Source of the DNA: Bacteroidota bacterium
GTDB taxonomy: Bacteria; Bacteroidota; Bacteroidia; Bacteroidales; P3
Assembly: GCA_017860275.1 (NCBI GenBank)
Contig: JAFNAQ010000005.1
Span: 62,001-126,000, forward strand
Length of the DNA stretch: 64,000 nucleotides
Direction: 5' to 3'
The notes below the pieces were generated by a model. It saw only the letters and a program-made list of their open reading frames with translations. It ran no database searches and was not told where the DNA came from. The translations under genes and the position numbers were made by a program. Positions 1 to 64,000 of the stretch are shown here, in pieces. The stretch's first letter is position 1. The number at the start of each line of letters is the position of its first letter.

Positions 1-387
1 TCGATTGATGTTTTAGATGAGCTAAAGCTTTTCAAACCTACAATCGCCGTGTATGGGAATATTGATGGTTATGATATTATTGGGGATATTAATAAGGTTG
101 AGTATATTGATATTGAAGAGATGAAGATAATGATTACTCATATCGGTGGCTACCCTAATCGTTATGAAAAGGGTATTAAGGAACTTATTGAGACTCATAA
201 GCCTTCGATATTTATATCTGGTCATTCTCACATTCTAAAGGTAATGTACGACAAGAAATATAATCTACTACATATTAATCCTGGTGCTGCTGGAAGATAT
301 GGTTTTCATAAGGTAAGCACAATGGTTCGTTTTGCTATCAATGGCAAAAGGGCTGAGGATTTGGAGATAATTGAATATGAGAAATAA
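1..387 (+). CDS. YfcE/MJ0936-type metallophosphoesterase, C-terminal part
   Basis: The frame is open at the window edge, so the N-terminal metal-binding part (the DxH and GD motifs) is missing and about 128 residues are visible. These carry the later motifs of the small YfcE-like phosphodiesterases in order: GNIDGYD (the GN-D motif), THIGGY (the TH-G motif), GHSH, and an INPGAAG turn just before the end. Family members hydrolyse phosphodiesters using two divalent metals and are usually 155-180 residues, so roughly the first quarter is lost. The substrate is unknown. The gene ends 64 bases before a separate downstream gene that has its own possible promoter box. Confidence 0.85.
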   Translation, partial: SIDVLDELKLFKPTIAVYGNIDGYDIIGDINKVEYIDIEEMKIMITHIGGYPNRYEKGIKELIETHKPSIFISGHSHILKVMYDKKYNLLHINPGAAGRYGFHKVSTMVRFAINGKRAEDLEIIEYEK

Positions 388-451
388 ATATATTAAATAA
401 AATTCTTACTTTTGCACTAATAAAATTTGATTAACCTTTCAAAATTGACTT

Positions 452-1294
452 ATGAAAAAGTTTTTTCTTGCTATATTATTGATCCTAATTTCTTTGACCT
501 CTTATTCTCAGTTTTTAGAAAAATCGGAACTTGGGGTTATTGTTGGTGGAGGGAATTATATTGGGGATATTAATCCTAAGTATAATTTCTACAATACAAA
601 ATTTATGATTGGAGGAATATATCGCTACAATTTCAATCCTCGTTGGGTTTTTAAAGGCTCTGCAATGTTTGGAAGAGTTGGTGCTTATGATTCTGACTTT
701 GAATTTAATATTAGAAACCTTAGCTTTGAATCAAATATTAGTGAGTTTGCTGCAACATGTGAATTCAACTTCTTCGATTACCAAACGGGTAGTAGAAAAC
801 ATCGCCTTTCTCCTTATCTTTTTGCTGGAGTTGGTGTTTTCCTTATGAATCCAAAAACCGAAATATATAATCCTCTTACTCTTAAGAAAGAATGGGTAGA
901 ACTTCAACCTCTTCGCACAGAGGGACAGGGTATGGAAGGTTATAATGACCCTTATTCTCTTACTCAAATTTCTATTCCTTTTGGTCTTGGTCTAAAGTTT
1001 AGCGTAAATTCATATGTTTGTCTTGGCTTGGAATGGGGATTAAGATACACTTTCACCGACTATATGGATGATATTAGTGGTAATTATGTTGCAAGAGATG
1101 AGATTGCTTTATGGACAAATGAACTTGCTGCTGCTTGTAGCGACAGAACAAATGAGATTGCTACAGGTGTTTACAACGAAGCAGGAACAATGAGAGGCAA
1201 CCCAAAGAAAAATGACCTTTACCAATTCTTCGGTTTAACAGTAACAACAAAACTTGACTTCTTTAGAACAAGAGTTAAATGTGATACGTTCTAA
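452..1294 (+). CDS. DUF6089 family outer-membrane beta-barrel-like protein
   Basis: This 280-residue protein begins with a signal peptide (MKKFFLAILLILISLTSYSQ) and continues with glycine- and aromatic-rich alternating strands such as GVIVGGGNYIGDI and LSPYLFAGVGVF, the pattern of the Bacteroidota DUF6089 porin-like family. It is probably an outer-membrane barrel of unknown cargo or a structural protein. A TACTTTTG box at 407-414 is a possible -7 element, although no good -33 element is seen. A bidirectional hairpin follows the gene. Identity rests on overall resemblance to the family; there is no catalytic motif. Confidence 0.8.
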   Translation: MKKFFLAILLILISLTSYSQFLEKSELGVIVGGGNYIGDINPKYNFYNTKFMIGGIYRYNFNPRWVFKGSAMFGRVGAYDSDFEFNIRNLSFESNISEFAATCEFNFFDYQTGSRKHRLSPYLFAGVGVFLMNPKTEIYNPLTLKKEWVELQPLRTEGQGMEGYNDPYSLTQISIPFGLGLKFSVNSYVCLGLEWGLRYTFTDYMDDISGNYVARDEIALWTNELAAACSDRTNEIATGVYNEAGTMRGNPKKNDLYQFFGLTVTTKLDFFRTRVKCDTF

Positions 1295-1333
1295 GAAAAC
1301 TATTTATTTCGTAAATAATTCTTAGGAACAAAA

Positions 1334-1362
1334 AAAAGGAGGCTAAAACATTGCCTCCTTTT
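1334..1362. terminator. Bidirectional hairpin terminator
   Basis: The ten-base arms AAAAGGAGGC and GCCTCCTTTT enclose a nine-base loop. A/T runs on both outer sides allow it to end the DUF6089 transcript on the plus strand and the pyrG operon on the minus strand. Confidence 0.85.
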
Positions 1363-1382
1363 GAAATATGTTTGTTTTGTTT

Positions 1383-1877
1383 CTATCTTAAACGGTCGGA
1401 TGAGCGAACTAAGCGTTCGTCTTTTCTTATTGCTCTTTGTGCAAGAATCATTAATAATAACTGAAGAATTGGAAAATAGCATCCTACCGCGTAAGTTACC
1501 TTTGGTGTTGAATAGATAGCAGCTATCTCTTTTGATAAACCATCTATTCTGTATAGGAATAAGTATCCAACATAGATTGCTAGTAATAGAAATGCTGCTG
1601 AAAGAACCTTTAGTTGTAATGACCTATTCTTGTAAAGAAATATCGCTACTAAAGAAATTAAGGCTATTCCTAACTGCATAAATATTAAACTCCAAGCTGG
1701 TGTTTTCTGAACTAGTGGCATTGCCTCTGGAGTAAGCTTTGTTGGCAATAGGCCATAAATTTCATTAAACTGTAATGACTTAAAGTCAAAACTAAATATT
1801 GCTAATGGGAAAAAGAATGTAGCTACTGTAAGTAAAACTACAAATGCCATCCATAATGTTTGAATTCTTTGTATCAT
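1383..1877 (-). CDS. DUF4293 family membrane protein
   Basis: The 164-residue protein starts MIQRIQTLWM, the typical opening of the Bacteroidota DUF4293 family, and has four hydrophobic segments at roughly residues 9-30, 62-84, 90-112 and 128-150. The C-terminus is basic and polar. The function is unknown. It is the last gene of a tight minus-strand group pyrG-yjdM-DUF4293 (gaps of 24 and 21 bases) that ends at the hairpin just downstream. Confidence 0.8.
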   Translation of the reverse strand: MIQRIQTLWMAFVVLLTVATFFFPLAIFSFDFKSLQFNEIYGLLPTKLTPEAMPLVQKTPAWSLIFMQLGIALISLVAIFLYKNRSLQLKVLSAAFLLLAIYVGYLFLYRIDGLSKEIAAIYSTPKVTYAVGCYFPILQLLLMILAQRAIRKDERLVRSSDRLR

Positions 1878-1898
1878 ATCAATTATTATTATTCTAAG

Positions 1899-2234
1899 TT
1901 ATTTCTTTAAAAAACAAGTCTTTAAAACTATGCTACTTCCATCTATCTTACAGTCTACCTGCTCTGGATTCTCGGTTAAACGAATACTCTTTACCTTTGT
2001 ACCCATTTTAATAACCATTGTTGAGCCTTTTACTTTTAGGGTTTGAGTAACAATAACAGAATCTCCGTCCTTTAACTCATTTCCATTTGCATCGACACAT
2101 TTATCCGAAACTTCTTGGTCTTGACCATCTCCATTCTCATTCCACTCATAACCACAATCAGCACACACATTAAACATACCATCAAAATATGTATTCTCCA
2201 TTTGGCATTGTGGGCAGCTTCCTATCTCTGACAT
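1899..2234 (-). CDS. yjdM: PhnA/YjdM family zinc-ribbon protein
   Basis: The 111-residue protein has an N-terminal zinc ribbon (CPQC at about residue 7 and CADC at about residue 24) and a C-terminal KOW/SH3-like part (GDSVIVTQTLKVKGS) ending in the family's LKTCFLKK. This is the full-length YjdM/PhnA family. Despite the old name phnA, these proteins are not established phosphonoacetate hydrolases and their cellular role is unclear. It lies between pyrG and the DUF4293 gene in one transcription unit. Confidence 0.9.
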   Translation of the reverse strand: MSEIGSCPQCQMENTYFDGMFNVCADCGYEWNENGDGQDQEVSDKCVDANGNELKDGDSVIVTQTLKVKGSTMVIKMGTKVKSIRLTENPEQVDCKIDGSSIVLKTCFLKK

Positions 2235-2258
2235 AATTTCTTAGTTTTATTCTCTTAA

Positions 2259-3872
2259 TTATAAACTATTCTTCATTGCAGCCTTAATAAAGCTGATAAA
2301 TAATGGATGAGGATTTTCAACTGTCGACTTATACTCTGGGTGGAATTGAACTCCAACAAAATAAGGATGATCAACAATTTCGACAGCCTCAACAAGATTT
2401 GATGCAGGATTCATACCCGTTGCTATCATCCCTGCCTGAGCAAATGCGTCTAAATATTTATTATTAAACTCGTAACGATGACGATGACGCTCAGATATAT
2501 CTTCTTTATTATATGCCTGGTATATCTTTGTTCCTTTTACTAGCTTGCAAGGATATGAGCCTAAACGCATTGTCCCTCCCATATTTGTGATAGCCTTTTG
2601 CTCTTCCATCATATCTATTACAGGATACTTTGTACTCGGAGACATCTCAAAAGAATGTGCATCTTTATATCCTAATACGTTTCTTGCAAATTCAACGACA
2701 GCCATCTGCATACCTAAACATATTCCAAAGAAAGGTATCTTGTTTTCACGAGCATAACGTATTGCACAAAGCTTTCCGTCAATTCCCCTCGCTCCAAAAC
2801 CTGGGGCAACAAGTATACCATCTAATTCCGAAAGTAATTCTATTGTCTTTGAGTCGCACTCTTCTAAGTGTTCGGAATGAATCCATTTTACTTTTACCTT
2901 GCATTGTAGGAATGCTCCTGCATGAATAAACGCCTCTGCTATTGATTTATAAGCATCTTTAAGCTCAACATATTTACCTACTAAACCAATTGTAACCTCG
3001 TTTAATGGGTTTTTTAGTTTATATAGGAAACTCTTCCATTCTTCAAGATCTGGTTCTCCTTGAACTGTTACTCCTAAACGTTTTAAAACTTGAATATCAA
3101 GTTTTTCTTTCAACATATTTAGAGGAACTTCATATATTGTTGGAGCATCGATAGACTCCATAACATTTAAACGCTCAACATTACAGAATAAGGCTACCTT
3201 ATCTCTAATTGCTTCTGTTAAAGGACGCTCTGTACGACAAACAATAATATCAGGTTGTACTCCTTGCTCAAGCATCGCTTTTACTGAGTGTTGTGTTGGT
3301 TTTGTCTTTAATTCCCCTGCAGCTGCAAGATATGGGATATAGGTTAAGTGCACAACTGCTGCGTGATTTCCTAACTCCCATTTCAATTGACGTACCGATT
3401 CAACAAATGGTAAAGATTCAATATCTCCTACTGTTCCTCCAATTTCTGTTATAACAAAATCATATTTATTGGTTGAACCAAGTATTTTTATTCTTCTCTT
3501 TATTTCATCTGTAATATGAGGAATAACTTGAACTGTTCCTCCAAGGTAGTCGCCACGACGTTCTCTATCTATAACTGTTTGATATATTTTTCCTGTTGTA
3601 ACATTATTTGCTTGGGTTGTTTGAACATTTGTAAATCGTTCATAATGACCTAAGTCTAAATCTGTTTCAGCTCCATCTTCTGTTACAAAACACTCTCCAT
3701 GCTCATAAGGGTTAAGAGTTCCTGGGTCGATATTAATGTATGGGTCTAACTTCTGAATTGCTACTGAATATCCTCTAAGTTTTAATAAAAGTGCTAATGA
3801 GGATGCAATAATACCTTTTCCTAAAGATGAAGTAACTCCTCCTGTAACGAAAATATAACGAGTATTAAACAT
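2259..3872 (-). CDS. pyrG: CTP synthase
   Basis: This cytoplasmic enzyme makes CTP from UTP, ATP and glutamine. The 537-residue length is normal. The N-terminal synthetase domain has the P-loop GGVTSSLGKGI and the conserved LDPYINIDPGTLNPYEHGE stretch. The C-terminal class I glutaminase domain has the nucleophile in GICLGMQ and the His-Glu pair in QFHPEYKS. The ATG at 3870-3872 starts directly at the usual N-terminus (MFNTRYIFVTGG). A TATCTTTG box on the minus strand (3906 to 3899) lies about 27 bases upstream. The gene is divergent from the flippase gene, and the two promoter regions almost abut. Confidence 0.97.
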   Translation of the reverse strand: MFNTRYIFVTGGVTSSLGKGIIASSLALLLKLRGYSVAIQKLDPYINIDPGTLNPYEHGECFVTEDGAETDLDLGHYERFTNVQTTQANNVTTGKIYQTVIDRERRGDYLGGTVQVIPHITDEIKRRIKILGSTNKYDFVITEIGGTVGDIESLPFVESVRQLKWELGNHAAVVHLTYIPYLAAAGELKTKPTQHSVKAMLEQGVQPDIIVCRTERPLTEAIRDKVALFCNVERLNVMESIDAPTIYEVPLNMLKEKLDIQVLKRLGVTVQGEPDLEEWKSFLYKLKNPLNEVTIGLVGKYVELKDAYKSIAEAFIHAGAFLQCKVKVKWIHSEHLEECDSKTIELLSELDGILVAPGFGARGIDGKLCAIRYARENKIPFFGICLGMQMAVVEFARNVLGYKDAHSFEMSPSTKYPVIDMMEEQKAITNMGGTMRLGSYPCKLVKGTKIYQAYNKEDISERHRHRYEFNNKYLDAFAQAGMIATGMNPASNLVEAVEIVDHPYFVGVQFHPEYKSTVENPHPLFISFIKAAMKNSL

Positions 3873-3898
3873 GGGTATTGAGATTATTATTTAAGATG

Positions 3899-3906
3899 CA
3901 AAGATA
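3899..3906 (-). promoter_or_regulatory. Candidate -7 box of the pyrG operon
   Basis: The minus strand reads TATCTTTG, fitting the Bacteroidota TAnnTTTG consensus, with its last base 26 bases before the pyrG ATG. I see no clear TTG at the usual distance upstream. Confidence 0.55.
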
Positions 3907-3920
3907 ATTATTTTTTTAAG

Positions 3921-3951
3921 TTTGTCTATTATAATAATAGTATTAATTTTG
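3921..3951 (+). promoter_or_regulatory. Bacteroidota-type promoter of the flippase gene
   Basis: TTTG at 3921-3924, a gap of exactly 19 bases, then TAATTTTG at 3944-3951. The ATG follows five bases after the box, so the mRNA must have almost no leader. Confidence 0.75.
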
Positions 3952-3956
3952 CAGAT

Positions 3957-5393
3957 ATGAGTATTAAACAAAAAACTATCAATGGAATTATATGGAGTGC
4001 GATTGAAAGATTCTCCATTCAAATAGTTCAATTTATTGTTCAAATCATCATTGCACGACTTTTAATCCCAGAGGATTATGGTCTTATTGGTATGCTTGCT
4101 ATTTTTATGGCCATTGCTCAAACTTTTATTGATGGTGGTTTTGCTAATGCTCTTATTCAAAAGAAGGATAGAAATGAGGTCGACTACTCAACAGTATTTT
4201 ATTTTAATACTATTGTAGGGATAGTATTGGCTATTGCCTTCTTCTTTAGTTCTAATTTTATCTCCAATTTCTATAAAATGCCTAAACTTGCACCCGTTAT
4301 TCAGGTAATGAGTGTGAATCTTATTATTCTTGCTCTTCAGGTTGTTCATAAGGCAAAGCTTACCATAGATATTGATTTCAAGACTCAGGCAAAGGCTTCT
4401 TTATTTGCTGTTATCGTTTCAGGTATTATTGGAATACTTATGGCATATTATGGTTATGGAGTTTGGTCACTTGTTGTTAATGTTACTCTTAATAATCTTC
4501 TTCAAACAATTATTCTTTGGTTTTTACTAAAATGGAGGCCATTGCTTGTTTTCTCAAAAGAATCTTTCAATAGATTGTTTGCCTTTGGTTCAAGGATATT
4601 ATTATCTAATCTTATCCATACCATTTATCTAAACCTTTATACAATGATTATTGGTAAGAGGTTTTCGGCAACAGAACTTGGGTATTATACTAGGGCCGAT
4701 CAATTTGCTCAATTTCCATCATCTAATATTACTGGTATTTTAGGAAGAGTTACCTACCCTATTCTATCATCTATACAAGATGATGATGATAAACTAAGAG
4801 AAATTTATCGCAGCTATGTAAGACTTTTTGCTTTTATTGTTTTCCCCCTAATGATTGGACTTGCTGCAATTGCTAAACCATTTATTATACTTATTTTAAC
4901 AGAGAAGTGGGCAGGGGTTATACCTATTCTTCAAATACTTTGTATTTATTATATGTGGTATCCTATTAATGCTGTTCACCAAAATCTTATGCAAGTCAAG
5001 GGGAGAAGCGACCTCTTCTTTCGTTTAGAGATGGTTAAAAAAGTAATTGGAATTGGTTTATTATTTATCGCCCTTCCATTTGGAATTATATATCTATGTG
5101 TTAGTTTAATTGTGTATTCTTTGGTTTCTTTATCCTTAAATACCTATTTTGCAGCAAAGCTAATTGACTTTAGTATTTGGCAGCAACTTAAGGATATTTC
5201 TAGAATTTTTCTTCTATCAATTACTATGGGGCTTTCTGTATACTTGGTAAACTACGTCCCCTTGAATGATATACTTAAAATAACAATAGCTATCATTAGC
5301 GGATTTGTTATCTACATTATGATAGCTAAGGTTACTAAGATGAGCGAACTCAATCAAATTTCTAGTCTATTACTTTCAAAATTTAGAAAGTAA
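3957..5393 (+). CDS. Polysaccharide flippase, MOP superfamily (Wzx/WzxC-like)
   Basis: The 478-residue inner-membrane protein starts with the typical MSIKQKTINGIIWSAIERF and the LLIPEDYGLIGML loop of WzxC-like lipopolysaccharide biosynthesis proteins. About 12 to 14 hydrophobic segments follow. Members flip lipid-linked saccharides across the inner membrane or export polymer. No glycosyltransferase genes are nearby, so the substrate cannot be told. The start fits family N-termini exactly, which makes the very short leader credible. It ends three bases from the convergent DUF5723 gene. Confidence 0.88.
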   Translation: MSIKQKTINGIIWSAIERFSIQIVQFIVQIIIARLLIPEDYGLIGMLAIFMAIAQTFIDGGFANALIQKKDRNEVDYSTVFYFNTIVGIVLAIAFFFSSNFISNFYKMPKLAPVIQVMSVNLIILALQVVHKAKLTIDIDFKTQAKASLFAVIVSGIIGILMAYYGYGVWSLVVNVTLNNLLQTIILWFLLKWRPLLVFSKESFNRLFAFGSRILLSNLIHTIYLNLYTMIIGKRFSATELGYYTRADQFAQFPSSNITGILGRVTYPILSSIQDDDDKLREIYRSYVRLFAFIVFPLMIGLAAIAKPFIILILTEKWAGVIPILQILCIYYMWYPINAVHQNLMQVKGRSDLFFRLEMVKKVIGIGLLFIALPFGIIYLCVSLIVYSLVSLSLNTYFAAKLIDFSIWQQLKDISRIFLLSITMGLSVYLVNYVPLNDILKITIAIISGFVIYIMIAKVTKMSELNQISSLLLSKFRK

Positions 5394-5396
5394 TTT

Positions 5397-6923
5397 CTAT
5401 TTCCCCGTAGGTGGTGTAGTTGGAATAGGTTCTGTTGGAGTTGGGGTAGGTTCTGGTGTAGGGGTTGGTTCTGGAATTGGTTCTTCAATAATTTCTGGAA
5501 TTGGAGTTTGTTCTGGAGTAGATTTATCTTGTTTCTTCCAGTAATTCTTATATCCGAAAGCTAGGTTTGTTCCAAAAAAGAAATTCACACCCGACATTTC
5601 TGCGACATTATATGAAGAACTTACTGCTCCTCCAAAATAGATGTTTATCATATATAGATTTAAGTTCAAAGCAGCAGATGGATTCAACATAGATGAACTA
5701 GAGTTTTTACCTCCAAACATAAATGTATTTCCAAATGATAGATTTAGGTATCTTTCAAGTTGACAATTATAGAATAATGAAAGTTGATTATCGAAGTAAT
5801 TATTGCCTATAGATGCTTTGTATAAAGCATTTAAAAATTGTGTCTTTGCAAAATTCCATGTATATCCTGCATAAATCTTAGTTGGAAGCATTGTTGTATA
5901 TGATTCTGTTTCTACTGCTTCAAGATCTAATTTACTTATTATACTATCTTCAATTCCTTCAAAAGAATCATCATTTTCTCCATTTCCATTAATATTTATC
6001 GGCTCAATTGTAAATTTTCCACCAGGGTTTTTTGATTGAATATTGGTAGTATTTGTTGACCATTTAATATATCCTAAATCTTGGATACTAAAACTTACTA
6101 ACATATCTTTCCTAAGTTTATATGTAGCACCTAAGTCAACGGCAAAACCTCTATTCTTCAACATCTCATCGACATTAATATTTTCAATGATTTCTGGAGA
6201 AGTTGGATCGTTTAACCCCGACATTTGTAGTTTGCCATAAATATTTGAAGTTCTAATTAGAAAATCTCCAATAGCAGAAATACCATTATTAAAATCCAAA
6301 CTAAGTGAAGATTTTTCTGTTTCAATATTCAATAATCCAAAAGGCATCTTTGCTCTTAAACCTACAGTAAGTTTATCATTAACAACTCTTGTATAACCAA
6401 TAGAAGGTGTAAGATAAGCATTCATAGAAATTAATTTGCCATCAAGTATATTCACTTGAGCATTGCTTAAATCTGTTCCGTAAACCAAGACTCCTATCAA
6501 ATCTTTTGAGAAATTAATTCTTGTGTCGAAGTTTAAATCAATACCTAATGATACGTAATTCTTCTTTCCGACACTAAAACCAAATCCAAAGAGTTCAAAG
6601 TTTGTTGCTAACTTAAAGAAATTATTATCAGTTAGCTTACCATAAAACCCTTTTAAATCCAACTGCAATGAGTCTGCATATTGAGGATGTTGATTAATTA
6701 AATCCTTATAAACAAATCCAGAGGTTCCAAAATCAAGATTAAATGCTGAGATAACTGGAAAATTCAAATAGAATTTAGCAACAGGTGTCATTGCTGGATT
6801 CATCTTATATGACCCAGGTACATTTCTCATAAAATATACTATATCCGAAGTCTGTGCAGATGTGTTATTGCTAATAAATAAACTACTTACTGCAATAATT
6901 ATAATAAAACATATCTTTTTCAT
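5397..6923 (-). CDS. DUF5723 family protein with proline-rich tail
   Basis: The 508-residue protein has a signal peptide (MKKICFIIIIAVSSLFISNN, cleavage likely after TSAQ) and a conserved start of the mature part, FMRNVPGSYKMNPAMTP, typical of Bacteroidota DUF5723. The middle alternates strands like an outer-membrane barrel. The last about 40 residues are a low-complexity PEPTPTPEPTP run, unusual for a barrel and possibly a periplasmic or peptidoglycan-spanning tail. It is the last gene of the six-gene minus-strand operon, 18 bases after the FN3/T9SS gene. The function is unknown. Confidence 0.75.
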   Translation of the reverse strand: MKKICFIIIIAVSSLFISNNTSAQTSDIVYFMRNVPGSYKMNPAMTPVAKFYLNFPVISAFNLDFGTSGFVYKDLINQHPQYADSLQLDLKGFYGKLTDNNFFKLATNFELFGFGFSVGKKNYVSLGIDLNFDTRINFSKDLIGVLVYGTDLSNAQVNILDGKLISMNAYLTPSIGYTRVVNDKLTVGLRAKMPFGLLNIETEKSSLSLDFNNGISAIGDFLIRTSNIYGKLQMSGLNDPTSPEIIENINVDEMLKNRGFAVDLGATYKLRKDMLVSFSIQDLGYIKWSTNTTNIQSKNPGGKFTIEPININGNGENDDSFEGIEDSIISKLDLEAVETESYTTMLPTKIYAGYTWNFAKTQFLNALYKASIGNNYFDNQLSLFYNCQLERYLNLSFGNTFMFGGKNSSSSMLNPSAALNLNLYMINIYFGGAVSSSYNVAEMSGVNFFFGTNLAFGYKNYWKKQDKSTPEQTPIPEIIEEPIPEPTPTPEPTPTPTEPIPTTPPTGK

Positions 6924-6941
6924 AGCGATTCAAGTATTAAA

Positions 6942-9656
6942 TTATTTTACAATAAGTTTTTTAGTTTGCTTAATATTTTCACCAACAAAAGTCAGAGTGT
7001 AAATACCCCTTGATAGCTTATTAACATTATATATCAAAGTATTCTTTGTTAGTTGTTTTGTATCAACCACCCTTCCCAATACATCTGAAACAAACATATT
7101 AATCTTAGCAGGATTATTCTCAATGGTTATAATGACATCATTAACTGCTGGATTTGGATAGATTGAAATATTAAATTTATTATTATCTACCTCACTAAGA
7201 GAAACATTATGAAGTCCTAAAGTTCTAAATTGACCTATTTGGCTGACAATTACTCCTTGAGAATTCAAGGCGTAAATACCGACATAATATGTTGTTCCTT
7301 CAAGTAATGTATCTAAAGTAATATTAAAGCTAGAACCTTCGAAAGGATAAGATGTAAATAATTCATCACCCCATTTCTTAATAATAAATGACTTAACATC
7401 TAAAGCAACAGTCCCCTCTACAATACTCCCAGAAAATGTTGCAGAATTTGTATCAATATTTGAGATAGTGACATTTGATACTGTTGTTGGAACATAATTT
7501 AAAGTAGTAAACATTACTGAATCTCCATAGAAATATCCATTCTTTGTTTTTGAGAATGTTCTAAAATAATAATTAGTATTTGGAACAAGCTCATTTAAAA
7601 GATAATTGAATGTTTGGTCTTGAGTTGTAATAAATATTTTTTCGTATTCAGATTCTGACTCGGCTCTCCATTCAAAACCTCTAAAGAAAACTAATTCCGA
7701 ACCAGAATTAACCTCACCATTTAATTTTGCAGAAGTAAGTGTTATTTCTGAAGGTTGGTGTGTAAATACTGTCATAGGTACAGGTAGAGTTACAAACTCC
7801 ACTTCTTCGCTATAGGTCTTTGTACCATTAGCATTTACAGCAAAAGCTTTGAATTGATAGGTAGTATTTGCATTCAAAGCAGAAAGATTATAATATATAT
7901 CATTTAACTGAGATATACTTAAATTTAATACTACATAATTAATATCATCCTCTGACTTATACTCAAAACCAATACTTGTTAGTGAAGGAGTATATCCTGA
8001 TGCAATACTTGCTTTTAATTTTGCTGAATTATTAGTTATACTATCAGGAGTTAATGCAGTAATTGTTGGAGTAATTTCTAAAGGTATTAGAGTTTTGAAA
8101 GTTTGAATTGAGCCATAGATAGTATCTAATTGATTAATTGCATATGCTCTAAAATAATAATTAGTATTGCTAGATAAAGAAGAAACAGTATAAGAATAAT
8201 TTCCCGCTGTATCTCCTGCTACTATATATTTATTAATCCCTAAAGTATTTACATCAAAGTTAGAATTACTAGAAAGTAATAATCCCTTTTCTGAAACTTT
8301 TGGAGCTCCTGAATTAACTAATTTAGCATTTAACTTAGCAGAACTTACGGAAATATTAGTTGCTGATGAAGAAGAAACAGACATAGGAATAGAATTTGTT
8401 CTAAAACTAATCTCTCCTCCTTCGTAAGAATTATTTAAACCTAAACCAAATGTTTTATATGTATATTGAGTGTAAGGCTCAAGCTCTGTCATATTGTAGA
8501 AAATAGTAGTAGTTGTATCTAAATTGATGTTTTGAGAAATATCAAATACTCCATAACTACCACCTTGTTCTTTAAAATAGAACCCATAAACCTGAATCAA
8601 TAAATCTGACTTAAAAATCTTTCCATTGAGTTTTGCTGAGTTTGTAGTTACATCTGTGGCAGCATAAGTAATAAATTCAGGCGGAATTTGCATTGTTGTA
8701 AATGACTTTTCTTCTCCATAAACTCTTCCATTAGTAGTTGTTTGTACATAAGGACGGAATCTATATGCTGTTGAAGCACTTAATCCACTCAACACATAAG
8801 ACATACTATCACCGATTGAAGATATTGGGATATCAGTATAGTTAGACTGTGATGACTTTTTGTATTCAAAACCTTTTGATGTTATTGTAACATTTTGTCC
8901 TTGACTAATAATTTTTCCACTAATTGTTGCTGAATCCTCTGTTATTGAAATTGGATCAAATGTAGTTAAGGTTGGAAGGACAACATTAAGTGCTGGGGTT
9001 GTAAAAGAAGATATATCTCCTAATATAGTCCCGTTTGGATTGATTACATACATTTTATAATAGTATGTAGTTCCTGCGGTTAAACTATTAAGAATCTTAA
9101 AATAAGCTCTGGCTGAGTCAATAGTCAAAGTATACTTAGTTGAACTCATATTTATATTTGGAGTTGTACCAAAAATAAAACCAAGTTCAGTTGGTGCTGG
9201 ATTTCCCATTAAAACTAATGAACCATTAATGGTCGCAATAGTCTGAGATATTGATGTTGCACTTGAAGTTGAAACTATAGGTGTGATAATTGGATTGGCT
9301 GTTGTAAATGAAAGCTCTGGACCTTCATACATTGAATCTATTACCACTGCAATAGTTTTATAAACGTATTGTGTATTATATGGAAGATTCTTCAATACGT
9401 ATGAAAATGTATCAGCCATATTAACCGTGACATAAGAATAATTATTATCGATAACTTTCTTAAAGGCAAAACCCTTACCCATTAACATTCCTCCACCTGT
9501 ATTTTTCTTTACATATCCTCTTAATTTTACAGAGTCACCTTGTATTTCTGTTGCACCAAGAGTAATAATTGTTGGAGGAGTAGTTTGAGCCATAGCAATG
9601 GTAGTAAATAATACCATCACAAGACCTAAAATATTATATTTAATATATCTTTTCAT
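6942..9656 (-). CDS. FN3-repeat surface or secreted protein with T9SS type A sorting domain
   Basis: The 904-residue protein has a signal peptide ending in AMAQ (about residues 1-24), then eight fibronectin-III-like repeats of about 95-100 residues beginning near residues 28, 122, 224, 325, 422, 526, 628 and 722. Each repeat shows a T-x-x-SAKLNG-like strand and a NTTYYFRAYA-like strand. The last about 80 residues form the T9SS C-terminal domain, with IYPNPAVNDV, GRVVDTKQL and the ending TKKLIVK. The family is exported by the Sec and type IX systems and is often anchored to the cell surface. No enzyme domain is visible, so an adhesive or structural role is inferred. It sits between a lipoprotein gene and the DUF5723 gene with short gaps. 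Confidence 0.88.
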   Translation of the reverse strand: MKRYIKYNILGLVMVLFTTIAMAQTTPPTIITLGATEIQGDSVKLRGYVKKNTGGGMLMGKGFAFKKVIDNNYSYVTVNMADTFSYVLKNLPYNTQYVYKTIAVVIDSMYEGPELSFTTANPIITPIVSTSSATSISQTIATINGSLVLMGNPAPTELGFIFGTTPNINMSSTKYTLTIDSARAYFKILNSLTAGTTYYYKMYVINPNGTILGDISSFTTPALNVVLPTLTTFDPISITEDSATISGKIISQGQNVTITSKGFEYKKSSQSNYTDIPISSIGDSMSYVLSGLSASTAYRFRPYVQTTTNGRVYGEEKSFTTMQIPPEFITYAATDVTTNSAKLNGKIFKSDLLIQVYGFYFKEQGGSYGVFDISQNINLDTTTTIFYNMTELEPYTQYTYKTFGLGLNNSYEGGEISFRTNSIPMSVSSSSATNISVSSAKLNAKLVNSGAPKVSEKGLLLSSNSNFDVNTLGINKYIVAGDTAGNYSYTVSSLSSNTNYYFRAYAINQLDTIYGSIQTFKTLIPLEITPTITALTPDSITNNSAKLKASIASGYTPSLTSIGFEYKSEDDINYVVLNLSISQLNDIYYNLSALNANTTYQFKAFAVNANGTKTYSEEVEFVTLPVPMTVFTHQPSEITLTSAKLNGEVNSGSELVFFRGFEWRAESESEYEKIFITTQDQTFNYLLNELVPNTNYYFRTFSKTKNGYFYGDSVMFTTLNYVPTTVSNVTISNIDTNSATFSGSIVEGTVALDVKSFIIKKWGDELFTSYPFEGSSFNITLDTLLEGTTYYVGIYALNSQGVIVSQIGQFRTLGLHNVSLSEVDNNKFNISIYPNPAVNDVIITIENNPAKINMFVSDVLGRVVDTKQLTKNTLIYNVNKLSRGIYTLTFVGENIKQTKKLIVK

Positions 9657-9677
9657 GATTCAAAATTTTAAAGATTA

Positions 9678-11339
9678 TTACTTACTACCAAGTCTAGCAT
9701 TTACATCCAAACCAACCTTTATACTCATTCTAGCTTCATTTGCTAATCTAATAAAAGGTTTATTCCCATTATTATCAGATGAAGTATTTAATGTCAATCT
9801 TATTTTTAACTTATTTGCCTTACTTAAAACATCAAATTTATCTGAAGTAATCAATACTTCAGTATTTTTATATTGAATATTAGCAAAGTTGAGTACAGAA
9901 CCATAAGCATCAACATCAGCTCCTTGTACAGTAATCTTATTATCAAATACAGAATCAATAATTACATCATTTTCATTGAATGAATATAACTGAGCCTTTA
10001 TTTCGAATGGGAATCCATTCTTAATATCAAGAATTAACTTTGCTGAATTAATAAAATCAGCAGCATCACCTAGGTCTATTGAATCGAGATCTATATCGTA
10101 TTCCAAATTACTTATCTTAATCTTAAAAGGAAAGACAAATTTCGTTTTTATTCTAAATGATGCATCACTAGTAATAAAACCAGAGACATGATTTGGGTTT
10201 AGTTTTATCGAAGCATCATAATCTATTTTATTTGGAGCAATAGAAAAGGCATTAGCGTTAAAATTCAATCTTGTTCCAGATGTATTATAGGTATGAGGTT
10301 GTAATGCTGAAAGAATGGAGATTGTAGTATTAGGATTAATCAAATCTGCAATAGTCCCTGCTTGATTTGAAACCGTTGCATGATTTACTTTTATCTCAGT
10401 AGGTACACCAATGTTTGAAATAGTAGTTAAATCAAGGTAAATACCATCATCAAATTGGAAGGCTCCTTCTTTGAAAATATTACTAATTGTTGAATCGGAA
10501 AAGAAATCTAAGTCTTCACTTTCTGCAAAAGTTGTTTCAAAATAACCTAAATTACCATAGATAACATCGAAATCTAATTTTGTGAATTCAATATTTAGAT
10601 TAGTATTATACTCTTGTTTAAGTGTTCCATTTACTTTAATAAATACTCTATCATAGAAATTAATCTTACCTGAAGCATCATTAACAATTTCATATTGCGA
10701 CAAATCAATGCTTGTGTTTACAATATTTGTAGTTTGTTGACCTGCATTAGCAATCTTTAATTCTAATTTAAAAGTATCACCAGTTGTAATATGTCTTAGG
10801 TTTGGGCTCATTAATTCAATATATGACTCATGATTTAAATCAGAGGCCACGGCAATCTGAATTGAACCTTTCTTGAATTTAATTTTTTCAATGGTTTGTC
10901 CATTATCTAAAGTAGGTAGATCTATCGAAGTATTCTCCATTGCTTCATCCAATGAAGGATAATACATCTCTCCAACTATTGCGCCATTTACTTTTGGAAG
11001 GTCAAGATTTATATCCATATTTATCCCATCAATTGAACCAAGTGAAGGAATATCTGGAGTAAAAGTCGTATCTTTTTCCATTGTGAATACCATAAAAGAA
11101 CCATGACCGTCATTTATGGTATCGAAACCACAGCCAGTAGTATCAGCAATAAATCTAAAATCAATTACATCTAATAATGATAAATCAATTTTTGCAATAT
11201 TTCCAAGACCTATTCTTGGACTTACTGAAGGTGTTGCTATCCTATCAAATTCGAAGTCCTTTTCATCTACACAAGATGAAAAAAACATACCGAAAATAAA
11301 ACTAAACAACAGTACAAAATAATACTTTAATTTTTTCAT
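9678..11339 (-). CDS. Large predicted lipoprotein, unknown family
   Basis: The 553-residue protein starts with a lipoprotein signal peptide and a lipobox FSSC with the lipidated cysteine at residue 23, followed by acidic residues (VDEKDFEFD), common for exported Bacteroidota lipoproteins. The remainder is strand-rich and polar without a domain I can name. It lies 18 bases after the ABC permease gene and 21 bases before the FN3/T9SS gene, so all are probably co-transcribed. The function is unknown; a surface or periplasmic structural partner of the two following proteins is possible. Confidence 0.7.
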   Translation of the reverse strand: MKKLKYYFVLLFSFIFGMFFSSCVDEKDFEFDRIATPSVSPRIGLGNIAKIDLSLLDVIDFRFIADTTGCGFDTINDGHGSFMVFTMEKDTTFTPDIPSLGSIDGINMDINLDLPKVNGAIVGEMYYPSLDEAMENTSIDLPTLDNGQTIEKIKFKKGSIQIAVASDLNHESYIELMSPNLRHITTGDTFKLELKIANAGQQTTNIVNTSIDLSQYEIVNDASGKINFYDRVFIKVNGTLKQEYNTNLNIEFTKLDFDVIYGNLGYFETTFAESEDLDFFSDSTISNIFKEGAFQFDDGIYLDLTTISNIGVPTEIKVNHATVSNQAGTIADLINPNTTISILSALQPHTYNTSGTRLNFNANAFSIAPNKIDYDASIKLNPNHVSGFITSDASFRIKTKFVFPFKIKISNLEYDIDLDSIDLGDAADFINSAKLILDIKNGFPFEIKAQLYSFNENDVIIDSVFDNKITVQGADVDAYGSVLNFANIQYKNTEVLITSDKFDVLSKANKLKIRLTLNTSSDNNGNKPFIRLANEARMSIKVGLDVNARLGSK

Positions 11340-11357
11340 ACCTATTATTTTAAATTG

Positions 11358-12707
11358 TTAATTATTATATTTAAACCACTTCCAAATTTCTTTATAAGTG
11401 ATATTTTTTCCATACATTAATATACCTGTTCTATATATTTTAGCAGCAAACCAAATTGCACCTGCAATAAAAATAATCATCAAAGACATAGAAAGAGCAA
11501 TTTCCCAAATAGGAACTCCAAATGGTATTCTCATCATCATAACCATAGGAGCAGTTAATGGAATGATTGACATCCAAAAAGCAACATTCCCAGAAGGATT
11601 ATTTAATATTATAGGGAAGCAGACCATAGCCAAAATTAGCGGTATAGTAATTGGCAGAGTGAATTGCTGAGCATCAGTATCTACATCCATCAAAGCACCA
11701 ACAGCACCAAATAATGAAGCATATAAAAAATATCCTGCCATAAAGTAAAAAAGAAACATTCCTATAATTAGAACATAATTTATTGAGAATAAACCTTGAG
11801 TAATCTGACTCACCTTCTCAGTCTCATTTGAAAAATTATCTAATTTATCAACGCTAATAACTCTTTCATTAAGAGTAATATTCTCTTTTTGAACAGGAGA
11901 AAATTTCTGAGGGTAAATCGTTTGAAGACCAGTAATTAATAAACCGCTGAGACATACCCAAAGCACAAACTGAGTAAGTCCAACCAATGCAAGAGCAATA
12001 ATCTTACCCATAAGCAATTGTATCGGCTTTATTGAAGAAATTAATACCTCCACTATCCTATTAGTTTTTTCCTCAGAAACAGATTTCATTACTTGTGCTC
12101 CAAAGATAAAAATAAACATATAGATTAAAAATCCAGAGATTGTACCCAAAACGGTCTTTATTTCCTTATAAGAATTCTCACCAGAACGAATATCCTTTGA
12201 ATAAAAACCAATCTTTGGATCATTAAACCAAGCCAAATCCTTAGCATTCATACCATAGTCATAGGTAAGAACATAATTTTTTAAAACTTCGGTAAGTTGA
12301 TTCCTAATATTTTGTTGAGCCGAGAGACTTGGTTCATTATCCGAATAGAATAAAAAGCCCTTAATTGGAGGCATATCGTTTGTATTCACAATCTCCAAAA
12401 CAGCATCATACTCTCCATTTTCTAATTTTATTTGTGCCTCATTAATATCATAACCATACTCAAAGCGTAAATCTTCGGTATTTTTAAAATTATTGAGATA
12501 AAGAGATGATTTAGATTCTCCCTTTTCAAAAATAGTTTCATCAACAACTAAAACTTTAGATTGCGTTTCTGAATTTAATGCTAAGAAAAAAGGAATAATC
12601 CATAGCGAGGCAATAAGAATAGGACCTAAGAAAGTCATTACCAGAAAAGACTTCTTCTTTATTCTTGTTAGATATTCACGTTTAATTATGATACTAATCT
12701 TATTCAT
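11358..12707 (-). CDS. ABC-2 type transporter permease (NatB-like)
   Basis: The 449-residue inner-membrane subunit has one N-terminal membrane segment (about residues 21-44), a large extracytoplasmic domain (about 45-185) and five or six C-terminal segments, the NatB/ABC-2 architecture. It overlaps the ATPase gene by eight bases, so the two form a transporter. NatAB of Bacillus exports sodium, but the wider family exports varied substrates and nothing here fixes the cargo. The upstream FISUMP gene and the downstream lipoprotein and T9SS genes suggest an envelope role. Confidence 0.85.
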   Translation of the reverse strand: MNKISIIIKREYLTRIKKKSFLVMTFLGPILIASLWIIPFFLALNSETQSKVLVVDETIFEKGESKSSLYLNNFKNTEDLRFEYGYDINEAQIKLENGEYDAVLEIVNTNDMPPIKGFLFYSDNEPSLSAQQNIRNQLTEVLKNYVLTYDYGMNAKDLAWFNDPKIGFYSKDIRSGENSYKEIKTVLGTISGFLIYMFIFIFGAQVMKSVSEEKTNRIVEVLISSIKPIQLLMGKIIALALVGLTQFVLWVCLSGLLITGLQTIYPQKFSPVQKENITLNERVISVDKLDNFSNETEKVSQITQGLFSINYVLIIGMFLFYFMAGYFLYASLFGAVGALMDVDTDAQQFTLPITIPLILAMVCFPIILNNPSGNVAFWMSIIPLTAPMVMMMRIPFGVPIWEIALSMSLMIIFIAGAIWFAAKIYRTGILMYGKNITYKEIWKWFKYNN

Positions 12708-13608
12708 TGCTCACTGTTTGTATAAAAATTTGATTCATAGAAGGCAAAACCTCTTTATATGAAATAATATCTGTTTGTTTAAGTATATTGCTAAGTAAAT
12801 CAGCATTTTTCCCATGCTCTATCTTAAGTCTTGAGACTTGAGTTTGGTAATAAACCTCCGAATTAATTAACTCTGAACCTTCAATCAATAAATCTTTTAT
12901 ATTGTAATCCTTAGGTATAACTATTTCAAACTCATTTTGTTTAAATCGTTGTTTAATTTCTGTAACTTTTCCGTCCAAAATTTTCTTTGAACGGTTTAGA
13001 AGAGCTATTGAGTCGCATATTTCTTCTACCGACTCCATATTGTGAGTAGAAAAAATAATTGTAGCACCTTTGGACTTAAGCTCAAGAATTTCAGCCTTTA
13101 AGAGATTAGTATTTACGGGATCAAAACCACTGAAAGGCTCATCGAAAATAAGTAATTCGGGTTCATGAAGTACTGTGGTAATAAATTGAACCTTTTGTTG
13201 CATACCCTTAGATAATTCTTCAACCTTCCTATCCCACCAAGAAAGAATATCAAACTTCTCGAACCAATACTCCAGTCTTTTCTTAGCCTCTGCCTTCTTT
13301 ATTCCTTTTAACTCTGCAAGATATATAGCCTGCTCTCCTACCTTCATCTTTTTATAAAGCCCTCTCTCCTCTGGAAGATAACCAATATTATGAACATGGC
13401 TAAGGTTTAACTTTTCTCCATTAAAAAGTATCTCCCCCTCATCTGGAGCTGTAATTTGATTGATAATTCTAATAAGAGTGGTCTTGCCTGCTCCATTAGG
13501 ACCAAGAAGTCCAAACACACTGCCTCTTTCTACATCGATAGAGACACTATCCAAAGCCTTATGATGAGCATAGGTCTTGGATACATTTTTTGCTGAAAAT
13601 ATTGCCAT
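12700..13608 (-). CDS. ABC transporter ATP-binding protein (NatA-like, DUF4162 tail)
   Basis: The 302-residue ATPase has Walker A GLLGPNGAGKTT, signature LSKGMQQK, Walker B LLIFDEPFSGFDP and the switch histidine in FSTHNME. The last about 80 residues match the DUF4162 tail usual in NatA-like exporter ATPases. I chose the ATG at 13608; a GTG at 13617 in the same frame would overlap the stop of the preceding gene by eight bases. The permease gene overlaps its 3' end. It powers the exporter. Confidence 0.92.
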   Translation of the reverse strand: MAIFSAKNVSKTYAHHKALDSVSIDVERGSVFGLLGPNGAGKTTLIRIINQITAPDEGEILFNGEKLNLSHVHNIGYLPEERGLYKKMKVGEQAIYLAELKGIKKAEAKKRLEYWFEKFDILSWWDRKVEELSKGMQQKVQFITTVLHEPELLIFDEPFSGFDPVNTNLLKAEILELKSKGATIIFSTHNMESVEEICDSIALLNRSKKILDGKVTEIKQRFKQNEFEIVIPKDYNIKDLLIEGSELINSEVYYQTQVSRLKIEHGKNADLLSNILKQTDIISYKEVLPSMNQIFIQTVSNE

Positions 13609-13609
13609 A

Positions 13610-14350
13610 CTATTCACTTCTTACGCATCTGACACTACGTCCAAATGCTCTAAATCCATATATACTAATATTTGTAACAAGTTCTTCCTTATTGAAATCA
13701 ATACATCCCGAAGTACCTATTGAAACGGCATCGCTAGCCCAATAATAACCTCTTGTTCCTAGATGTTGGAAATTTCCTGTATAAGCACTTCTCAAACCTG
13801 AACATGGAAGTTTCAACTGACCATTAGCAATACTAATGTAGTAATAACCTCCAGAACTAACCTTCATCTCATTACCAAGACGCAACAATGCCTTCCATTC
13901 TTTTTGAGTAGGAAGTCTATAACCACAAGGGCATGGATTATTCTCTCCCTTTTCACCTTGCCAAAGATCATCGTCCGAATTCAATAACCAGTCGTTAGAC
14001 TTTTTTTCATCAACAATAAAAAGTCGATGATTGATGTTTGTTAGATTTGCTCTAATCAAGGTAGTATCGGAAAATCTCTTTTCGTGACCATCGGTATTTC
14101 TTCCCCATTGATAAAGGTCGCCCCAAGAGTCCGAAAACTCTAAGTCGGCAGTAGAGGCACCAAGATTTCTGTCTAAAAAGTATAAAACACCCTCATCTGT
14201 CTTGATAGGAGGAAGTTCTAAATAAACAAATTTTCCTTTTTCTGTGTTAATTGGTCTTGCAAAGTTTGCATCATAACTTTGAGCTGTTGTATATTTGCAA
14301 AATAATACAAGTAATAAAATGCAACAACTGTAACGATAATATTTCATCAT
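13610..14350 (-). CDS. FISUMP-domain exported protein
   Basis: About 246 residues with an N-terminal signal peptide (YSCCILLLVLFCKYTTAQ). The mature part is the Fibrobacter succinogenes major paralogous domain, seen in FLDRNLGAS, DLYQWGRN, NPCPCGYRLPTQKEW, GLRSA and the terminal GRSVRCVRS, giving several cysteines for disulfides. Such proteins are exported and of unknown function. A TTG at 14377 extends the frame, but a -7 box overlaps it at 14375-14382, so I prefer the ATG pair at 14350 and 14347. It is the first gene of the six-gene operon ending at 5397. Confidence 0.82.
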   Translation of the reverse strand: MMKYYRYSCCILLLVLFCKYTTAQSYDANFARPINTEKGKFVYLELPPIKTDEGVLYFLDRNLGASTADLEFSDSWGDLYQWGRNTDGHEKRFSDTTLIRANLTNINHRLFIVDEKKSNDWLLNSDDDLWQGEKGENNPCPCGYRLPTQKEWKALLRLGNEMKVSSGGYYYISIANGQLKLPCSGLRSAYTGNFQHLGTRGYYWASDAVSIGTSGCIDFNKEELVTNISIYGFRAFGRSVRCVRSE

Positions 14351-14374
14351 GTTTATTAATAATTTACAATTGCA

Positions 14375-14382
14375 CAAAGATA
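14375..14382 (-). promoter_or_regulatory. Candidate -7 box of the six-gene envelope operon
   Basis: The minus strand reads TATCTTTG, 24 bases before the chosen ATG at 14350. Its position argues against the longer TTG start at 14377. Confidence 0.55.
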
Positions 14383-14449
14383 TGAATTTAATTTATTATA
14401 GACACAATATCATATTACAGAATGCGTTCAAAACTGATAAAAAAAACTT

Positions 14450-15712
14450 ATGCAACTAAATATAAATACTTTTAATTCCTTAAAATACCGAGATTTCAGA
14501 CTATATTTCATTGGGCAATGTATTTCATTAATTGGTACATGGATGCAACAAATAGCCATGAGTTGGCTTCTCTATAACCTTACCGGTTCTATAGCGATGT
14601 TAGGTGCCATATTTTTCATATCTCAAGCACCAATCTTACTAATAACGCCCTTTTCCTCAGCCTTTATTGACAAGGTAAACAAAAGAAAAATACTAATAAT
14701 AACGCAAGGAGCATCGATGCTTCATGCAATAATACTCACAATACTTACCCTCACAAACACCATAGAAGTATGGCAATTAGTCCTCTTAAGTTTCTTTCTC
14801 GGAATAATAAACGCAATCGATATGCCAACAAGGCAAGCATACTACACCTCATTAGTTCCAAAAGAAAACCTAACAAATGCCGTTGCTCTTAATTCCGCAA
14901 TAATCAACGGAGCAAGACTTATTGGACCTGCAATAGGTGGAGTAATCGTTGGGCTCGTTGGAGAAGGTGGATGTTTTCTCGTCAATTCAATAAGCTATAT
15001 ATTCGTAATCATAGCTTTATTTATGATAAAGTCAGAGCAAATTATAATCAACCAAAACAAGACAAGAGTTGTAGAGGATATTAAAGAGGGTTATAAATAC
15101 ATGAAAAAACATGTACCAATAAAAGTATTAATATTCACGACTCTAATTTTTTGCTTTCTAATTTTTCCAATAACAACCTTTATCCCTGCATTCACAAAAG
15201 ACGTTCTTGGAGGAAATAGCGAAAAGTTAGGATTAATTCTTTCCGTAGTTGGCGTTGGTTCATTTATCTCTGCAATGTTTCTTGCCTCAAGAAAGGGACT
15301 ACTTGGGCTCGAAAAGCTACAACTTGCAGCAATCTTCGTCTCATCAATAATCTCAATATTTTATTTCTTCGTAACATCGCTATGGATAACCTTAATTCTC
15401 TCGGCAATCTTAGGTTTTAGCATGGTTTGCACAATTGCCACAACAAACACTATGCTTCAAGCCCTAACCGACCTCAACATGAAAGGAAGAATTATGGGAT
15501 ATTATACGATGTGTTTCTTAGGTGGCTCTGCTCTTGGTAGTTTGTTGTTAGGCTGGTTAAGCAAAGTATTCACCCTACCCTACACAATGGCGGCAAGTGG
15601 AATAATTTGCGTAATAGGAATAATCATATACCTTCCATACCTCGAAAGAGTAACACAACAAACCAAAGACAAATATATAGAAAATGGGATAATCCCCGAA
15701 ATCCCAGTATAA
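14450..15712 (+). CDS. MFS transporter (EntS-like MFS_3 family)
   Basis: The 420-residue protein has about 12 membrane segments and opens with the family's pattern LKYRDFRLYFIGQCISLIGTW, with MQQIAMSWLLYNLTGS in segment 1. The loop DKVNKRKI after segment 2 and MPTRQAYYTSLVPKENL before segment 5 are typical of the EntS/MFS_3 group, which includes siderophore and drug exporters. The substrate cannot be read from sequence. The gene stands alone, convergent with the YidE-type gene across a 511-base gap. Confidence 0.88.
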   Translation: MQLNINTFNSLKYRDFRLYFIGQCISLIGTWMQQIAMSWLLYNLTGSIAMLGAIFFISQAPILLITPFSSAFIDKVNKRKILIITQGASMLHAIILTILTLTNTIEVWQLVLLSFFLGIINAIDMPTRQAYYTSLVPKENLTNAVALNSAIINGARLIGPAIGGVIVGLVGEGGCFLVNSISYIFVIIALFMIKSEQIIINQNKTRVVEDIKEGYKYMKKHVPIKVLIFTTLIFCFLIFPITTFIPAFTKDVLGGNSEKLGLILSVVGVGSFISAMFLASRKGLLGLEKLQLAAIFVSSIISIFYFFVTSLWITLILSAILGFSMVCTIATTNTMLQALTDLNMKGRIMGYYTMCFLGGSALGSLLLGWLSKVFTLPYTMAASGIICVIGIIIYLPYLERVTQQTKDKYIENGIIPEIPV

Positions 15713-15757
15713 ACCTTCTTTGTTCGAAAAAGCTGTATTTTCTTAATACCTACCGAC

Positions 15758-16213
15758 TGTTAATATTAAGAAATGCAAATTAGGTATTTTAGCACAAAAA
15801 CCTTGTTTTATCACTCTAGAATCTTATTCTACGACAGCGGAATCTTATTCTATTTTTCTAGAATCAAATTCTATTTCACTAGAACAAGGAGTTATTTCTC
15901 TAAATACCTTATTTCTACAAAATTAAACCTCGTTTCTGTAAATTTTTATCAGACATAAATTCATAAATATGAGGTTTCTTTGAAAAAAGAGGAAATAAAT
16001 CTATAAAAAATGGTCAAATGAAGATATTTATTATAAATAATTAACGAATCTTTTTCCCCAAGCCGCCCATTGTCTTCAAATTTTCAACCCACAAGACCCC
16101 ATCTCATTACTAACATTTAACATCAAAACTTGCAAAATGTTAGAAAAATACCCAAAAACCAACGTTTTAGTTAAATCAAAACCAACAACCAAAAAATATA
16201 CGCCGTAACTTTG
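15758..16213 (-). repeat. Dispersed 21-bp-array element, copy 1
   Basis: Read on the minus strand this stretch aligns with the plus strand of 60308-60876. Landmarks in order are a CAAAGTTA box (16213-16206), TTTAACTAAAA (16175-16165), GGGTATTTTTC (16153-16143), a 31-base block (16056-16026, one mismatch to the other copy), a 21-bp-period palindromic array (about 15915-15796) and an 18-base end block (15775-15758, one mismatch). The gap between the last strong array unit and the end block is 41 bases in both copies. No coding capacity is conserved between copies. I know no named family. Confidence 0.75.
15796..15915. repeat. Tandem array of 21-bp palindromic units (copy 1)
   Basis: Units start every 21 bases at 15796, 15817, 15838, 15859, 15880 and 15901. 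The best are TAGAAT-CTT-ATTCTA at 15817 and TAGAAT-CAA-ATTCTA at 15859: six-base inverted arms around three bases, then a six-base linker. The unit at 15838 starts CGGAAT, and those at 15796, 15880 and 15901 are degenerate. Weaker units continue at the same spacing to about 15970, for example AAAC-GAG-GTTT read on the minus strand. Confidence 0.85.
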
Positions 16214-16223
16214 AAACTTTGTT

Positions 16224-17879
16224 TTACATACAAATTATCACTAAAATTTGTGCTGTTAGAATTCTTAGGAACATGGTTAGTGGGTAGACTGTTGCGTATG
16301 CTACCGATGGTGCTTCATTTGTCGCTACTGAGTTTGCGAAGGCAAGTGCAGGGGGATCGGTCATTGAGCCTGAAAGTAAACCTAAGATTGTATAGTAATC
16401 CATTTTATATCGCAGTCTTGCAAAAACACCAACTAAGAATAATGGAATTACCGTTATCATTAAACCATATATTGCCCAAATATAACCTCCATCCATAATT
16501 GTGCTAACAAATTTCTCTCCTGCTCCCAACCCTATTGCTGCTAAGAACATAGAAATACCTATCTCTCTAATCATCATATTGGCACTCGTTGTGGTAAAGG
16601 TAATTAGTTTATAGTATGGTCCAAAGCGTCCAATTAGAATTGCAACGATAAGTGGTCCTCCCGCTAAACCTAGCTTAACTGGTGATGGCAATCCTGGAAA
16701 GGCAATTGGTATAGAACCTAAGATTATACCTAGGGTTATACCTAAGAAGATTGGTATTAGATTTGGATGGTCAAGACGTTTCATTGAGTTGCCTAATAAA
16801 TCGGCTACCTTTTTAATATCTCCTTCTTTTCCAACTACCGATACTCTGTCTCCAATTAATAGCTGAAGGTCTTGTGTTGCTATAAGTTCAATACCTGCTC
16901 TTGTAATACGTGTAATGTTTACACCATATAGTGAACGTATCTTTAGAGCGCCTATCTTCTTACCATTTAATGATGGCTTTGTTACTACTATTCTCCTTGA
17001 TAATAGTTTTTCTTCTCCACTCTCCCACTCTGCCTCGGTAACATTTGTTGTTTCTCCCAAAAGCATGATTATTGCGTTTGAGTTTGCTTGTTCTATTACT
17101 ACACGAATAATATCACCCTCATTCACAATTGTTTTATCTGTCACTGAGTTTACCTCATCGTTTGATTTCTTAATTCTGGTAACTACCATTGGCTGACCAA
17201 ATAATTCTACTATCTCTCCAATTGATTTTCCAAAGATATTATTCTTTTTTATTACTATTGAGAGAACTTGATTTGTCTCTTTATTTTCTTTGGACAAACT
17301 TGCATCTTTCTCTGGTTTAATCTTTAAAATCCATTTTATTATCATTGGAGTAAATATTATACCTATAACTCCTAATGGATATGCTACTGCGTAACCTAAG
17401 GCTACATTCGGGTCTTCTGCACCTGTTATATCTTTTATCGCTCCTTGTGCTGCACCAAGACCTGGAGTATTTGTAACGGCTCCAGAAAGGACACCGACCA
17501 TTGTTTGGATATTAATTCCTGTTACTATATGAATAATATATGTAACCACACATCCTAAAAGGACAATCATTGCGGCAAGAGAGTTTAATCTCAGTCCTCC
17601 TTTTTTTAGGGATGCGAAGAACCCTGGTCCTACTTGCAACCCTACTGAGTAGACAAAAAGTATTAGACCAAATTCCTTTACGAAGTGAAGAAGTTCCTTT
17701 TCTAACTCAAATCCAAAATGACTTATTGAAATACCTACAAAGAGTATCCAAGTGATACCGAGTGATATGTTTGCAATTTTTAATTTCCCAAGTTGAATTC
17801 CCAGTGTAATTGTGATGGCAAGCAACATAATAGAATGCCCAATTCCACCTCCATTAAATAATTCGATAAACCAATTCAT
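16224..17879 (-). CDS. YidE/AspT-family transporter with two RCK_C domains
   Basis: The 551-residue inner-membrane protein has the duplicated layout of the YidE/YbjL/AspT family. About five membrane segments come first, with GVLSGAVTNTPGLGAAQ in the first half. Two soluble TrkA-C-like domains follow at about residues 200-290 and 295-375 (GKSIGEIVELFGQP, LLIGDRVSVVGKEGD). A second membrane half contains the matching GLLSGSMTDPPALAF. AspT exchanges aspartate and alanine, but YidE-like members are uncharacterised, so the substrate is unknown. The gene stands alone on the minus strand. Confidence 0.88.
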   Translation of the reverse strand: MNWFIELFNGGGIGHSIMLLAITITLGIQLGKLKIANISLGITWILFVGISISHFGFELEKELLHFVKEFGLILFVYSVGLQVGPGFFASLKKGGLRLNSLAAMIVLLGCVVTYIIHIVTGINIQTMVGVLSGAVTNTPGLGAAQGAIKDITGAEDPNVALGYAVAYPLGVIGIIFTPMIIKWILKIKPEKDASLSKENKETNQVLSIVIKKNNIFGKSIGEIVELFGQPMVVTRIKKSNDEVNSVTDKTIVNEGDIIRVVIEQANSNAIIMLLGETTNVTEAEWESGEEKLLSRRIVVTKPSLNGKKIGALKIRSLYGVNITRITRAGIELIATQDLQLLIGDRVSVVGKEGDIKKVADLLGNSMKRLDHPNLIPIFLGITLGIILGSIPIAFPGLPSPVKLGLAGGPLIVAILIGRFGPYYKLITFTTTSANMMIREIGISMFLAAIGLGAGEKFVSTIMDGGYIWAIYGLMITVIPLFLVGVFARLRYKMDYYTILGLLSGSMTDPPALAFANSVATNEAPSVAYATVYPLTMFLRILTAQILVIICM

Positions 17880-17904
17880 GATTATTAATGTTGAAAATAA
17901 TAAA

Positions 17905-17942
17905 AGTCCATCGAATCAACCCTTAAGTTTATCCGATGGACT
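17905..17942 (-). terminator. Terminator after the deoxyhypusine-synthase-like gene
   Basis: Read on the minus strand, AGTCCATCG (17942-17934) pairs perfectly with CGATGGACT (17913-17905) and is followed by TTTATTATTTT. Confidence 0.8.
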
Positions 17943-17964
17943 ATTTGAAAAAAATAATTAATTT

Positions 17965-18987
17965 CTATTTTTGAAATAACTTTGTAAAGTTCTTTGGAGT
18001 TCTATTCTTCCAATCTCCCTTGTGGTAGTTGTATGACATTATCGCTGGAACAACTGTTGTTGCTTCTGCGAATACCATTTGTTCGTAGGTTGTGTCTACC
18101 TTACCCCAAGAACATGCTTCTTTTAATGTAGAGCTTGAACATGCTCCATCTCTTGAGTCAGCTACAGTTATTTGAACTGCATATTTATGCATATCAACTT
18201 CGTGTCCTAAAATTTCTGCACAAACTACTGTGTCTTGAACGAAATTCTTAGGAACTCCACCGCCTACCATAAATAAACCTGTTGTTCCTGCTTTAATTTT
18301 TATATCTGTCAACTCTCTAAAATCTCTTACTGAATCGATTGTTAGATGTGTTTCTGGATTTTCTACTTGGTGAAGTACTAAACCAAATCCTGCTGATGAG
18401 TCTGTGAATGCTGGACAAAAGATTGGAACATTGTTTTCATAACATGCTTGAATCAATGAATCTGTCTTCTTTGCATTTCCATCTGCTAACCACTTTCCTA
18501 TCTCATGGATAAACTCACGAGAAGAATATGGTCTCTTTTCAAGAGAATCAGCTATTAATTTTATTGTTCCGTCACAGTTTTGTAATTCTTCTTCATCGAT
18601 ATATGTATCATATATTCTATCTACATAGTTGCTACGAAGGAATTTATCATCGATAAAAGGCGTTCCTTTATAGTGTTTAAAGCCTAAGGCTTCAAAGAAA
18701 TCCATATCAATAATCGATGCTCCTGTTGCAACAATTGCATCAACCATTTTATTCTTAACCATATCAACATACACTTGCATACATCCAGCAGCAGATGTAC
18801 TTCCTGCCAAAGTTAAGATAATAGAACAATCTTTATCATTAATCATCTTATCGAAGATATCAGCAGCTACAGCTGTATCACGAGATGAAAAAGACATATC
18901 ACGCATTGCATTAATCAAATCAGTTGTGTCGATTTTTTTGATGTCGATATGTTTAACTACATCCTTTAATAATTCTTTTTTTTCCAT
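17965..18987 (-). CDS. Deoxyhypusine synthase family protein
   Basis: About 340 residues of the DHS fold: ILTLAGSTSAAG for the NAD-binding region, FCPAFTDSSAGFGL, and the SWGKV motif near residue 296 whose lysine matches the catalytic lysine of eukaryotic DHS (SWGKI). True DHS modifies eIF5A, which bacteria lack; bacterial relatives make homospermidine or have unknown products, so the reaction here is open. I chose the ATG at 18987 (MEKKELLKDV). A longer frame to 19059 runs toward the tRNA promoter region and has no family similarity. Confidence 0.85.
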   Translation of the reverse strand: MEKKELLKDVVKHIDIKKIDTTDLINAMRDMSFSSRDTAVAADIFDKMINDKDCSIILTLAGSTSAAGCMQVYVDMVKNKMVDAIVATGASIIDMDFFEALGFKHYKGTPFIDDKFLRSNYVDRIYDTYIDEEELQNCDGTIKLIADSLEKRPYSSREFIHEIGKWLADGNAKKTDSLIQACYENNVPIFCPAFTDSSAGFGLVLHQVENPETHLTIDSVRDFRELTDIKIKAGTTGLFMVGGGVPKNFVQDTVVCAEILGHEVDMHKYAVQITVADSRDGACSSSTLKEACSWGKVDTTYEQMVFAEATTVVPAIMSYNYHKGDWKNRTPKNFTKLFQK

Positions 18988-19130
18988 TTTATAATATGTA
19001 TTTGATATTAGTCTCCGATTTGGGTTTGCAAATATACTACCTTTTCTCAAATCTGTCAAAAAATATTTTTCAGTTAATCAACCAAATAAGGTATATTGTT
19101 AAAAAAACATCAGAAAAATTTAATCAAAAA

Positions 19131-19161
19131 TTTGGTAGTAATAGAAAAAGCTGTACCTTTG
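19131..19161 (+). promoter_or_regulatory. Promoter of tRNA-Ser
   Basis: TTTG at 19131-19134, a gap of exactly 19 bases, and TACCTTTG at 19154-19161, five bases before the tRNA 5' end. Confidence 0.85.
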
Positions 19162-19166
19162 CAAAC

Positions 19167-19251
19167 GGAAAGATGGCAGAGCGGTTGAATGCGGCGGTCT
19201 TGAAAACCGTTGACTGTAACAGGTCCGGGGGTTCGAATCCCTCTCTTTCCG
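19167..19251 (+). tRNA. tRNA-Ser (anticodon TGA)
   Basis: An 85-base class II tRNA. The acceptor arms GGAAAGA and TCTTTCC pair, the D-arm is GGCAGAGCGGTTGAAT, and the anticodon loop CTTGAAA inside CGGT/ACCG gives anticodon TGA (UCN codons). A variable arm and the T-loop GGTTCGAATCC follow. The 3' CCA is not encoded. A 19-base-spaced promoter and a strong terminator flank it, so it is a single-gene unit. Confidence 0.95.
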
Positions 19252-19257
19252 CTGAAC

Positions 19258-19290
19258 AAAAACTCCTTAACAATGTTAAGGAGTTTTTTT
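19258..19290. terminator. Bidirectional terminator, tRNA-Ser and Hdr/Qmo-like operon
   Basis: AAAAACTCCTTAA pairs with TTAAGGAGTTTTT around a short CAATG loop, with T-runs on both strands. It serves the tRNA on the plus strand and the seven-gene operon ending at 19306 on the minus strand. Confidence 0.85.
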
Positions 19291-19305
19291 GTTTTTAACC
19301 ATTCA

Positions 19306-20352
19306 CTATTTCTCTTTTAATTTTGCGAAGTACATTGCAAATGAGCGGTACATAAAGTGTGTCCATTTTCCAAATGGTACTATTATTAAAGCCCATTGAA
19401 CTAGCACAATTAAATGCATTAGGTATAACCACTTATTTCCTTCTAAAATATCTAAGTCAATAAAAAGTCTTACTAAAAACGCCGTTAACCCCATTAGAAA
19501 TAGCCATATTACAAAGAATAAATCTGATGGCTGAGTATATTTGCTCACCTCTTTATTTCTCTTCATACGACTCGATACAAAATCAATAGTAACAACAAAT
19601 ACAATTGCACTCATTACGTATCCTAATATTATTACAAATAAATATGGAGAAGCAAACCAGTTTAAAAATACAGTTGTAAATAATAATGATAGGTATCCTA
19701 TTACTAGAACGAAATGTTCGAACCATCTAAACTGATTATCATCGCATCCTAAGGCTCTTTTTTGTGTAAACATATGAATAAATAATTCCCCCATACTCTT
19801 TACATACTTAGCAATAGAAACCTTAGTCTTAGGTTTAAGAATAGTATAATACCACATTCTTGCAACATTTGGCATTAATATAAATACACCTACTGCTGCA
19901 ATTGCAATCATTTCAAACATATGTCCAAAGTGAATCATCTTTTCTAATTCGTAGCCCACAGAGCCTGCAAACCATAAAACTCCAATAAGTGTGATTATAA
20001 ATGCAATAATACTTATTGGCAGTGATTTGTATAGAAGTCCAGATAAACCCGTCCAATCATATTTTGAAGTAAGATAACGTCTTAGTGACATCATTAATTC
20101 TCCTGGATTTGCCTCTTGAGGACAATGTGTTGAACATTCTCCACAATAATAACATTCCCAAGGTTTAAGTGATGCTTTTATTTCGTCTTCAAATCCTATG
20201 GCCGAAAGCCTTACCATCTCTCTTGGAAAAGAGACTTCTTCGGTTGATAGAGAACATACTGCTGTGCAGTTCCCACAGTTATAACAGGCTCTGAAGTTTA
20301 CTGCTCCGTACTTACTTATTTCATTTCCAAATTTAGTGTTTATCTTTGCCAT
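19306..20352 (-). CDS. QmoC-like membrane Fe-S subunit (HdrC-HdrE fusion)
   Basis: The 348-residue protein has two 4Fe-4S motifs in its N-terminal 80 residues (CYNCGNCTAVC at 23-33, CYYCGECSTHCPQ at 67-79) like HdrC. About six membrane helices follow (from residue 108 on), like the cytochrome-b-type HdrE part. This fusion is the layout of QmoC in quinone-interacting membrane-bound oxidoreductases. It would pass electrons between the soluble flavoproteins of the operon and menaquinone in the inner membrane. It is the last gene, overlapping the winged-helix gene by one base. The heme ligands were not checked. Confidence 0.8.
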   Translation of the reverse strand: MAKINTKFGNEISKYGAVNFRACYNCGNCTAVCSLSTEEVSFPREMVRLSAIGFEDEIKASLKPWECYYCGECSTHCPQEANPGELMMSLRRYLTSKYDWTGLSGLLYKSLPISIIAFIITLIGVLWFAGSVGYELEKMIHFGHMFEMIAIAAVGVFILMPNVARMWYYTILKPKTKVSIAKYVKSMGELFIHMFTQKRALGCDDNQFRWFEHFVLVIGYLSLLFTTVFLNWFASPYLFVIILGYVMSAIVFVVTIDFVSSRMKRNKEVSKYTQPSDLFFVIWLFLMGLTAFLVRLFIDLDILEGNKWLYLMHLIVLVQWALIIVPFGKWTHFMYRSFAMYFAKLKEK

Positions 20353-20633
20353 TACTCATTCAATTTATAGGTATAATACTCGTCCATATCATCAATATCT
20401 CCAGTTTTTACAAAGCCGTACTTTACCAGCGACATTAAATAATAAAACACTTTATCTGTAGGCATATTCAATTTTTCGCTCAATTGAATAACCGTAAGGT
20501 CTTCCTCTTTAAGAGCTTCAAGCATAAGTTTCTTTATACTATTAAACTCTTTTAGATTGTGTTTTGCCTGCTCTGGTACTCCGCCCAATTTTTCTCGCAG
20601 GTATTTTGCTGTTTTCCCTTTTTCTACTTCCAT
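20352..20633 (-). CDS. Small winged-helix protein inside the Hdr/Qmo-like operon
   Basis: The 93-residue protein is predicted to form a winged helix: LTVIQLSEKLNMPTDKVFYYLMSLVKYGFV reads as helix-turn-helix followed by the wing. The first 35 residues are basic. The acidic tail (DIDDMDEYYTYKLNE) is unusual for a strong DNA binder. Its start is seven bases after the HdrA-like gene and its stop overlaps the QmoC-like gene. It may regulate the operon or serve as an assembly or protein-interaction module; no metal or ligand site is evident. Confidence 0.6.
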   Translation of the reverse strand: MEVEKGKTAKYLREKLGGVPEQAKHNLKEFNSIKKLMLEALKEEDLTVIQLSEKLNMPTDKVFYYLMSLVKYGFVKTGDIDDMDEYYTYKLNE

Positions 20634-20640
20634 CTCATTA

Positions 20641-22359
20641 TTAAGCTAAAGCATCAATCATACTCATTATTTCAGAACTTGAATATGCAATTAGGTTTAT
20701 TGCATCTGGCTTACATACTGGGGCACACATACCACATCCCTTGCATACTGTATTGTTAATCTGGGCGATAGTCCGTCCTTCCTTTTCTTCCATATGTATG
20801 GCATCGAAAGGACAAGCCTCCTGACATGCTCCACACCAAGAACATTTATCTTCTTCGATAACTGCTATAAGGGGGCTAGTCTCCAACTCTCCCTTACTTA
20901 GTATTGAATATGATTTTGTTGCCGCCGCAAGTGCTGAGTTCACGCTCTCTGTAATATTCTTAGGACCCTGACAGGCTCCTGCAATGGTTATCCCATCTAT
21001 AGCTGTCTCAACTGGTCTTAGCTTCATATGAACCTCGTTATAGAATCTATCCCTACCCTTAGGTAACTTAAATAGGCTACCAACACTATTATCTGCACGA
21101 GGAACCATACCACCTACTAATACAACGAGATCAGCCTCTACCTCTACTTCTCTATTGGCACTTAGTATATCATTTATTTTAACAATAGCCTTATCTCCAT
21201 TTACACTTATTTCAGGGATACTATCCTCATTGAATTGAAGATAAATATCTCCTGAGCCAAGTGATTCGGCATATAGTATCTCCTGCTTTCCATAGGTACG
21301 TATTCCTCTATTGAAATGGTAGTTATTAATATCTGAAAACTTATGCCTTGCAATAATTGAAGCGTGAATTGTAGAGGTGCAACAATTACGTGAACAATAT
21401 GTATTACCTCCATCACTCTGACGAGAACCAACACAATAGATATATACTATATCCCTAATCTGCTTACCATTATATACTAACTTCCCATTTTGAGAGTCAA
21501 TCATTTTCTTAAAATCAACAAGGGTAATAACATTTTCCAAACTCTTATAACCATACTCTCCTTCCCCTGGTGTGTATGAATCAAAACCCGTTGCCATAAG
21601 AACAGAGCCTACATTAACATCTATTATTTCTTGATTATCATTGTTTGTAATTTTTCGAATCTTTAGGCTGAAATTTCCTACAGAGCCCTTATTTTCTATA
21701 ACCTCACTATTAGTTAAAAGACTTATGTTTCCTCTCTTTAATACTTCAGAATATAGACGTGTAATTATTTGATAACCTGTCTCTGTGGTTGTGGAAAGAG
21801 AAGTAAACTCTGCTACATGACCTCCTACTACTGAATTTCTTTCGATCAATATTACATCACAATCCTTCTCAGATAATGATAATGCAGCCTTAAGCCCTGC
21901 AATTCCGGCACCAATAACAGCCACTTTCTTTATTGCCTTTACTTTTGTTGATTCAAGTGCCTCGGCATATCTTGATTTAGCTATTGCTGCTCTTACTAAA
22001 TGTATTGCCTTCTCTGTTGCTCCCATCTTATCGTCGGAATGAGCCCAAGAGGCTTGCTCTCTAATATTTGCATGCACATAGGTATATTTATTTAAGTCTG
22101 CACGCATAGATACATTTTGGAAGGTTTGAAGATGTAGCTTTGGTGAACATGATGCTACTACTACTCCATCTAAATCATTGGCTTTTATATCCTCCACCAT
22201 ATCTCTTTGATTAGAATCTGAACATGCAAACATTGTAGTCTTGGATAATAATACTATACCTTCGTCTGCAATTGCCGCACGAACTTTTTCCACATCTACA
22301 TAATCGGATATATTACCCCCACAATGGCAAATATATACTCCTATTTTTTTCTTTTTCAT
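20641..22359 (-). CDS. HdrA/QmoB-like flavoprotein, full HdrA architecture
   Basis: The 572-residue protein starts with the HdrA N-terminal domain (GVYICHCGGN, cysteines 11 and 13) and has FASCSPKLH-type text as VVASCSPKLH. An FAD-binding Rossmann motif follows (VAVIGAGIAGLKAALSL, about residues 148-165). Two C-terminal 4Fe-4S ferredoxin motifs end it (CSWCGACQEACP and CKGCGMCAPVCKP, about residues 508-555). HdrA-type proteins are flavin hubs that split or merge electrons. It overlaps the upstream flavoprotein gene by four bases. QmoB of sulfate reducers carries a fused MvhD domain; here that domain is a separate gene. Confidence 0.85.
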   Translation of the reverse strand: MKKKKIGVYICHCGGNISDYVDVEKVRAAIADEGIVLLSKTTMFACSDSNQRDMVEDIKANDLDGVVVASCSPKLHLQTFQNVSMRADLNKYTYVHANIREQASWAHSDDKMGATEKAIHLVRAAIAKSRYAEALESTKVKAIKKVAVIGAGIAGLKAALSLSEKDCDVILIERNSVVGGHVAEFTSLSTTTETGYQIITRLYSEVLKRGNISLLTNSEVIENKGSVGNFSLKIRKITNNDNQEIIDVNVGSVLMATGFDSYTPGEGEYGYKSLENVITLVDFKKMIDSQNGKLVYNGKQIRDIVYIYCVGSRQSDGGNTYCSRNCCTSTIHASIIARHKFSDINNYHFNRGIRTYGKQEILYAESLGSGDIYLQFNEDSIPEISVNGDKAIVKINDILSANREVEVEADLVVLVGGMVPRADNSVGSLFKLPKGRDRFYNEVHMKLRPVETAIDGITIAGACQGPKNITESVNSALAAATKSYSILSKGELETSPLIAVIEEDKCSWCGACQEACPFDAIHMEEKEGRTIAQINNTVCKGCGMCAPVCKPDAINLIAYSSSEIMSMIDALA

Positions 22360-23657
22360 GAGTGTTGAATTAAGTAACTTATTGCTTCTGATGATGCTGA
22401 ACCAGCCGAGAGTATTGAGTCTGGTATATCCATTGGTCCCGAAGCTGTTCCAGCAACAAATACTCCATCAATACTTGTTCTTGAAGGGCCTGCTAAGGCA
22501 TCACTCTGACCTATAAAATTAAATTTATCTAGGCCTAATGTATCTCCCTCAAATAACTCGCTAATTCCTTCATTTGGCAATACTCCTGTTGATAGTATTA
22601 CCATATCATGCTCCTCTTCTTGTAGCTTACCTGAGTTTATGTCCTCATAACGAAGAATTAAATTCCCATTCTCTTTCTCAGTAATTCTTCCTATCTTACC
22701 CTTAACAAAGTTTACCCCCATTCCCTTGGCTTGTTGATAAAACTCCTCAAAGCCCTTACCAAATGAACGTATATTTATGTAATATATGGTTACGTCTGCC
22801 ATTGGCAAGGCTCCCATTAATAATTGAGCCTGCTTGATAGAGTACATGCAACATATCTGTGAGCATATAGGGTTACCTACAGAGGCATCTCTTGAACCTA
22901 CACAAAGAACATATGCAATCTTATCTGGCACCTTACCATCTTTTGGACGTAGAATTGTATTGAAAGGACGTGTTGGAGCTATCTCCCTCTCCATCTGCAT
23001 GGCTGTGATAACATTTTTGAACTTACCATATCCATAGCGTGGGATATCTAATGGATCGAATAGCTTAAATCCTGTTGCTAACACAACTGTCTTTACCTTG
23101 ATATCAATTATTTCTGGTTCCATTGTGAAATCTATACAGTTTGTTGGACATGCTCTTTCGCAGGCCCCACAAAGGGTACAGTTTTCAATATCTATTGCCG
23201 CTGCCTTTGGGCTACATATACTAAAAGGAATAAATGCTGCCTTACGACCTATCAATCCATATTGATACTGGTCGCTTACACTAACAGGACATGCCTCTTC
23301 GCATAGTTGACATGAGGTACAATCCTCTATATGAACATATCTTGGTTGCTTATTTATTCTTGCAGTAAATTCTTTTTCTCCTATCTTTCTAATATTACTT
23401 GCTTGCGCACCTGTGAATATGGTAATATTGGAATGACGTGATATTTCTGATACCTTAGGGGTTGTTATACAAGCAGAGCAGTCAAGTGTTGGGAATACCT
23501 TACTAAGCATTATCATCTTACCACCAACTGATAATTCCTTATCTACTAACAATACCTTATATCCAGTATTTGCAAGATTAAGAGCTGCCTCACCACCTGC
23601 AATACCTGCACCTATCACCAAAGCGTCGTACGAAGTTTTGTCTATATTCTTTTCCAT
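22356..23657 (-). CDS. HdrA/QmoA-like flavoprotein with two ferredoxin motifs
   Basis: The 433-residue protein has the FAD motif VIGAGIAGGEAALNLA at residues 14-29 and the HdrA-specific PTLDCSACI around cysteines 60 and 63. Two 4Fe-4S motifs (CTSCQLCEEACP and CTLCGACERACP) lie at about residues 113-170, and GVFVAGTASGPMDIPDS is near the C-terminus. It lacks the N-terminal HdrA domain of its neighbour, so it resembles QmoA more. The gene overlaps both neighbours by one and four bases, implying translational coupling and fixed stoichiometry. It probably pairs with the full-length HdrA-like protein in a soluble heterodimer at the membrane subunit. Confidence 0.82.
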   Translation of the reverse strand: MEKNIDKTSYDALVIGAGIAGGEAALNLANTGYKVLLVDKELSVGGKMIMLSKVFPTLDCSACITTPKVSEISRHSNITIFTGAQASNIRKIGEKEFTARINKQPRYVHIEDCTSCQLCEEACPVSVSDQYQYGLIGRKAAFIPFSICSPKAAAIDIENCTLCGACERACPTNCIDFTMEPEIIDIKVKTVVLATGFKLFDPLDIPRYGYGKFKNVITAMQMEREIAPTRPFNTILRPKDGKVPDKIAYVLCVGSRDASVGNPICSQICCMYSIKQAQLLMGALPMADVTIYYINIRSFGKGFEEFYQQAKGMGVNFVKGKIGRITEKENGNLILRYEDINSGKLQEEEHDMVILSTGVLPNEGISELFEGDTLGLDKFNFIGQSDALAGPSRTSIDGVFVAGTASGPMDIPDSILSAGSASSEAISYLIQHS

Positions 23658-24064
23658 TATGCCTCTCTAGTTTTTAGTAAGTACTCATTGAAACTTCTCA
23701 TCTGTTTTACAAATGATTCACTACAAACCGAACACATAGCAGCCATACGTAAACGTGCTGGATCTATTTCTTTTTCCTTCATTTGATTATGTGTATTTGC
23801 AACAATATGCCCCGTTTTCTCTGTACACGACTCTCCATATATGCAATCAGATCCATCCGCTGCAATAAATACTCCATCAAATCCTCTCTCAAAAGCATGT
23901 AGTATCCAACTTGGCTTAATCCCACTAGAGCATGGAAGCGATATTGTATATACTGTTGGTGGATAATGCAATTTTAATAATCCCGCCATATCTATGGCGG
24001 GATCAGAAATTTTCTCAGTGGAAAAAACTAGAATTTTCGCACTCTTTTTGTTTAATTCTCCCAT
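23657..24064 (-). CDS. MvhD-like hydrogenase iron-sulfur subunit (FlpD family)
   Basis: The 135-residue protein matches the MvhD/FlpD domain: PCSSGIKPSWILHAFERGFDG (cysteine 45), then GSDCIYGESC (74, 80), a later CSVC (111, 114). MvhD carries electrons from hydrogenase or formate dehydrogenase to HdrA through a 2Fe-2S cluster. No catalytic hydrogenase gene is in the window, so the donor or acceptor is unknown. It lies nine bases after tusA and overlaps the QmoA-like gene by one base. Confidence 0.82.
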   Translation of the reverse strand: MGELNKKSAKILVFSTEKISDPAIDMAGLLKLHYPPTVYTISLPCSSGIKPSWILHAFERGFDGVFIAADGSDCIYGESCTEKTGHIVANTHNQMKEKEIDPARLRMAAMCSVCSESFVKQMRSFNEYLLKTREA

Positions 24065-24073
24065 GAGAGTAAA

Positions 24074-24325
24074 TTATTTTTTCTTCATGTACACTTTAAA
24101 ATATCCATTTTCGTCAACTGAACCTAGATATTCATGACCTTGTTTTGTACACCATTTAGGAATATCTTGCTTTGTACCCTCATCGGCAGAATATATCTCC
24201 ATAATATCTCCTGATGCAATTGTTCCTATTGCTTTCTTTGCTTCCAAGAGTGGACCTGGACATGCTGTACCTCTTGCGTCAATTGATTTTGCTACTACTA
24301 CTGATTTTAATTCATCTTGTGTCAT
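24074..24325 (-). CDS. TusA/SirA-family sulfur carrier protein
   Basis: The 83-residue protein has the family motif ARGTACPGPLLEAKKAI with the persulfide-forming cysteine at residue 22 in CPxP. TusA-like proteins carry protein-bound sulfane sulfur in the cytoplasm, for tRNA thiolation or for dissimilatory sulfur pathways. Its position between a DsrE2-type gene and Hdr/Qmo-like genes favours the dissimilatory or redox role. The gap to the DsrE2 gene is 46 bases. Confidence 0.88.
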   Translation of the reverse strand: MTQDELKSVVVAKSIDARGTACPGPLLEAKKAIGTIASGDIMEIYSADEGTKQDIPKWCTKQGHEYLGSVDENGYFKVYMKKK

Positions 24326-24371
24326 AATATTCTATTTTTTAAATTTATTTATAATTGAATTTTCTTATTTC

Positions 24372-24938
24372 TTAGATAAATAATTGTATTGAGCTTTCTC
24401 CTGCATCTGCTACAAATGTTGCTGCTCCTGCAAAACTAAGATGAGGATAATCTATCATCTCTTCCTTCTTGAAACCCATAAGTCCCATAGACATTTCACA
24501 TACAACTATTTCAATGCCTAATTCTCCTGCTTCATTAAACATTTGCTCTAAAGACATAACATTCTGCTTTTTCATTAGCATTTTAATCATCATTGGTCCC
24601 ATTCCAAGCATATTCATCTTTGATAATGATAATTTATTTTTACCATTTGGCAGCATTAATCCGAACATCTTCGAAATAAAATCCTTGCCTTTTGGACTCT
24701 TCTTTGGATCACGAAGTGCTGATAATGACCAAAATGAGAAGAAAAGTTTAACTTGAGTATCCATAGCTGCTGCTGCAATTGAGATAACCATTGCGGCAAG
24801 AACCTTATCCATATCTCCAGATACAACTGCTATAGATAATTGGTCTTTTCTAGAATTTTTCAAATTTTCAATCTGCTCATTTAAAGCATATATTTGCTTT
24901 TGTAATTCTTGGATGTCTGTTTTTTTAATGTCTTCCAT
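24372..24938 (-). CDS. DsrE2-type DsrE/DsrF/DrsH-like protein with coiled-coil N-terminus
   Basis: The 188-residue protein begins with a predicted coiled coil (about residues 8-30, IQELQKQIYALNEQIENLK) and continues with the DsrE2 fold: LSIAVVSGDMDKVLAAMVIS, FFSFWSLSALRDP, and IVVCEMSMGLMG with cysteine 147, the likely sulfur-bearing residue. Hydrophobic stretches suggest membrane contact, as reported for DsrE2 relatives. Family members hand sulfur to TusA. It is the first gene of the operon, divergent from the Crp/Fnr gene. Confidence 0.82.
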   Translation of the reverse strand: MEDIKKTDIQELQKQIYALNEQIENLKNSRKDQLSIAVVSGDMDKVLAAMVISIAAAAMDTQVKLFFSFWSLSALRDPKKSPKGKDFISKMFGLMLPNGKNKLSLSKMNMLGMGPMMIKMLMKKQNVMSLEQMFNEAGELGIEIVVCEMSMGLMGFKKEEMIDYPHLSFAGAATFVADAGESSIQLFI

Positions 24939-24981
24939 AACTTAAAGATTTTGAATGAATTTTATTTAAAAATTATATCTG

Positions 24982-24989
24982 CAAAAATA
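24982..24989 (-). promoter_or_regulatory. Candidate -7 box of the DsrE2-TusA-Hdr operon
   Basis: The minus strand reads TATTTTTG, 44 bases before the DsrE2 ATG. No TTG lies at the standard -33 distance, as expected for an activator-dependent promoter. The two palindromic sites lie upstream, centred roughly 55 and 77 bases before the likely start. Confidence 0.5.
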
Positions 24990-25020
24990 TATAACTTAAA
25001 CAAACTAAGTTAGATTATTG

Positions 25021-25038
25021 TTGTGAATATGCACACAA
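25021..25038. promoter_or_regulatory. CRP/FNR-type operator, upstream site
   Basis: TTGTGAATATGCACACAA fits TGTGA-N6-TCACA with one mismatch in the second arm. It lies in the divergent gap between the DsrE2 gene and the Crp/Fnr gene, 22 bases centre to centre from a better copy. Confidence 0.65.
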
Positions 25039-25042
25039 TATT

Positions 25043-25060
25043 TTGTGATATGCATCACAA
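25043..25060. promoter_or_regulatory. CRP/FNR-type operator, perfect site
   Basis: TTGTGATATGCATCACAA has perfect seven-base arms and is an exact TGTGA-N6-TCACA. It abuts the -7 box of the regulator gene, so occupancy could repress the regulator while supporting transcription of the operon. Confidence 0.75.
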
Positions 25061-25064
25061 TGTA

Positions 25065-25072
25065 TATATTTG
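25065..25072 (+). promoter_or_regulatory. Candidate -7 box of the Crp/Fnr gene
   Basis: TATATTTG ends four bases before the ATG at 25077. The mRNA would therefore be leaderless or the promoter lies elsewhere. Confidence 0.45.
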
Positions 25073-25076
25073 CCGA

Positions 25077-25754
25077 ATGGAAAACGAATGTAAAATATGC
25101 CCTTTTAGCTCTAAAGCATCAGAAAAACTATGCGAATGCAGCTACGATGAATTAAATGAAAACCATGCTAAAGTAAATTTTATCAAGGGGAATTCAATAC
25201 TTAAACAAGGTAACCTTTCTTCAAACGTAATTTTTTTAAGGACTGGTTTGGCTAAGATTCATCTCTCAGGACCTTCACATGAGCAAATTGTTAGACTTGT
25301 CAAAGCTCCTACTTATCTAGGGTTACCTACTACTTTCGGGAACAAAATAAATCAATACTCGGTTACCACTCTATCAGATGTAGAGGTTTGCTATATTGAT
25401 ATTAATGTATTCCAAAAATTACTTAAATCAAATGAAGACTTTTCGTATGAAATAATACTTGAACTATGTAATAGTGAATTAGAATCTTTCCGTCGCTGTG
25501 CAAATAGGACTCAAAAACAAACTCGTGGCAATCTTGCTGATGTATTACTAGAATTTGCAAATCATATCTTCGAATCAGAAACATTCACCCTACCTATTTC
25601 TCAGTCTGAGATTGGAAAACTTATCGACACTAGTAGAGAAAGTGTCAGTAGGTTATTATCCGAATTTGATAAAGATGGGCTAATTAAGATGAATGGGAAA
25701 CAAATTGAAATTACTAACAAAAAATCATTGGAGTTGATTAGCCAAAATGGATAA
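25077..25754 (+). CDS. Crp/Fnr family transcriptional regulator
   Basis: About 225 residues from the ATG at 25077. The order is a cysteine-rich N-terminus (cysteines 5, 8, 19 and 21), a cyclic-nucleotide-type sensor barrel (about 25-140), a dimer helix, and a C-terminal winged helix with ISQSEIGKLIDTSRESVSRLL. The recognition helix has R-E-x-x-x-R, like E. coli CRP, which reads TGTGA; two such sites lie just upstream. In-frame upstream starts (25023 GTG, 25029 and 25050 ATG) would put the coding region over the operators, so they are unlikely. The signal sensed is unknown; the N-terminal cysteines allow an Fe-S or redox sensor. Confidence 0.88.
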   Translation: MENECKICPFSSKASEKLCECSYDELNENHAKVNFIKGNSILKQGNLSSNVIFLRTGLAKIHLSGPSHEQIVRLVKAPTYLGLPTTFGNKINQYSVTTLSDVEVCYIDINVFQKLLKSNEDFSYEIILELCNSELESFRRCANRTQKQTRGNLADVLLEFANHIFESETFTLPISQSEIGKLIDTSRESVSRLLSEFDKDGLIKMNGKQIEITNKKSLELISQNG

Positions 25755-25756
25755 TT

Positions 25757-25786
25757 ACTAGGATTAGACAATAAGCTTATCCTAGT
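25757..25786. terminator. Weak hairpin between convergent genes
   Basis: ACTAGGAT and ATCCTAGT pair around a 14-base loop between the regulator and Hsp20 stops. There is no good T-run, so terminator activity is tentative. Confidence 0.35.
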
Positions 25787-26217
25787 TACTTAATCTCAAT
25801 CTTATACTCCTTCTTTTCATTTGAAGTTGAAGTGTTTCTTGGAATGGTTATTGTCAGCACTCCATTTTCCATCTTCGCCAAAATCTTATCTTTGAGAATA
25901 TTATCAGGTAATGATAGCGATTGCTTAAAATGTGTGTAAGAAAACTCCCTTCTAATATACTTTTCTTTTTTTTCTTTCTCCTGTTTCTCATCTTTCTTTT
26001 CCATAGAGACTTCAAGTATATTATCATCATTTATTTTTACACAAAAATCATCCTTAGTCATTCCTGCTGCAGCAATTTCAATCCTAAATTCATCGTCGGA
26101 CTCAATAATATTAACCGCAGGTGCCATTGAATTATTCTTTCCAAACCAATTACTACTTAGAAAGAAATCGTCAAAGAATGTTGGCATCCATTCTGTTGTT
26201 TTTTTTACTGGTAACAT
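25786..26217 (-). CDS. Hsp20/alpha-crystallin small heat-shock protein
   Basis: The 143-residue protein has the alpha-crystallin domain at about residues 35-140 (FRIEIAAAGMTKDDFCVKI, then MENGVLTITIPR with the GVL motif) and a C-terminal basic tail. Small heat-shock proteins hold unfolding proteins in oligomers without ATP. The N-terminus (VKKTTEWMPTFFDDFF) is typical of Bacteroidota members. It stands alone, convergent with the Crp/Fnr gene. Confidence 0.92.
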   Translation of the reverse strand: MLPVKKTTEWMPTFFDDFFLSSNWFGKNNSMAPAVNIIESDDEFRIEIAAAGMTKDDFCVKINDDNILEVSMEKKDEKQEKEKKEKYIRREFSYTHFKQSLSLPDNILKDKILAKMENGVLTITIPRNTSTSNEKKEYKIEIK

Positions 26218-26293
26218 AACATTTGATTTTATTTCATTAAAACAATTTGAAATGTAAATTGTTTAAGTTAATACCAATTTCAACAAAAGATAT

Positions 26294-26301
26294 TATCTTT
26301 G
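26294..26301 (+). promoter_or_regulatory. Candidate -7 box of the DUF1761 gene
   Basis: TATCTTTG, 48 bases before the ATG at 26350. No clear TTG is found 19-20 bases upstream. Confidence 0.5.
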
Positions 26302-26349
26302 TAATCTAAAGTTAATTAACCAATTAATTAATTATTAAAAACACGAATT

Positions 26350-26793
26350 ATGGAATGTTGTTTAAATGGGGCTTGCCCTTTATCAGAAATCTCTTGGTTG
26401 TGGTATGCTATTGCAACCGTTGTTTCATTTTTTATTGGTGCTATTTGGTATGGAGTCTTATTCTCTAAAACTTGGATGAAGGCCATAAGGTATGAATGTG
26501 CTTGTGGTGCAGATGTAATTAACGGAGAAAAGTGTACTTGTAAGTCTAATGGAGTATTCCTAACTATGCTTTTCCAATTTATTTCAACAGCTTTTGTTGT
26601 ATTTATGTATTTTACCTTAACTTCAATCTCAATCTGGTTATCGGTTATAGTTGTTGTGGCTGTTTGTGCTTGGATGAAATCAAATCTAAAGTTTCAAATA
26701 AGTGATTGGAAAAGATATTTTACATTAGCCTTAATTGATGTTGGATATTTCTTCATTGTTTCTGTTGTTGCAGTTCTTTTTTCATTAATTTAA
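26350..26793 (+). CDS. DUF1761-like membrane protein with cysteine-rich loop
   Basis: The 147-residue protein has four hydrophobic segments at about residues 15-38, 70-88, 92-112 and 125-146, and the motif FFIGAIWYGVLFSKTWMKA of DUF1761. An insert between segments 1 and 2 reads CACGADVINGEKCTC, three closely spaced cysteine groups that could bind metal, and the N-terminus has two more cysteine pairs. The function is unknown. A GyrI-like gene follows after 13 bases. Confidence 0.75.
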   Translation: MECCLNGACPLSEISWLWYAIATVVSFFIGAIWYGVLFSKTWMKAIRYECACGADVINGEKCTCKSNGVFLTMLFQFISTAFVVFMYFTLTSISIWLSVIVVVAVCAWMKSNLKFQISDWKRYFTLALIDVGYFFIVSVVAVLFSLI

Positions 26794-26806
26794 AATCAAA
26801 GTAATT

Positions 26807-27316
26807 ATGCTTTTTAAAAGAGATAGAATTAGTAGCGAATTTGATATAAAGATACCTAAACTTATTGAACGTACTAAAAGAAAAGTTGCTGTATATACGG
26901 TAATTGGAGAATATGGCAAACAAGATTATACTACTTGTTGGTCAAAACTATGGTCCTTTATTAATCAAAACAAACTTTTTGGGATGAGAATGGAGTTTTT
27001 AGGTATATTTCCCGATGACCCAACAACAACTCCTAACGAAGAATATCGTTTTGAAGCTTGTATTACTATCAACAAAGAAGCACAAGATAATGATGAAGTT
27101 AAGATTAAAGAAATCGAAGGGGGTAGATATTTAATGTTTCTCTATACAGGGTGTTATGATAATTTCAAACCAGTATATGATATAATTTATAATGAATACT
27201 TAGCAGATAAGGACTATAAATTTAGATCCGCACCATGGTTAGAGAAATATCTAAACAACCCAGAAAAGACACCTCCTCATAAACTCAGAACAGAGATTTA
27301 TATTCCAATTGAATAA
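26807..27316 (+). CDS. GyrI-like / AraC effector-binding-domain protein
   Basis: The 169-residue protein matches the GyrI-like small-molecule-binding domain: KVAVYTVIGEYGKQDYTTCWSK near the start, FLGIFPDDP in the middle and the terminal RTEIYIPIE. There is no DNA-binding domain, so it is a stand-alone ligand-binding unit like SbmC/GyrI. The ligand is unknown. It shares the transcript of the DUF1761 gene and is followed by a strong terminator. Confidence 0.85.
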   Translation: MLFKRDRISSEFDIKIPKLIERTKRKVAVYTVIGEYGKQDYTTCWSKLWSFINQNKLFGMRMEFLGIFPDDPTTTPNEEYRFEACITINKEAQDNDEVKIKEIEGGRYLMFLYTGCYDNFKPVYDIIYNEYLADKDYKFRSAPWLEKYLNNPEKTPPHKLRTEIYIPIE

Positions 27317-27318
27317 AA

Positions 27319-27350
27319 AAAAGCCGAGAATTTTAATGTTCTCGGCTTTT
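27319..27350. terminator. Bidirectional terminator between GyrI-like and SIMPL genes
   Basis: GCCGAGAA (27323-27330) and TTCTCGGC (27339-27346) form a perfect stem with an eight-base loop, flanked by A and T runs. Confidence 0.9.
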
Positions 27351-27367
27351 TTATCTTATGATATGGT

Positions 27368-28117
27368 TTAATCTTCTAAAAAAAAGACTATTGTACTCAC
27401 AACTCTCGCTTTTTGCAAATATGCTTCCTTTGGTGCTGATGAAGCTACTTCCTCATCGTTATAATAAGATCCGACAATTGATATTTGACCTTGAGATGCT
27501 GTTTTAATCTTTCCTAATTTTGACTGAGAGTCATTAGCAAATTGTTCTCCAGCTAGACGTGCATTCTTTGTACTCTCGGCAATTAAAGCTGGCTTTATAC
27601 TATTAAGTTCTGGAAAAACAAATTCGCAGCTGATACTTGAGGATAAATTTCTATTTATTAAATCTAGATCAATATTATTACTCATTTCTGATGCTTTTTC
27701 AACATTTTTTATAGAAATTATAATTGTTCTTGAACTCCTATATCTATCAATTTTAATTTTTTGCTTGAGTTCATAATCATATCTATAATATTCTTTACCA
27801 TCATAAAGACTTATTTGACTTACTTTAATATCGCCGTCTATATATCCCTTTTCTTTTAAATACACCTGAATAGCTTTAACTTGATTATCTGTTTTTGATA
27901 TTAATTCTTTCGGTATATCGCCAGAAAAAGATATATTTATTTTAATAAAAGCTTGGGTAGACTTTATTTCTTTTTCGGCTAAACCTTTTACTGTTACTAT
28001 TCTATCTTTATCGCTAAATGATTTCAACCCTTTAAATACATAATAACCAGCAATTATTAATCCTAATGCAATAGAAATTGCAAGGATAAATAACCCAAAA
28101 TCTTTAATTTTATTCAT
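27368..28117 (-). CDS. SIMPL (DUF541) domain protein
   Basis: The 249-residue protein has one N-terminal membrane anchor (about residues 8-28) and a SIMPL domain: RIVTVKGLAEKEIKSTQAFI, then STKNARLAGEQFA and a C-terminal strand. SIMPL proteins are exported and of poorly known function (oxidative-stress resistance, the oligomeric BP26 of Brucella). It follows a lipoprotein gene after six bases and probably shares its transcript. Confidence 0.88.
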   Translation of the reverse strand: MNKIKDFGLFILAISIALGLIIAGYYVFKGLKSFSDKDRIVTVKGLAEKEIKSTQAFIKINISFSGDIPKELISKTDNQVKAIQVYLKEKGYIDGDIKVSQISLYDGKEYYRYDYELKQKIKIDRYRSSRTIIISIKNVEKASEMSNNIDLDLINRNLSSSISCEFVFPELNSIKPALIAESTKNARLAGEQFANDSQSKLGKIKTASQGQISIVGSYYNDEEVASSAPKEAYLQKARVVSTIVFFLED

Positions 28118-28123
28118 ATTCGA

Positions 28124-28672
28124 TTATTTTTTAGCCGGTGATATTGGAAAATCTTGGAATTGAATTGTTACAGCTCTAATGTCTTCGAAATCGTAAACAT
28201 CCACTAACTTCCCAATAAACCTTCCTGAAATCTTTCCATCTTGATTCTTTGTTATTACAAGATTACCTTCTTTATAATACATAAATTTATCAAAGGTAAC
28301 GGAATTTTCTGTTGCACCTCTATTTTTGAAATACATTACATTGTAGTCTAAAAAACCACCTTGGTCATTTACATTAACATGAAGAATAAGATATTGTCTT
28401 AGTGTGGCAACATTATCTGATAAATCTTCAGTACAAACAACAAAGTCAATAAACTTTGATTCACTCTCTTGAGGTTCTGTCTTTGCATACATAGTTGCAA
28501 AATTATTCCCTCTCCACATAAAATCACCGCCAAGTTTCATCTTAAAATATAATCCAGATGATGGGATTGGGCTATCATCTATCTTGACTTCATCTGTTTC
28601 TTCTTTACATGAAACAAAAATTAATGAGATTAATATCCCAAAAACGATGGCAAAATTCTTAATATTTTTCAT
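28124..28672 (-). CDS. Predicted lipoprotein, unknown family
   Basis: The 182-residue protein has a lipoprotein signal peptide with lipobox FVSC and the lipidated cysteine at residue 22, then KEETDEVKID, an acidic export-type stretch. The remaining 155 residues look like an eight- to ten-stranded barrel without a recognised motif. It heads a two-gene unit with the SIMPL gene, so it may work with it in the envelope. Confidence 0.65.
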   Translation of the reverse strand: MKNIKNFAIVFGILISLIFVSCKEETDEVKIDDSPIPSSGLYFKMKLGGDFMWRGNNFATMYAKTEPQESESKFIDFVVCTEDLSDNVATLRQYLILHVNVNDQGGFLDYNVMYFKNRGATENSVTFDKFMYYKEGNLVITKNQDGKISGRFIGKLVDVYDFEDIRAVTIQFQDFPISPAKK

Positions 28673-28748
28673 AGTATAAAGTAATAATGTGTTTTTCTTT
28701 GTGCAAAGGAAAACATTTTTATGTAATTATCAAACTATTGAACAATAA

Positions 28749-28782
28749 AAAAGCCGTTATTGTAAGTAATAACGGCTTTTTT
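28749..28782 (-). terminator. Terminator of the DUF1015 gene
   Basis: GCCGTTATT (28753-28761) and AATAACGGC (28768-28776) form a perfect stem with a six-base loop. On the minus strand a T-run follows; a T-run also exists on the plus strand. Confidence 0.9.
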
Positions 28783-28796
28783 ATTTAGAAATAATA

Positions 28797-30050
28797 TTAA
28801 ACTAATTCATGAATTACTAATCCTGAACGAAGTTTTGGTTCAAACCAAGTAGTCTTTGGTGGCATAATATTTCCTGAATCAGCGATATCAATTAATTGTT
28901 GCATTGAAACAGCATATAATGCAAATGCTACCTTCATTTCTCCATTATCTACTCTACGTTTTAATTCACCAAGTCCACGGATACCTCCAATAAAATCAAT
29001 TCTCTTAGATGTTCTTAGGTCTTTAATATCTAATACTTCATCAAGAACTAAATTAGAAAGAATGGTTACATCCAATACCCCAATTGGGTCATTATCATTA
29101 TAAGTTCCTTCTTTAGCTGTTAGCTTATACCAAGCTCCTGATAAATACATTGAAAATTCATGAAGTTTTGAAGGGGAATAAATATCTTCTCCCATTTTTT
29201 CAACTACAAACGATTTTTCTAACTTAGAGATAAATTCTTCTTCCTTTAAACCATTTAAGTCTTTAACTACACGATTATAATCAATAATCTTTAATTGGCT
29301 ATCTGGGAAAATTACTGCCATAAAGTAATTATATTCTTCTTCTCCTGTATGATTAGGATTTGCAGCTTTTCTTTCTTGACCTACTCTTGCAGCAGCAGCT
29401 GTTCTATGATGACCATCAGCTACATATAATGAAGGAATCTCATTTTCGAAGATTTCTTCTATTCTTTTTACAGTTATTGGGTTTTCAATAACCCAGAAAT
29501 GGTGTCCAAAACCGTCTTCTTTTCCTACGAAATCATATATTGGTTTTTCATTCTTAACAATATTTGCTACGATTTGATCAATTTCTTTGTGTGCGGGATA
29601 AGCAAAGAATACTGGCTCTACGTTTGCATTTGTAATGTTTACGTGAATCATTCTATCGTCTTCTTTATCCTTACGAGTTAGTTCGTGTTTTTTAATGTTA
29701 TTATTGAAATAATCATCAACGTGAGTACAACCTACAATACCATATTGAGTTCTTCCATCCATTGTTTGTGCATAGATATAAAGCTTTGGCTCATTATCTT
29801 GAACCAACCATTTATTATCTTTAAACAAATTAAAATTCTCAACAACTTTATCATATACTTCTTTTGAGTGCTCATCAATTCCCTCAGGTAGATCTATCTC
29901 TGCCTTGGTTACTCTTAATAAAGATACTTCGTTTCCTGCTGCCATTACTCTTGCTTCAGCAGAATTCATTACATCATAAGGAAGTGTTGCTAACTTATCA
30001 GCAATCTCAACAGGAGGGCGATAGCCCTTGAAAGCTTTTACTCTTGCCAT
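28797..30050 (-). CDS. DUF1015 family protein
   Basis: The 417-residue protein carries the family's signature YVADGHHRTAAAARVG near residue 220 and the start VKAFKGYRPPVEIADKLATLPYDV. Family members resemble ParB/Srx-like folds and often sit next to serA and serC, which is not the case here. The biochemical role is unknown. It has its own promoter and terminator, so it is a single-gene unit. Confidence 0.9.
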   Translation of the reverse strand: MARVKAFKGYRPPVEIADKLATLPYDVMNSAEARVMAAGNEVSLLRVTKAEIDLPEGIDEHSKEVYDKVVENFNLFKDNKWLVQDNEPKLYIYAQTMDGRTQYGIVGCTHVDDYFNNNIKKHELTRKDKEDDRMIHVNITNANVEPVFFAYPAHKEIDQIVANIVKNEKPIYDFVGKEDGFGHHFWVIENPITVKRIEEIFENEIPSLYVADGHHRTAAAARVGQERKAANPNHTGEEEYNYFMAVIFPDSQLKIIDYNRVVKDLNGLKEEEFISKLEKSFVVEKMGEDIYSPSKLHEFSMYLSGAWYKLTAKEGTYNDNDPIGVLDVTILSNLVLDEVLDIKDLRTSKRIDFIGGIRGLGELKRRVDNGEMKVAFALYAVSMQQLIDIADSGNIMPPKTTWFEPKLRSGLVIHELV

Positions 30051-30096
30051 TTTTGTTTTATTTTGAATGTTAGTATTTTAACTTTAAATTGTTGTG

Positions 30097-30127
30097 CAAA
30101 GATAAATTAAATATTTCAATCCTCAAA
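30097..30127 (-). promoter_or_regulatory. Promoter of the DUF1015 gene
   Basis: On the minus strand TTTG (30127-30124), exactly 19 bases, then TATCTTTG (30104-30097), 46 bases before the ATG. Confidence 0.8.
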
Positions 30128-30219
30128 AAGGGAAAAATGATTTTAGTATTAAAGCATTAATTAGAGACAATAATTATTAATTCTTTATCTTATAATTATG
30201 AAATTTCGTGGAAATAAAA

Positions 30220-30227
30220 TATATTTG
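30220..30227 (+). promoter_or_regulatory. Candidate -7 box of porW
   Basis: TATATTTG, 57 bases before the TTG start. No convincing -33 element is seen. Confidence 0.45.
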
Positions 30228-30284
30228 CAGATTGGTAGTTATTTATAGGTAGGTACAATATATTTATAATTATTTGATTTTATC

Positions 30285-33068
30285 TTGAAAACAATTTATA
30301 AAAGAACTCTTAAAATTCTATTTACTCTTGTTGTTATTTCATTCTTAGTATCATGCTCTACTAAGAAAAATAAATGGTATACAAGAGCATATCATTCAAC
30401 TGTTGCTCATTACAATGCTTATTGGAATGGTAATGACGCTTTTAAGCAAGGAATAAAAACTGTGAATGAGGCTCAAAAGGATGACTTTTCAAGGATATTA
30501 CCCGTTTTCAAAGTTGGTCTTAATGATAATGTGGCTACAATAAAACCTAATATGGAAAGAGCTATTGAGAAAAGCTCTAAAGTTATCAAAAAGCATTCAA
30601 TGTTTATTGACCAAAAAGAAAGAAATCCAGAGATAAAAAAAGCCTATCTTCTAATTGGAAAATCCAGCTTCTACAAAAAAGATTACAAGACCGCAACGGC
30701 AACTTTCAAATATATAATCAACTCATACAAAGATAATGATGTTGCTTATGAGGCTATGATTTGGCTTGCGTTTACTTATTGTAAAACAAAAGAATATTCA
30801 TTATCGGAAACTACGTTAGATCAGGTAAGGAACAAAATTCAAGATGGTAAAGCTCCTAAAAGTTTAAATAAATTTCTTTATTCTGTTTATGCAGAAACTG
30901 CAATTGATCAAAAGAAGTATGGTAAAGCACTTGAATACATACAACTAGCAAAGAAGAATTCATGGTCACGTTCTTTCAATACTAGATTGATGTTTATTGA
31001 GGCTCAGTTCTATCAGCAAGCAAATGAATTAGAGAGGGCAAGTAAACTTTATGGAAAAACATCTTCTAGAGCTACATCTTTCGACATGCAATTTGCCTCA
31101 AAGCTTTTTCAAGCCATGTGTTATGATCCCAAAAAGGGAAATAGTAAAAAGATTATTTCAAAACTGGATGACATGGCTCAAGAAAAAAAGAATGAAATAT
31201 ACAAAGACCAAATTTTCTATGCATTAGCAGAAATATATTATAAGGATAAAAACGTTGATAAAGCCTGCTTGTATTGGGAAAAATCGGTTAATGCATCCTT
31301 TAATAATGATAATCAAAAAATATCCTCTTCTCTTCGTTATGCTGATGTAAATTACGATCTACTTGAAAAATATGAACAAGCTCAAATGTATTATGATACT
31401 GCACTCTCTGTTATGAAGAGGGATTATCCTAACTATGACAAAATTAAAAGCAAACAAATAGTTCTAACAAATTTAGTTACAAATATTAGAATAGTTAATA
31501 GATGGGATAGCCTTATGGCTATGTCTAACCTTAGTCTAGCAGAATTAGATACAAAGATTGTTGAATGGATTTCTCAGTACAAGAAAAGAGAAGAAGAGAA
31601 GAAAAAAGCTGAAATGCTTGCAAAGGCATTATCTCAAAGAGCAACAACAGGAAATCCTTATGATCAGTATCAACAACAAAGCTCTTGGTATTTCTATAAC
31701 AACAACACTGTTCAAGCTGGCAAAACTGAATATATTCGAATTTGGGGAAATAGGAAACTAGAAGATAATTGGCGTTTAAGCGACAAACAACAAAGTTTTG
31801 ATCTTAGTGAATTAGAGGATTCAACTTCTTCCGAAGATATTGATTCTTTAGATACATTTGGTCAACCAATCAAAAAACCAGTTATTACAACTCAAGACCC
31901 CCTTTCAAAAGATTTTTACACAAAAGATATACCTAGAACCCAAGGTCAAAAAGATACTGCAAACTTTGAAATTTCAAAGGCTCTTCTAACAATTGGCTAT
32001 ATATACTATCAAGGTTTATCAAACAATGGAAAGGCTATTTCAACATTTCTTGAGCTCCAAAAGAGATTTCCTACCTATCAAACAACATTACCTTCCTCCT
32101 ATCATCTTTATAGAATATATGATAAGATTGGTCAAACACCTAATGCAAACTATTATAAGAACAAGGTATTAAAGGAATATCCTGAAAGTGAGTTTGCAAT
32201 GATGATAAGCAATCCTGACTATTGGCAAGAGCTGGCTAAATCAAATACCAAATCAGAAAGATTATATAAAAACGTATATGATACATACTCAAACAATGAT
32301 TATCAAAGTGCAATTCAACTTGCAAAAGATGCTATAGATTCTCTTAATTTTGGACCATATATTCCTAGACTTTTGTATATCGAAGCCTTATCTAAGGGAA
32401 AATTACATGGGATTGATTCACTTATGAATTATTTGAATATGATTGTATTTAATTATCCAAGTTCTGAAATAACTCCAACTATAGAAAACCAACTTAAATA
32501 TCTAAGCTCTAATTATAATATTGCAAGTAAAAATCTTGCATATAAGCCAAATGAGATCAAGTCAAAAAATAATAAAGAAACTAAGGAAACTGACAACGAT
32601 GAATCTAAAGAACAAATTAACAAGAAAGAAGTAGTTGAAAATACAATTATTGATGAAGACATTCTTGATTCTGAAAGTCTTATTTATAGATATAGAAATA
32701 TGGATCATTTCTATGTAATATTATTTGATGATGATAAGATTAATGCATCCGAATTGAAAGTTCTTTTTTCTGATTTCAATTCAAAATATTACCCTTCTGA
32801 TAATCTAAAGCTTACTAGTTTACTATTTACTATGAGTCAACAAATGATTACTGTTAATAAGTTTGAAGATATTGAGAAGGCTATGACTTATTTTAATTCA
32901 ATTATTTCAACAAACGAGGTATTAAAAGATATTGATCCAAGTAGCTTTAAACACTTTATTATATCTAGTCAAAACTACCCTACATTCTATAACAGAAAGA
33001 ATATTCCTGCATACTTAAAATTCTTCAGAATATTCTATTTAAACCCACAAAAGAATAATAATAAATAA
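30285..33068 (+). CDS. porW: PorW/SprE lipoprotein of the type IX secretion system
   Basis: The 927-residue protein has a lipoprotein signal (LVSC, cysteine about residue 24) and the characteristic STKKNKWYTRAYHSTVAHYN start shared with SprE/PorW. TPR-like helical repeats then run through most of the protein (for example KDYKTATATFKYIINSYKDN). A charged KKREEEKKKAEML helix lies near residue 430 and an acidic KETDNDESKEQ linker near residue 770. PorW is required for T9SS export and gliding in relatives. The start codon is TTG; no ATG exists before the lipobox. Bactofilin and an AtpI-like gene follow, a common Bacteroidota order. Confidence 0.9.
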   Translation: MKTIYKRTLKILFTLVVISFLVSCSTKKNKWYTRAYHSTVAHYNAYWNGNDAFKQGIKTVNEAQKDDFSRILPVFKVGLNDNVATIKPNMERAIEKSSKVIKKHSMFIDQKERNPEIKKAYLLIGKSSFYKKDYKTATATFKYIINSYKDNDVAYEAMIWLAFTYCKTKEYSLSETTLDQVRNKIQDGKAPKSLNKFLYSVYAETAIDQKKYGKALEYIQLAKKNSWSRSFNTRLMFIEAQFYQQANELERASKLYGKTSSRATSFDMQFASKLFQAMCYDPKKGNSKKIISKLDDMAQEKKNEIYKDQIFYALAEIYYKDKNVDKACLYWEKSVNASFNNDNQKISSSLRYADVNYDLLEKYEQAQMYYDTALSVMKRDYPNYDKIKSKQIVLTNLVTNIRIVNRWDSLMAMSNLSLAELDTKIVEWISQYKKREEEKKKAEMLAKALSQRATTGNPYDQYQQQSSWYFYNNNTVQAGKTEYIRIWGNRKLEDNWRLSDKQQSFDLSELEDSTSSEDIDSLDTFGQPIKKPVITTQDPLSKDFYTKDIPRTQGQKDTANFEISKALLTIGYIYYQGLSNNGKAISTFLELQKRFPTYQTTLPSSYHLYRIYDKIGQTPNANYYKNKVLKEYPESEFAMMISNPDYWQELAKSNTKSERLYKNVYDTYSNNDYQSAIQLAKDAIDSLNFGPYIPRLLYIEALSKGKLHGIDSLMNYLNMIVFNYPSSEITPTIENQLKYLSSNYNIASKNLAYKPNEIKSKNNKETKETDNDESKEQINKKEVVENTIIDEDILDSESLIYRYRNMDHFYVILFDDDKINASELKVLFSDFNSKYYPSDNLKLTSLLFTMSQQMITVNKFEDIEKAMTYFNSIISTNEVLKDIDPSSFKHFIISSQNYPTFYNRKNIPAYLKFFRIFYLNPQKNNNK

Positions 33069-33085
33069 TCTAAAAATATTATATT

Positions 33086-33466
33086 ATGGCAAAATCTTTA
33101 TACGAACAAGAGACCAATTCTATTAATATCATTAATAGTAAAACTAAGATTAAAGGAGATATATCAAGTGAAGGAGATCTAAGAATTGACGGCACTATTG
33201 ATGGTACTTTAATAATTAAAGGGAAATTAGTTGTAAGTACTACAGCTATAATAAATGGGAATATTTCTTGTCAAAACGGTGACATATCTGGAAAGGTAGA
33301 GGGAAATATTATTGCCAAAGAATTATTATCATTAAAAAGCAATTCATATATCAATGGCGATATAACAGTTGGACAACTATCAATTGAACCAGGGGCTTTA
33401 TTTACAGGTAAATGTAGTATGGTAAATGCTCAAAAACCTATAATTGCTAACGTTGAAAATAAATAA
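33086..33466 (+). CDS. Bactofilin (polymer-forming cytoskeletal protein)
   Basis: The 126-residue protein is a bactofilin: SSEGDLRIDGTIDGTL followed by repeats ending in I-x-G-x-I, such as INGNISCQNGDISGKVEGNI, which build a right-handed beta-helix. Bactofilins form nucleotide-free filaments at the inner face of the membrane. The gene starts 17 bases after porW, and the next ATG begins two bases after its stop. Confidence 0.93.
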   Translation: MAKSLYEQETNSINIINSKTKIKGDISSEGDLRIDGTIDGTLIIKGKLVVSTTAIINGNISCQNGDISGKVEGNIIAKELLSLKSNSYINGDITVGQLSIEPGALFTGKCSMVNAQKPIIANVENK

Positions 33467-33467
33467 T

Positions 33468-33854
33468 ATGCAAAATAATCCTATTACTTCTTATATCCTT
33501 AAGCTAACATTCTACTCATTGGCTATAAGCTTTATTGGAATGTTTTCTCTTATATTTTTACCCAAAGAATATATAAGTCAAAACCTACCCTACTTTATTG
33601 CGATGTTTTATGTCTGCACAGGAATAAGTTACATATCAATATATCTTTTAGTTAAGAATAAAAAGATGAGATTTGAGAATATATTTATGATAACAAAATT
33701 CTCTAAATTGTTTGTTTATATAATAACATTCTGTGTAGTACTTTTTCTTGGGAATGAGAACCCAATTTCATTTTTAATTTCTTTTGCATTACTTTTTGCA
33801 TTATATTTGCTGTTCGATACATTAACACTTAAGAAGTTAACCAAAACATTTTAA
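33468..33854 (+). CDS. Four-helix membrane protein at the AtpI position
   Basis: The 128-residue protein has four hydrophobic segments (about residues 10-30, 42-62, 76-97 and 101-118) with short charged loops. It starts at the ATG two bases after the bactofilin stop; a frame opening at 33444 would overlap that gene. In many Bacteroidota the order porW-bactofilin-AtpI-atpB is found, so I infer an AtpI-like assembly factor for the F-type ATP synthase. The ATP synthase genes do not follow here. The sequence itself carries no diagnostic motif. Confidence 0.6.
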   Translation: MQNNPITSYILKLTFYSLAISFIGMFSLIFLPKEYISQNLPYFIAMFYVCTGISYISIYLLVKNKKMRFENIFMITKFSKLFVYIITFCVVLFLGNENPISFLISFALLFALYLLFDTLTLKKLTKTF

Positions 33855-33864
33855 ATAAAAATAT

Positions 33865-34278
33865 ATGAAGAATAAATCATTACTTTTTTTAGGAGCAGTA
33901 TTAATAGTTAGTATTTTTTCAACCATTGGTTGTAAAGAAGAGGTAGACAATGATATTATTACTGGTAAATGGGTTGAAAAAGAAATCCAAAGTGATACAA
34001 CAATTGCAGATTGTGTTAAAACATCTTATATAGAATTCTCAGAATATAATATTGATCTTCACAAAAGGGTATTATCATTCAATAATGTATGTGACACTAT
34101 TTACCGTTCTGTAGGAAATTACACAATAAATGGAGACACATTGGTAATTAAAGACACAATGAATGTAACTAAGCTATATACAATTCAATTTATCAACGAT
34201 AAAGAAATGAGATTTACTGAACCAGACGTAAACAGTGGAGGTTTAATTTATCACAATTACCTAAGATTTGATAAGTAG
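33865..34278 (+). CDS. Predicted lipocalin-like lipoprotein
   Basis: The 137-residue protein has a lipoprotein signal with lipobox TIGC (cysteine 23), then an acidic EEVDND stretch. The pattern ITGKWVEKEIQSDT, then YIEFSEYNI and VGNYTINGDTLVIKD, is the strand layout of small lipocalin-like Bacteroidota lipoproteins. The function is unknown. It lies ten bases after the AtpI-like gene. Its stop codon is inside a hairpin shared with hydE. Confidence 0.65.
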   Translation: MKNKSLLFLGAVLIVSIFSTIGCKEEVDNDIITGKWVEKEIQSDTTIADCVKTSYIEFSEYNIDLHKRVLSFNNVCDTIYRSVGNYTINGDTLVIKDTMNVTKLYTIQFINDKEMRFTEPDVNSGGLIYHNYLRFDK

Positions 34279-34299
34279 TTTTAAATACTACTTATCAAA
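34267..34299. terminator. Perfect 13-bp palindromic hairpin across two stop codons
   Basis: TTTGATAAGTAGT (34267-34279) pairs with ACTACTTATCAAA (34287-34299) around a seven-base loop. It covers the stop codons of the lipoprotein gene (TAG at 34276-34278) and hydE. There is no long T-run on either side, so termination is likely but not certain. Confidence 0.55.
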
Positions 34300-35361
34300 A
34301 AATGCCTTAGAATCTCCCCACTCGTTATATTTAATTTCATGATTAATAGCCTCCATTTTTAAATGCAGGCTATTTTTTGCATCTATAGGTCTATCCTTTA
34401 CGTTTTGTTTATTTGGATAAATAAGATAGTTTTCTCTGTATTTCAATGGAGTCAGATTTGGCATCATAATATTTGCTCCAGCAAGTATTGCCTTTTCTCT
34501 ACCCTGTTTATCTATGGTCTGACAAGCAGTTGCTGCAACCATATTAATTCTTGGCATCAATAATCTAAGACAAGAAATCATTTTAAGGGTTAAATTCATC
34601 CTCATTTCATCCGATAATAACTCATTCTTATATTCATAAAGAGGAGTCTCATCATGAGGAATAAATGGTCCCATCCCTACCATTGCAAGATCTGTATTTT
34701 TAAAGAATAAAAGATCATCTGCCAAAATTTCTAAACTTTGAAAGGGGAGCCCTATCATTACACCTGACCCTGTTTGATAACCAACCTTCTTAAGTGTTTC
34801 AATTCCATTTATTCTAACATCATAGGAATGTTCTTGATTCCTTGGATGAATCTTATAATACAGTTCAGTATTAGAACTTTCAATTCTAAGCAAATAACGA
34901 TGTGCACCTGCATTAAACCATCTCCTATACACATCCTCTGATTGTTCTCCGCAAGAAAGAGTTATTCCTAGCTTATTATTATAACGCCTAGATATTTCTG
35001 AGACCAAATACTCAATCTTATCTGCAAATACCCTATCACTTCTTTCTCCCGACTGTATTGCCAAGGAACCTAATTGCATTTCCATAGCAAGCTCAGCGCA
35101 ATCGAAGACCTCTTGGTCTGTTAAAGTATATCTAGGAATATTTTTATTTGAGCATCTAACCCCACAATATAAACAATCCTTCTTACAGGAATTGGAAAAT
35201 TCTATCAAACCACGAAGGTATACACCATTTCCCAGCTCACGAAGTTTTACTTCTAAGGCCCTATCCAAGAGTCTTTGCATATCTTGGCCCTCTAAAGAGA
35301 GCAAATATACGAGTTCCTCTTTTGTAAATTCTGTATTATTTAATATTGTTTCTAAATTCAT
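34288..35361 (-). CDS. hydE: [FeFe]-hydrogenase H-cluster radical SAM maturase HydE
   Basis: The 357-residue protein has the radical SAM motif CKKDCLYC (cysteines 59, 63 and 66), the HydE-type GLIEFSNSC entry, and LTLSCGEQSEDVYRRWFNAGAHRYLLRIE further on. HydE acts with HydF and HydG to build the di-iron ligand set of the H-cluster. No hydF, hydG or hydrogenase gene is in the window. I chose the ATG at 35361; the longer frame begins with TTG at 35367. The PylB/BioB relatives of the superfamily lack this overall match. Confidence 0.9.
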   Translation of the reverse strand: MNLETILNNTEFTKEELVYLLSLEGQDMQRLLDRALEVKLRELGNGVYLRGLIEFSNSCKKDCLYCGVRCSNKNIPRYTLTDQEVFDCAELAMEMQLGSLAIQSGERSDRVFADKIEYLVSEISRRYNNKLGITLSCGEQSEDVYRRWFNAGAHRYLLRIESSNTELYYKIHPRNQEHSYDVRINGIETLKKVGYQTGSGVMIGLPFQSLEILADDLLFFKNTDLAMVGMGPFIPHDETPLYEYKNELLSDEMRMNLTLKMISCLRLLMPRINMVAATACQTIDKQGREKAILAGANIMMPNLTPLKYRENYLIYPNKQNVKDRPIDAKNSLHLKMEAINHEIKYNEWGDSKAFFDK

Positions 35362-35417
35362 TATCAATTTGTTTATGATTTCTCAATTCTCTTTATTCCC
35401 ACTTATTCTATATTTTC

Positions 35418-35448
35418 TTTGCCAGTAAACAAAATTATTGTACTTTTG
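35418..35448 (+). promoter_or_regulatory. Promoter of the SRP RNA gene
   Basis: TTTG at 35418-35421, exactly 19 bases, then TACTTTTG at 35441-35448, five bases before the RNA's 5' arm. Confidence 0.85.
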
Positions 35449-35452
35449 CATT

Positions 35453-35549
35453 GGGTAAGTCTTATACGATCAGCTCCCTTTGAATCTCCCCAGGGCAGGA
35501 ATGCAGCAAGGTAATTAGGTTGTAGCGGTGCGATATAAGTAGCTTACCC
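35453..35549 (+). ncRNA. ffs: Small-type signal recognition particle RNA (4.5S)
   Basis: The closing arms GGGTAAG (35453-35459) and CTTACCC (35543-35549) pair. The apical part holds the Ffh-binding consensus CAGGAATGCAGCAAGG (35497-35512) opposite TAGCGGTGCG. The length of about 97 bases fits the small bacterial SRP RNA that, with Ffh, targets nascent membrane proteins. A TTTTTT run follows at once and makes the closing stem part of the terminator. Exact ends are inferred from pairing. Confidence 0.93.
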
Positions 35550-35563
35550 ATTTTTTATTTGGT

Positions 35564-36613
35564 TTAGTTTTCTTGAATCTCTGCCTTTTCAATTCCCAAA
35601 GCATTTAAAGCTCTCTGATATCTTCTAGCATTATTAATATGACTATCAAAGTCAACTGCAAAATTATGATATCCCGAAAAATCTTCTCTTGCACAGAAAT
35701 ACAAAAAGTTATGCCTTTCATAATTAAGTACAGCATCAATTGTTGTTATTGAAGCAACACATATAGGACCTGGAGGTAACCCAATATTTCTATAAGTATT
35801 ATATGGAGAATCAATATCCAACATATCTCCTGCAACTCTTTTAATAGTAAAATCTCCTATAGCAAACTTGATTGTAGGATCTGCTTGCAAAGGCATTCCC
35901 TTATTCAATCGATTTATATATACTCCTGCTACCCTCGACTTTTCCTTATTCATATTTGTCTCTTCTTCAACAATGCTAGCAATGGTCAAAACTTGTAGCT
36001 TAGTCAATCCAGATTCTTTCAATTTACTTAGACGCTTTGACCAGAACTTTTCTTGCTCTTTATTCATTCTTTTTACAAAATCCTCACAAGAAATATCCCA
36101 ATAAATCTCATAAGTATTTGGAATAATAAGTGATAGAGATGTGGTTGAGTCAAGACCATATTCCTTTAAAATTTCATTGTCATTCAATTTAATAAGCATT
36201 GAGTCTTTATTAATAGAAAGATTGTTTGAGATAAACTCTGCAAACTCCTGCTTTGTTCTAAACTTATTGATAACCAACCTTACTGGCGACTGTTCTCTAT
36301 GAGCTAGTTTATTAATCATCATAACAAGACTCATACCATCTTTCAGTTCGTAACGACCAGAATAAACCTTGTTATACCTAAATACTTTTGAAAGAATATC
36401 AAAAGCGAAAGAGTTAAAAACAATATCTTGTGACTTAATCTTCGAGACTAATTCTGTCTTAGATGTATTTGGAGATATATAAATATAAACCTTCTCTTGA
36501 GGAGTACTAACCCTAGAGCCCAAGAGAAAAACCACACAAATAATAAATGTCACTAAAACTGCTGCAACAGGTATAACCCAACCTAGATTTTTCTTTAAAT
36601 AATCTATAAACAT
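35564..36613 (-). CDS. mltG: Endolytic peptidoglycan transglycosylase MltG
   Basis: The 349-residue protein has one N-terminal membrane helix (about residues 12-33), a LysM-like region, and the YceG catalytic domain with ASIVEEET (glutamates 216-218, which includes the catalytic position), VAGVYINRLNKGMPLQADPT and GLPPGPI. MltG cuts nascent glycan strands and sets their length. It is preceded by a GNAT gene after 18 bases and probably shares its transcript. Confidence 0.95.
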   Translation of the reverse strand: MFIDYLKKNLGWVIPVAAVLVTFIICVVFLLGSRVSTPQEKVYIYISPNTSKTELVSKIKSQDIVFNSFAFDILSKVFRYNKVYSGRYELKDGMSLVMMINKLAHREQSPVRLVINKFRTKQEFAEFISNNLSINKDSMLIKLNDNEILKEYGLDSTTSLSLIIPNTYEIYWDISCEDFVKRMNKEQEKFWSKRLSKLKESGLTKLQVLTIASIVEEETNMNKEKSRVAGVYINRLNKGMPLQADPTIKFAIGDFTIKRVAGDMLDIDSPYNTYRNIGLPPGPICVASITTIDAVLNYERHNFLYFCAREDFSGYHNFAVDFDSHINNARRYQRALNALGIEKAEIQEN

Positions 36614-36631
36614 AAACCGAATATTTAACCT

Positions 36632-37144
36632 CTATTTTATTTTTTGAAATAATTTGACGTCAATAAAGCCATCTCCCCTTCTTAGCCATTGTCTTAATAT
36701 TGCAGTTTCCTTAAAGCCACATTTAGAGAAAAGCCTAAGACTTGAAATATTATCCTCAGGAATATGAGCAAAAAGCTGATTAAGATGAAGGATGTCTCTT
36801 GAGTAGAGCCATAATTTATCGATAGCCATAGATGCATAACCCATATTACGATATTTAGTATCGATTAGCACCCCTACTCCAGCTCTAAGATTGTCTGGCT
36901 CCAAATCATATAAATCAACACAACCCACAGTAATAACATCATTATTTTCAATAATATCAATCATAAAGCGTATCTGCTTAGTTGTGTAAATATCATAGTT
37001 TTGAACACTTTTTACATAATCCTCTATAGCATATCGTGAAAAAGGAGTTCTAGTTGAGCATAGATTCCATAGAGAAAAATCATTCTCCCATTCAAAAATC
37101 CTATCAATATCCGATAGTTCAACCGCTCTTAATCTTAAATCCAT
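36632..37144 (-). CDS. GNAT family N-acetyltransferase (RimJ/SpeG-like)
   Basis: The 170-residue protein is of the acetyltransf_3 type: MDLRLRAVELSDIDRIFEWEN start, the acetyl-CoA loop seen as DTKYRNMGYASMAIDKL, and LRLFSKCGFKETAILRQW near the end. The substrate is an amine that the sequence does not reveal; SpeG-like polyamine or ribosomal-protein acetylation are options. It lies upstream of mltG, with a TATATTTG box on the minus strand at 37181-37174. Confidence 0.85.
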   Translation of the reverse strand: MDLRLRAVELSDIDRIFEWENDFSLWNLCSTRTPFSRYAIEDYVKSVQNYDIYTTKQIRFMIDIIENNDVITVGCVDLYDLEPDNLRAGVGVLIDTKYRNMGYASMAIDKLWLYSRDILHLNQLFAHIPEDNISSLRLFSKCGFKETAILRQWLRRGDGFIDVKLFQKIK

Positions 37145-37173
37145 AATACTAATTACCTCTTTATTTTACGGGG

Positions 37174-37181
37174 CAAATATA
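37174..37181 (-). promoter_or_regulatory. Candidate -7 box of the GNAT-mltG unit
   Basis: The minus strand reads TATATTTG, 29 bases before the GNAT ATG. No clear -33 element. Confidence 0.45.
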
Positions 37182-37289
37182 CGCAAATAATACAATAGGG
37201 TATGTCATCTATGATACAAAGGCTTGAAAATATATTATATATTTAGGATTTTTAGAAGTTTTTGATTTTCTAAATAATAATAAATGAAG

Positions 37290-37297
37290 TACCTTTG
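37290..37297 (+). promoter_or_regulatory. Candidate -7 box of ptb
   Basis: TACCTTTG, 36 bases before the ATG. A TTTG at 37261-37264 is 25 bases upstream, too far for the usual spacing. Confidence 0.5.
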
Positions 37298-37333
37298 CAA
37301 AAGATTTCAAACATAATAAAATTCAAATAAAAT

Positions 37334-38239
37334 ATGATTACAAAATTAGATCAAATTATCGAAGCTGTTAAGGCTAAAGGTAAGAAAAGATTAGTTGCTG
37401 CTTATGCTATGGATTCACACACAATTGGTGCTGCATCAATGGCTACTGACTTAGGAATTATTGAAGCAATCTTAGTTGGAGATGAAGCTACAATTAAAAA
37501 AGTTTGTACAGAAGAAGGCATAGATGTAAACAAATTTAGAATTGTTCAAGAGTCTAACGAACAAGCTGCTGCTAACCTTGCTGTAAAATTAATTAACGAC
37601 GGAGAAGGCGATATATTAATGAAGGGTCTTTGCTCAACTGATAAATATATGAGAGCAATCCTTAACAAAGAAAAAGGTTTAATGCCTGGTGGAAAAGCTG
37701 TTCTTTCTCATGTAACAGTTTTTGAAGTACCAACATACCATAAACTTTTAATCACATCTGACGTTGCAATTATACCTGCACCAGACTTCAATCAAAAAGT
37801 TGCAATAACAAACTATGTTATTGGCACTGCTCACGCTTTAGGAAACAACAACCCTAAAGTTGCATTAATTGCTGCAACTGAACAAGTATCTGTTGGTATG
37901 CCAGCATGTGCTGAGGCTGCAATAATTGCTGCTATGGCAAATCGTGGACAAATCAAAGGAGCATTAGTTGATGGACCTTTAGCAATGGATGTTGCTGTTG
38001 ATATGGAAAGTGTACAAATCAAGAAATTAAAATCAGAAGTTGCTGGAGATGCTGACTGTCTAGTATGGCCAACAATCGAAGCTGGAAACGTATTCTACAA
38101 GACTGCTACTAAATTTGCAGGAGCAGAACTAGCAGCAATGGTAGTTGGAGCAAAGGTTCCTTGCGTTCTTTCTTCAAGAGGTGATAGCACAAAGACAAAG
38201 ATGTACTCTATCGCTCTTTCAGCTCTTTCTTGTAAATAA
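37334..38239 (+). CDS. ptb: Phosphate butyryltransferase (Ptb-like)
   Basis: The 301-residue protein matches the phosphate acetyl/butyryltransferase family in its short, single-domain form: RLVAAYAMDSHTIGAASMA, GDILMKGLCSTDKYMRAIL, SHVTVFEVP, and VDGPLAMDVAVD. Ptb converts acyl-CoA and phosphate to acyl phosphate, normally for a butyrate kinase to make ATP. No buk gene is adjacent, and a strong terminator follows. Codon-level alanine and glycine richness fits an abundant enzyme. Phosphate acetyltransferase activity is an alternative. Confidence 0.85.
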   Translation: MITKLDQIIEAVKAKGKKRLVAAYAMDSHTIGAASMATDLGIIEAILVGDEATIKKVCTEEGIDVNKFRIVQESNEQAAANLAVKLINDGEGDILMKGLCSTDKYMRAILNKEKGLMPGGKAVLSHVTVFEVPTYHKLLITSDVAIIPAPDFNQKVAITNYVIGTAHALGNNNPKVALIAATEQVSVGMPACAEAAIIAAMANRGQIKGALVDGPLAMDVAVDMESVQIKKLKSEVAGDADCLVWPTIEAGNVFYKTATKFAGAELAAMVVGAKVPCVLSSRGDSTKTKMYSIALSALSCK

Positions 38240-38287
38240 GAAATAAAACTCTGACTAGGTAAAAACACTAATCAGAAAAAATACAAA

Positions 38288-38317
38288 GCGAGTATCATAC
38301 GATACTCGCTTTTTTTG
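38288..38317 (+). terminator. Terminator of ptb
   Basis: GCGAGTATC (38288-38296) and GATACTCGC (38301-38309) around ATAC, followed by TTTTTTTTG. Confidence 0.95.
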
Positions 38318-38351
38318 TTTAGTAAACTTAGTATCATTAAAAGAAAAACTT

Positions 38352-38359
38352 TACATTTG
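38352..38359 (+). promoter_or_regulatory. Candidate -7 box of the TfoX-N gene
   Basis: TACATTTG, 26 bases before the ATG at 38386. Confidence 0.5.
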
Positions 38360-38385
38360 CAATTGCTTAATAAAAAAACACCATT

Positions 38386-38715
38386 ATGGCTTCTAGTGTA
38401 GATTTTATGGAATATGTTTTTGACCAGATTAAAGATATTGGTGAAATTACATACAAGAAAATGTTTGGAGAGTACTGCGTATATTATAAGGATAAGGTAA
38501 TTGGGCTTGTTTGCGACGACCAACTTGTAATAAAGAAAACCGTTGCAGGCAAGAAAATACTTCCAAACTCAGAAGAGATACCTCCTTATGAAGGTGCAAA
38601 ACCTTGTATTCTTATTGATAACCTAGAAGATAAAACAATTCTAAGAGAAATAATAATAGCAACCTACAACGAACTACCAGAGCCAAAACCAAAAAAGAAG
38701 AAACCAAAAAAATAA
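38386..38715 (+). CDS. TfoX/Sxy N-terminal domain protein
   Basis: The 109-residue protein contains the TfoX N-terminal domain: FMEYVFDQIKDIGEITYKKMFGEYCVYYKDKVIGLVCDD. It lacks the C-terminal domain of full competence regulators and ends in a lysine- and proline-rich tail (EPKPKKKKPKK). Such single-domain forms are common and of unknown role. The PAS gene follows after ten bases and the phosphoesterase gene after that. Confidence 0.88.
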   Translation: MASSVDFMEYVFDQIKDIGEITYKKMFGEYCVYYKDKVIGLVCDDQLVIKKTVAGKKILPNSEEIPPYEGAKPCILIDNLEDKTILREIIIATYNELPEPKPKKKKPKK

Positions 38716-38725
38716 AAATAAAAAT

Positions 38726-39073
38726 ATGGAAAAATGGGCTAAAGAGCTTCCTATCGCTATAACAGTTAGCGATAAGGATGGAAAGATTATTGATTTGAAC
38801 GATCGTTCTGCAATAACATTCTCAAAAGACGGAGGAATGGAATTAATAGGTAAAGACCTTCTTGCATGCCATCCACCAAAGGCACAAGAGATGATATTAT
38901 CAATGATGGCTAATCCAAGAGTAAACGCATACACAATAGAGAAAGAAGGCGTAAAGAAACTAATATACCAGATGCCTTGGTATGAGAATGGGGAATTCTC
39001 TGGACTAGTTGAGCTAAGCCTTGTGCTTCCAAACGATATGCCTCATTTCGTTCGCACTCCAAAGAAAGTATAG
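38726..39073 (+). CDS. Stand-alone PAS-domain protein
   Basis: The 115-residue protein is a single PAS fold: ELPIAITVSDKDGKIIDLND at the start, GKDLLACHPPKAQEMILSMM with a His that may contact a ligand, and QMPWYENGEFSGLVELSLVL as the last strands. No output domain is fused, so it must act through a partner. The ligand could be heme, flavin or a small molecule; the sequence does not say. It lies between the TfoX-N and phosphoesterase genes, four bases from the latter. Confidence 0.8.
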   Translation: MEKWAKELPIAITVSDKDGKIIDLNDRSAITFSKDGGMELIGKDLLACHPPKAQEMILSMMANPRVNAYTIEKEGVKKLIYQMPWYENGEFSGLVELSLVLPNDMPHFVRTPKKV

Positions 39074-39076
39074 TAG

Positions 39077-40198
39077 ATGAAAAATATAGGATTTTTGCTA
39101 TTTATTATCCTCTTCCTTGGAGGGTTATTAAGCTACGTCATTATCAGAGGCTATCAATCGCTCTCTGAATTTAGAGTAATAAAATTGACCTACGCAATAA
39201 GCTTTGTCGCATTCTTTGCTCTACTAATCACAACCTTAATGTATGCAGATACTCTACATAATAAATTTGCAAACATCCTATATTTTGTTTCCTATACCTT
39301 CTTTATCCTTCTCGCCTACCTCTACCTACTATTTATCATTGTGGATATATTTAGGATAGTTAATCATTTCTTTATCCATATCCCAAAAGAGTCTATGCTT
39401 GTAATTCGTCTTTGGAGCATGATAGTTGGTTTAATAATCATCACAACTACTCTAATTATTGGAAACTATAGGTTCAATCATCCACAGGTCGTTAGACTTG
39501 AGATAAAGTCAAACAAACCCTTGCAAAACAAGAGACTCAAGATTGTTGCTGCAAGCGATATTCACCTTGGACACTATATCAACAAGGATAAGTTCGATAA
39601 ATATGTTTCTCTAATAAATGCTCAAGAACCAGATATTGTACTTTTTGCAGGAGATATTTTTGATAGAAATCTTCAACCAGTGTTAGACCAAGGCATGGAT
39701 GAAGAGTTTTTAAAGATAAAATCTAGGCTTGGAGTATATGCCGTAAGTGGTAACCACGACTATTATGGAGGTAATAAACATAGAAACTTCGACTTCCTTA
39801 CAAAATCAGGAGTAAAAATACTTCTCGATAGCACTGCCTTGATTGATAATAGCCTTTATATTATTGGAAGAGAAGATAGAACAAACACCAGAAGAAAGCC
39901 CCTAAATGAGATAATTAGCGGAATAAATCCTAACCTTCCCTCAATTTTACTAGACCATCAGCCCTATATGTTAGAAGAGGCAGAAAAACATAATATAGAC
40001 CTTCAAATCTCAGGTCATACACATAATGGGCAATTCTTCCCAATAAACATCATCGAAAAGAAAATGTACGAACTCTCCTACGGCTTTATGAAAAGAGGAA
40101 ACACCTCCTACTACGTCTCCTCAGGCCTAGGAATATGGGGACCAGAATACAGAATAGGCTCCCAATCCGAAATATTAGTAGTAGAATTCAGTTACTAA
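39077..40198 (+). CDS. Membrane-anchored metallophosphoesterase (YkuE/YaeI-like)
   Basis: The 373-residue protein has four hydrophobic segments in the first about 130 residues, then a calcineurin-like domain: ASDIHLG, FAGDIFD, SGNHDYYGG, DHQPY and GHTHNGQFFP, all metal-binding motifs present. YkuE-like enzymes act on lipid or nucleotide substrates such as UDP-diacylglucosamine. The exact substrate is unknown. It is the last of three tightly spaced genes. Confidence 0.9.
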   Translation: MKNIGFLLFIILFLGGLLSYVIIRGYQSLSEFRVIKLTYAISFVAFFALLITTLMYADTLHNKFANILYFVSYTFFILLAYLYLLFIIVDIFRIVNHFFIHIPKESMLVIRLWSMIVGLIIITTTLIIGNYRFNHPQVVRLEIKSNKPLQNKRLKIVAASDIHLGHYINKDKFDKYVSLINAQEPDIVLFAGDIFDRNLQPVLDQGMDEEFLKIKSRLGVYAVSGNHDYYGGNKHRNFDFLTKSGVKILLDSTALIDNSLYIIGREDRTNTRRKPLNEIISGINPNLPSILLDHQPYMLEEAEKHNIDLQISGHTHNGQFFPINIIEKKMYELSYGFMKRGNTSYYVSSGLGIWGPEYRIGSQSEILVVEFSY

Positions 40199-40282
40199 AA
40201 TATTACAACCAAATGTTTTCAGGGTATAGATAAAACAGCTAACGATAGTTTGTTATCAATTTTGTTTATTCATCCTATTGTT

Positions 40283-43200
40283 TTACTCAACAATTAGTTT
40301 CTTTGTCTGAATATCTTTACCACTAATTATACAAATATTATAAATCCCCTTTGCTAATCCTTCAACATTTATTTCTAGTTGACTTTTTCCTCCCTCTAGT
40401 TTATACATATCAACTATTTTTCCATACATATCAATAATTTGCACTTCTGTCATTTCTACTCCATTTTCAATAGATAGAATAGCCTTTTTATTTGTAGGAT
40501 TTGGATAAAGTTTAACAGAGATATTATTATCAATTTCGTTTTCTAAGCCTACAAAACTTTTACACATTATTTTACTAAATTCAGATACACAATCTCCACT
40601 TATTGCTTTAATTTTATAGCAATATGCTGTAGAGCTAATAACATTATAATCAAGATAAATAGATTGATCAACAACTGTAACTAAAATATTATTTCTATAT
40701 ATTTCATATTTAGATGCATCTCCTTGCCATATTATCTCTAAATAATTATGCTGAGGATATACCTTTAGATTACTAGGTATTGAAGGAGTAGAATTAAGAG
40801 TTAGATTAAGGATAACAATACTATCACACCCATTTATAGTTTGTAAGTTTTGTATATATGAGCCTGCTGTATCTGCATTAAAATTAAATCCATATTTATT
40901 ATACACTTGACCTTGACATATAGTGTCATAAATTGTTTTTGAAAATATAGTATTAACTATTAAATTAAGGGTAATAATACTATCGCAACCATTTATTGTT
41001 TGTAGGTTTTGAGAATATACTCCAGAAGTATCTGCATTTAAATTAAATCCATAGTTATTATATTGTTGCCCTTTGCAAATTGTATCATAAATAATTGTTG
41101 AATATCTAGAATTTACATTCAGAATTAAAGTAATACTATCACAACCTGTAAATGTATATATCTTATAAATATTAATACCAGATGTGTCTGCAATAAAATT
41201 AAAGCCATATTTATTATACAAAAGTCCTTGACATATCGTATCATAAAAAGTTGTAGAATATACGGTGTTTAGTAATAAGTTAAGTATGATAATACTATCG
41301 CAACCGCTCATGGATAGTAGGTTTTGTATATAAATCCCCGATGTATCTGCAATAAAATTAAATCCATATTTATTATACATTTGCCCTTTGCATATTGTAT
41401 CAAAAATTTCTATCGAGTATATTGGAGTGACAATTAAACTTAATGATAATACACTATCACAGCCAGTTGTTTTTTTAAGACTTTGAATATATACTCCTAT
41501 CGTATCTGCAATAAAATTAAATCCAAATTTATTATATTTTTGCCCTTTACAAATAGTATCATAAATTATTGTTGAATATACAGTATTGACGGTAAGTGTT
41601 AGTTTAACACTATCACAACCATATACTAAGTTATAAACACCAGCAGTATCTATATTAGCACCATATTGGGTATACTGTTGTCCTTGACAAATTGAGGTTG
41701 TAATATTTTGATAAGATTTTACAGGGAATTTATTACTAAAACTACTCCAATATGGAGCAGTAGAATATAAATTCATTGAAGCACAAGGAACATATATCTT
41801 AAAACCTGCAGGTACTTGATAAAAAATATATTGCGACGCTATGGTTGGTGGATTATTTGCAAGAAAATAAATTGACAATAATCCTGTGCAATTATAAAAA
41901 CATGACTCACCTATATAAGTAACTGAATTGGGAATAATAACTTTATTCAGACTTGTACAAGAATAAAAAGCCTCCTTGCTGATTGAATCAACTGAGTTTG
42001 GTATTGTAACAGAAGTTAAGCTAGTGCAATATCCAAAAGCACCTAATGGGACAACATTAAGAGAATTTGAAATTGATATAGAGTTAAGTCCTGTACAATC
42101 AATAAATGCATAATCACCTAAAGATGTAACAGAGTTTGGAATTATTAATGAAGATATTTTTTCACACCCTCGAAATGCATTAGCGCCTATAGAAACAAGG
42201 GTGTTAGGCAATGTAATTGCTTTAATTTTATAACAAAGATAAAATGCATAATCTCCAATAGATATTAAAGAATTTGACATTGTCACCATAGATAAACTGT
42301 CGCAGTGAGCGAAAGCTGACTTCCCTATTGATTTTACAGAGTTTGGAATGAATATGGACGGCAATTCTGCGCACCAAGTAAAAGCATATTCACCTATTGA
42401 AGTAACTGAATCAGGAATTGAAATGGATTTCAAATTATGGCAATAATAAAAGGCAGTATTTCCAATCGAAGTTACTGTCTTCGGAATAACTATAGAAGTT
42501 AATTGAGTGCAATCTTTAAAAACACTATTGCCTATTTTAGTAATTGAATTTGGCAAACTTATTGATTGTAATCCATTACAACCTTCAAAAGCAGAATCTC
42601 CTATTGATAAGGTAGAATTTGTAATTGTTACAGAAGTTAAATAATTGGAGCAGAAAAATGCTTTTGGAGCAATTGAAATTACGTTGTTAGATACTGAATA
42701 ACTTCCCTTTTTTCCGGGAGGGTAACACACTAATGTATCTTGATTCTTCGAAAATACAATCCCATTACTTGAAGAATACTTCGCATTATTCGAGTCAACT
42801 ACAATTGACATTAGACTATTACATGTTTGAAACCAATCAGGTTTGAATTTTGGGATTGAACTTCCTATTGATACAGTTGCTAAACTTGTACAAATTGCAA
42901 ACGCATGTTCACCTAATGATAGTACGGAATTTGGGATAGCAATTGAAGTAAGTTTATCGCACCAATAAAAAGCATTATCCCCTATAGTTGTAACAGAATT
43001 TGGTATTGTTATTGATGTAAATCCCTTACATTTTGAAAATGCAGAATTTCCTATAGAAGTAACCGAATTTGGGATTGTTATTGAAGTTAATCCAGTACAA
43101 TTTTCGAAAGCATTAGCTCCAATATATGTAACTGAATTTGGGATTGATATTGAGGTTAATCCAGAGCAATTAAAGAAAGAAGAACCAGCGATTCCTATAA

Positions 43201-43408
43201 CATGATATGTATTGCCATTATACGCTACTGAATCTGGAATATTTATACTACCAGTATAGAATGGACTTGATGCTACTTCCACCCTATTTGAGTACAAAAA
43301 ATTGTAGTATATTGTTTTACCTGAATTTACTGCACTAAAATTATATCCAAAAAGAATATTTACTGAAAATAATATTATTCCAACTAACAAAAAAAATTGT
43401 TTTTTCAT
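40283..43408 (-). CDS. BspA-type leucine-rich-repeat T9SS surface protein, paralog 2
   Basis: The 1041-residue protein has a signal peptide (about residues 1-21). About twenty BspA-type LRR_5 repeats of 23 residues follow (consensus like SVTSIGNSAFSKCKGLTSI, about residues 60-540). Then come six repeats of about 53 residues with paired cysteines (TICKGQ-x-YNKYGFNF ... GCDS) at about 568-860, an FN3-like segment, and the T9SS type A domain (YPNPTNKK to KLIVE). BspA proteins bind host or matrix proteins in oral Bacteroidota. It follows its paralog after seven bases and is probably its tandem duplicate. Confidence 0.88.
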   Translation of the reverse strand: MKKQFFLLVGIILFSVNILFGYNFSAVNSGKTIYYNFLYSNRVEVASSPFYTGSINIPDSVAYNGNTYHVIGIAGSSFFNCSGLTSISIPNSVTYIGANAFENCTGLTSITIPNSVTSIGNSAFSKCKGFTSITIPNSVTTIGDNAFYWCDKLTSIAIPNSVLSLGEHAFAICTSLATVSIGSSIPKFKPDWFQTCNSLMSIVVDSNNAKYSSSNGIVFSKNQDTLVCYPPGKKGSYSVSNNVISIAPKAFFCSNYLTSVTITNSTLSIGDSAFEGCNGLQSISLPNSITKIGNSVFKDCTQLTSIVIPKTVTSIGNTAFYYCHNLKSISIPDSVTSIGEYAFTWCAELPSIFIPNSVKSIGKSAFAHCDSLSMVTMSNSLISIGDYAFYLCYKIKAITLPNTLVSIGANAFRGCEKISSLIIPNSVTSLGDYAFIDCTGLNSISISNSLNVVPLGAFGYCTSLTSVTIPNSVDSISKEAFYSCTSLNKVIIPNSVTYIGESCFYNCTGLLSIYFLANNPPTIASQYIFYQVPAGFKIYVPCASMNLYSTAPYWSSFSNKFPVKSYQNITTSICQGQQYTQYGANIDTAGVYNLVYGCDSVKLTLTVNTVYSTIIYDTICKGQKYNKFGFNFIADTIGVYIQSLKKTTGCDSVLSLSLIVTPIYSIEIFDTICKGQMYNKYGFNFIADTSGIYIQNLLSMSGCDSIIILNLLLNTVYSTTFYDTICQGLLYNKYGFNFIADTSGINIYKIYTFTGCDSITLILNVNSRYSTIIYDTICKGQQYNNYGFNLNADTSGVYSQNLQTINGCDSIITLNLIVNTIFSKTIYDTICQGQVYNKYGFNFNADTAGSYIQNLQTINGCDSIVILNLTLNSTPSIPSNLKVYPQHNYLEIIWQGDASKYEIYRNNILVTVVDQSIYLDYNVISSTAYCYKIKAISGDCVSEFSKIMCKSFVGLENEIDNNISVKLYPNPTNKKAILSIENGVEMTEVQIIDMYGKIVDMYKLEGGKSQLEINVEGLAKGIYNICIISGKDIQTKKLIVE

Positions 43409-43415
43409 ATCAAAA

Positions 43416-45974
43416 TTATTTTTCTATAATAAATTTCTTAAACAAATTCAACTTCTTTCCAATTATTTTTAAGGTATAGACTCCATTCTCAAATTTATCA
43501 GAATTTATTCCCAAATTATTTCCCGTACTTATATTAATATATCTAGCCACCTCTTTTCCCATAATATCGTATATAAATACATCTACATTTTGCGAAATTC
43601 CAGTAAATTCAACATTAATCTTATCTTTCGCAGGATTTGGATAGAGTAATATTGATTTGTCATAATACATAATATTTTCCAAACCGACATAATCGCCACA
43701 TACAGTATCACTAAAATTTGATTCACACTCCCCAATCAATGCCTTAACTCTATAACAATATGTTGATGAATTTTCGACATTGTTATCAAGGTAAATTGGT
43801 TGTTCAACAGTAGAAATTAAAGAGTCGTTTCTATATAATTCATATTGCTGCCCCTCTCCCTGCCATGTAATTTCTAAATAATTTTGCATATGCACAACCA
43901 GTAAATCATACGGTTCAGAAGGTAAGGGATTAACAGTCAAATAAAGATATATATTACTATCACAATCTGCTATCGTTTGCAAGTTTTGAATATACAAACC
44001 AGTTGAATCTGAGTAAAAATTAAATCCATAATTATTATACAATTGACCTTGACATATGTTGTCATAATGTATTATTGAATATGTTGGATTTATTACCAAA
44101 TTAAGCGAAACAGTACTATCACAACCTTTTATTGTTTGCAAATTTTTAATGTACAATCCTGTTGTATCTGCAATAAAATTAAATCCATAATTACTGTACA
44201 ATTGACCTTTACATATTGTATCATTTATTTCTGTCGAATAAGCTTGATTTACAACTAAATTAACTTCAACAATACTATCACAACCTGATAAAGAATACAA
44301 GCTCTCACTATACTTCCCTGATGAATCGGCACTGAAATAAAATCCGAATTTATCATAAAGTTGACCTTTGCATATTGTATCGAAAATGGATGTCAAGAAA
44401 GTTGGGTTAACAAATAGATTTATTTTATAAATACTATCGCAACCGCTAATTGTTTGAAGGTAATTTTTATATAACCCGGAAGTATCAGCAATAAAATTCA
44501 ATCCATAATTACTGTACAATTGACCTTTGCATATTGTATCATGAATCGATATTGAATAAATTGGGTTTACATATAAATTTAATGATATTATACTATCACA
44601 TCCTGTTGTCTTTTGCAAGTTTTGCGTATATAATCCTGATGTGTCTGCTATAAAATTAAATCCATAGTTACTATACAATTGTCCTCTGCATATTGTATCG
44701 TAAAGTACCGAAGAGTATTCTGGATTGACAGCCAGTGTAAGAAAAACGCTATCGCAACCATTTACAAATTTATAAAGTCCCGAGGAATCGTAATCAATCC
44801 CATTAACAGTGTATTTATCTCCTTGACAAATTGTTGCAGAAATATTTTGGTAGGTTTCAATAAATGGAAGAAAATTGGTTATTGAACTCCAATATTGAGT
44901 AGACATATATCGACTCATTGAAGAACAAGGAACAAAAATAGGAATATTTTTAGAAACACTATCAAATGTTGTTGATACAATAGTTGGAGGAGGATATACA
45001 GACTTAAATATTAATGATTTTAAGTTATTACATGCATAAAAAACCTTTCCTCCTATAAACGTAACAGAATCAGGAATTGTTATTGACTCCAAACTATCGC
45101 AATAAGAAAATGCAAAATCCCCTATAGAAATTATTGAATTTGGCAACGATATAGAACTAATATTTCCACAACGATAAAATGCATAATTCCCTATTTTATT
45201 AACAGAATTTGGGATTGAATAATTCCCTGACTTGCCTTCAGGACAGGTAATTATTGTATCAAAATTTTTCGAAAATAACACACCATTATTTGAAGAATAT
45301 CTTATATTATTCGAATCAACATTTATTGATACTAAATTTTCACAATATCCAAAAGGGGGAAATTGGCTTATTGAATTAATTGAACTTGGAATAAAAATTG
45401 ATGTCAAGGCTGTACAACCAATAAAAGCATTAGCTCCTATTGATGTAACTGAGTTTGGAATAGTAACTGAAGTTAAATTAATACACATATAAAATGCCAT
45501 GTCTACTATTGTGGTTACAGAATTGGGAATAGAGTAACTCCCTGATATTCCCTGAGGGCAAATTAATATAGTATCTCGGCTTTTAGAAAATAATACCCCA
45601 TTATTTGATGAATATCTAGTATTACTTGAGTCAACCTGAATTGAAGTCAAATTAGAGCAGCCTACTAAAGCATAATTAGCTATTAATGTTACAAAACGCG
45701 GAATAGATAAAGAAGATAAATTATTACAAAACTGAAAAGCATTGCCTATTGATGTAACATAATATGTATTTAAGCCATATTCAACCGAATCTGGGATAAC
45801 AATATTCCCAGAATAAGGAGTTGTGTAGTTTTTTTTTGTAACCTCAACAGTATTTGTTGATTTAATGTTATAGTAAATCGTATCACCATTGCTTACATTA
45901 AAAAAACTATATGCAAAGAGTGTATTTATGGATAATAGAATCAAACCTAAGATAGATAGTATTTGTTTTTTCAT
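43416..45974 (-). CDS. BspA-type leucine-rich-repeat T9SS surface protein, paralog 1
   Basis: The 852-residue protein has the same order as its downstream paralog but a shorter repeat part: signal peptide (about 1-21), roughly ten LRR_5 repeats, six cysteine-paired repeats of about 53 residues (DTICKGQLYSNYGFNF ... GCDS), an FN3-like segment and the T9SS domain (LYPNPAKDK to KKFIIEK). The signal peptides differ slightly (MKKQILSILG against MKKQFFLLVG). A minus-strand TAATTTTG box at 46101-46094 is a possible promoter for both. Confidence 0.88.
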   Translation of the reverse strand: MKKQILSILGLILLSINTLFAYSFFNVSNGDTIYYNIKSTNTVEVTKKNYTTPYSGNIVIPDSVEYGLNTYYVTSIGNAFQFCNNLSSLSIPRFVTLIANYALVGCSNLTSIQVDSSNTRYSSNNGVLFSKSRDTILICPQGISGSYSIPNSVTTIVDMAFYMCINLTSVTIPNSVTSIGANAFIGCTALTSIFIPSSINSISQFPPFGYCENLVSINVDSNNIRYSSNNGVLFSKNFDTIITCPEGKSGNYSIPNSVNKIGNYAFYRCGNISSISLPNSIISIGDFAFSYCDSLESITIPDSVTFIGGKVFYACNNLKSLIFKSVYPPPTIVSTTFDSVSKNIPIFVPCSSMSRYMSTQYWSSITNFLPFIETYQNISATICQGDKYTVNGIDYDSSGLYKFVNGCDSVFLTLAVNPEYSSVLYDTICRGQLYSNYGFNFIADTSGLYTQNLQKTTGCDSIISLNLYVNPIYSISIHDTICKGQLYSNYGLNFIADTSGLYKNYLQTISGCDSIYKINLFVNPTFLTSIFDTICKGQLYDKFGFYFSADSSGKYSESLYSLSGCDSIVEVNLVVNQAYSTEINDTICKGQLYSNYGFNFIADTTGLYIKNLQTIKGCDSTVSLNLVINPTYSIIHYDNICQGQLYNNYGFNFYSDSTGLYIQNLQTIADCDSNIYLYLTVNPLPSEPYDLLVVHMQNYLEITWQGEGQQYELYRNDSLISTVEQPIYLDNNVENSSTYCYRVKALIGECESNFSDTVCGDYVGLENIMYYDKSILLYPNPAKDKINVEFTGISQNVDVFIYDIMGKEVARYINISTGNNLGINSDKFENGVYTLKIIGKKLNLFKKFIIEK

Positions 45975-46093
45975 AGGTATTAATATTTTTTATAGTGTAT
46001 ATTTTAGATAACAGCCTAGTTTATAAGTATTATATCTATTACATATTTTTTGACTTATAAAGAGGCTAATATGATTTATAAAAAGAATTATTG

Positions 46094-46101
46094 CAAAATT
46101 A
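46094..46101 (-). promoter_or_regulatory. Candidate -7 box of the BspA gene pair
   Basis: The minus strand reads TAATTTTG, 119 bases before the ATG. No CAA/CAAA at the expected upstream distance. Confidence 0.35.
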
Positions 46102-46173
46102 TAAAATAAAATCTTATAAAAAATATTTTATCTTTTTTTTCAAGTTAAAATTAATTAATTTGCGGAAAATATG

Positions 46174-46210
46174 ACTCCGTATCTTTGAATCTAAACTCCG
46201 TATCTTTGAA
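46174..46210 (+). repeat. Direct 21-bp duplication containing a -7-like box
   Basis: ACTCCGTATCTTTGAA occurs at 46174-46189 and 46195-46210, 21 bases apart. Each copy contains TATCTTTG, matching the Bacteroidota -7 consensus, but no gene begins downstream on this strand. Confidence 0.75.
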
Positions 46211-46420
46211 ATTATTTGAGATATAAATTTATTTTTCTTAGAGGAAATTCAATGGAAAGGGCGTTTATTTTTTATTTAAAGGCTATATAAAATATTATTT
46301 GCTTGATTGCGGAAATTCTAATGCACATTTGAAACTTTTTTATTTGATATAAATCTCCTGAATCCTTATTTTATTCTCTGAAATGCTTGATTTGATCTTT
46401 TTTTATAAGGATTTATTCTT

Positions 46421-46489
46421 GCTAGGGTAGCTACCCTAGGTGTGTTATGGTAGCTACCGTAGCAGTGCTAGGGTACCTACCATAATTTA
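46421..46489. repeat. Tandem array of 23-bp palindromic units
   Basis: Three units start at 46421, 46444 and 46467, with the cores GGTAGCTACC, GGTAGCTACC and GGTACCTACC spaced exactly 23 bases. The first unit contains the perfect 18-base palindrome CTAGGGTAGCTACCCTAG. AT-rich degenerate units may precede it to about 46350. Confidence 0.85.
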
Positions 46490-46526
46490 TTAAGATGTGC
46501 ATCTAAATTTTTGGGGATTGTTTTTT

Positions 46527-46545
46527 GGCGCAGGCAAGCGGCGCC
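46527..46545 (+). repeat. REP sequence, dispersed copy
   Basis: GGCGCAGGCAAGCGGCGCC, a GC-rich stem-loop (GGCGC/GCGCC), identical over 19 bases to 59033-59051 inside the RAYT gene. It stands out in the AT-rich gap. Confidence 0.8.
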
Positions 46546-46579
46546 TTTACTTATTGCAAATATACGAAAAAATATTTGA

Positions 46580-48466
46580 TTATCTTAGCTTTAGATTTCC
46601 TTCTTCTAGGATAATAATACCATCGTCTAACATTGTGCGGATGATTGGGATGATGGTTTCTTTTGTCCCGTATTTTATGCTATTTGAGAAATAGTCTGGG
46701 GTTCTTGGATATTGAGAAAGTTCTTCTATTATCATATCCTCTACCTTCTTTGGCTTATGTTTTTGTGAGATGCAATAATCACATTTCCCACAAGCTGGGC
46801 TTTCAAAGCCAAAATAGTTCAAGAGATATTGCTGACGACATCGCTCAGAGGAAATAAAGTCTATAAGCTCATTTGCTTTCTTAATATTTACCTCTTTTAT
46901 GTTGTGGTAGCTCTCTTCGGAAAGAGCAAAGTTATCCTTGTGAAGTCGGTTTTGAGTAAAGATTAATTGTGGTTTATCGCTCCTTGGGTCATAGTATAAG
47001 ACTCCATATTTCTCTAACCTCTTTAGGTTACTATATGTATTTGACTCGGTATCGAAACAAACCTTTGAAATCTTCTTTTCGTCAATGATAGTAAACTCCG
47101 TCATTACTCCTGTGTACATCCTTCGCAGAGCCTCCAAAAGATTATAATACATTGGATATTCTATCATAAAATTATAGAGGGTTGTTCTATCTACTATAAT
47201 CTTTATCTTTGAGAAAGGATTTCTATTCTCGGCAATCTCTAAGAGTCCTGAGTTCTCAAGAATGCGCACAGAGTTAAAGACAAGAAAGGGTTCTAGGTTA
47301 TAGTTTTGAGAAAAAGAAACTATATCCCAATCAAACCTTCTATCTATCCCCGTTCCTACTGGCACCTGAAAATAATTAGATATGCCATTATATACATTTT
47401 GTATATACTTTATATCTGGGAAGTTGGCATCAACTGTTTCTAGTAGACGTTTTTTATCCTTTTCGGTATATAATAAGACACCATAAGATTTCTTACCATC
47501 TCTTCCTGCTCGCCCAACCTCTTGAAAATATGCCTCTATGCTTTCAGGTAAGTCGTAATGTATAACATAGCTTACGTTTTGTTTGTCTATCCCCATACCA
47601 AAGGCTGTTGTTGCTACCACTACATTAACCCTATCCTCCATCCAATCTTTTTGAATCTTATTGCGATGAGGAATTGTAAGCCCTGCATGATATGCAGCAA
47701 CGCTAACCTTTAATGCTGCAAGACTATTAGCAAGCTCAGTAGCTTTCTTGCGAGAACGAACATATATAAGACCTGAGCCTCCAATATTTTCTATTACCCT
47801 TTGTATCTTGGTTATCTTGTCTGGCTCTTCAAAGACTGTATAGGAAAGATTAGCTCTTTCGAAGCTCGATGCCAAAGAGTTCTTTTCTCTAAACTCTAGC
47901 TTTTCTTGTATATCATCTATTACATCCTTGGTTGCAGTTGCCGTTAGTGCAAGCACTGGAACATTTGGATGATACTTCCTTATATCTGCTATCTTAAGAA
48001 ATGATGGTCTGAAATTATATCCCCATTGAGAAATGCAGTGAGCCTCATCAACGGCAATAAGGTTTATCATCATCTTCTCAAAATAAGATATGAATAATGG
48101 AGATGATAGTCTCTCGGGTGACACATAGAGTATCTTCACCTTACCATAAAGACAGTTATTTAGAATAAGCTCTATCTCGGAATTACTCATTCCTGAATAT
48201 ACTACCCTTGCAGGAATACCCTTTTGTTTTAGAGTATTTACTTGATCGACCATTAAGGCAATAAGAGGAGAGACAACAAGACAAACACCTTTTTTTGTTA
48301 GTGCTGGCACTTGATAGCAAAGAGACTTTCCTCCTCCTGTTGGGAGCAAGGCAAGGGTATCTCTATCAGACAAAACAGAGGATATAATAGCTTCTTGATT
48401 TAATCGAAAGCTATCATATCCCCAGTATTTCTTTAGTATCTCTAAAGGTTGTCTTGTTTGAGACAT
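46580..48466 (-). CDS. recQ: ATP-dependent DNA helicase RecQ
   Basis: The 628-residue protein has the RecQ helicase motifs: Q-motif region FRLNQEAII, Walker A LLPTGGGKSLC, DEAHCISQWG, SATATKDV-like LTATATKDV, and QEVGRAGRDGKKS. The zinc-binding part shows CRQQYLLNYFG and CGKCDYC, and a winged-helix domain precedes it. The C-terminal HRDC domain is not evident, as in many Bacteroidota. It unwinds 3'-5' in recombination and fork repair. Its start overlaps the rfbC stop by one base. Confidence 0.93.
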   Translation of the reverse strand: MSQTRQPLEILKKYWGYDSFRLNQEAIISSVLSDRDTLALLPTGGGKSLCYQVPALTKKGVCLVVSPLIALMVDQVNTLKQKGIPARVVYSGMSNSEIELILNNCLYGKVKILYVSPERLSSPLFISYFEKMMINLIAVDEAHCISQWGYNFRPSFLKIADIRKYHPNVPVLALTATATKDVIDDIQEKLEFREKNSLASSFERANLSYTVFEEPDKITKIQRVIENIGGSGLIYVRSRKKATELANSLAALKVSVAAYHAGLTIPHRNKIQKDWMEDRVNVVVATTAFGMGIDKQNVSYVIHYDLPESIEAYFQEVGRAGRDGKKSYGVLLYTEKDKKRLLETVDANFPDIKYIQNVYNGISNYFQVPVGTGIDRRFDWDIVSFSQNYNLEPFLVFNSVRILENSGLLEIAENRNPFSKIKIIVDRTTLYNFMIEYPMYYNLLEALRRMYTGVMTEFTIIDEKKISKVCFDTESNTYSNLKRLEKYGVLYYDPRSDKPQLIFTQNRLHKDNFALSEESYHNIKEVNIKKANELIDFISSERCRQQYLLNYFGFESPACGKCDYCISQKHKPKKVEDMIIEELSQYPRTPDYFSNSIKYGTKETIIPIIRTMLDDGIIILEEGNLKLR

Positions 48467-49014
48467 TAATATTCGAATGGTGAATTAAAGTCTTTAAATA
48501 TTGGATTATTCTTATCCCTTTCGGAAAGAATAGGGTTCTCTATTTTCCAATCTATTGCTAGGTCTTTATCGTTCCATAATAAAGAGCCTTCCGATTCTTT
48601 ATTATAAACATTTGTACATTTATATGCAAAGACTGTTTCCTCCTCAAGGGTAACAAAACCATGGGCAAAGCCCTCTGGTATATAAAACATCTTCTTATCT
48701 ATTGAATCAAGCTCTATTGAATATGACTCTCCATAGGTTGGAGAATTCTTGCGGATATCTACTGCAACATCCAATACTCTTCCTTGAAAAACTCTTACAA
48801 GCTTTCCTTGAGCAAAGGGAGGTCTCTGAAAATGTAATCCTCTTACAACTCCTTTAGATGACTTTGATTCATTATCTTGAACAAAAACCATATCCAAACC
48901 ATTATCAGCAAACCTTTTGTAATTGTACGACTCAAAGAAATAACCTCTTTCGTCACGAAATACATCTGGCTCAATAATAACAAGACCTTCTATGGGAGTT
49001 TTGATTATTTTCAT
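48466..49014 (-). CDS. rfbC: dTDP-4-dehydrorhamnose 3,5-epimerase
   Basis: The 182-residue enzyme has the cupin motifs VVRGLHFQRPPFAQGKLV (with the catalytic His), YIPEGFAHGFVTLE, and FVQDNESKSSKGV. RfbC makes dTDP-4-keto-L-rhamnose for surface polysaccharides. The ATG at 49014 (MKIIKTPIEGLVII) is the family start; the frame opens further upstream into lpdA. The partner genes rfbA, rfbB and rfbD are not in the window. Confidence 0.92.
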   Translation of the reverse strand: MKIIKTPIEGLVIIEPDVFRDERGYFFESYNYKRFADNGLDMVFVQDNESKSSKGVVRGLHFQRPPFAQGKLVRVFQGRVLDVAVDIRKNSPTYGESYSIELDSIDKKMFYIPEGFAHGFVTLEEETVFAYKCTNVYNKESEGSLLWNDKDLAIDWKIENPILSERDKNNPIFKDFNSPFEY

Positions 49015-49027
49015 TTCAATTTTTATT

Positions 49028-50419
49028 TTATCCGTGTATTGCTTTTCCGTAAGCTGCCTCAATTGCCTCCATCATTGCCTCTGACATTGTTGGATGTGGA
49101 TGAACTGCATCGATAATATGATGTGCATTGATCTTGTTTTCTCTAGCAAGAACAGCCTCAGCAATCATCTCAGTAACATTATCGCCTATCATATGACAAC
49201 CTATAAGTTCATCGGTATTTGCATCGATGATTACTTTCACAAATCCATCTCTATTTCCTGATGCAGATGCCTTACCTGAAGCCATATACATAAACTTACC
49301 TACCTTTATTTCCTTTCCTGCCTCTTTTGCCTTTTCTTCTGTTAGTCCAACAGAGGCAATTTCTGGAGTTGTGTATGTACAACCAGGAATATTATCATAG
49401 CTAATTGGTCTTGGGTTTAAACCATTTATTGCCTCAACACATATTAAAGCTTCTTTAGAAGAAACGTGTGCAAGAGCCGGTCCATGAACTATATCTCCAA
49501 TAGCATATACTCCTTCGATATTTGTTCTATAATAGTCATCAACAATAACCTTTGTGCGCTCTGTCTTAACTCCTAACTCTTCAAGACCTAGGTTTTCAAT
49601 ATTTGTTGAAACTCCAACAGCAGAAAGAACTATATCAGCTTCGATAGTTTCTTCACCCTTCTTTCCCTTTAGAGTAACCTTTAATTTATCGCCTGTAGTA
49701 TCAACTGCCTCAACAGATGTTGATGTCAATACCTTCATTCCATTTTTCTTAAATGCTCTTTGAAGAGTTGAAGCAACTTCTGCATCTTCGTTTGGAACAA
49801 TTGTTGGCATAAACTCAACAAGGGTAACCTTTGTTCCTATTGATTGATAGAAATGAGCAAACTCAGAACCAATTGCTCCTGAACCTACAACAACCATAGA
49901 TTCTGGCTGAGTGCGCAAAGTCATTGCTTCTCTATATCCAATTATCTTCTTTCCGTCTTGAGGAAGATTTGGTAATTCTCTTGAACGAGCACCAGTTGCT
50001 AAGATTATATGATCTGCCTCGTATATTTCTTTAGAACCATCTTTTAATTCAACTTCTACCTTCTTTCCTTGTGCAAGTTTTGCATAGCCTTCAATGACTT
50101 GAATATTATTCTTCTTCATCAAAAACTGTACTCCCTTACTCATATTCTCTGCAACCCCTCTACTACGGTTTACAATTGCATCCATATTTGGCTTTGCTAC
50201 TCCTTCTAATTCAATCCCATAATCAGAAGTATGCTTTAGATAATTAAATACTTGTGCAGATTTCAAGAGTGCTTTTGTTGGGATACATCCCCAATTTAAA
50301 CAAATTCCTCCAAGGTTTTCTTTTTCAACGATTGCTGTTGAATAACCTAATTGTGCAGCACGTATTGCTGCAACATATCCTCCAGGACCAGAGCCTATAA
50401 CTATAATATCAAATTTCAT
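49028..50419 (-). CDS. lpdA: Dihydrolipoyl dehydrogenase
   Basis: The 463-residue flavoprotein has the FAD motif VIGSGPGGYVAAIRAAQLG, the redox disulfide in GGICLNWGCIPTKALL, NAD-binding VVVGSGAIGSEFA, YAIGDIVHGPALAHVSSKE and the HPHPTMSE His. It reoxidises lipoamide in 2-oxoacid dehydrogenases or the glycine cleavage system; no E2 or GcvH gene is adjacent, so which complex it serves is open. It lies 11 bases after the symporter gene. Confidence 0.95.
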   Translation of the reverse strand: MKFDIIVIGSGPGGYVAAIRAAQLGYSTAIVEKENLGGICLNWGCIPTKALLKSAQVFNYLKHTSDYGIELEGVAKPNMDAIVNRSRGVAENMSKGVQFLMKKNNIQVIEGYAKLAQGKKVEVELKDGSKEIYEADHIILATGARSRELPNLPQDGKKIIGYREAMTLRTQPESMVVVGSGAIGSEFAHFYQSIGTKVTLVEFMPTIVPNEDAEVASTLQRAFKKNGMKVLTSTSVEAVDTTGDKLKVTLKGKKGEETIEADIVLSAVGVSTNIENLGLEELGVKTERTKVIVDDYYRTNIEGVYAIGDIVHGPALAHVSSKEALICVEAINGLNPRPISYDNIPGCTYTTPEIASVGLTEEKAKEAGKEIKVGKFMYMASGKASASGNRDGFVKVIIDANTDELIGCHMIGDNVTEMIAEAVLARENKINAHHIIDAVHPHPTMSEAMMEAIEAAYGKAIHG

Positions 50420-50430
50420 TTGTAAATATT

Positions 50431-52119
50431 TTAATCGTGTGTTTTTTCAATTGCCTCAGTGATATTAATCGCAAAGTCTGCTAATTTCTCATACTGAGCA
50501 TAAAGACTACTATAATATATACCTGTTTGGTATGAATATTCATTATTCTTAATTGATTCTGTATGTTCTGTTCTTAATTGATCTCTGAAACTATTAATCT
50601 TGTTTTCAATTTCATCAGCTTCAATAGATGATACTTGTGAATAATTATTATTCAAATTTTCATCCATTAGTGCAATAGCTTCATGAACATATTCATACAT
50701 CATATTTAATTTATCTCTCATTTCTTGAGTAAACCAAATATTCGATTTATTTTTATTGTCAATTGATAATGCTATCTGAAAACAACTATCGCCTATACTT
50801 TCTAGATTATCAACAATACGAAGCATTGAACTAACTTGCATTGAAGCAGAATGACTTAACTCTGATTCTGAAACCTTTGTTAGATATGAGGCAATCTCAA
50901 TTTCCATTCTGTCTGTAATTTCTTCGTATTTACATATCCTCTCATAGACTTCTTTATACTTTTTGTCTTCTTTTATTTTTAGTAAGCCAGGAAGCATTTC
51001 ATACATTCTCAACACTCGCTTTGAAAATATCTCAATTTCCTTCTTAGCTGGTTCTAGGCTTAACTCTCCAGCAGAGAGCATCCCTAAAGGTAAATATTGT
51101 AGTCTGAAATCATCTTCTTCGTCCTCTTTTGTAGGGATCATTTTATTTACAATCTTGATGATTTGAGGAATAAACCAAACTAATAACATGGTATTAGTGA
51201 TATTAAAGAAGCTATGGAAAATAGAAAGTGCAATTGGAATTGCTGTGCTATTAACTAGTGGGTTTACACCCTCTGTCATTAATGATATTTTACTGATCAG
51301 GGTAAGTATAGGATTAAATAAACACAATATCCATATTACACCTATTACATTAAAAATAAAATGAGCCCTAGCTGCTTTTTTTGCTGTTTTATTTGCTACA
51401 ACTGCTGCTAAATTTGCAGTAATTGTTGTCCCAATATTTTCTCCTAACACAAGTGCAGCTCCTACTTCAAAACCTATAAGACCTTTGCTACACATAACAA
51501 GTGTAACAGCCATCATTGCCGAAGAGGATTGAACTACACAAGTAAGTATTGTACCTATTAGTACAAATAATAACGTTGAAAAATATCCATAATTCGATAA
51601 TGAAGCGATATATTCAAGCACTCCAGCATATTCGGGCTTAGTAAAGTCAGGAACTCCATTGGTCAAAAACTGCAATCCAAGAAACAATAATGCAAATCCA
51701 ATTAAAAACTCCCCTAAGTTTTGCTGTTTCTTGATAAACAAAAGTGGAGTTGCTATTGCAATTATTGGTAAAACACAATCAGATATTGAAAATTTAAAAC
51801 CCAGTAATGATACTAGCCATGCTGTAACCGTTGTGCCAATATTTGCACCCATAATCACAGATATTGCTCCAGCTAATGATAAGGCTCCAGCATTAACAAA
51901 GCTTACTACCATTACTGTTGTTGCTGAGGAAGATTGAATAATCGATGTAATCCCCATCCCTGTCAAAACTCCGCTGAACCTATTTGAAGTCATTTTTGAA
52001 AGAAAACCTCTTAGACTGTCACCTGCAAGTTTTTGCAAGGCATCACTCATGATTTTCATCCCATAGAGAAAGACTCCTAATGAGCCTAAAAGTTTAAGAA
52101 CTAATATAAGTACATCCAT
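50431..52119 (-). CDS. Na/Pi cotransporter family protein with PhoU-like domain
   Basis: The 562-residue membrane protein has two inverted Na/Pi repeats, QSSSATTVMVVSFVNAGALS with GANIGTT and VQSSSAMMAVTLVMCSKGLI with GENIGTT, and then a C-terminal PhoU-like helical domain (about residues 340-560). NptA/YjbB-like members move phosphate using sodium. The ATG at 52119 (MDVLILVLKLLG) fits; the longer frame begins inside the promoter box. It heads the operon with lpdA, rfbC and recQ. Confidence 0.88.
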   Translation of the reverse strand: MDVLILVLKLLGSLGVFLYGMKIMSDALQKLAGDSLRGFLSKMTSNRFSGVLTGMGITSIIQSSSATTVMVVSFVNAGALSLAGAISVIMGANIGTTVTAWLVSLLGFKFSISDCVLPIIAIATPLLFIKKQQNLGEFLIGFALLFLGLQFLTNGVPDFTKPEYAGVLEYIASLSNYGYFSTLLFVLIGTILTCVVQSSSAMMAVTLVMCSKGLIGFEVGAALVLGENIGTTITANLAAVVANKTAKKAARAHFIFNVIGVIWILCLFNPILTLISKISLMTEGVNPLVNSTAIPIALSIFHSFFNITNTMLLVWFIPQIIKIVNKMIPTKEDEEDDFRLQYLPLGMLSAGELSLEPAKKEIEIFSKRVLRMYEMLPGLLKIKEDKKYKEVYERICKYEEITDRMEIEIASYLTKVSESELSHSASMQVSSMLRIVDNLESIGDSCFQIALSIDNKNKSNIWFTQEMRDKLNMMYEYVHEAIALMDENLNNNYSQVSSIEADEIENKINSFRDQLRTEHTESIKNNEYSYQTGIYYSSLYAQYEKLADFAINITEAIEKTHD

Positions 52120-52152
52120 AATTATATATCTTTGGAAAGTAAAAAAAGTTTG

Positions 52153-52183
52153 CAAATATACATTAATATATGATAATTAGCAA
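52153..52183 (-). promoter_or_regulatory. Promoter of the Na/Pi-lpdA-rfbC-recQ operon
   Basis: On the minus strand TTG (52183-52181), 20 bases, then TATATTTG (52160-52153), 33 bases before the ATG at 52119. Confidence 0.7.
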
Positions 52184-52196
52184 TTGTTTTCATTAA

Positions 52197-52238
52197 AGAA
52201 AAAAAGAAAGGATTATACATTCTGCATAATCCTTTCTC
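52197..52238 (-). terminator. Terminator of dnaA
   Basis: AGAAAGGATTAT (52205-52216) and ATAATCCTTTCT (52226-52237) form a 12-base stem; on the minus strand a run of T follows. Confidence 0.9.
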
Positions 52239-52254
52239 AAATATAATGATAATA

Positions 52255-53682
52255 TTAATCCGCTATTTTCTTCTCAATATCATCTACCCAAGTTTTATAG
52301 TTTTTGTCGGTATTATATTGATTGACGACTTGCTTACATGCATGAAGTACTGTTGCATGGTCTTTTTTCCCACATTGAGAACCTATTATTGCTAAAGAAT
52401 GTTTTGTAAGTTTCTTTGCAAAATACATTGTTAACTGACGAGCTCTTACTACTTCTTTTTTTCTTGTTTGAGATTGGATATTATCTACTGAAATATTAAA
52501 ATAATCGCAAACAACCTTTTGAATATAATCAATTGATACCTCTCTGACATTACTTTTGATAAACTTATCTATCATTTGTCTAGCAAGATCAATAGTAATT
52601 GTTTTCTTATTGAAAGAAGATTGCGCAAGTAAAGAAATTAAGGCTCCTTCTAGCTCTCTAACACTTGTATTAATATTATATGCTAAGTATTCAATTATTT
52701 CATATGGCATTTCAATGCCATCTTTATATAACTTATTTTTTAGAATCTTTATTCTTGTCTCAACATCTGGACCTTGCAAATCAGCACCTAAACCCCATTT
52801 AAGACGAGAAATCACTCTTTGTTCAAAATCTGAAAGTTCGGCAGGAGTTTTATCAGATGTAATTACAAGTTGCTTCCCTGCTGAATGAAGAGTATTGAAA
52901 ATATGGAAAAATGCATCTTGAGTCCCTGTTTTCTTTGCAAAAAACTGAATATCATCAATAATCAACAAATCTATCATTTGATAGAATTGCATAAAATCAT
53001 TCTTAGTATTATTAATTACAGACTGAGAGTATTGTTGAAAAAACTGCTCTGCTGAAACATATAATACAGTCTTATCTGGATAATTCTTCTTTGTCTCAAG
53101 ACCTATAGCATGTGCTAGATGTGTTTTTCCTAAACCAACACTTGAATAAAGGAATAATGGATTAAAAGAAGATTTCCCTGGATTTTTTGATACAGCATAA
53201 CCTGCACTTCTAGCAAGACGATTACAATCCCCCTCAATAAAATTATCGAAAGATAGGTAATCATTCAATTGGGAGTTAATCTTTAGCTTTTTTAGCCCTG
53301 GAAGAATAAATGGATTTGGGAATTCCCTTGAAGGAGTATTATTAATATCCAAAGGAACATTTATTGGTTTATTGTAAGTGGCAGACTTATCAGTTGATGG
53401 TTGTAAAGTAGAATAAGGCATTCCTGAATCCATTACAATACTATATTGTAATTTAGATCCATTACCTATTTCTCTTCTGATGGTTTTCTTAAGGAGATCA
53501 ACATAGTTCTCTTCTAACCAATCACAAAAAAATTGACTTGGCACCTGAATTGTCAACACCTTTCCATCCAATTGAAGAGGACGAATAGGTTCAAACCAAG
53601 TCTTATATAAGTATTCGTTTTCAAGGTTATCTTTTATAATCTTTAAACAACTACTCCATACTTCTACATGACCTCTTTGCAT
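52255..53682 (-). CDS. dnaA: Chromosomal replication initiator DnaA
   Basis: The 475-residue protein has the DnaA N-terminal domain (VWSSCLKIIKDNLENEYLYKTWF), the AAA+ ATPase with SVGLGKTHLAHAIG and LLIIDDIQFFAKK, and the C-terminal DNA-binding signature CGKKDHATVLHACKQV. DnaA opens oriC for replication. The ATG at 53682 (MQRGHVEVW) is preferred; the frame extends to a TTG at 53697. The gene is alone and is preceded by about 390 gene-free AT-rich bases. Confidence 0.97.
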   Translation of the reverse strand: MQRGHVEVWSSCLKIIKDNLENEYLYKTWFEPIRPLQLDGKVLTIQVPSQFFCDWLEENYVDLLKKTIRREIGNGSKLQYSIVMDSGMPYSTLQPSTDKSATYNKPINVPLDINNTPSREFPNPFILPGLKKLKINSQLNDYLSFDNFIEGDCNRLARSAGYAVSKNPGKSSFNPLFLYSSVGLGKTHLAHAIGLETKKNYPDKTVLYVSAEQFFQQYSQSVINNTKNDFMQFYQMIDLLIIDDIQFFAKKTGTQDAFFHIFNTLHSAGKQLVITSDKTPAELSDFEQRVISRLKWGLGADLQGPDVETRIKILKNKLYKDGIEMPYEIIEYLAYNINTSVRELEGALISLLAQSSFNKKTITIDLARQMIDKFIKSNVREVSIDYIQKVVCDYFNISVDNIQSQTRKKEVVRARQLTMYFAKKLTKHSLAIIGSQCGKKDHATVLHACKQVVNQYNTDKNYKTWVDDIEKKIAD

Positions 53683-54075
53683 ATTAGTTAAAAACAAAAA
53701 AAATTAAACAAATGATATATTGAGACTATTTATTTTCCCAATCACAAAATTATATCAAAAATAATCCAATTAAATTTTATTTTCTACTTGCATATTCCAA
53801 AAAATATACATACAAATCACCTAAACAATAAAGTCCAGAGAAAGGACTTTATTTAAAAAAATCTCAATTTGTATAGTTTTCAACAAGTTCTGAAAAATAT
53901 TAACATTAGACTGGCAATATATAATAAAGTTTTCTATAAAAAAAATTATTTAGCAACTAAATTGCATAAAATATCAACAATAAAAATCAATGATATAAAT
54001 CTGGTTTACAGTCTATTAAAGAGACTAATAACAATATTAACTAACAAAACACCAAACCAAACTTCTTTTTTAACA
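53683..54075. other. 393-base AT-rich gap upstream of dnaA, possible oriC
   Basis: No credible gene is seen. The gap is very AT-rich, includes one hairpin (AATAAAGTCC at 53827-53836 and GGACTTTATT at 53844-53853) and TTTTCAACA/TATCAACA-like 9-mers around 53878 and 53972, which resemble but do not match DnaA boxes. Several TAnnTTTG boxes face dnaA (minus strand 53752-53745, 53763-53756). A perfect TTATNCACA box was not found, so oriC status is weak. Confidence 0.35.
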
Positions 54076-54687
54076 TTAAATCAAAGATAAAAATTTAACG
54101 CTCACATTTGAAATTGAAGACAAGTTATCAACAATTTTCACAGAGTTGGATTTTCTTGTAATAAACTCTAAATAGCAATCCATTTCAAAACGATGATTTT
54201 GTTGAATAACGTCGAATTCTTTTAAAATTTTCATAACATCATTCATAAGTACATACTCAAAACTAACACTGTAGAGTTCATTGACTGTTTTCTCAATAAT
54301 GCAAGAATTATTAAGAACATCAATCGTTGCCTGCTTATATGCGTTAATTAATCCACTAACTCCAAGCTTTGTCCCACCAAAATATCTAATAACAACAACT
54401 AAAATATTTGTTAAATCTTTTGATAGCAACTGTCCATATATAGGTTTTCCTGCAGTTGAAGATGGTTCTCCATCATCATTCATCCTAAAAGTCGACTTAT
54501 CAAATCCTAAAATATATGAATAACAATGATGTCTTGCATCGTAATATTCCTTCTTAATATCCTTAATAATATCCTTAACCTCATTCTCATTTGAAACTGG
54601 AAAAGCTAGCGAAATAAACTTACTTCCCTTCTCCTTATATATTCCTTCTGACCTCTCCTTGATAGTTAAATAAGTATCTTCAAACAT
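54076..54687 (-). CDS. yigZ: YigZ/IMPACT family protein
   Basis: The 203-residue protein has the IMPACT N-terminal domain: KGSKFISLAFPVSNENEV, YDARHHCYSYILG, DDGEPSSTAGKPI and YFGGTKLGVSGLINAYKQA, then a short DUF1949-like ferredoxin fold. The bacterial role is unclear; a link to translation under stress is known in eukaryotes. It follows ribD after 20 bases. Confidence 0.93.
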   Translation of the reverse strand: MFEDTYLTIKERSEGIYKEKGSKFISLAFPVSNENEVKDIIKDIKKEYYDARHHCYSYILGFDKSTFRMNDDGEPSSTAGKPIYGQLLSKDLTNILVVVIRYFGGTKLGVSGLINAYKQATIDVLNNSCIIEKTVNELYSVSFEYVLMNDVMKILKEFDVIQQNHRFEMDCYLEFITRKSNSVKIVDNLSSISNVSVKFLSLI

Positions 54688-54707
54688 ATCTCACTTCAAA
54701 ATCAATA

Positions 54708-55751
54708 TTAATAACTATAGTTTCTATAAAATTTGATCTTATTGTCTCCAAAATTCTCAACTCTATCCAACAACACATCAGCTATAGTTGGAGATTTTAG
54801 CCCATGATAAAACCTATTATTACCAACAAGAACATTAGCTTCATCCCAAGCTCCCTTGTCAAGAAAACTATCTAAAGTATGCCTTCCTCCCTCAACAATA
54901 ATTGATTTTATTTTTATACTATATATATATTGTATAATTTGATCTATTATATCTTTTTCAAAATCTAGTCGGACAAAAACCATATTTCCCTTTTCTTCAC
55001 CAATAAGAGAATTAAAAATAATTGTTCTTTGACTATTATCGTATATATTTCTATCTTTTGAGATATTCAAATCCCTATCAATTATTAATCTAATAGGTTG
55101 CTTACCCGCAACATAACGAACATTTAGTCTTGGATTATCATTTATTACAGTATTTTTTCCAACTAAAATTGCATCCTCCTCTGACCTTTGCTTATGAACC
55201 CAAACCTTTAAGTTATCATTTGTAATCCAATAATCTTTCACCTCTCTTTTTCTATCTATATCCATAAATCCATCAATGGTTTCAGCCCATTTAAGAATAA
55301 TATATGGTCTGAATTTCTCGTGAGAGGTAAAAAATCTCTTATTAAGCTCCCTACCCTCTTTTTCCAGCACACCAACAACAACTTCTATTCCTGCATCTTC
55401 AAGAATCTTTATCCCTCCTCCATCAACCTTTGGATTAGGGTCTCTATTACAAATTACTACCTTTGGAATATTGGAAGCAACAATTAAATTTGCACAAGGA
55501 GGAGTCTTACCGTAATGACAACAAGGTTCAAGACTAACATATAGAGTCGATTTCTTTAGAAGCTGCTTATCCTCAACGCTGTTAATAGCATTGACCTCCG
55601 CATGAGCCTGCCCATATATCTTATGATAGCCCTCACCAATTATTCTATCATCACAAACAATAACACAGCCTACCATAGGATTAGGGCTTACGTTTCCTGC
55701 CCCAAGCCTAGCTAATTCCAAACATCTTCTTATATATATTTCGTCTTTCAT
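54708..55751 (-). CDS. ribD: Bifunctional riboflavin deaminase-reductase RibD
   Basis: The about 347-residue protein has a CMP/dCMP deaminase-type zinc domain (HAEVNAI, PCCHYGKTPPCANLI) followed by a reductase domain (YIILKWAETIDGFMD, VWVHKQRSEEDAILVGKNT, IVEGGRHTLDSFL). It performs two early steps of riboflavin synthesis. The ATG at 55751 (MKDEIYIRRCLELA) is preferred; a GTG at 55763 is closer to the -7 box. yigZ shares the transcript. Confidence 0.95.
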   Translation of the reverse strand: MKDEIYIRRCLELARLGAGNVSPNPMVGCVIVCDDRIIGEGYHKIYGQAHAEVNAINSVEDKQLLKKSTLYVSLEPCCHYGKTPPCANLIVASNIPKVVICNRDPNPKVDGGGIKILEDAGIEVVVGVLEKEGRELNKRFFTSHEKFRPYIILKWAETIDGFMDIDRKREVKDYWITNDNLKVWVHKQRSEEDAILVGKNTVINDNPRLNVRYVAGKQPIRLIIDRDLNISKDRNIYDNSQRTIIFNSLIGEEKGNMVFVRLDFEKDIIDQIIQYIYSIKIKSIIVEGGRHTLDSFLDKGAWDEANVLVGNNRFYHGLKSPTIADVLLDRVENFGDNKIKFYRNYSY

Positions 55752-55775
55752 TATTATATTCACTATTTAAGAATA

Positions 55776-55783
55776 CAAATTTA
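55776..55783 (-). promoter_or_regulatory. Candidate -7 box of ribD-yigZ
   Basis: The minus strand reads TAAATTTG, 24 bases before the ribD ATG at 55751. Confidence 0.45.
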
Positions 55784-55809
55784 GATAATTATTCGGATAA
55801 AAATTGTTT

Positions 55810-55817
55810 TATCTTTG
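55810..55817 (+). promoter_or_regulatory. Candidate -7 box of prmC
   Basis: TATCTTTG, 13 bases before the chosen prmC ATG at 55831. It makes a start at 55804 impossible. Confidence 0.55.
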
Positions 55818-55830
55818 CAAAAACGTTTTT

Positions 55831-56679
55831 ATGAGAATACCATCAAATAAAATTTGCGACATAACCCGATTTGCCTTAAATGAACTAAACGGCATATACC
55901 CAGAGAGAGAGATTAAATCCTTAGTCAATATATTAATTACTCATTTTACTGGTTTTTCTCTAGCTACAATAATAGCAGAACCAAATAAAACGGTGTTGGA
56001 ATCAGATCTATTAAAGCTAAACTTCGCAATAAAAGACCTTAAGGCAGAAAAACCTTTGCAATATATTATAGGAGAGACTGAATTTTATGGACTAAACATA
56101 AGACTTAAACACAATGTGCTAATACCTCGTCCAGAAACAGAAGAACTTGTAGACCTAATCATAAAGGAAAACAAGGACATACCTAATCTTAGGATTGCAG
56201 ACTTAGGAACAGGAAGTGGAGCAATAGCACTAGCAATAAAAAAGAATATCCCTAATGCAGAGGTTTTTGGTTTTGATATTTCAGAGGATGCTCTTTTACA
56301 ATCCAAAGATAACGCAACAAAGCTTAACCTTGACGTTATATTTGAAGAGGGTAATATATTAGATAATAATTTCACCAAAGAAAGATTCGATTTAATTGTT
56401 TCAAATCCTCCATATGTAATGGAAAAAGAAAAGAAAGAGATTAGAAATAATGTATTAGAATACGAGCCGCATCTTGCATTATTCGTTTCAAACAGTGACC
56501 CTCTAATATATTATAGAGCTATTGCAGAATTTGCAAAGACAAATCTAAATAAAGGCGGAAAGGTTTATCTTGAAATAAACGAGGCCTTAGGACAAGAGAC
56601 TGCCGAATTATTTAATTGCACGACAAGAATAATCAAAGATATATTCGATAAGGACAGGATTATTGTAGCCAATTACTAA
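55831..56679 (+). CDS. prmC: Release factor N5-glutamine methyltransferase PrmC
   Basis: The 282-residue protein has an N-terminal helical domain and the methyltransferase part with LIPRPETEELVD, IADLGTGSGAIALAIKK (SAM site), and the active NPPYVMEKEKK loop. PrmC methylates the GGQ glutamine of RF1/RF2. The start at 55831 follows a -7 box at 55810-55817, so an upstream in-frame start at 55804 is excluded. Its last 20 bases overlap the 3' end of pabA on the other strand. Confidence 0.95.
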   Translation: MRIPSNKICDITRFALNELNGIYPEREIKSLVNILITHFTGFSLATIIAEPNKTVLESDLLKLNFAIKDLKAEKPLQYIIGETEFYGLNIRLKHNVLIPRPETEELVDLIIKENKDIPNLRIADLGTGSGAIALAIKKNIPNAEVFGFDISEDALLQSKDNATKLNLDVIFEEGNILDNNFTKERFDLIVSNPPYVMEKEKKEIRNNVLEYEPHLALFVSNSDPLIYYRAIAEFAKTNLNKGGKVYLEINEALGQETAELFNCTTRIIKDIFDKDRIIVANY

Positions 56680-57223
56680 TAATCTCTCTTCCGCAATTTG
56701 AGATTATTGACTCTGGGTGAAATTGAAGTCCATTAATTTTATAATAAGGGTGATAAACACTCATTATATTTCCATCCTCATCATAGGAGCTAACTCTTAG
56801 TTTATCTCCGATACCATCTCCAACCCAAGAATGATAGCGTCCAATAACTGGGTTTTTAGGGAGGTTATTCATCAACCTATCATTATAATCAATAATATTT
56901 AGAGAAGATAAATGCCCATGCTTAGGAAAATCCATAATCTTAAGACTTCCACCGAAATATTCGATAATTGCTTGATGCCCTAGACACACTCCAAGAATTG
57001 AATGAGAAGTATAAGTTTTATCAATAAGTCTTAGCAATTCTCCAGCCTCTAAGGGAATACCAGGTCCTGGAGAGAGAATAATCTTATCATATAAATCCAA
57101 AGACTCAAAATCAATTTCATCATTCTTCATAATATCAACACCGAAATTAGAAACCTCTCTAATCAAGCCTATTATATTATAAACGAAGGAGTCGTGATTA
57201 TCAATAATCAATATAGATGACAT
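56660..57223 (-). CDS. pabA: Glutamine amidotransferase PabA/TrpG-type
   Basis: The 187-residue class I glutaminase has IIDNHDSFVYNI, the nucleophile in GVCLGHQAI, and the His-Glu pair in FHPESI, plus ILSPGPGIP. It supplies ammonia for chorismate amination. Because pabB and pabC lie beside it on the opposite strand, it probably serves p-aminobenzoate, but TrpG and PabA cannot be separated by sequence alone. The two units are divergent, with about 60 bases between them. Confidence 0.9.
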   Translation of the reverse strand: MSSILIIDNHDSFVYNIIGLIREVSNFGVDIMKNDEIDFESLDLYDKIILSPGPGIPLEAGELLRLIDKTYTSHSILGVCLGHQAIIEYFGGSLKIMDFPKHGHLSSLNIIDYNDRLMNNLPKNPVIGRYHSWVGDGIGDKLRVSSYDEDGNIMSVYHPYYKINGLQFHPESIISNCGREIISNWLQ

Positions 57224-57273
57224 ATATTATTCTATTTTTATAGTACAAAGATAGTGAATATAATTAATTCGAC

Positions 57274-57281
57274 TAATTTTG
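57274..57281 (+). promoter_or_regulatory. Candidate -7 box of pabB
   Basis: TAATTTTG ends four bases before the ATG at 57286, so the message would be leaderless, or the true start is the ATG at 57316. Confidence 0.5.
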
Positions 57282-57285
57282 CATT

Positions 57286-58260
57286 ATGATTAAGGTAAAT
57301 GAGATAAGACAGAGAATGAACGCTTTTGGTAGAGATAGAAAGCCATTCTTATTTATTATTGACTTCGAAAAAGAAAACGGATACTTTATTGAAAACCCCA
57401 TAAACCAAGAAGATATCCTCTTTAATATTGAGGGCATTACCAATTCATCCTCTAAAGATTTTAATATTTCCGACAAGGAGGCTTATCTAAAACACTATCC
57501 CCTATCTTATGATGATTATAAGAAAAAGTTCGATATTGTTCATAAGGCATTACTTCGTGGCGATAGCTTCCTAACAAACCTTACACTAAAGACGAGGATA
57601 GATACCAACCTTTCCCTTGAAGAGATTTATCATAGGAGTAATTCCCCATTTAAACTCTATATAAAGGATAGTCTTGTATGCTTTTCTCCAGAGTGTTTCG
57701 TAAGGATAATTAATAATAAGATTTCCACCTATCCAATGAAGGGAACAATCGATGCCAATATCCCCGATGCTGAGAATATTATACTCAACGATTATAAGGA
57801 GACTGCCGAGCATTATACTATTGTTGACCTAATGCGTAACGACCTTAATCAAATAGCTAGGAATATTAGGGTGGAGCGTTTTAGATATTTAGACCTAATA
57901 AACACAAATAAGGGTAAGATATTTCAGGTAAGCTCAGAGGTTATTGGAGATTTAGAGGATGATTACAATAATAATATTGGAGATATAATTCTTGAACTTC
58001 TACCTGCCGGCTCAATATCTGGAGCTCCAAAGGAGTCAACCGTTAGCATTATCAATAAAGCAGAAAAAGAGAAAAGAGGATTTTATACTGGTGTCTTTGG
58101 ATACTTCGATGGCAAGAACCTAAACTCTGCCGTTCTAATAAGATATATCGAGAAAGAAAATGAAGAATTTTTCTTTCGCTCTGGTGGTGGGATAACCATC
58201 AATAGCAATCCAAAGGACGAGTACCAAGAGGTTATTGATAAGATTTACCTTCCCTTTTAA
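57286..58260 (+). CDS. pabB: Aminodeoxychorismate synthase component I
   Basis: The 324-residue protein has the chorismate-binding core: SFLTNLTLKTRI, PMKGTIDA, DLMRNDLNQIARN and the catalytic GSISGAPKESTV. It is shorter than E. coli PabB (about 450) because the N-terminal region is reduced, as in many Bacteroidota. With PabA it makes 4-amino-4-deoxychorismate for folate. The start is uncertain: ATG at 57286 lies five bases after a -7 box, and MNAFGRDRKP at 57316 is an alternative. Confidence 0.92.
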   Translation: MIKVNEIRQRMNAFGRDRKPFLFIIDFEKENGYFIENPINQEDILFNIEGITNSSSKDFNISDKEAYLKHYPLSYDDYKKKFDIVHKALLRGDSFLTNLTLKTRIDTNLSLEEIYHRSNSPFKLYIKDSLVCFSPECFVRIINNKISTYPMKGTIDANIPDAENIILNDYKETAEHYTIVDLMRNDLNQIARNIRVERFRYLDLINTNKGKIFQVSSEVIGDLEDDYNNNIGDIILELLPAGSISGAPKESTVSIINKAEKEKRGFYTGVFGYFDGKNLNSAVLIRYIEKENEEFFFRSGGGITINSNPKDEYQEVIDKIYLPF

Positions 58261-58272
58261 TTCCTTTTTACT

Positions 58273-58875
58273 ATGAATAACCTTAGTTTTATTGAAACAA
58301 TTAGAGTAAGAAATGGAGTCTTGGAGAATCTTTTCTTTCATAAGAAGAGGATGTTTGAGACCTGCAAGGAGTTTAATATTGATTTCAAAGAAGACTATCT
58401 TGAGAATATTATTATCCCAAAAGATTTATCCTCAAAGGAGCTTAAGCTTAGGATTATTTACTCAAAAAACTCGTTTGAGCATAGCCTTGAGATATATAAT
58501 AGAAGAAAGATAAGTACCCTTAAGCTTATTGAGGCAAATGATATAGACTATTCTTTTAAGTACGAAGATAGAGATAAACTTAATAATCTATTAAAACAAA
58601 AAGATGGTGCCGACGAAATACTTATTGTCAAGAACGGCTTTATAACAGACACCTCCTTTTCAAATATTGTTCTCCTAGACCAAAGCAACCAACTATTCAC
58701 CCCTACAACCTACCTACTAAACGGAACCCAAAGACAAAGACTTCTTGCACAAAACCAAATAAAAGAAATCCCCCTAACCCCAAAAGACCTAAAAAACTAC
58801 AAATCCCTACACCTAATCAACGCCCTAAACGAACCCCTCGACACCGCACCAATACAAATCGAAAACATTTATTGA
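58273..58875 (+). CDS. pabC: Aminotransferase class IV, PabC-like
   Basis: The 200-residue PLP enzyme is short for the class (usually 260-290). It has FIETIRVRNGVLENL at the start, ITDTSFSNIVLLDQ, TTYLLNGTQRQRLL and LINALNEPL. The position 12 bases after pabB indicates aminodeoxychorismate lyase, giving p-aminobenzoate. The 3' part is markedly C-rich at third positions compared with its start, which may reflect local bias. Confidence 0.82.
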   Translation: MNNLSFIETIRVRNGVLENLFFHKKRMFETCKEFNIDFKEDYLENIIIPKDLSSKELKLRIIYSKNSFEHSLEIYNRRKISTLKLIEANDIDYSFKYEDRDKLNNLLKQKDGADEILIVKNGFITDTSFSNIVLLDQSNQLFTPTTYLLNGTQRQRLLAQNQIKEIPLTPKDLKNYKSLHLINALNEPLDTAPIQIENIY

Positions 58876-58876
58876 T

Positions 58877-59470
58877 TTATTTCAGAGAATCTTTCTCCCA
58901 ATTCAATGGATTTTCACGAATATATTTAGATATTATATCGTATGATTTTTGATTTCTAATTATATGTTCGTGGTAATTGCGTTGGAAAATTTTACCAATC
59001 TTATTATTATCATGGGCGCAATTATTATCATGGGCGCAGGCAAGCGGCGCCCCTACGATACGCGTATCCAAATTAATAATATGTTTCACCGTTAATGATT
59101 TATATGCACGAATTATGGCGCCTAACGTAGGGGCGCTGCTCGCCTGCGCCCTTGTCTGAGAACCATTTTGAATTCTTGTCTGCGCACCAATTAAATCTGA
59201 TTCGTTAATAACAATTATACCATGAATATGATTGGGCATAATACAAAACGCATCAAGAAATATATTAGGAAAACGATTACCAAGTTCAAACCATTGCTCT
59301 CTTGCAATAACCCCATAATCATTCAAAACCATTTCCCCATCAACAATATCTCCAAAAAGATTAACCCTATCCTGAGTACAAATGGTAACAAAATAAAATC
59401 CCGATTGAGAATAATCCCAACCCCTCAACCGAACACTCCTACGATTATGAATATATTTATTATACGGCAC
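58877..59470 (-). CDS. REP-associated tyrosine transposase (RAYT, IS200-like)
   Basis: The 197-residue protein matches the Y1 transposase-like RAYT family: RRSVRLRGWDYSQSGFYFVTICT, HUH-type IMPNHIHGIIVI, FQRNYHEHIIR and the tyrosine in SYDIISKYIRENPLNW. RAYTs nick REP hairpins. Start is GTG at 59470; no ATG precedes it in frame. Two inverted REP sequences and an 18-bp tandem repeat lie inside the coding region and are translated (RAQASSAPTLGAI, VGAPLACAHDNNCAHDNN). The frame is intact, so the gene may be functional. It is convergent with pabC, one base apart. Confidence 0.88.
   Translation of the reverse strand: MPYNKYIHNRRSVRLRGWDYSQSGFYFVTICTQDRVNLFGDIVDGEMVLNDYGVIAREQWFELGNRFPNIFLDAFCIMPNHIHGIIVINESDLIGAQTRIQNGSQTRAQASSAPTLGAIIRAYKSLTVKHIINLDTRIVGAPLACAHDNNCAHDNNKIGKIFQRNYHEHIIRNQKSYDIISKYIRENPLNWEKDSLK
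59003..59038 (-). repeat. 18-bp exact tandem duplication in the RAYT gene
   Basis: ATTATTATCATGGGCGCA occurs at 59003-59020 and again at 59021-59038, adding six residues (CAHDNN) in frame. It includes the first bases of the REP copy. Confidence 0.85.
59032..59057. repeat. REP sequence, left arm inside RAYT
   Basis: A 26-base GC-rich REP whose 19-base core is identical to 46527-46545. Its inverted partner lies at 59126-59151 with two mismatches, so the pair can form a large hairpin. Confidence 0.85.
59126..59151. repeat. REP sequence, right arm inside RAYT
   Basis: The inverse of 59032-59057 with two mismatches over 26 bases, 68 bases away. Together they form a cruciform-prone unit within the coding region. 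Confidence 0.85.
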
Positions 59471-59541
59471 AGATATAGAACTTTATACCTAAAATAAGTT
59501 TTATATTTTCAATTCATGATTTGCAAAATACAAAACGTTGA

Positions 59542-60264
59542 TTACATATCAAGAGTGTTAATATCAATAAGCTTCATAATTTTAGGACGAAGCTTATCAT
59601 GGACAAGTTCTAAATAGTTCTTTCTATCTATAATAACAGCATCTAATAATTTCATAAAATTATCTCCAAGATAGCCTGCTAGTTCAGAATATTTATTCAA
59701 AATTTCATCTTTGCTATGTTGTTCAAGTATATAGTTAATAATTAAACTAGGTTCCTCTTTAATTTTGCAATATTCTCGCTGCATTTCAGAAACATTATTA
59801 TTAATTTTATTGAACAAAACCGAAGCTTTTTGCAAATCATCACATATGTTTTCTGCAAAAATACTTTTTGCAATTAGATTATGTCTAAATAGCATTTTAT
59901 TTTTATCGTTAATATAAACAATATACCTAACAGAAATTAAATCATTACAAACAAATAAGATATCATCTACCTTCTCCATTTCAATAGAAACATTATTATT
60001 TTTTGGTGCTAATCTTAAATATGTATCTACAAGATCATAATAAACAGCAACCCTTTTATCATATAACTGAATCTTTAAACCGTGTATTTGTATTTTTTCC
60101 TGATTTTTAGCAAACTTATAATTTAGGCAAATAATAAATATTGTAAGAATAATAAAAGCAACTACATTTGCAATTGATGCCCAAAACATCCACCAATCAT
60201 AAGTGCTTGGAAACATTAATTCTTTTACAATTTCATTAAGTATATTAAGTTGATTTGCATCCAT
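59542..60264 (-). CDS. Unknown protein with one N-terminal membrane helix
   Basis: I do not recognise this 240-residue protein. One hydrophobic helix is visible at about residues 28-49 (ASIANVVAFIILTIFIICLN), followed by a mostly helical, charged C-terminal part with coiled-coil-like stretches (DDLQKASVLFNKINNNVSEMQ). No catalytic motif is seen. A TATCTTTG box on the minus strand (60315-60308) lies 43 bases before the ATG and coincides with one end of the repeat element. It stands alone, beside the RAYT gene, so recent acquisition is possible. Confidence 0.65.
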   Translation of the reverse strand: MDANQLNILNEIVKELMFPSTYDWWMFWASIANVVAFIILTIFIICLNYKFAKNQEKIQIHGLKIQLYDKRVAVYYDLVDTYLRLAPKNNNVSIEMEKVDDILFVCNDLISVRYIVYINDKNKMLFRHNLIAKSIFAENICDDLQKASVLFNKINNNVSEMQREYCKIKEEPSLIINYILEQHSKDEILNKYSELAGYLGDNFMKLLDAVIIDRKNYLELVHDKLRPKIMKLIDINTLDM

Positions 60265-60550
60265 ATATTATTTATTTGATTTAGTTATCTATAATATTAA
60301 CTGGATTCAAAGATAGTAAATATTTTTTGAAATTGCATATCACTAAAGAAATATTTTAACTAAAAGGGGTATTTTTCGTGGTTTTTGTAACATTTAGTAG
60401 GTTTTGGGGTTAATTGTTATTAATTTTATTAGGGGTTTAGAATTGAATAATTGAAGAGAGGTTGTGGGCTCATGAAAAAGATTCGTTAATTCTTTATAAT
60501 AAATTTGGGTTTTTTGATAGATATTTTTTGGAATTTTATTTGTTTCAAAA

Positions 60551-60655
60551 AAATCAGGGATTTTAGAAAAAAACTCCTTGATTTTTTCTGAAAAATCAGG
60601 GAGTTTTCGCACAAAATCAAGGAGTTTATAAATAAAATCGGGGATTTTTTGGAGC
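60551..60655. repeat. 21-bp array A: five units with alternating orientation
   Basis: Units at 60551, 60572, 60593, 60614 and 60635. Four read AAATC-(A/G)-(G/A)GGA-TTT-like (for example AAATCAAGGAGTTT); the second, at 60572, reads AACTCCTTGATTT, the inverse, yet keeps the 21-base grid. Copy 1 has no clear equivalent of this array. Confidence 0.8.
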
Positions 60656-60739
60656 TATATCTTATAAAATTTTACTTTTCTCAGAGATAGTTTCAAAGAA
60701 ATGGCTTTAAAATTCAGATAAACAGCCATTTCATGAAAA

Positions 60740-60838
60740 TAACTCCTTATTCTACGAAAATAGAATCTTATTCTAGAAAAATAGAATCAAATTCTATTGT
60801 CGTAGAATCTTATTCCAGAGCACAAAAACACGGATTTT
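60740..60838. repeat. 21-bp array B: units shared with copy 1
   Basis: Units at 60740, 60761, 60782, 60803 and a degenerate one at 60824. The second and third read TAGAAT-CTT-ATTCTA and TAGAAT-CAA-ATTCTA; the linker GAAAAA is identical to copy 1 and TTGTCG differs from CTGTCG by one base. The unit at 60803 ends ATTCCA. Confidence 0.85.
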
Positions 60839-60879
60839 TACTTATAAATGATGATTTTCATTTCTTAATTTTAACAATA

Positions 60880-60912
60880 AAAAAGGGCGTGCTAAATTAA
60901 TTACACACCCCA
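60880..60912 (-). terminator. Terminator of pruA
   Basis: On the minus strand GGGTGTG (60910-60904) pairs with CACGCCC (60891-60885) with one G-T pair, followed by a T-run. Confidence 0.75.
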
Positions 60913-60936
60913 TTAGAAAGGTATTAAAAAATTAGA

Positions 60937-62562
60937 CTATCCCATAAATGGGTAACGGAAGTCCTCTGGTGTTAACAAAGTTTCCTTTACACATCTTGCG
61001 CTAATCCAACGATAAAGATTAAGTTCAGAACCTGCCTTGTCGTTTGTTCCTGATGCTCTTGCACCTCCGAAAGGTTGATTTCCTACAACTGCACCTGTTG
61101 GTTTGTCGTTGATATAGAAATTACCAGCTGCATAACGAAGTTTATCTAATGCTGTTTCAACTGCATAACGCTCGTTAGCAAAGATTGAACCTGTTAGTGC
61201 AAATTCAGAAGTCTTGTCGCAAAGCTCAAGAGTTTCTTCAAACTTATCTCCATCATATAGGTAAATAGTAATTACTGGACCAAAAAGCTCTATCTCCATT
61301 GTTTCATACTTTGGAGTAGTTGTTGTGATAATTGTTGGCTCAATATAATATCCTTTTGATTTATCTGCATTTCCACCAATTGCTATTTCAGCATCTGGAG
61401 ATGTCTTAGCTCTTTCAACATATTTCATGATTGTGTCGAAAGCCTTTTCGTCGATAACTGCATTGAAGAAATTGCTAAGCTCTCTTACGCAACCCTTTTT
61501 CATTTCAGCTACCATTTCTTTGATATATCCTAGAGTTTCTGCCCAAAGTTCTTTTGGCATATAAGCTCTTGATGCTGCAGAACATTTTTGTCCTTGATAT
61601 TCAAAAGCACCTCTTACGATAGCAACCGCTAATTGTTTTGGAGTAGAAGATTTGTGAGCAAAAATAAAGTCCTTACCACCTGTTTCTCCAACAATTTTTG
61701 GATAAGTCTTATAGTTATTTACATTTTCTCCGATAGTCTTCCAAAAAGCATTGAAGGTTGAAGTTGAACCAGTGAAGTGAACGCCACCAAAATCAGGTGA
61801 TGCAAAAACAGTATCTGAAATAACTGATCCAGCACCTGGCACAAAGTTTATTACTCCATCAGGAAGACCAGCTTCTTTATAGATTTGCATTAGATAATAG
61901 TTAGAAAGGATAGCTGTTGTTGCAGGTTTCCAAACGGTAACATTACCCATAATTGCAGGAGCTGTGTTTAGGTTACATGCAATTGCAGTAAAGTTGAATG
62001 GAGAGATTGCATAAACGAAACCTTCAAGTGGACGATACTCCAAACGATTAATTGCAGTATTATCACTCATTGGTTGTTGTGCATATATCTTTGATGCAAA
62101 GTAAGCATTGAAACGTAAGAAGTCAATAGCCTCACATGCTGAGTCAATCTCTGCTTGGAATGGGCTCTTACCTTGACCTAACATTGTTGCTGCATTGATA
62201 AGATAACGATGTTTCTTTGATATTAATTCAGCAGCCTTAAGCATAATTGAACAACGTTCAATCCAATGAAGCTTAGACCATTTTTTATGAGCTTCCATTG
62301 CTGCATCAATAGCCATTTGAACAGTTTCTTTTGTAGCCTTATGATATGTAGCAAGAACGTGTCCGTGTTCTGTTGGCATTACAACCTTACCCATATCTCC
62401 TGTCTTGATTTCTTTTCCACCAATGATTAATGGAATCTCAATGCAAGTATTATATTGTCTATCTAACTCCTTCGATAATGCTTCTCTCTCTGGTGAACCA
62501 GGAGCATATCCTAATATTACTTCATTTTTAGGTCTTTCGAAAAAGAATGTTGTGTTGTTCAT
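60937..62562 (-). CDS. pruA: L-glutamate gamma-semialdehyde dehydrogenase (PruA-like)
   Basis: The 541-residue enzyme is a class 4-type aldehyde dehydrogenase: AISPFNFTAIACNLNTAPAI, VGETGGKDF (catalytic Glu 293) and YQGQKCSAASRAY (nucleophile Cys 327), then ELFGPVITIYLY and NQPFGGARASGTNDKAGS. It oxidises glutamate-5-semialdehyde/P5C to glutamate in proline catabolism. It is a stand-alone P5C dehydrogenase, with no proline dehydrogenase domain. Its promoter overlaps that of the divergent gene. Confidence 0.93.
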   Translation of the reverse strand: MNNTTFFFERPKNEVILGYAPGSPEREALSKELDRQYNTCIEIPLIIGGKEIKTGDMGKVVMPTEHGHVLATYHKATKETVQMAIDAAMEAHKKWSKLHWIERCSIMLKAAELISKKHRYLINAATMLGQGKSPFQAEIDSACEAIDFLRFNAYFASKIYAQQPMSDNTAINRLEYRPLEGFVYAISPFNFTAIACNLNTAPAIMGNVTVWKPATTAILSNYYLMQIYKEAGLPDGVINFVPGAGSVISDTVFASPDFGGVHFTGSTSTFNAFWKTIGENVNNYKTYPKIVGETGGKDFIFAHKSSTPKQLAVAIVRGAFEYQGQKCSAASRAYMPKELWAETLGYIKEMVAEMKKGCVRELSNFFNAVIDEKAFDTIMKYVERAKTSPDAEIAIGGNADKSKGYYIEPTIITTTTPKYETMEIELFGPVITIYLYDGDKFEETLELCDKTSEFALTGSIFANERYAVETALDKLRYAAGNFYINDKPTGAVVGNQPFGGARASGTNDKAGSELNLYRWISARCVKETLLTPEDFRYPFMG

Positions 62563-62646
62563 AAAAAATTAAATTTGTTAATTGTTGATTATTATATTTC
62601 TTAGTTTAAATTTATCGTTTCTAAATCTTTAGAACGATTTAGACTG

Positions 62647-62677
62647 CAAATATATTTTTAATTTTTGTGCTTTACAA
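62647..62677 (-). promoter_or_regulatory. Promoter of pruA
   Basis: On the minus strand TTG (62677-62675), 20 bases, then TATATTTG (62654-62647), 84 bases before the ATG. It overlaps the promoter on the other strand. Confidence 0.65.
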
Positions 62678-62694
62678 GAAAAATCATACTTTTG
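62664..62694 (+). promoter_or_regulatory. Promoter of the 2H-phosphoesterase fusion gene
   Basis: TTTG at 62664-62667, exactly 19 bases, then TACTTTTG at 62687-62694, 21 bases before the ATG. Confidence 0.75.
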
Positions 62695-62715
62695 TATTAA
62701 GATAATAATAAAGTT

Positions 62716-63843
62716 ATGAGCAAAAAACTAGAAATTGCAGGCACAAACATCTCTCATAAAGACCTATCAATCATCGGAATAATGACCTCTTTGAGTAGTT
62801 TTTCTTTAGCTCAAACAATTAATTCAAATTTCCAAACTAATTTAAAATTATTAAAAGATTTTGAATGTTGGGACAATAAGGCCGAAGAGACTCATTTGTT
62901 TAAGCATTACTATTACTTCAACGAACAATTAAAGCTTCATAACATTCTGATTAAAAACAAGAATAGTGAGGATGTCGACTTATTTACCCATGCTAATAAA
63001 TACAATTATATCTTTGTTTTTGTTGGAAGAGACCACTCAATCTATTCCAAAGAATTTATAGATTGTTTGGGTAAGGTTGAAAATATCAATTCTATTAAAC
63101 AAATTAATCCATTCGAAAAACCAAAGCCTGAGGTTGCTAGTTATGACTTATTCGATAATCCTATTGTAATAAAACCTAAGAAGACTTCAAAACTAAAGTC
63201 TTTAACTTCCAAAAAAGATGATATTCCTATTATTCATTATAATATGAATCAATTTGTCAGCGATTTGGACTTTTATCTCGAAAACCTGATTAATGAGAAA
63301 AGACTTTTCGTTGCCTTTAAGGTAAGACTTAACGATAAGCTATTGAGTGTTGTTAATAATTTCAAGGCTGAGTTTAAGGAAGAGAATCTAAAGTTAACGG
63401 AGCTAGAAAACATTCATGTAACTCTTGTTTTTCTTGGTTCAACTGCCAATAAAAAGATTAGCAATATTGAGATTGCCTTGATTGAAGCAATTGGAGAAAC
63501 AAAAGAAATTGAGATAGAGATAGAGAGTTTGAATTATTTTGAACAAGGAAAGATTTCTACAATATGGTTTGGGATAAAGGAGAATGAAATCTTGGATAAT
63601 TTGGTTAAGAAAATAAATTATTCTCTCGATAAAGAAAAGATTAACTACTGCAAAAGGATTAATTTTATTGGACATGTAACAATTGCCAAAGTCAAAAAGA
63701 TTAAGAACAAAAACAAACTTGAATCTAGGCTAAACACTCTGTTTAATATCGAACCTCAAAAGATTATTATCGAAAATCCTACCCTATTCGAAAGTATTAC
63801 ATTAGATAATGCTACTCGATATGATATTGTGAGAGTTTTCTAA
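62716..63843 (+). CDS. Fusion of IPExxxVDY-like domain and ThpR-type 2H phosphoesterase
   Basis: The C-terminal about 180 residues (from RLFVAFKV near 196) carry both H-x-T motifs of RNA 2',3'-cyclic phosphodiesterase ThpR/LigT: HVTLVF (His 234) and HVTIAK (His 320). The first about 150 residues resemble the Bacteroidota IPExxxVDY family (LSIIGIMTSLSSFSLAQTI, later FKHYYYFNEQLKLHNILIKN), although the name-giving IPExxxVDY text is replaced by LFTHANKYNYIF. A lysine-rich linker joins them. ThpR opens cyclic phosphates or joins tRNA halves in vitro; the cellular role is unclear. I have not seen this fusion described. Confidence 0.75.
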   Translation: MSKKLEIAGTNISHKDLSIIGIMTSLSSFSLAQTINSNFQTNLKLLKDFECWDNKAEETHLFKHYYYFNEQLKLHNILIKNKNSEDVDLFTHANKYNYIFVFVGRDHSIYSKEFIDCLGKVENINSIKQINPFEKPKPEVASYDLFDNPIVIKPKKTSKLKSLTSKKDDIPIIHYNMNQFVSDLDFYLENLINEKRLFVAFKVRLNDKLLSVVNNFKAEFKEENLKLTELENIHVTLVFLGSTANKKISNIEIALIEAIGETKEIEIEIESLNYFEQGKISTIWFGIKENEILDNLVKKINYSLDKEKINYCKRINFIGHVTIAKVKKIKNKNKLESRLNTLFNIEPQKIIIENPTLFESITLDNATRYDIVRVF

Positions 63844-64000
63844 TTCACATATAGAGATATAGAGGTCTTGTTCTTGTTGGTAAAAAGAATTTATTTGTAC
63901 ATCTTTGGAATTATGTATTTCAACCTCTGGTTCAAGGGTAATATAAAAGGTATTGAATGTATTAGCAATACCTGTTCCTATGCATTTCACATATGCTTCT
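63802..64000 (-). CDS. 4'-phosphopantetheinyl transferase superfamily, C-terminal part
   Basis: The frame enters from the right edge with EAYVKCIGTGI, which fits the conserved KEA-K motif of Sfp-type transferases, and continues through strand-rich text (FYITLEPEVEIHN, QDLYISICELE) to a stop at 63802. Only about 65 residues are visible; the N-terminal part lies outside. Its 3' end overlaps the phosphoesterase fusion by 42 bases on the other strand. Such enzymes load carrier proteins with phosphopantetheine. Confidence 0.75.
   Translation of the reverse strand, partial: EAYVKCIGTGIANTFNTFYITLEPEVEIHNSKDVQINSFYQQEQDLYISICELENSHNIISSSII

Follow-up and report, generated by a model that had tools for sequence, protein, structure and literature searches.

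BOX elements of Streptococcus pneumoniae are interspersed intergenic repeats of 67-637 bp, with 125 copies in the strain studied. They have terminal inverted repeats (TIRs) and target-site duplications, and they are also found in S. mitis, with relatives in S. suis (PMC3049150). Porphyromonas gingivalis carries 19 intergenic copies of the BrickBuilt MITE, which is also reported from P. gulae and is built on a 23-nt direct repeat unit. Portions of both leader and tail are present in 11 of these 19 copies, and the TIR is IS5-like, of the GAGACCTTYGCA / GAGACCTTTGCA type (PMC4596501, Table 2). GTAG- and CGTC-tagged REPs are palindromic and lie mostly downstream of genes, sometimes within them (PMC3733652). 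Phased A-tract DNA has been described in bacterial genomes as genome-wide periodic signals (PMC3940949, PMC4132750, PMC7537859). These statements and the comparisons that follow refer to the parts of the cited papers that were consulted.

The element described here, of which two copies lie in the window (the whole 64,000-nucleotide stretch of DNA that was analysed), resembles BOX in having a left and a right module, a variable count of the middle unit, a narrow host range and predicted folding. Unlike in BOX, the middle unit is a 21-bp near-palindrome drawn from a small word set, the copies change in total length by steps of two helix turns, and the middle can contain other, nested repeats. 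BOX has TIRs and target-site duplications, whereas our element has ends that are only weakly alike and no detected duplication (PMC3049150). The comparison with BOX is one of layout and occurrence. With BrickBuilt the element shares a Bacteroidales host and the arrangement of a leader and a tail around a minisatellite. However, its unit is 21 bp long and near-palindromic rather than a 23-nt direct repeat, and its ends are TTTAAC.../...TTAAC (the alignment columns read TTTAACTAAAA and TTTCTTAAnnTTAAC) rather than an IS5-like TIR. Whereas the leader or tail of BrickBuilt is often missing, 41 copies of the present element have both ends (PMC4596501). There is a link to the REPs in that GTAG-type palindromes are nested in several copies and a CGTC-type palindrome is found in a left-flank cassette, both recognised by eye. 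The element differs from GTAG and CGTC REPs in having no tag at its ends or array units, a length of 396-725 bp and fixed modules (PMC3733652). Like phased A-tract DNA it has A/T tracts every 10-11 bp, but as a discrete dispersed element of quantised length and not as a genome-wide signal (PMC3940949, PMC4132750, PMC7537859).

The BOX/BrickBuilt-like layout in combination with a differing unit, length and spacing therefore makes the element a variant of the interspersed modular repeat. Its 21-bp near-palindromic unit, quantised length and fixed spacing go beyond BOX and BrickBuilt as described in the parts of PMC3049150 and PMC4596501 consulted. An earlier interpretation of the window, made from the letters alone and called here the sequence-only reading, knew of no named family with this design. 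None has emerged since: the element has no Rfam match at the gathering score, and no relevant description of the words themselves or of such repeats was found in open-licence PubMed Central papers.

Copies and anatomy of the element

The sequence-only reading proposed that two stretches of the window, at about 16 kb and 60 kb and in opposite orientations, are diverged copies of one intergenic element. This is confirmed, and the two are part of a larger dispersed family with at least 41 complete copies. The features of the two copies in the window are as follows.

15759..16175, minus strand: copy 1 of the element, 417 bp (396 + 21), ends from the alignment of 41-42 copies
16021..16175, minus strand: left module of copy 1, TTTAACTAAAA ... 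GTTAATTATTTATAATAAAT, ~155 bp, gap-free alignment A1 of 40 copies, anchors at +33, +55 and +131
15796..15894, minus strand: 21-bp array of copy 1, cores CTCCTTGTT, AATTTGATT, AATAAGATT, AATAAGATT, AACAAGGTT, coordinates counted by hand
15759..15775, minus strand: right end block of copy 1, CATTTCTTAATATTAAC, from the end alignment of 35 non-redundant copies
60355..60875, plus strand: copy 2 of the element, 521 bp (396 + 6 x 21 - 1)
60355..60509, plus strand: left module of copy 2, from the left-module alignment
60547..60648, plus strand: middle ('A') array of copy 2, cores ATCAGGGAT, CTCCTTGAT, ATCAGGGAG, ATCAAGGAG, ATCGGGGAT every 21 bp (TRF period 21, 4.9 copies)
60741..60817, plus strand: right ('B') array of copy 2, cores CTCCTTATT, AATCTTATT, AATCAAATT, AATCTTATT every 21 bp, coordinates counted by hand
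60859..60875, plus strand: right end block of copy 2, CATTTCTTAATTTTAAC, from the end alignment

The core matches on which the proposal was founded stood, including a 31-base block (16056-16026 and 60474-60504) and an 18-base end block (15775-15758 and 60859-60876), each with one mismatch as claimed. The outer ranges did not: 16176-16213 and about 60310-60354 are flank in the alignment of copies. On the minus strand, copy 1 runs from window position 16175 (TTTAAC...) to 15759 (...TTAAC). It lies between convergent genes for an MFS transporter (14450-15712, plus strand) and an Asp-Al exchanger permease (16224-17879, minus strand). Copy 2 is flanked by a 240-aa gene with no Pfam match (59542-60264, minus strand) and an aldehyde-dehydrogenase gene (60937-62562, minus strand). 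TRF detected the 21-bp period at 15840-15884 in the array of copy 1 and at 60746-60796 in the B array of copy 2. Aligned locally, the two stretches scored 112.5, compared with a mean of 20.5 (sd 3.4) and a maximum of 34.0 for 300 dinucleotide-shuffled pairs.

The genome containing the window (G000; 2.93 Mb in 111 contigs, 98.9% complete) yielded at least 90 matching pieces with copy 1 as the query, and copy 2 as the query found further places. At least 41 copies of 396-725 bp have both ends. The sequence-only reading had named a lack of further copies as grounds for its refutation, and that outcome did not arise. These counts are lower bounds because only part of the candidates (40 of 124 in the first look) were scored. 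One further locus (L251), which looks like another copy of the L027/L141/L154 type, was left out of the counts. Among the incomplete places, only the left end was found at L030, L143 is without a left end, and L155-L157, L248-L250 and L252 are partial or consist of the array alone. The claim that no gene is shared between copies and that no conserved frame crosses them holds as far as tested, and further copies with the same order of blocks lie mostly between unrelated genes. ORFs overlapping the copies, of up to 155 aa (L144, partly outside the copy) and 109 aa (L006), are not common to different copies, and no transposase gene was seen inside any copy. The family is thus short, non-coding, interspersed and present in many copies (41 complete), as MITEs are. 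It also has a modular A-Bn-C layout in which a left module is followed by a variable number of 21-bp units and a fixed tail.

From left to right, a copy begins with the left end TTTAAC(T)AAAA and the left module of ~155 bp; a middle that varies, the near-palindromic array and finally the tail follow, the ends being TTTAACTAAAA ... TTTCTTAAnnTTAAC. The left module is internally gap-free in 40 of the 42 aligned copies. In most copies the array is preceded by a block near ACAGAAACGAAGTATATTTTCGTGGAAATAAAGATTTTA; the near-palindromic array units have the form TAGAAnnnnnTTCTA, and the tail terminates in TTTCTTAAnnTTAA[C/G]. Both ends are sharp, the per-column information being already close to background a few bases beyond the end blocks, and TTTCTTAA and TTAA in the right end block are invariant or nearly so among 35 non-redundant copies. 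The two ends resemble each other weakly, with few bases in common (TTAAC / GTTAA, by eye). The middle contains a second type of array, with cores such as ATCAGGGAT, CTCCTTGAT and ATCAAGGAG flanked by AAA and TTT. GTAG-type palindromes identified by eye (TAGGGGCGAATAATTATTCGCCC, GAGACGCGATAAATCGCGTCTCTACG) are nested in the middle of some copies, and a scan with short words detected nested REP-type words in 17 of the 41 copies.

Other repeats and RNA genes are present in the window. Another short intergenic palindromic array, a 23-bp tandem repeat with the nearly palindromic unit TGCTAGGGTAGCTACCCTAGCAG, lies between two minus-strand ORFs at 46420-46481. Two 159-bp tandem arrays of about five copies each (40801-41587 and 43955-44699) are located inside long minus-strand ORFs and probably encode repeat domains of large surface proteins. 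Rfam identified a Bacteroidales small SRP RNA at 35446-35553 and a tRNA gene at 19167-19251.

Length, spacing and helical phase

Intervals between B units were exactly 21 bp in 79 cases, the next value being 162 bp (5 cases), and those between A units were exactly 21 bp in 36 cases, the next value being 42 bp (4 cases). The lengths of the complete copies follow the same step, with 396 bp (5 copies), 416-418 bp (6), 435-438 bp (15), 459 bp (3), 478-479 bp (4), 521 bp (2), 542 bp and 584 bp; the other four copies are 469, 693 (twice) and 725 bp long. Thirty-six of the 41 lengths depart from 396 + 21n by no more than 2 bp; an even spread would give about 10. The Rayleigh R at a period of 21 is 0.87, with a p of 4e-14 that treats the copies as independent, which they are not. 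Of the 17 copies that contain REP-type words, 14 are on the 21-bp grid and three (L027, L141 and L154) are off it. The sequence-only reading had noted equal spacing near the right ends of the two window copies, and this spacing is real: measured from where the last array unit begins, the right end is 73 bp away in 28 of the 41 copies and 72 bp away in five. The middle of the tail is nearly random in sequence, though the distance from unit to right end is fixed. The family-wide quantisation in 21 bp, the fixed anchors described next and the occurrence of arrays on their own in related genomes all go beyond that reading.

All 42 copies have the left-module anchors TAAC(A/T)TT at +33 and TTAA at +55 from the left end, and 40 of them have TTAATT at +131. 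The two exceptions at +131 are L147, which has an 11-bp insertion, and L148, which is without the distal part of the module. With these two rows left out, a FastTree tree of the 40 remaining copies gave 917 parsimony substitutions in 150 bp of the left module, with the conserved anchors unshifted. Mean divergence from the consensus was 32.75 of 150 left-module bases per copy. Copies about a fifth off their consensus would be expected to carry small indels too; here the anchor distances are kept and lengths step by two helix turns, and helical phase itself looks like the conserved trait.

As a control we used the promoter-cassette repeat family L194-L203 of the same genome. The control had changed length in four of eight stretches over 147 substitutions, compared with one of 41 left modules (Fisher p 0.0015, rate p 0.0016; the Fisher tests compare net length changes, and the short hits L204-L206, plus L200 in one count, were left out). 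When four short hits were added, the control figure became 4 of 12 stretches (Fisher p 0.007). The indel result depends on the gap penalty. At a penalty of -10 there were 4 gap events per 1400 substitutions in the left modules (2 of 42 copies) and 4 per 148 in the control (4 of 9 stretches). At -8 the left modules had 7 gap events per 1387 substitutions and the control stayed at 4, and at -6 they had 25 per 1332 (9 copies), still fewer per substitution than the control. At -4, however, the left modules had 112 gap events per 1162 substitutions (33 of 42 copies, against the consensus), exceeding the 4 per 148 of the control; with L003 as the reference, the number was 165, and 815 of 861 pairs were gapped. 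Since the conserved anchors stay in place, we read the low-penalty gaps as noise, placed so as to compensate one another in A+T-rich sequence. Taken at face value, they count against rigid spacing.

The units of the B array are drawn from a small vocabulary. Among 152 positions the cores were AATAAGATT (38), AATTTGATT (20), AATCTTATT (17), AATCAAATT (13), CTCCTTATT (13), AACTTGATT (11) and others. The cores read as two half-sites (AAT, AAC, CTC or complements) around a three-base centre, and intermediates between the AAG-centred class and the CAA/TTG-centred class are nearly absent. Adjacent units tend to be reverse complements of each other (18 exact cases in 111 against 10.5 expected, p ~0.01; identity p 0.0008). 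The rigid spacing could be viewed as a by-product of copying or homogenisation, through template switching between complementary units, gene conversion or copying that substitutes bases without slipping, and not of selection. A vocabulary in which seven cores cover 120 of the 152 units, the near absence of intermediates between classes and the pairing of neighbouring units as reverse complements are all consistent with such a process. However, single-base variants are common within a class (AATAAGATT/AATAAGGTT, AATTTGATT/AACTTGATT), the fixed spacing and A/T phasing of the non-palindromic left module and tail are left unexplained, and the small control family in the same genome does change length. 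We consider this explanation improbable. Selection on each copy (a host site), the needs of copying (a mobile element) and the copying process itself are rival reasons for the kept spacing.

The AAA/TTT spectral power at 10.5 bp had a mean of 9.8 over the 41 copies, compared with 1.57 for 440-base stretches of the window, 1.95 for the A+T-richest stretches and 1.8 for dinucleotide shuffles. When the 64-kb window was scanned in sliding 210-base segments, copy 2 ranked third and copy 1 sixth in 10.5-bp signal; four other stretches, mostly in ORFs, outranked copy 1, and two of those outranked copy 2. The phasing is therefore a property of the family and not diagnostic for a single copy. In a wedge model, the predicted ratio of contour to end-to-end length had a median of 1.87, compared with 1.30 for window stretches and 1.39 for shuffles. 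The raised predicted curvature is mainly to the right of the left module, the left module alone being not clearly above background. A/T tracts at 10.5 bp and raised predicted curvature are the marks of helically phased (curved) DNA.

On either strand, the portion to the right of the left module also has a stronger predicted fold than its shuffles (median z -5.2 and -5.0). In the 28 of 41 copies with an opposite-strand gene on the right-hand side, the median distance between the right end and the stop codon of that gene is 25.5 bp. Both observations would be compatible with a transcribed RNA element, whether as 3' UTR hairpins for termination or message protection or as a dispersed non-coding RNA. 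Folding on either strand is nevertheless expected because the array is A+T-rich, symmetric and palindromic. The left module has a folding z near 0 and, by RNAalifold on 40 copies, 0 consensus pairs. In the right part, scanned in 33 of the 41 copies with 8 left out, the 60 column pairs of strongest correlation formed no RNA helix. With the lack of an Rfam match at the gathering score also counting against it, we judge a function as RNA to be very unlikely. Most likely the element works as DNA, through a phased protein-binding array.

Placement and mobility

The complete copies sit between the surrounding long ORFs, with a few neighbouring ORFs reaching 5-18 bases into an end. In co-directional gene pairs, the right end faces the stop codon of the upstream gene in 20 copies and the orientation is reversed in 5 (p 0.004). 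Eight copies are found between convergent and eight between divergent genes, all these counts including doubtful ORFs of 60-80 aa. As a rule the element occupies the DNA between one gene's stop codon and the start region of the next gene.

Two pairs of copies are closely similar. L020 and L021, 478 bp each, are 93% identical with two compensating 4-base gaps, and L025 and L026 are 87% identical, their 437-bp alignment being gap-free with 58 substitutions. The flanks differ within both pairs, save for a 6-base match beside the left end of L020 and L021. Exceptions seen to this pattern are L027 and L141, which are alike over 44 + 36 bp of flank, L002 and L149, which have similar left flanks, and a left-hand promoter cassette common to L005, L009, L018, L147 and L150. 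The short flanks that L027 and L141 share on both sides are what could be expected of a segmental duplication including neighbouring genes, but likeness is absent from most flanks and such a duplication does not explain the family. Either this or chance similarity of A+T-rich sequence is vanishingly improbable, and both are refuted for the family by the alignment score of 112.5 against a shuffle maximum of 34, the 41 complete copies and the mostly unrelated flanks.

The promoter cassette (L194-L203) is itself dispersed, up to ~160 bp long, with a CGTC-type palindrome (CGTCGTGAGGGATTTGCAATCCCTCAC, by eye) and a leftward promoter motif. It ends at the left end of the element in the five copies named above, and elsewhere parts of it occur alone. 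At L198 what follows the cassette is no more than the element's first bases.

The distances of leftward TAnnTTTG motifs from the left end tend towards 47 + 10.5n bp (Rayleigh p 0.005 for 21 motifs, the period having been picked post hoc). L009, L018, L147, L149 and L150, with flanks resembling those of L005 or L002, were dropped from this test. Four exact 47-bp distances are then left (L005, L023, L152 and W60), of which L152 still resembles the dropped flanks, and we treat promoter phasing at 10.5-bp steps as a lead only.

These observations bear on the idea that the copies are chromosomal sites maintained by the host, for regulation or nucleoid architecture, under purifying selection for helical phase, with any mobility old or incidental. 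A parasitic element should decay after landing, so the kept spacing fits a host function as well or better. The anchors are unshifted in nearly all 42 diverged copies, and the sole insertion in a left module, the 11 bp of L147, is about one helix turn. The orientation bias in co-directional gene pairs and the clustering of TAnnTTTG motifs, with several copies at 47 bp, point in the same direction. On the other hand, a search of 10 congeners gave no left module, 8 of the 41 copies lie between convergent genes, and L198 has a left end without the rest. The 47-bp distances are moreover reduced to four once shared flanks are dropped, and their period was chosen post hoc. We regard a host-maintained site as unlikely, though more probable than the other rivals.

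No target-site duplication was clearly above the cross-copy background in the 41 copies for left-hand offsets of -40 to +12, right-hand offsets of -14 to +45 and lengths of 4-10 bp. A search of the genome for the Y1 transposase domain PF01797 found none; RAYT/IS200-type mobilisation was rejected on this ground, despite the nested GTAG-type palindromes. No clean empty orthologous site was obtained in congeners from three regions (window 60 kb, window 16 kb and L025). Gene order was unshared in all three: the near gene was present, without its partner from the far side of the element next to it. For L025, 9 of 10 congeners have the upstream gene, and the 220 bases that follow it are without the element (by eye).

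Downstream of that same gene, congeners carry other palindromic arrays (the L271/L274/L275 set), with ATGTTGGCAACAT every 22 bp in G008 and GATGCACATCTTTC-type arrays in G009 and G003.

The reading we favour, to which we give a probability of about 0.5, is that the element is a BOX/BrickBuilt-like mobile repeat, species-restricted, non-coding and non-autonomous, whose core would be a helically phased protein-binding array. The array would line up sites for a dimeric DNA-binding protein along a single face of the double helix, which would be curved. Spacing may be kept rigid since the resulting protein-DNA complex would be needed for the copying of the element or for its tolerance. For its copying the element would rely on a recombinase provided in trans, whose action leaves behind no recognisable duplication of the target site. 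In favour of this reading are the dispersal, the sharp ends, the mostly unrelated flanks and the similar pairs at different places, together with the 21-bp grid, the anchors that almost never shift, the 10.5-bp A/T phasing and the raised predicted curvature. The in-frame array of L253 (see below), taken as a mobile array, would also support it. Against it stand the lack of a target-site duplication at the tested offsets, the weak likeness of the ends, the lack of an empty orthologous site from the three regions and the absence of PF01797 from the genome. The indel result also counts against it, shifting with the gap penalty until, at -4, left modules exceed the control.

With 41 natural variants in one genome, the family offers a test of DNA geometry as a need of a mobile repeat or of a nucleoid site.

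Arrays in related genomes

A model of the left module (R1) was built from 40 copies, and the best 15 or 7 candidates per genome were scored. Nothing convincing was found outside the element's own genome among 190 genomes of the family and 393 of the order (overlapping sets, each including that genome). The weak matches were two of 17-18 bits in the family and one of 24.7 bits in the order, the latter inside a 551-aa open frame of G213; all three are without the ends of the element. Two exact matches to a short pattern were seen in viral contigs, again without element ends, and copy 1 as the query had no match in phage or plasmid records.

A two-unit array pattern with up to 3 mismatches was matched in 10 of 189 family genomes, representing 4 of 12 genera, and the reversed control pattern had no match in the 189. 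Genomes with arrays include G000, G003, G006, G008, G010, G169 and G188. G002, G005 and G007 are without the two-unit pattern but have arrays with AATAAGGAG cores. The word sets vary from genome to genome: in the listed places of G006, G008, G003 and G010 the prevailing types are AATCAAGTT and AATCAAATT, and in the element's own genome AATAAGATT. In G006, the 18 loci fetched from 24 pattern matches are arrays of 2-4 units between ORFs, and no match of at least 60 bp exists between these 18 loci outside the array region.

Two arrays of G188 are inside ORFs (L253 and L254). L253 is a gene for a DppD/OppD-type ATPase (ABC-ATPase) in which the array is in frame and the frame stays open. Residues 34-91 of the predicted protein match residues 3-60 of the solved relative 8j5q_D, and residues 169-360 match residues 78-270, with 77 residues standing where 8j5q_D has 17. 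The array thus appears, from comparison with 8j5q_D as the sole relative, to be an in-frame insertion, the other reading being a natural loop. In this it would be like the Rickettsia palindromic elements (RPEs), which place a palindromic repeat in frame in protein genes (PMC3733652). RPEs differ from the present element in sequence and layout, and the in-gene form here is the array alone, in another genus of the family. The array of L254 is in a predicted 322-aa protein with a CHU_C type IX secretion domain. A third array within an ORF is L266 of G003, where the 145-aa ORF may be spurious.

L254 lies just downstream of a sigma-factor-like ORF, so labelled from its translation.

A broader proposal, which we hold tentatively and think rather unlikely as a whole, is that the arrays are sites of a DNA-binding system present across the family. 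Its words (half-sites AAT, AAC, CTC and ATC around a three-base centre) would drift together within each species, and in the present genome would have been packaged into a length-quantised, helically phased, self-spreading element. If this were true, the specificity of the protein, the vocabulary of its sites and their architecture would co-evolve, and helix phase rather than sequence would be selected. Arrays with other word sets in related genomes, once in frame in a transporter gene, make a comparison between species possible.

Array-only loci of the genomes searched include L032-L044, L155, L156, L248 and L252, and AATAAGGAGTTA-type words occur in congeners. Several of the array-only loci adjoin short direct repeats such as CCTCCCTCACCTCCCTCAC or AACCTTAACCTACCTTAACCC, which are perhaps the edges of mobile genes. 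L041, L044, L261, L262 and L266 contain other classes of word with a period of ~21 bp (ATCCCTTAT / GTCCGATAT; TTTCTCTGAGATA; TATCAAGGAAAA, by eye), which suggests that the word sets are more numerous than the two studied.
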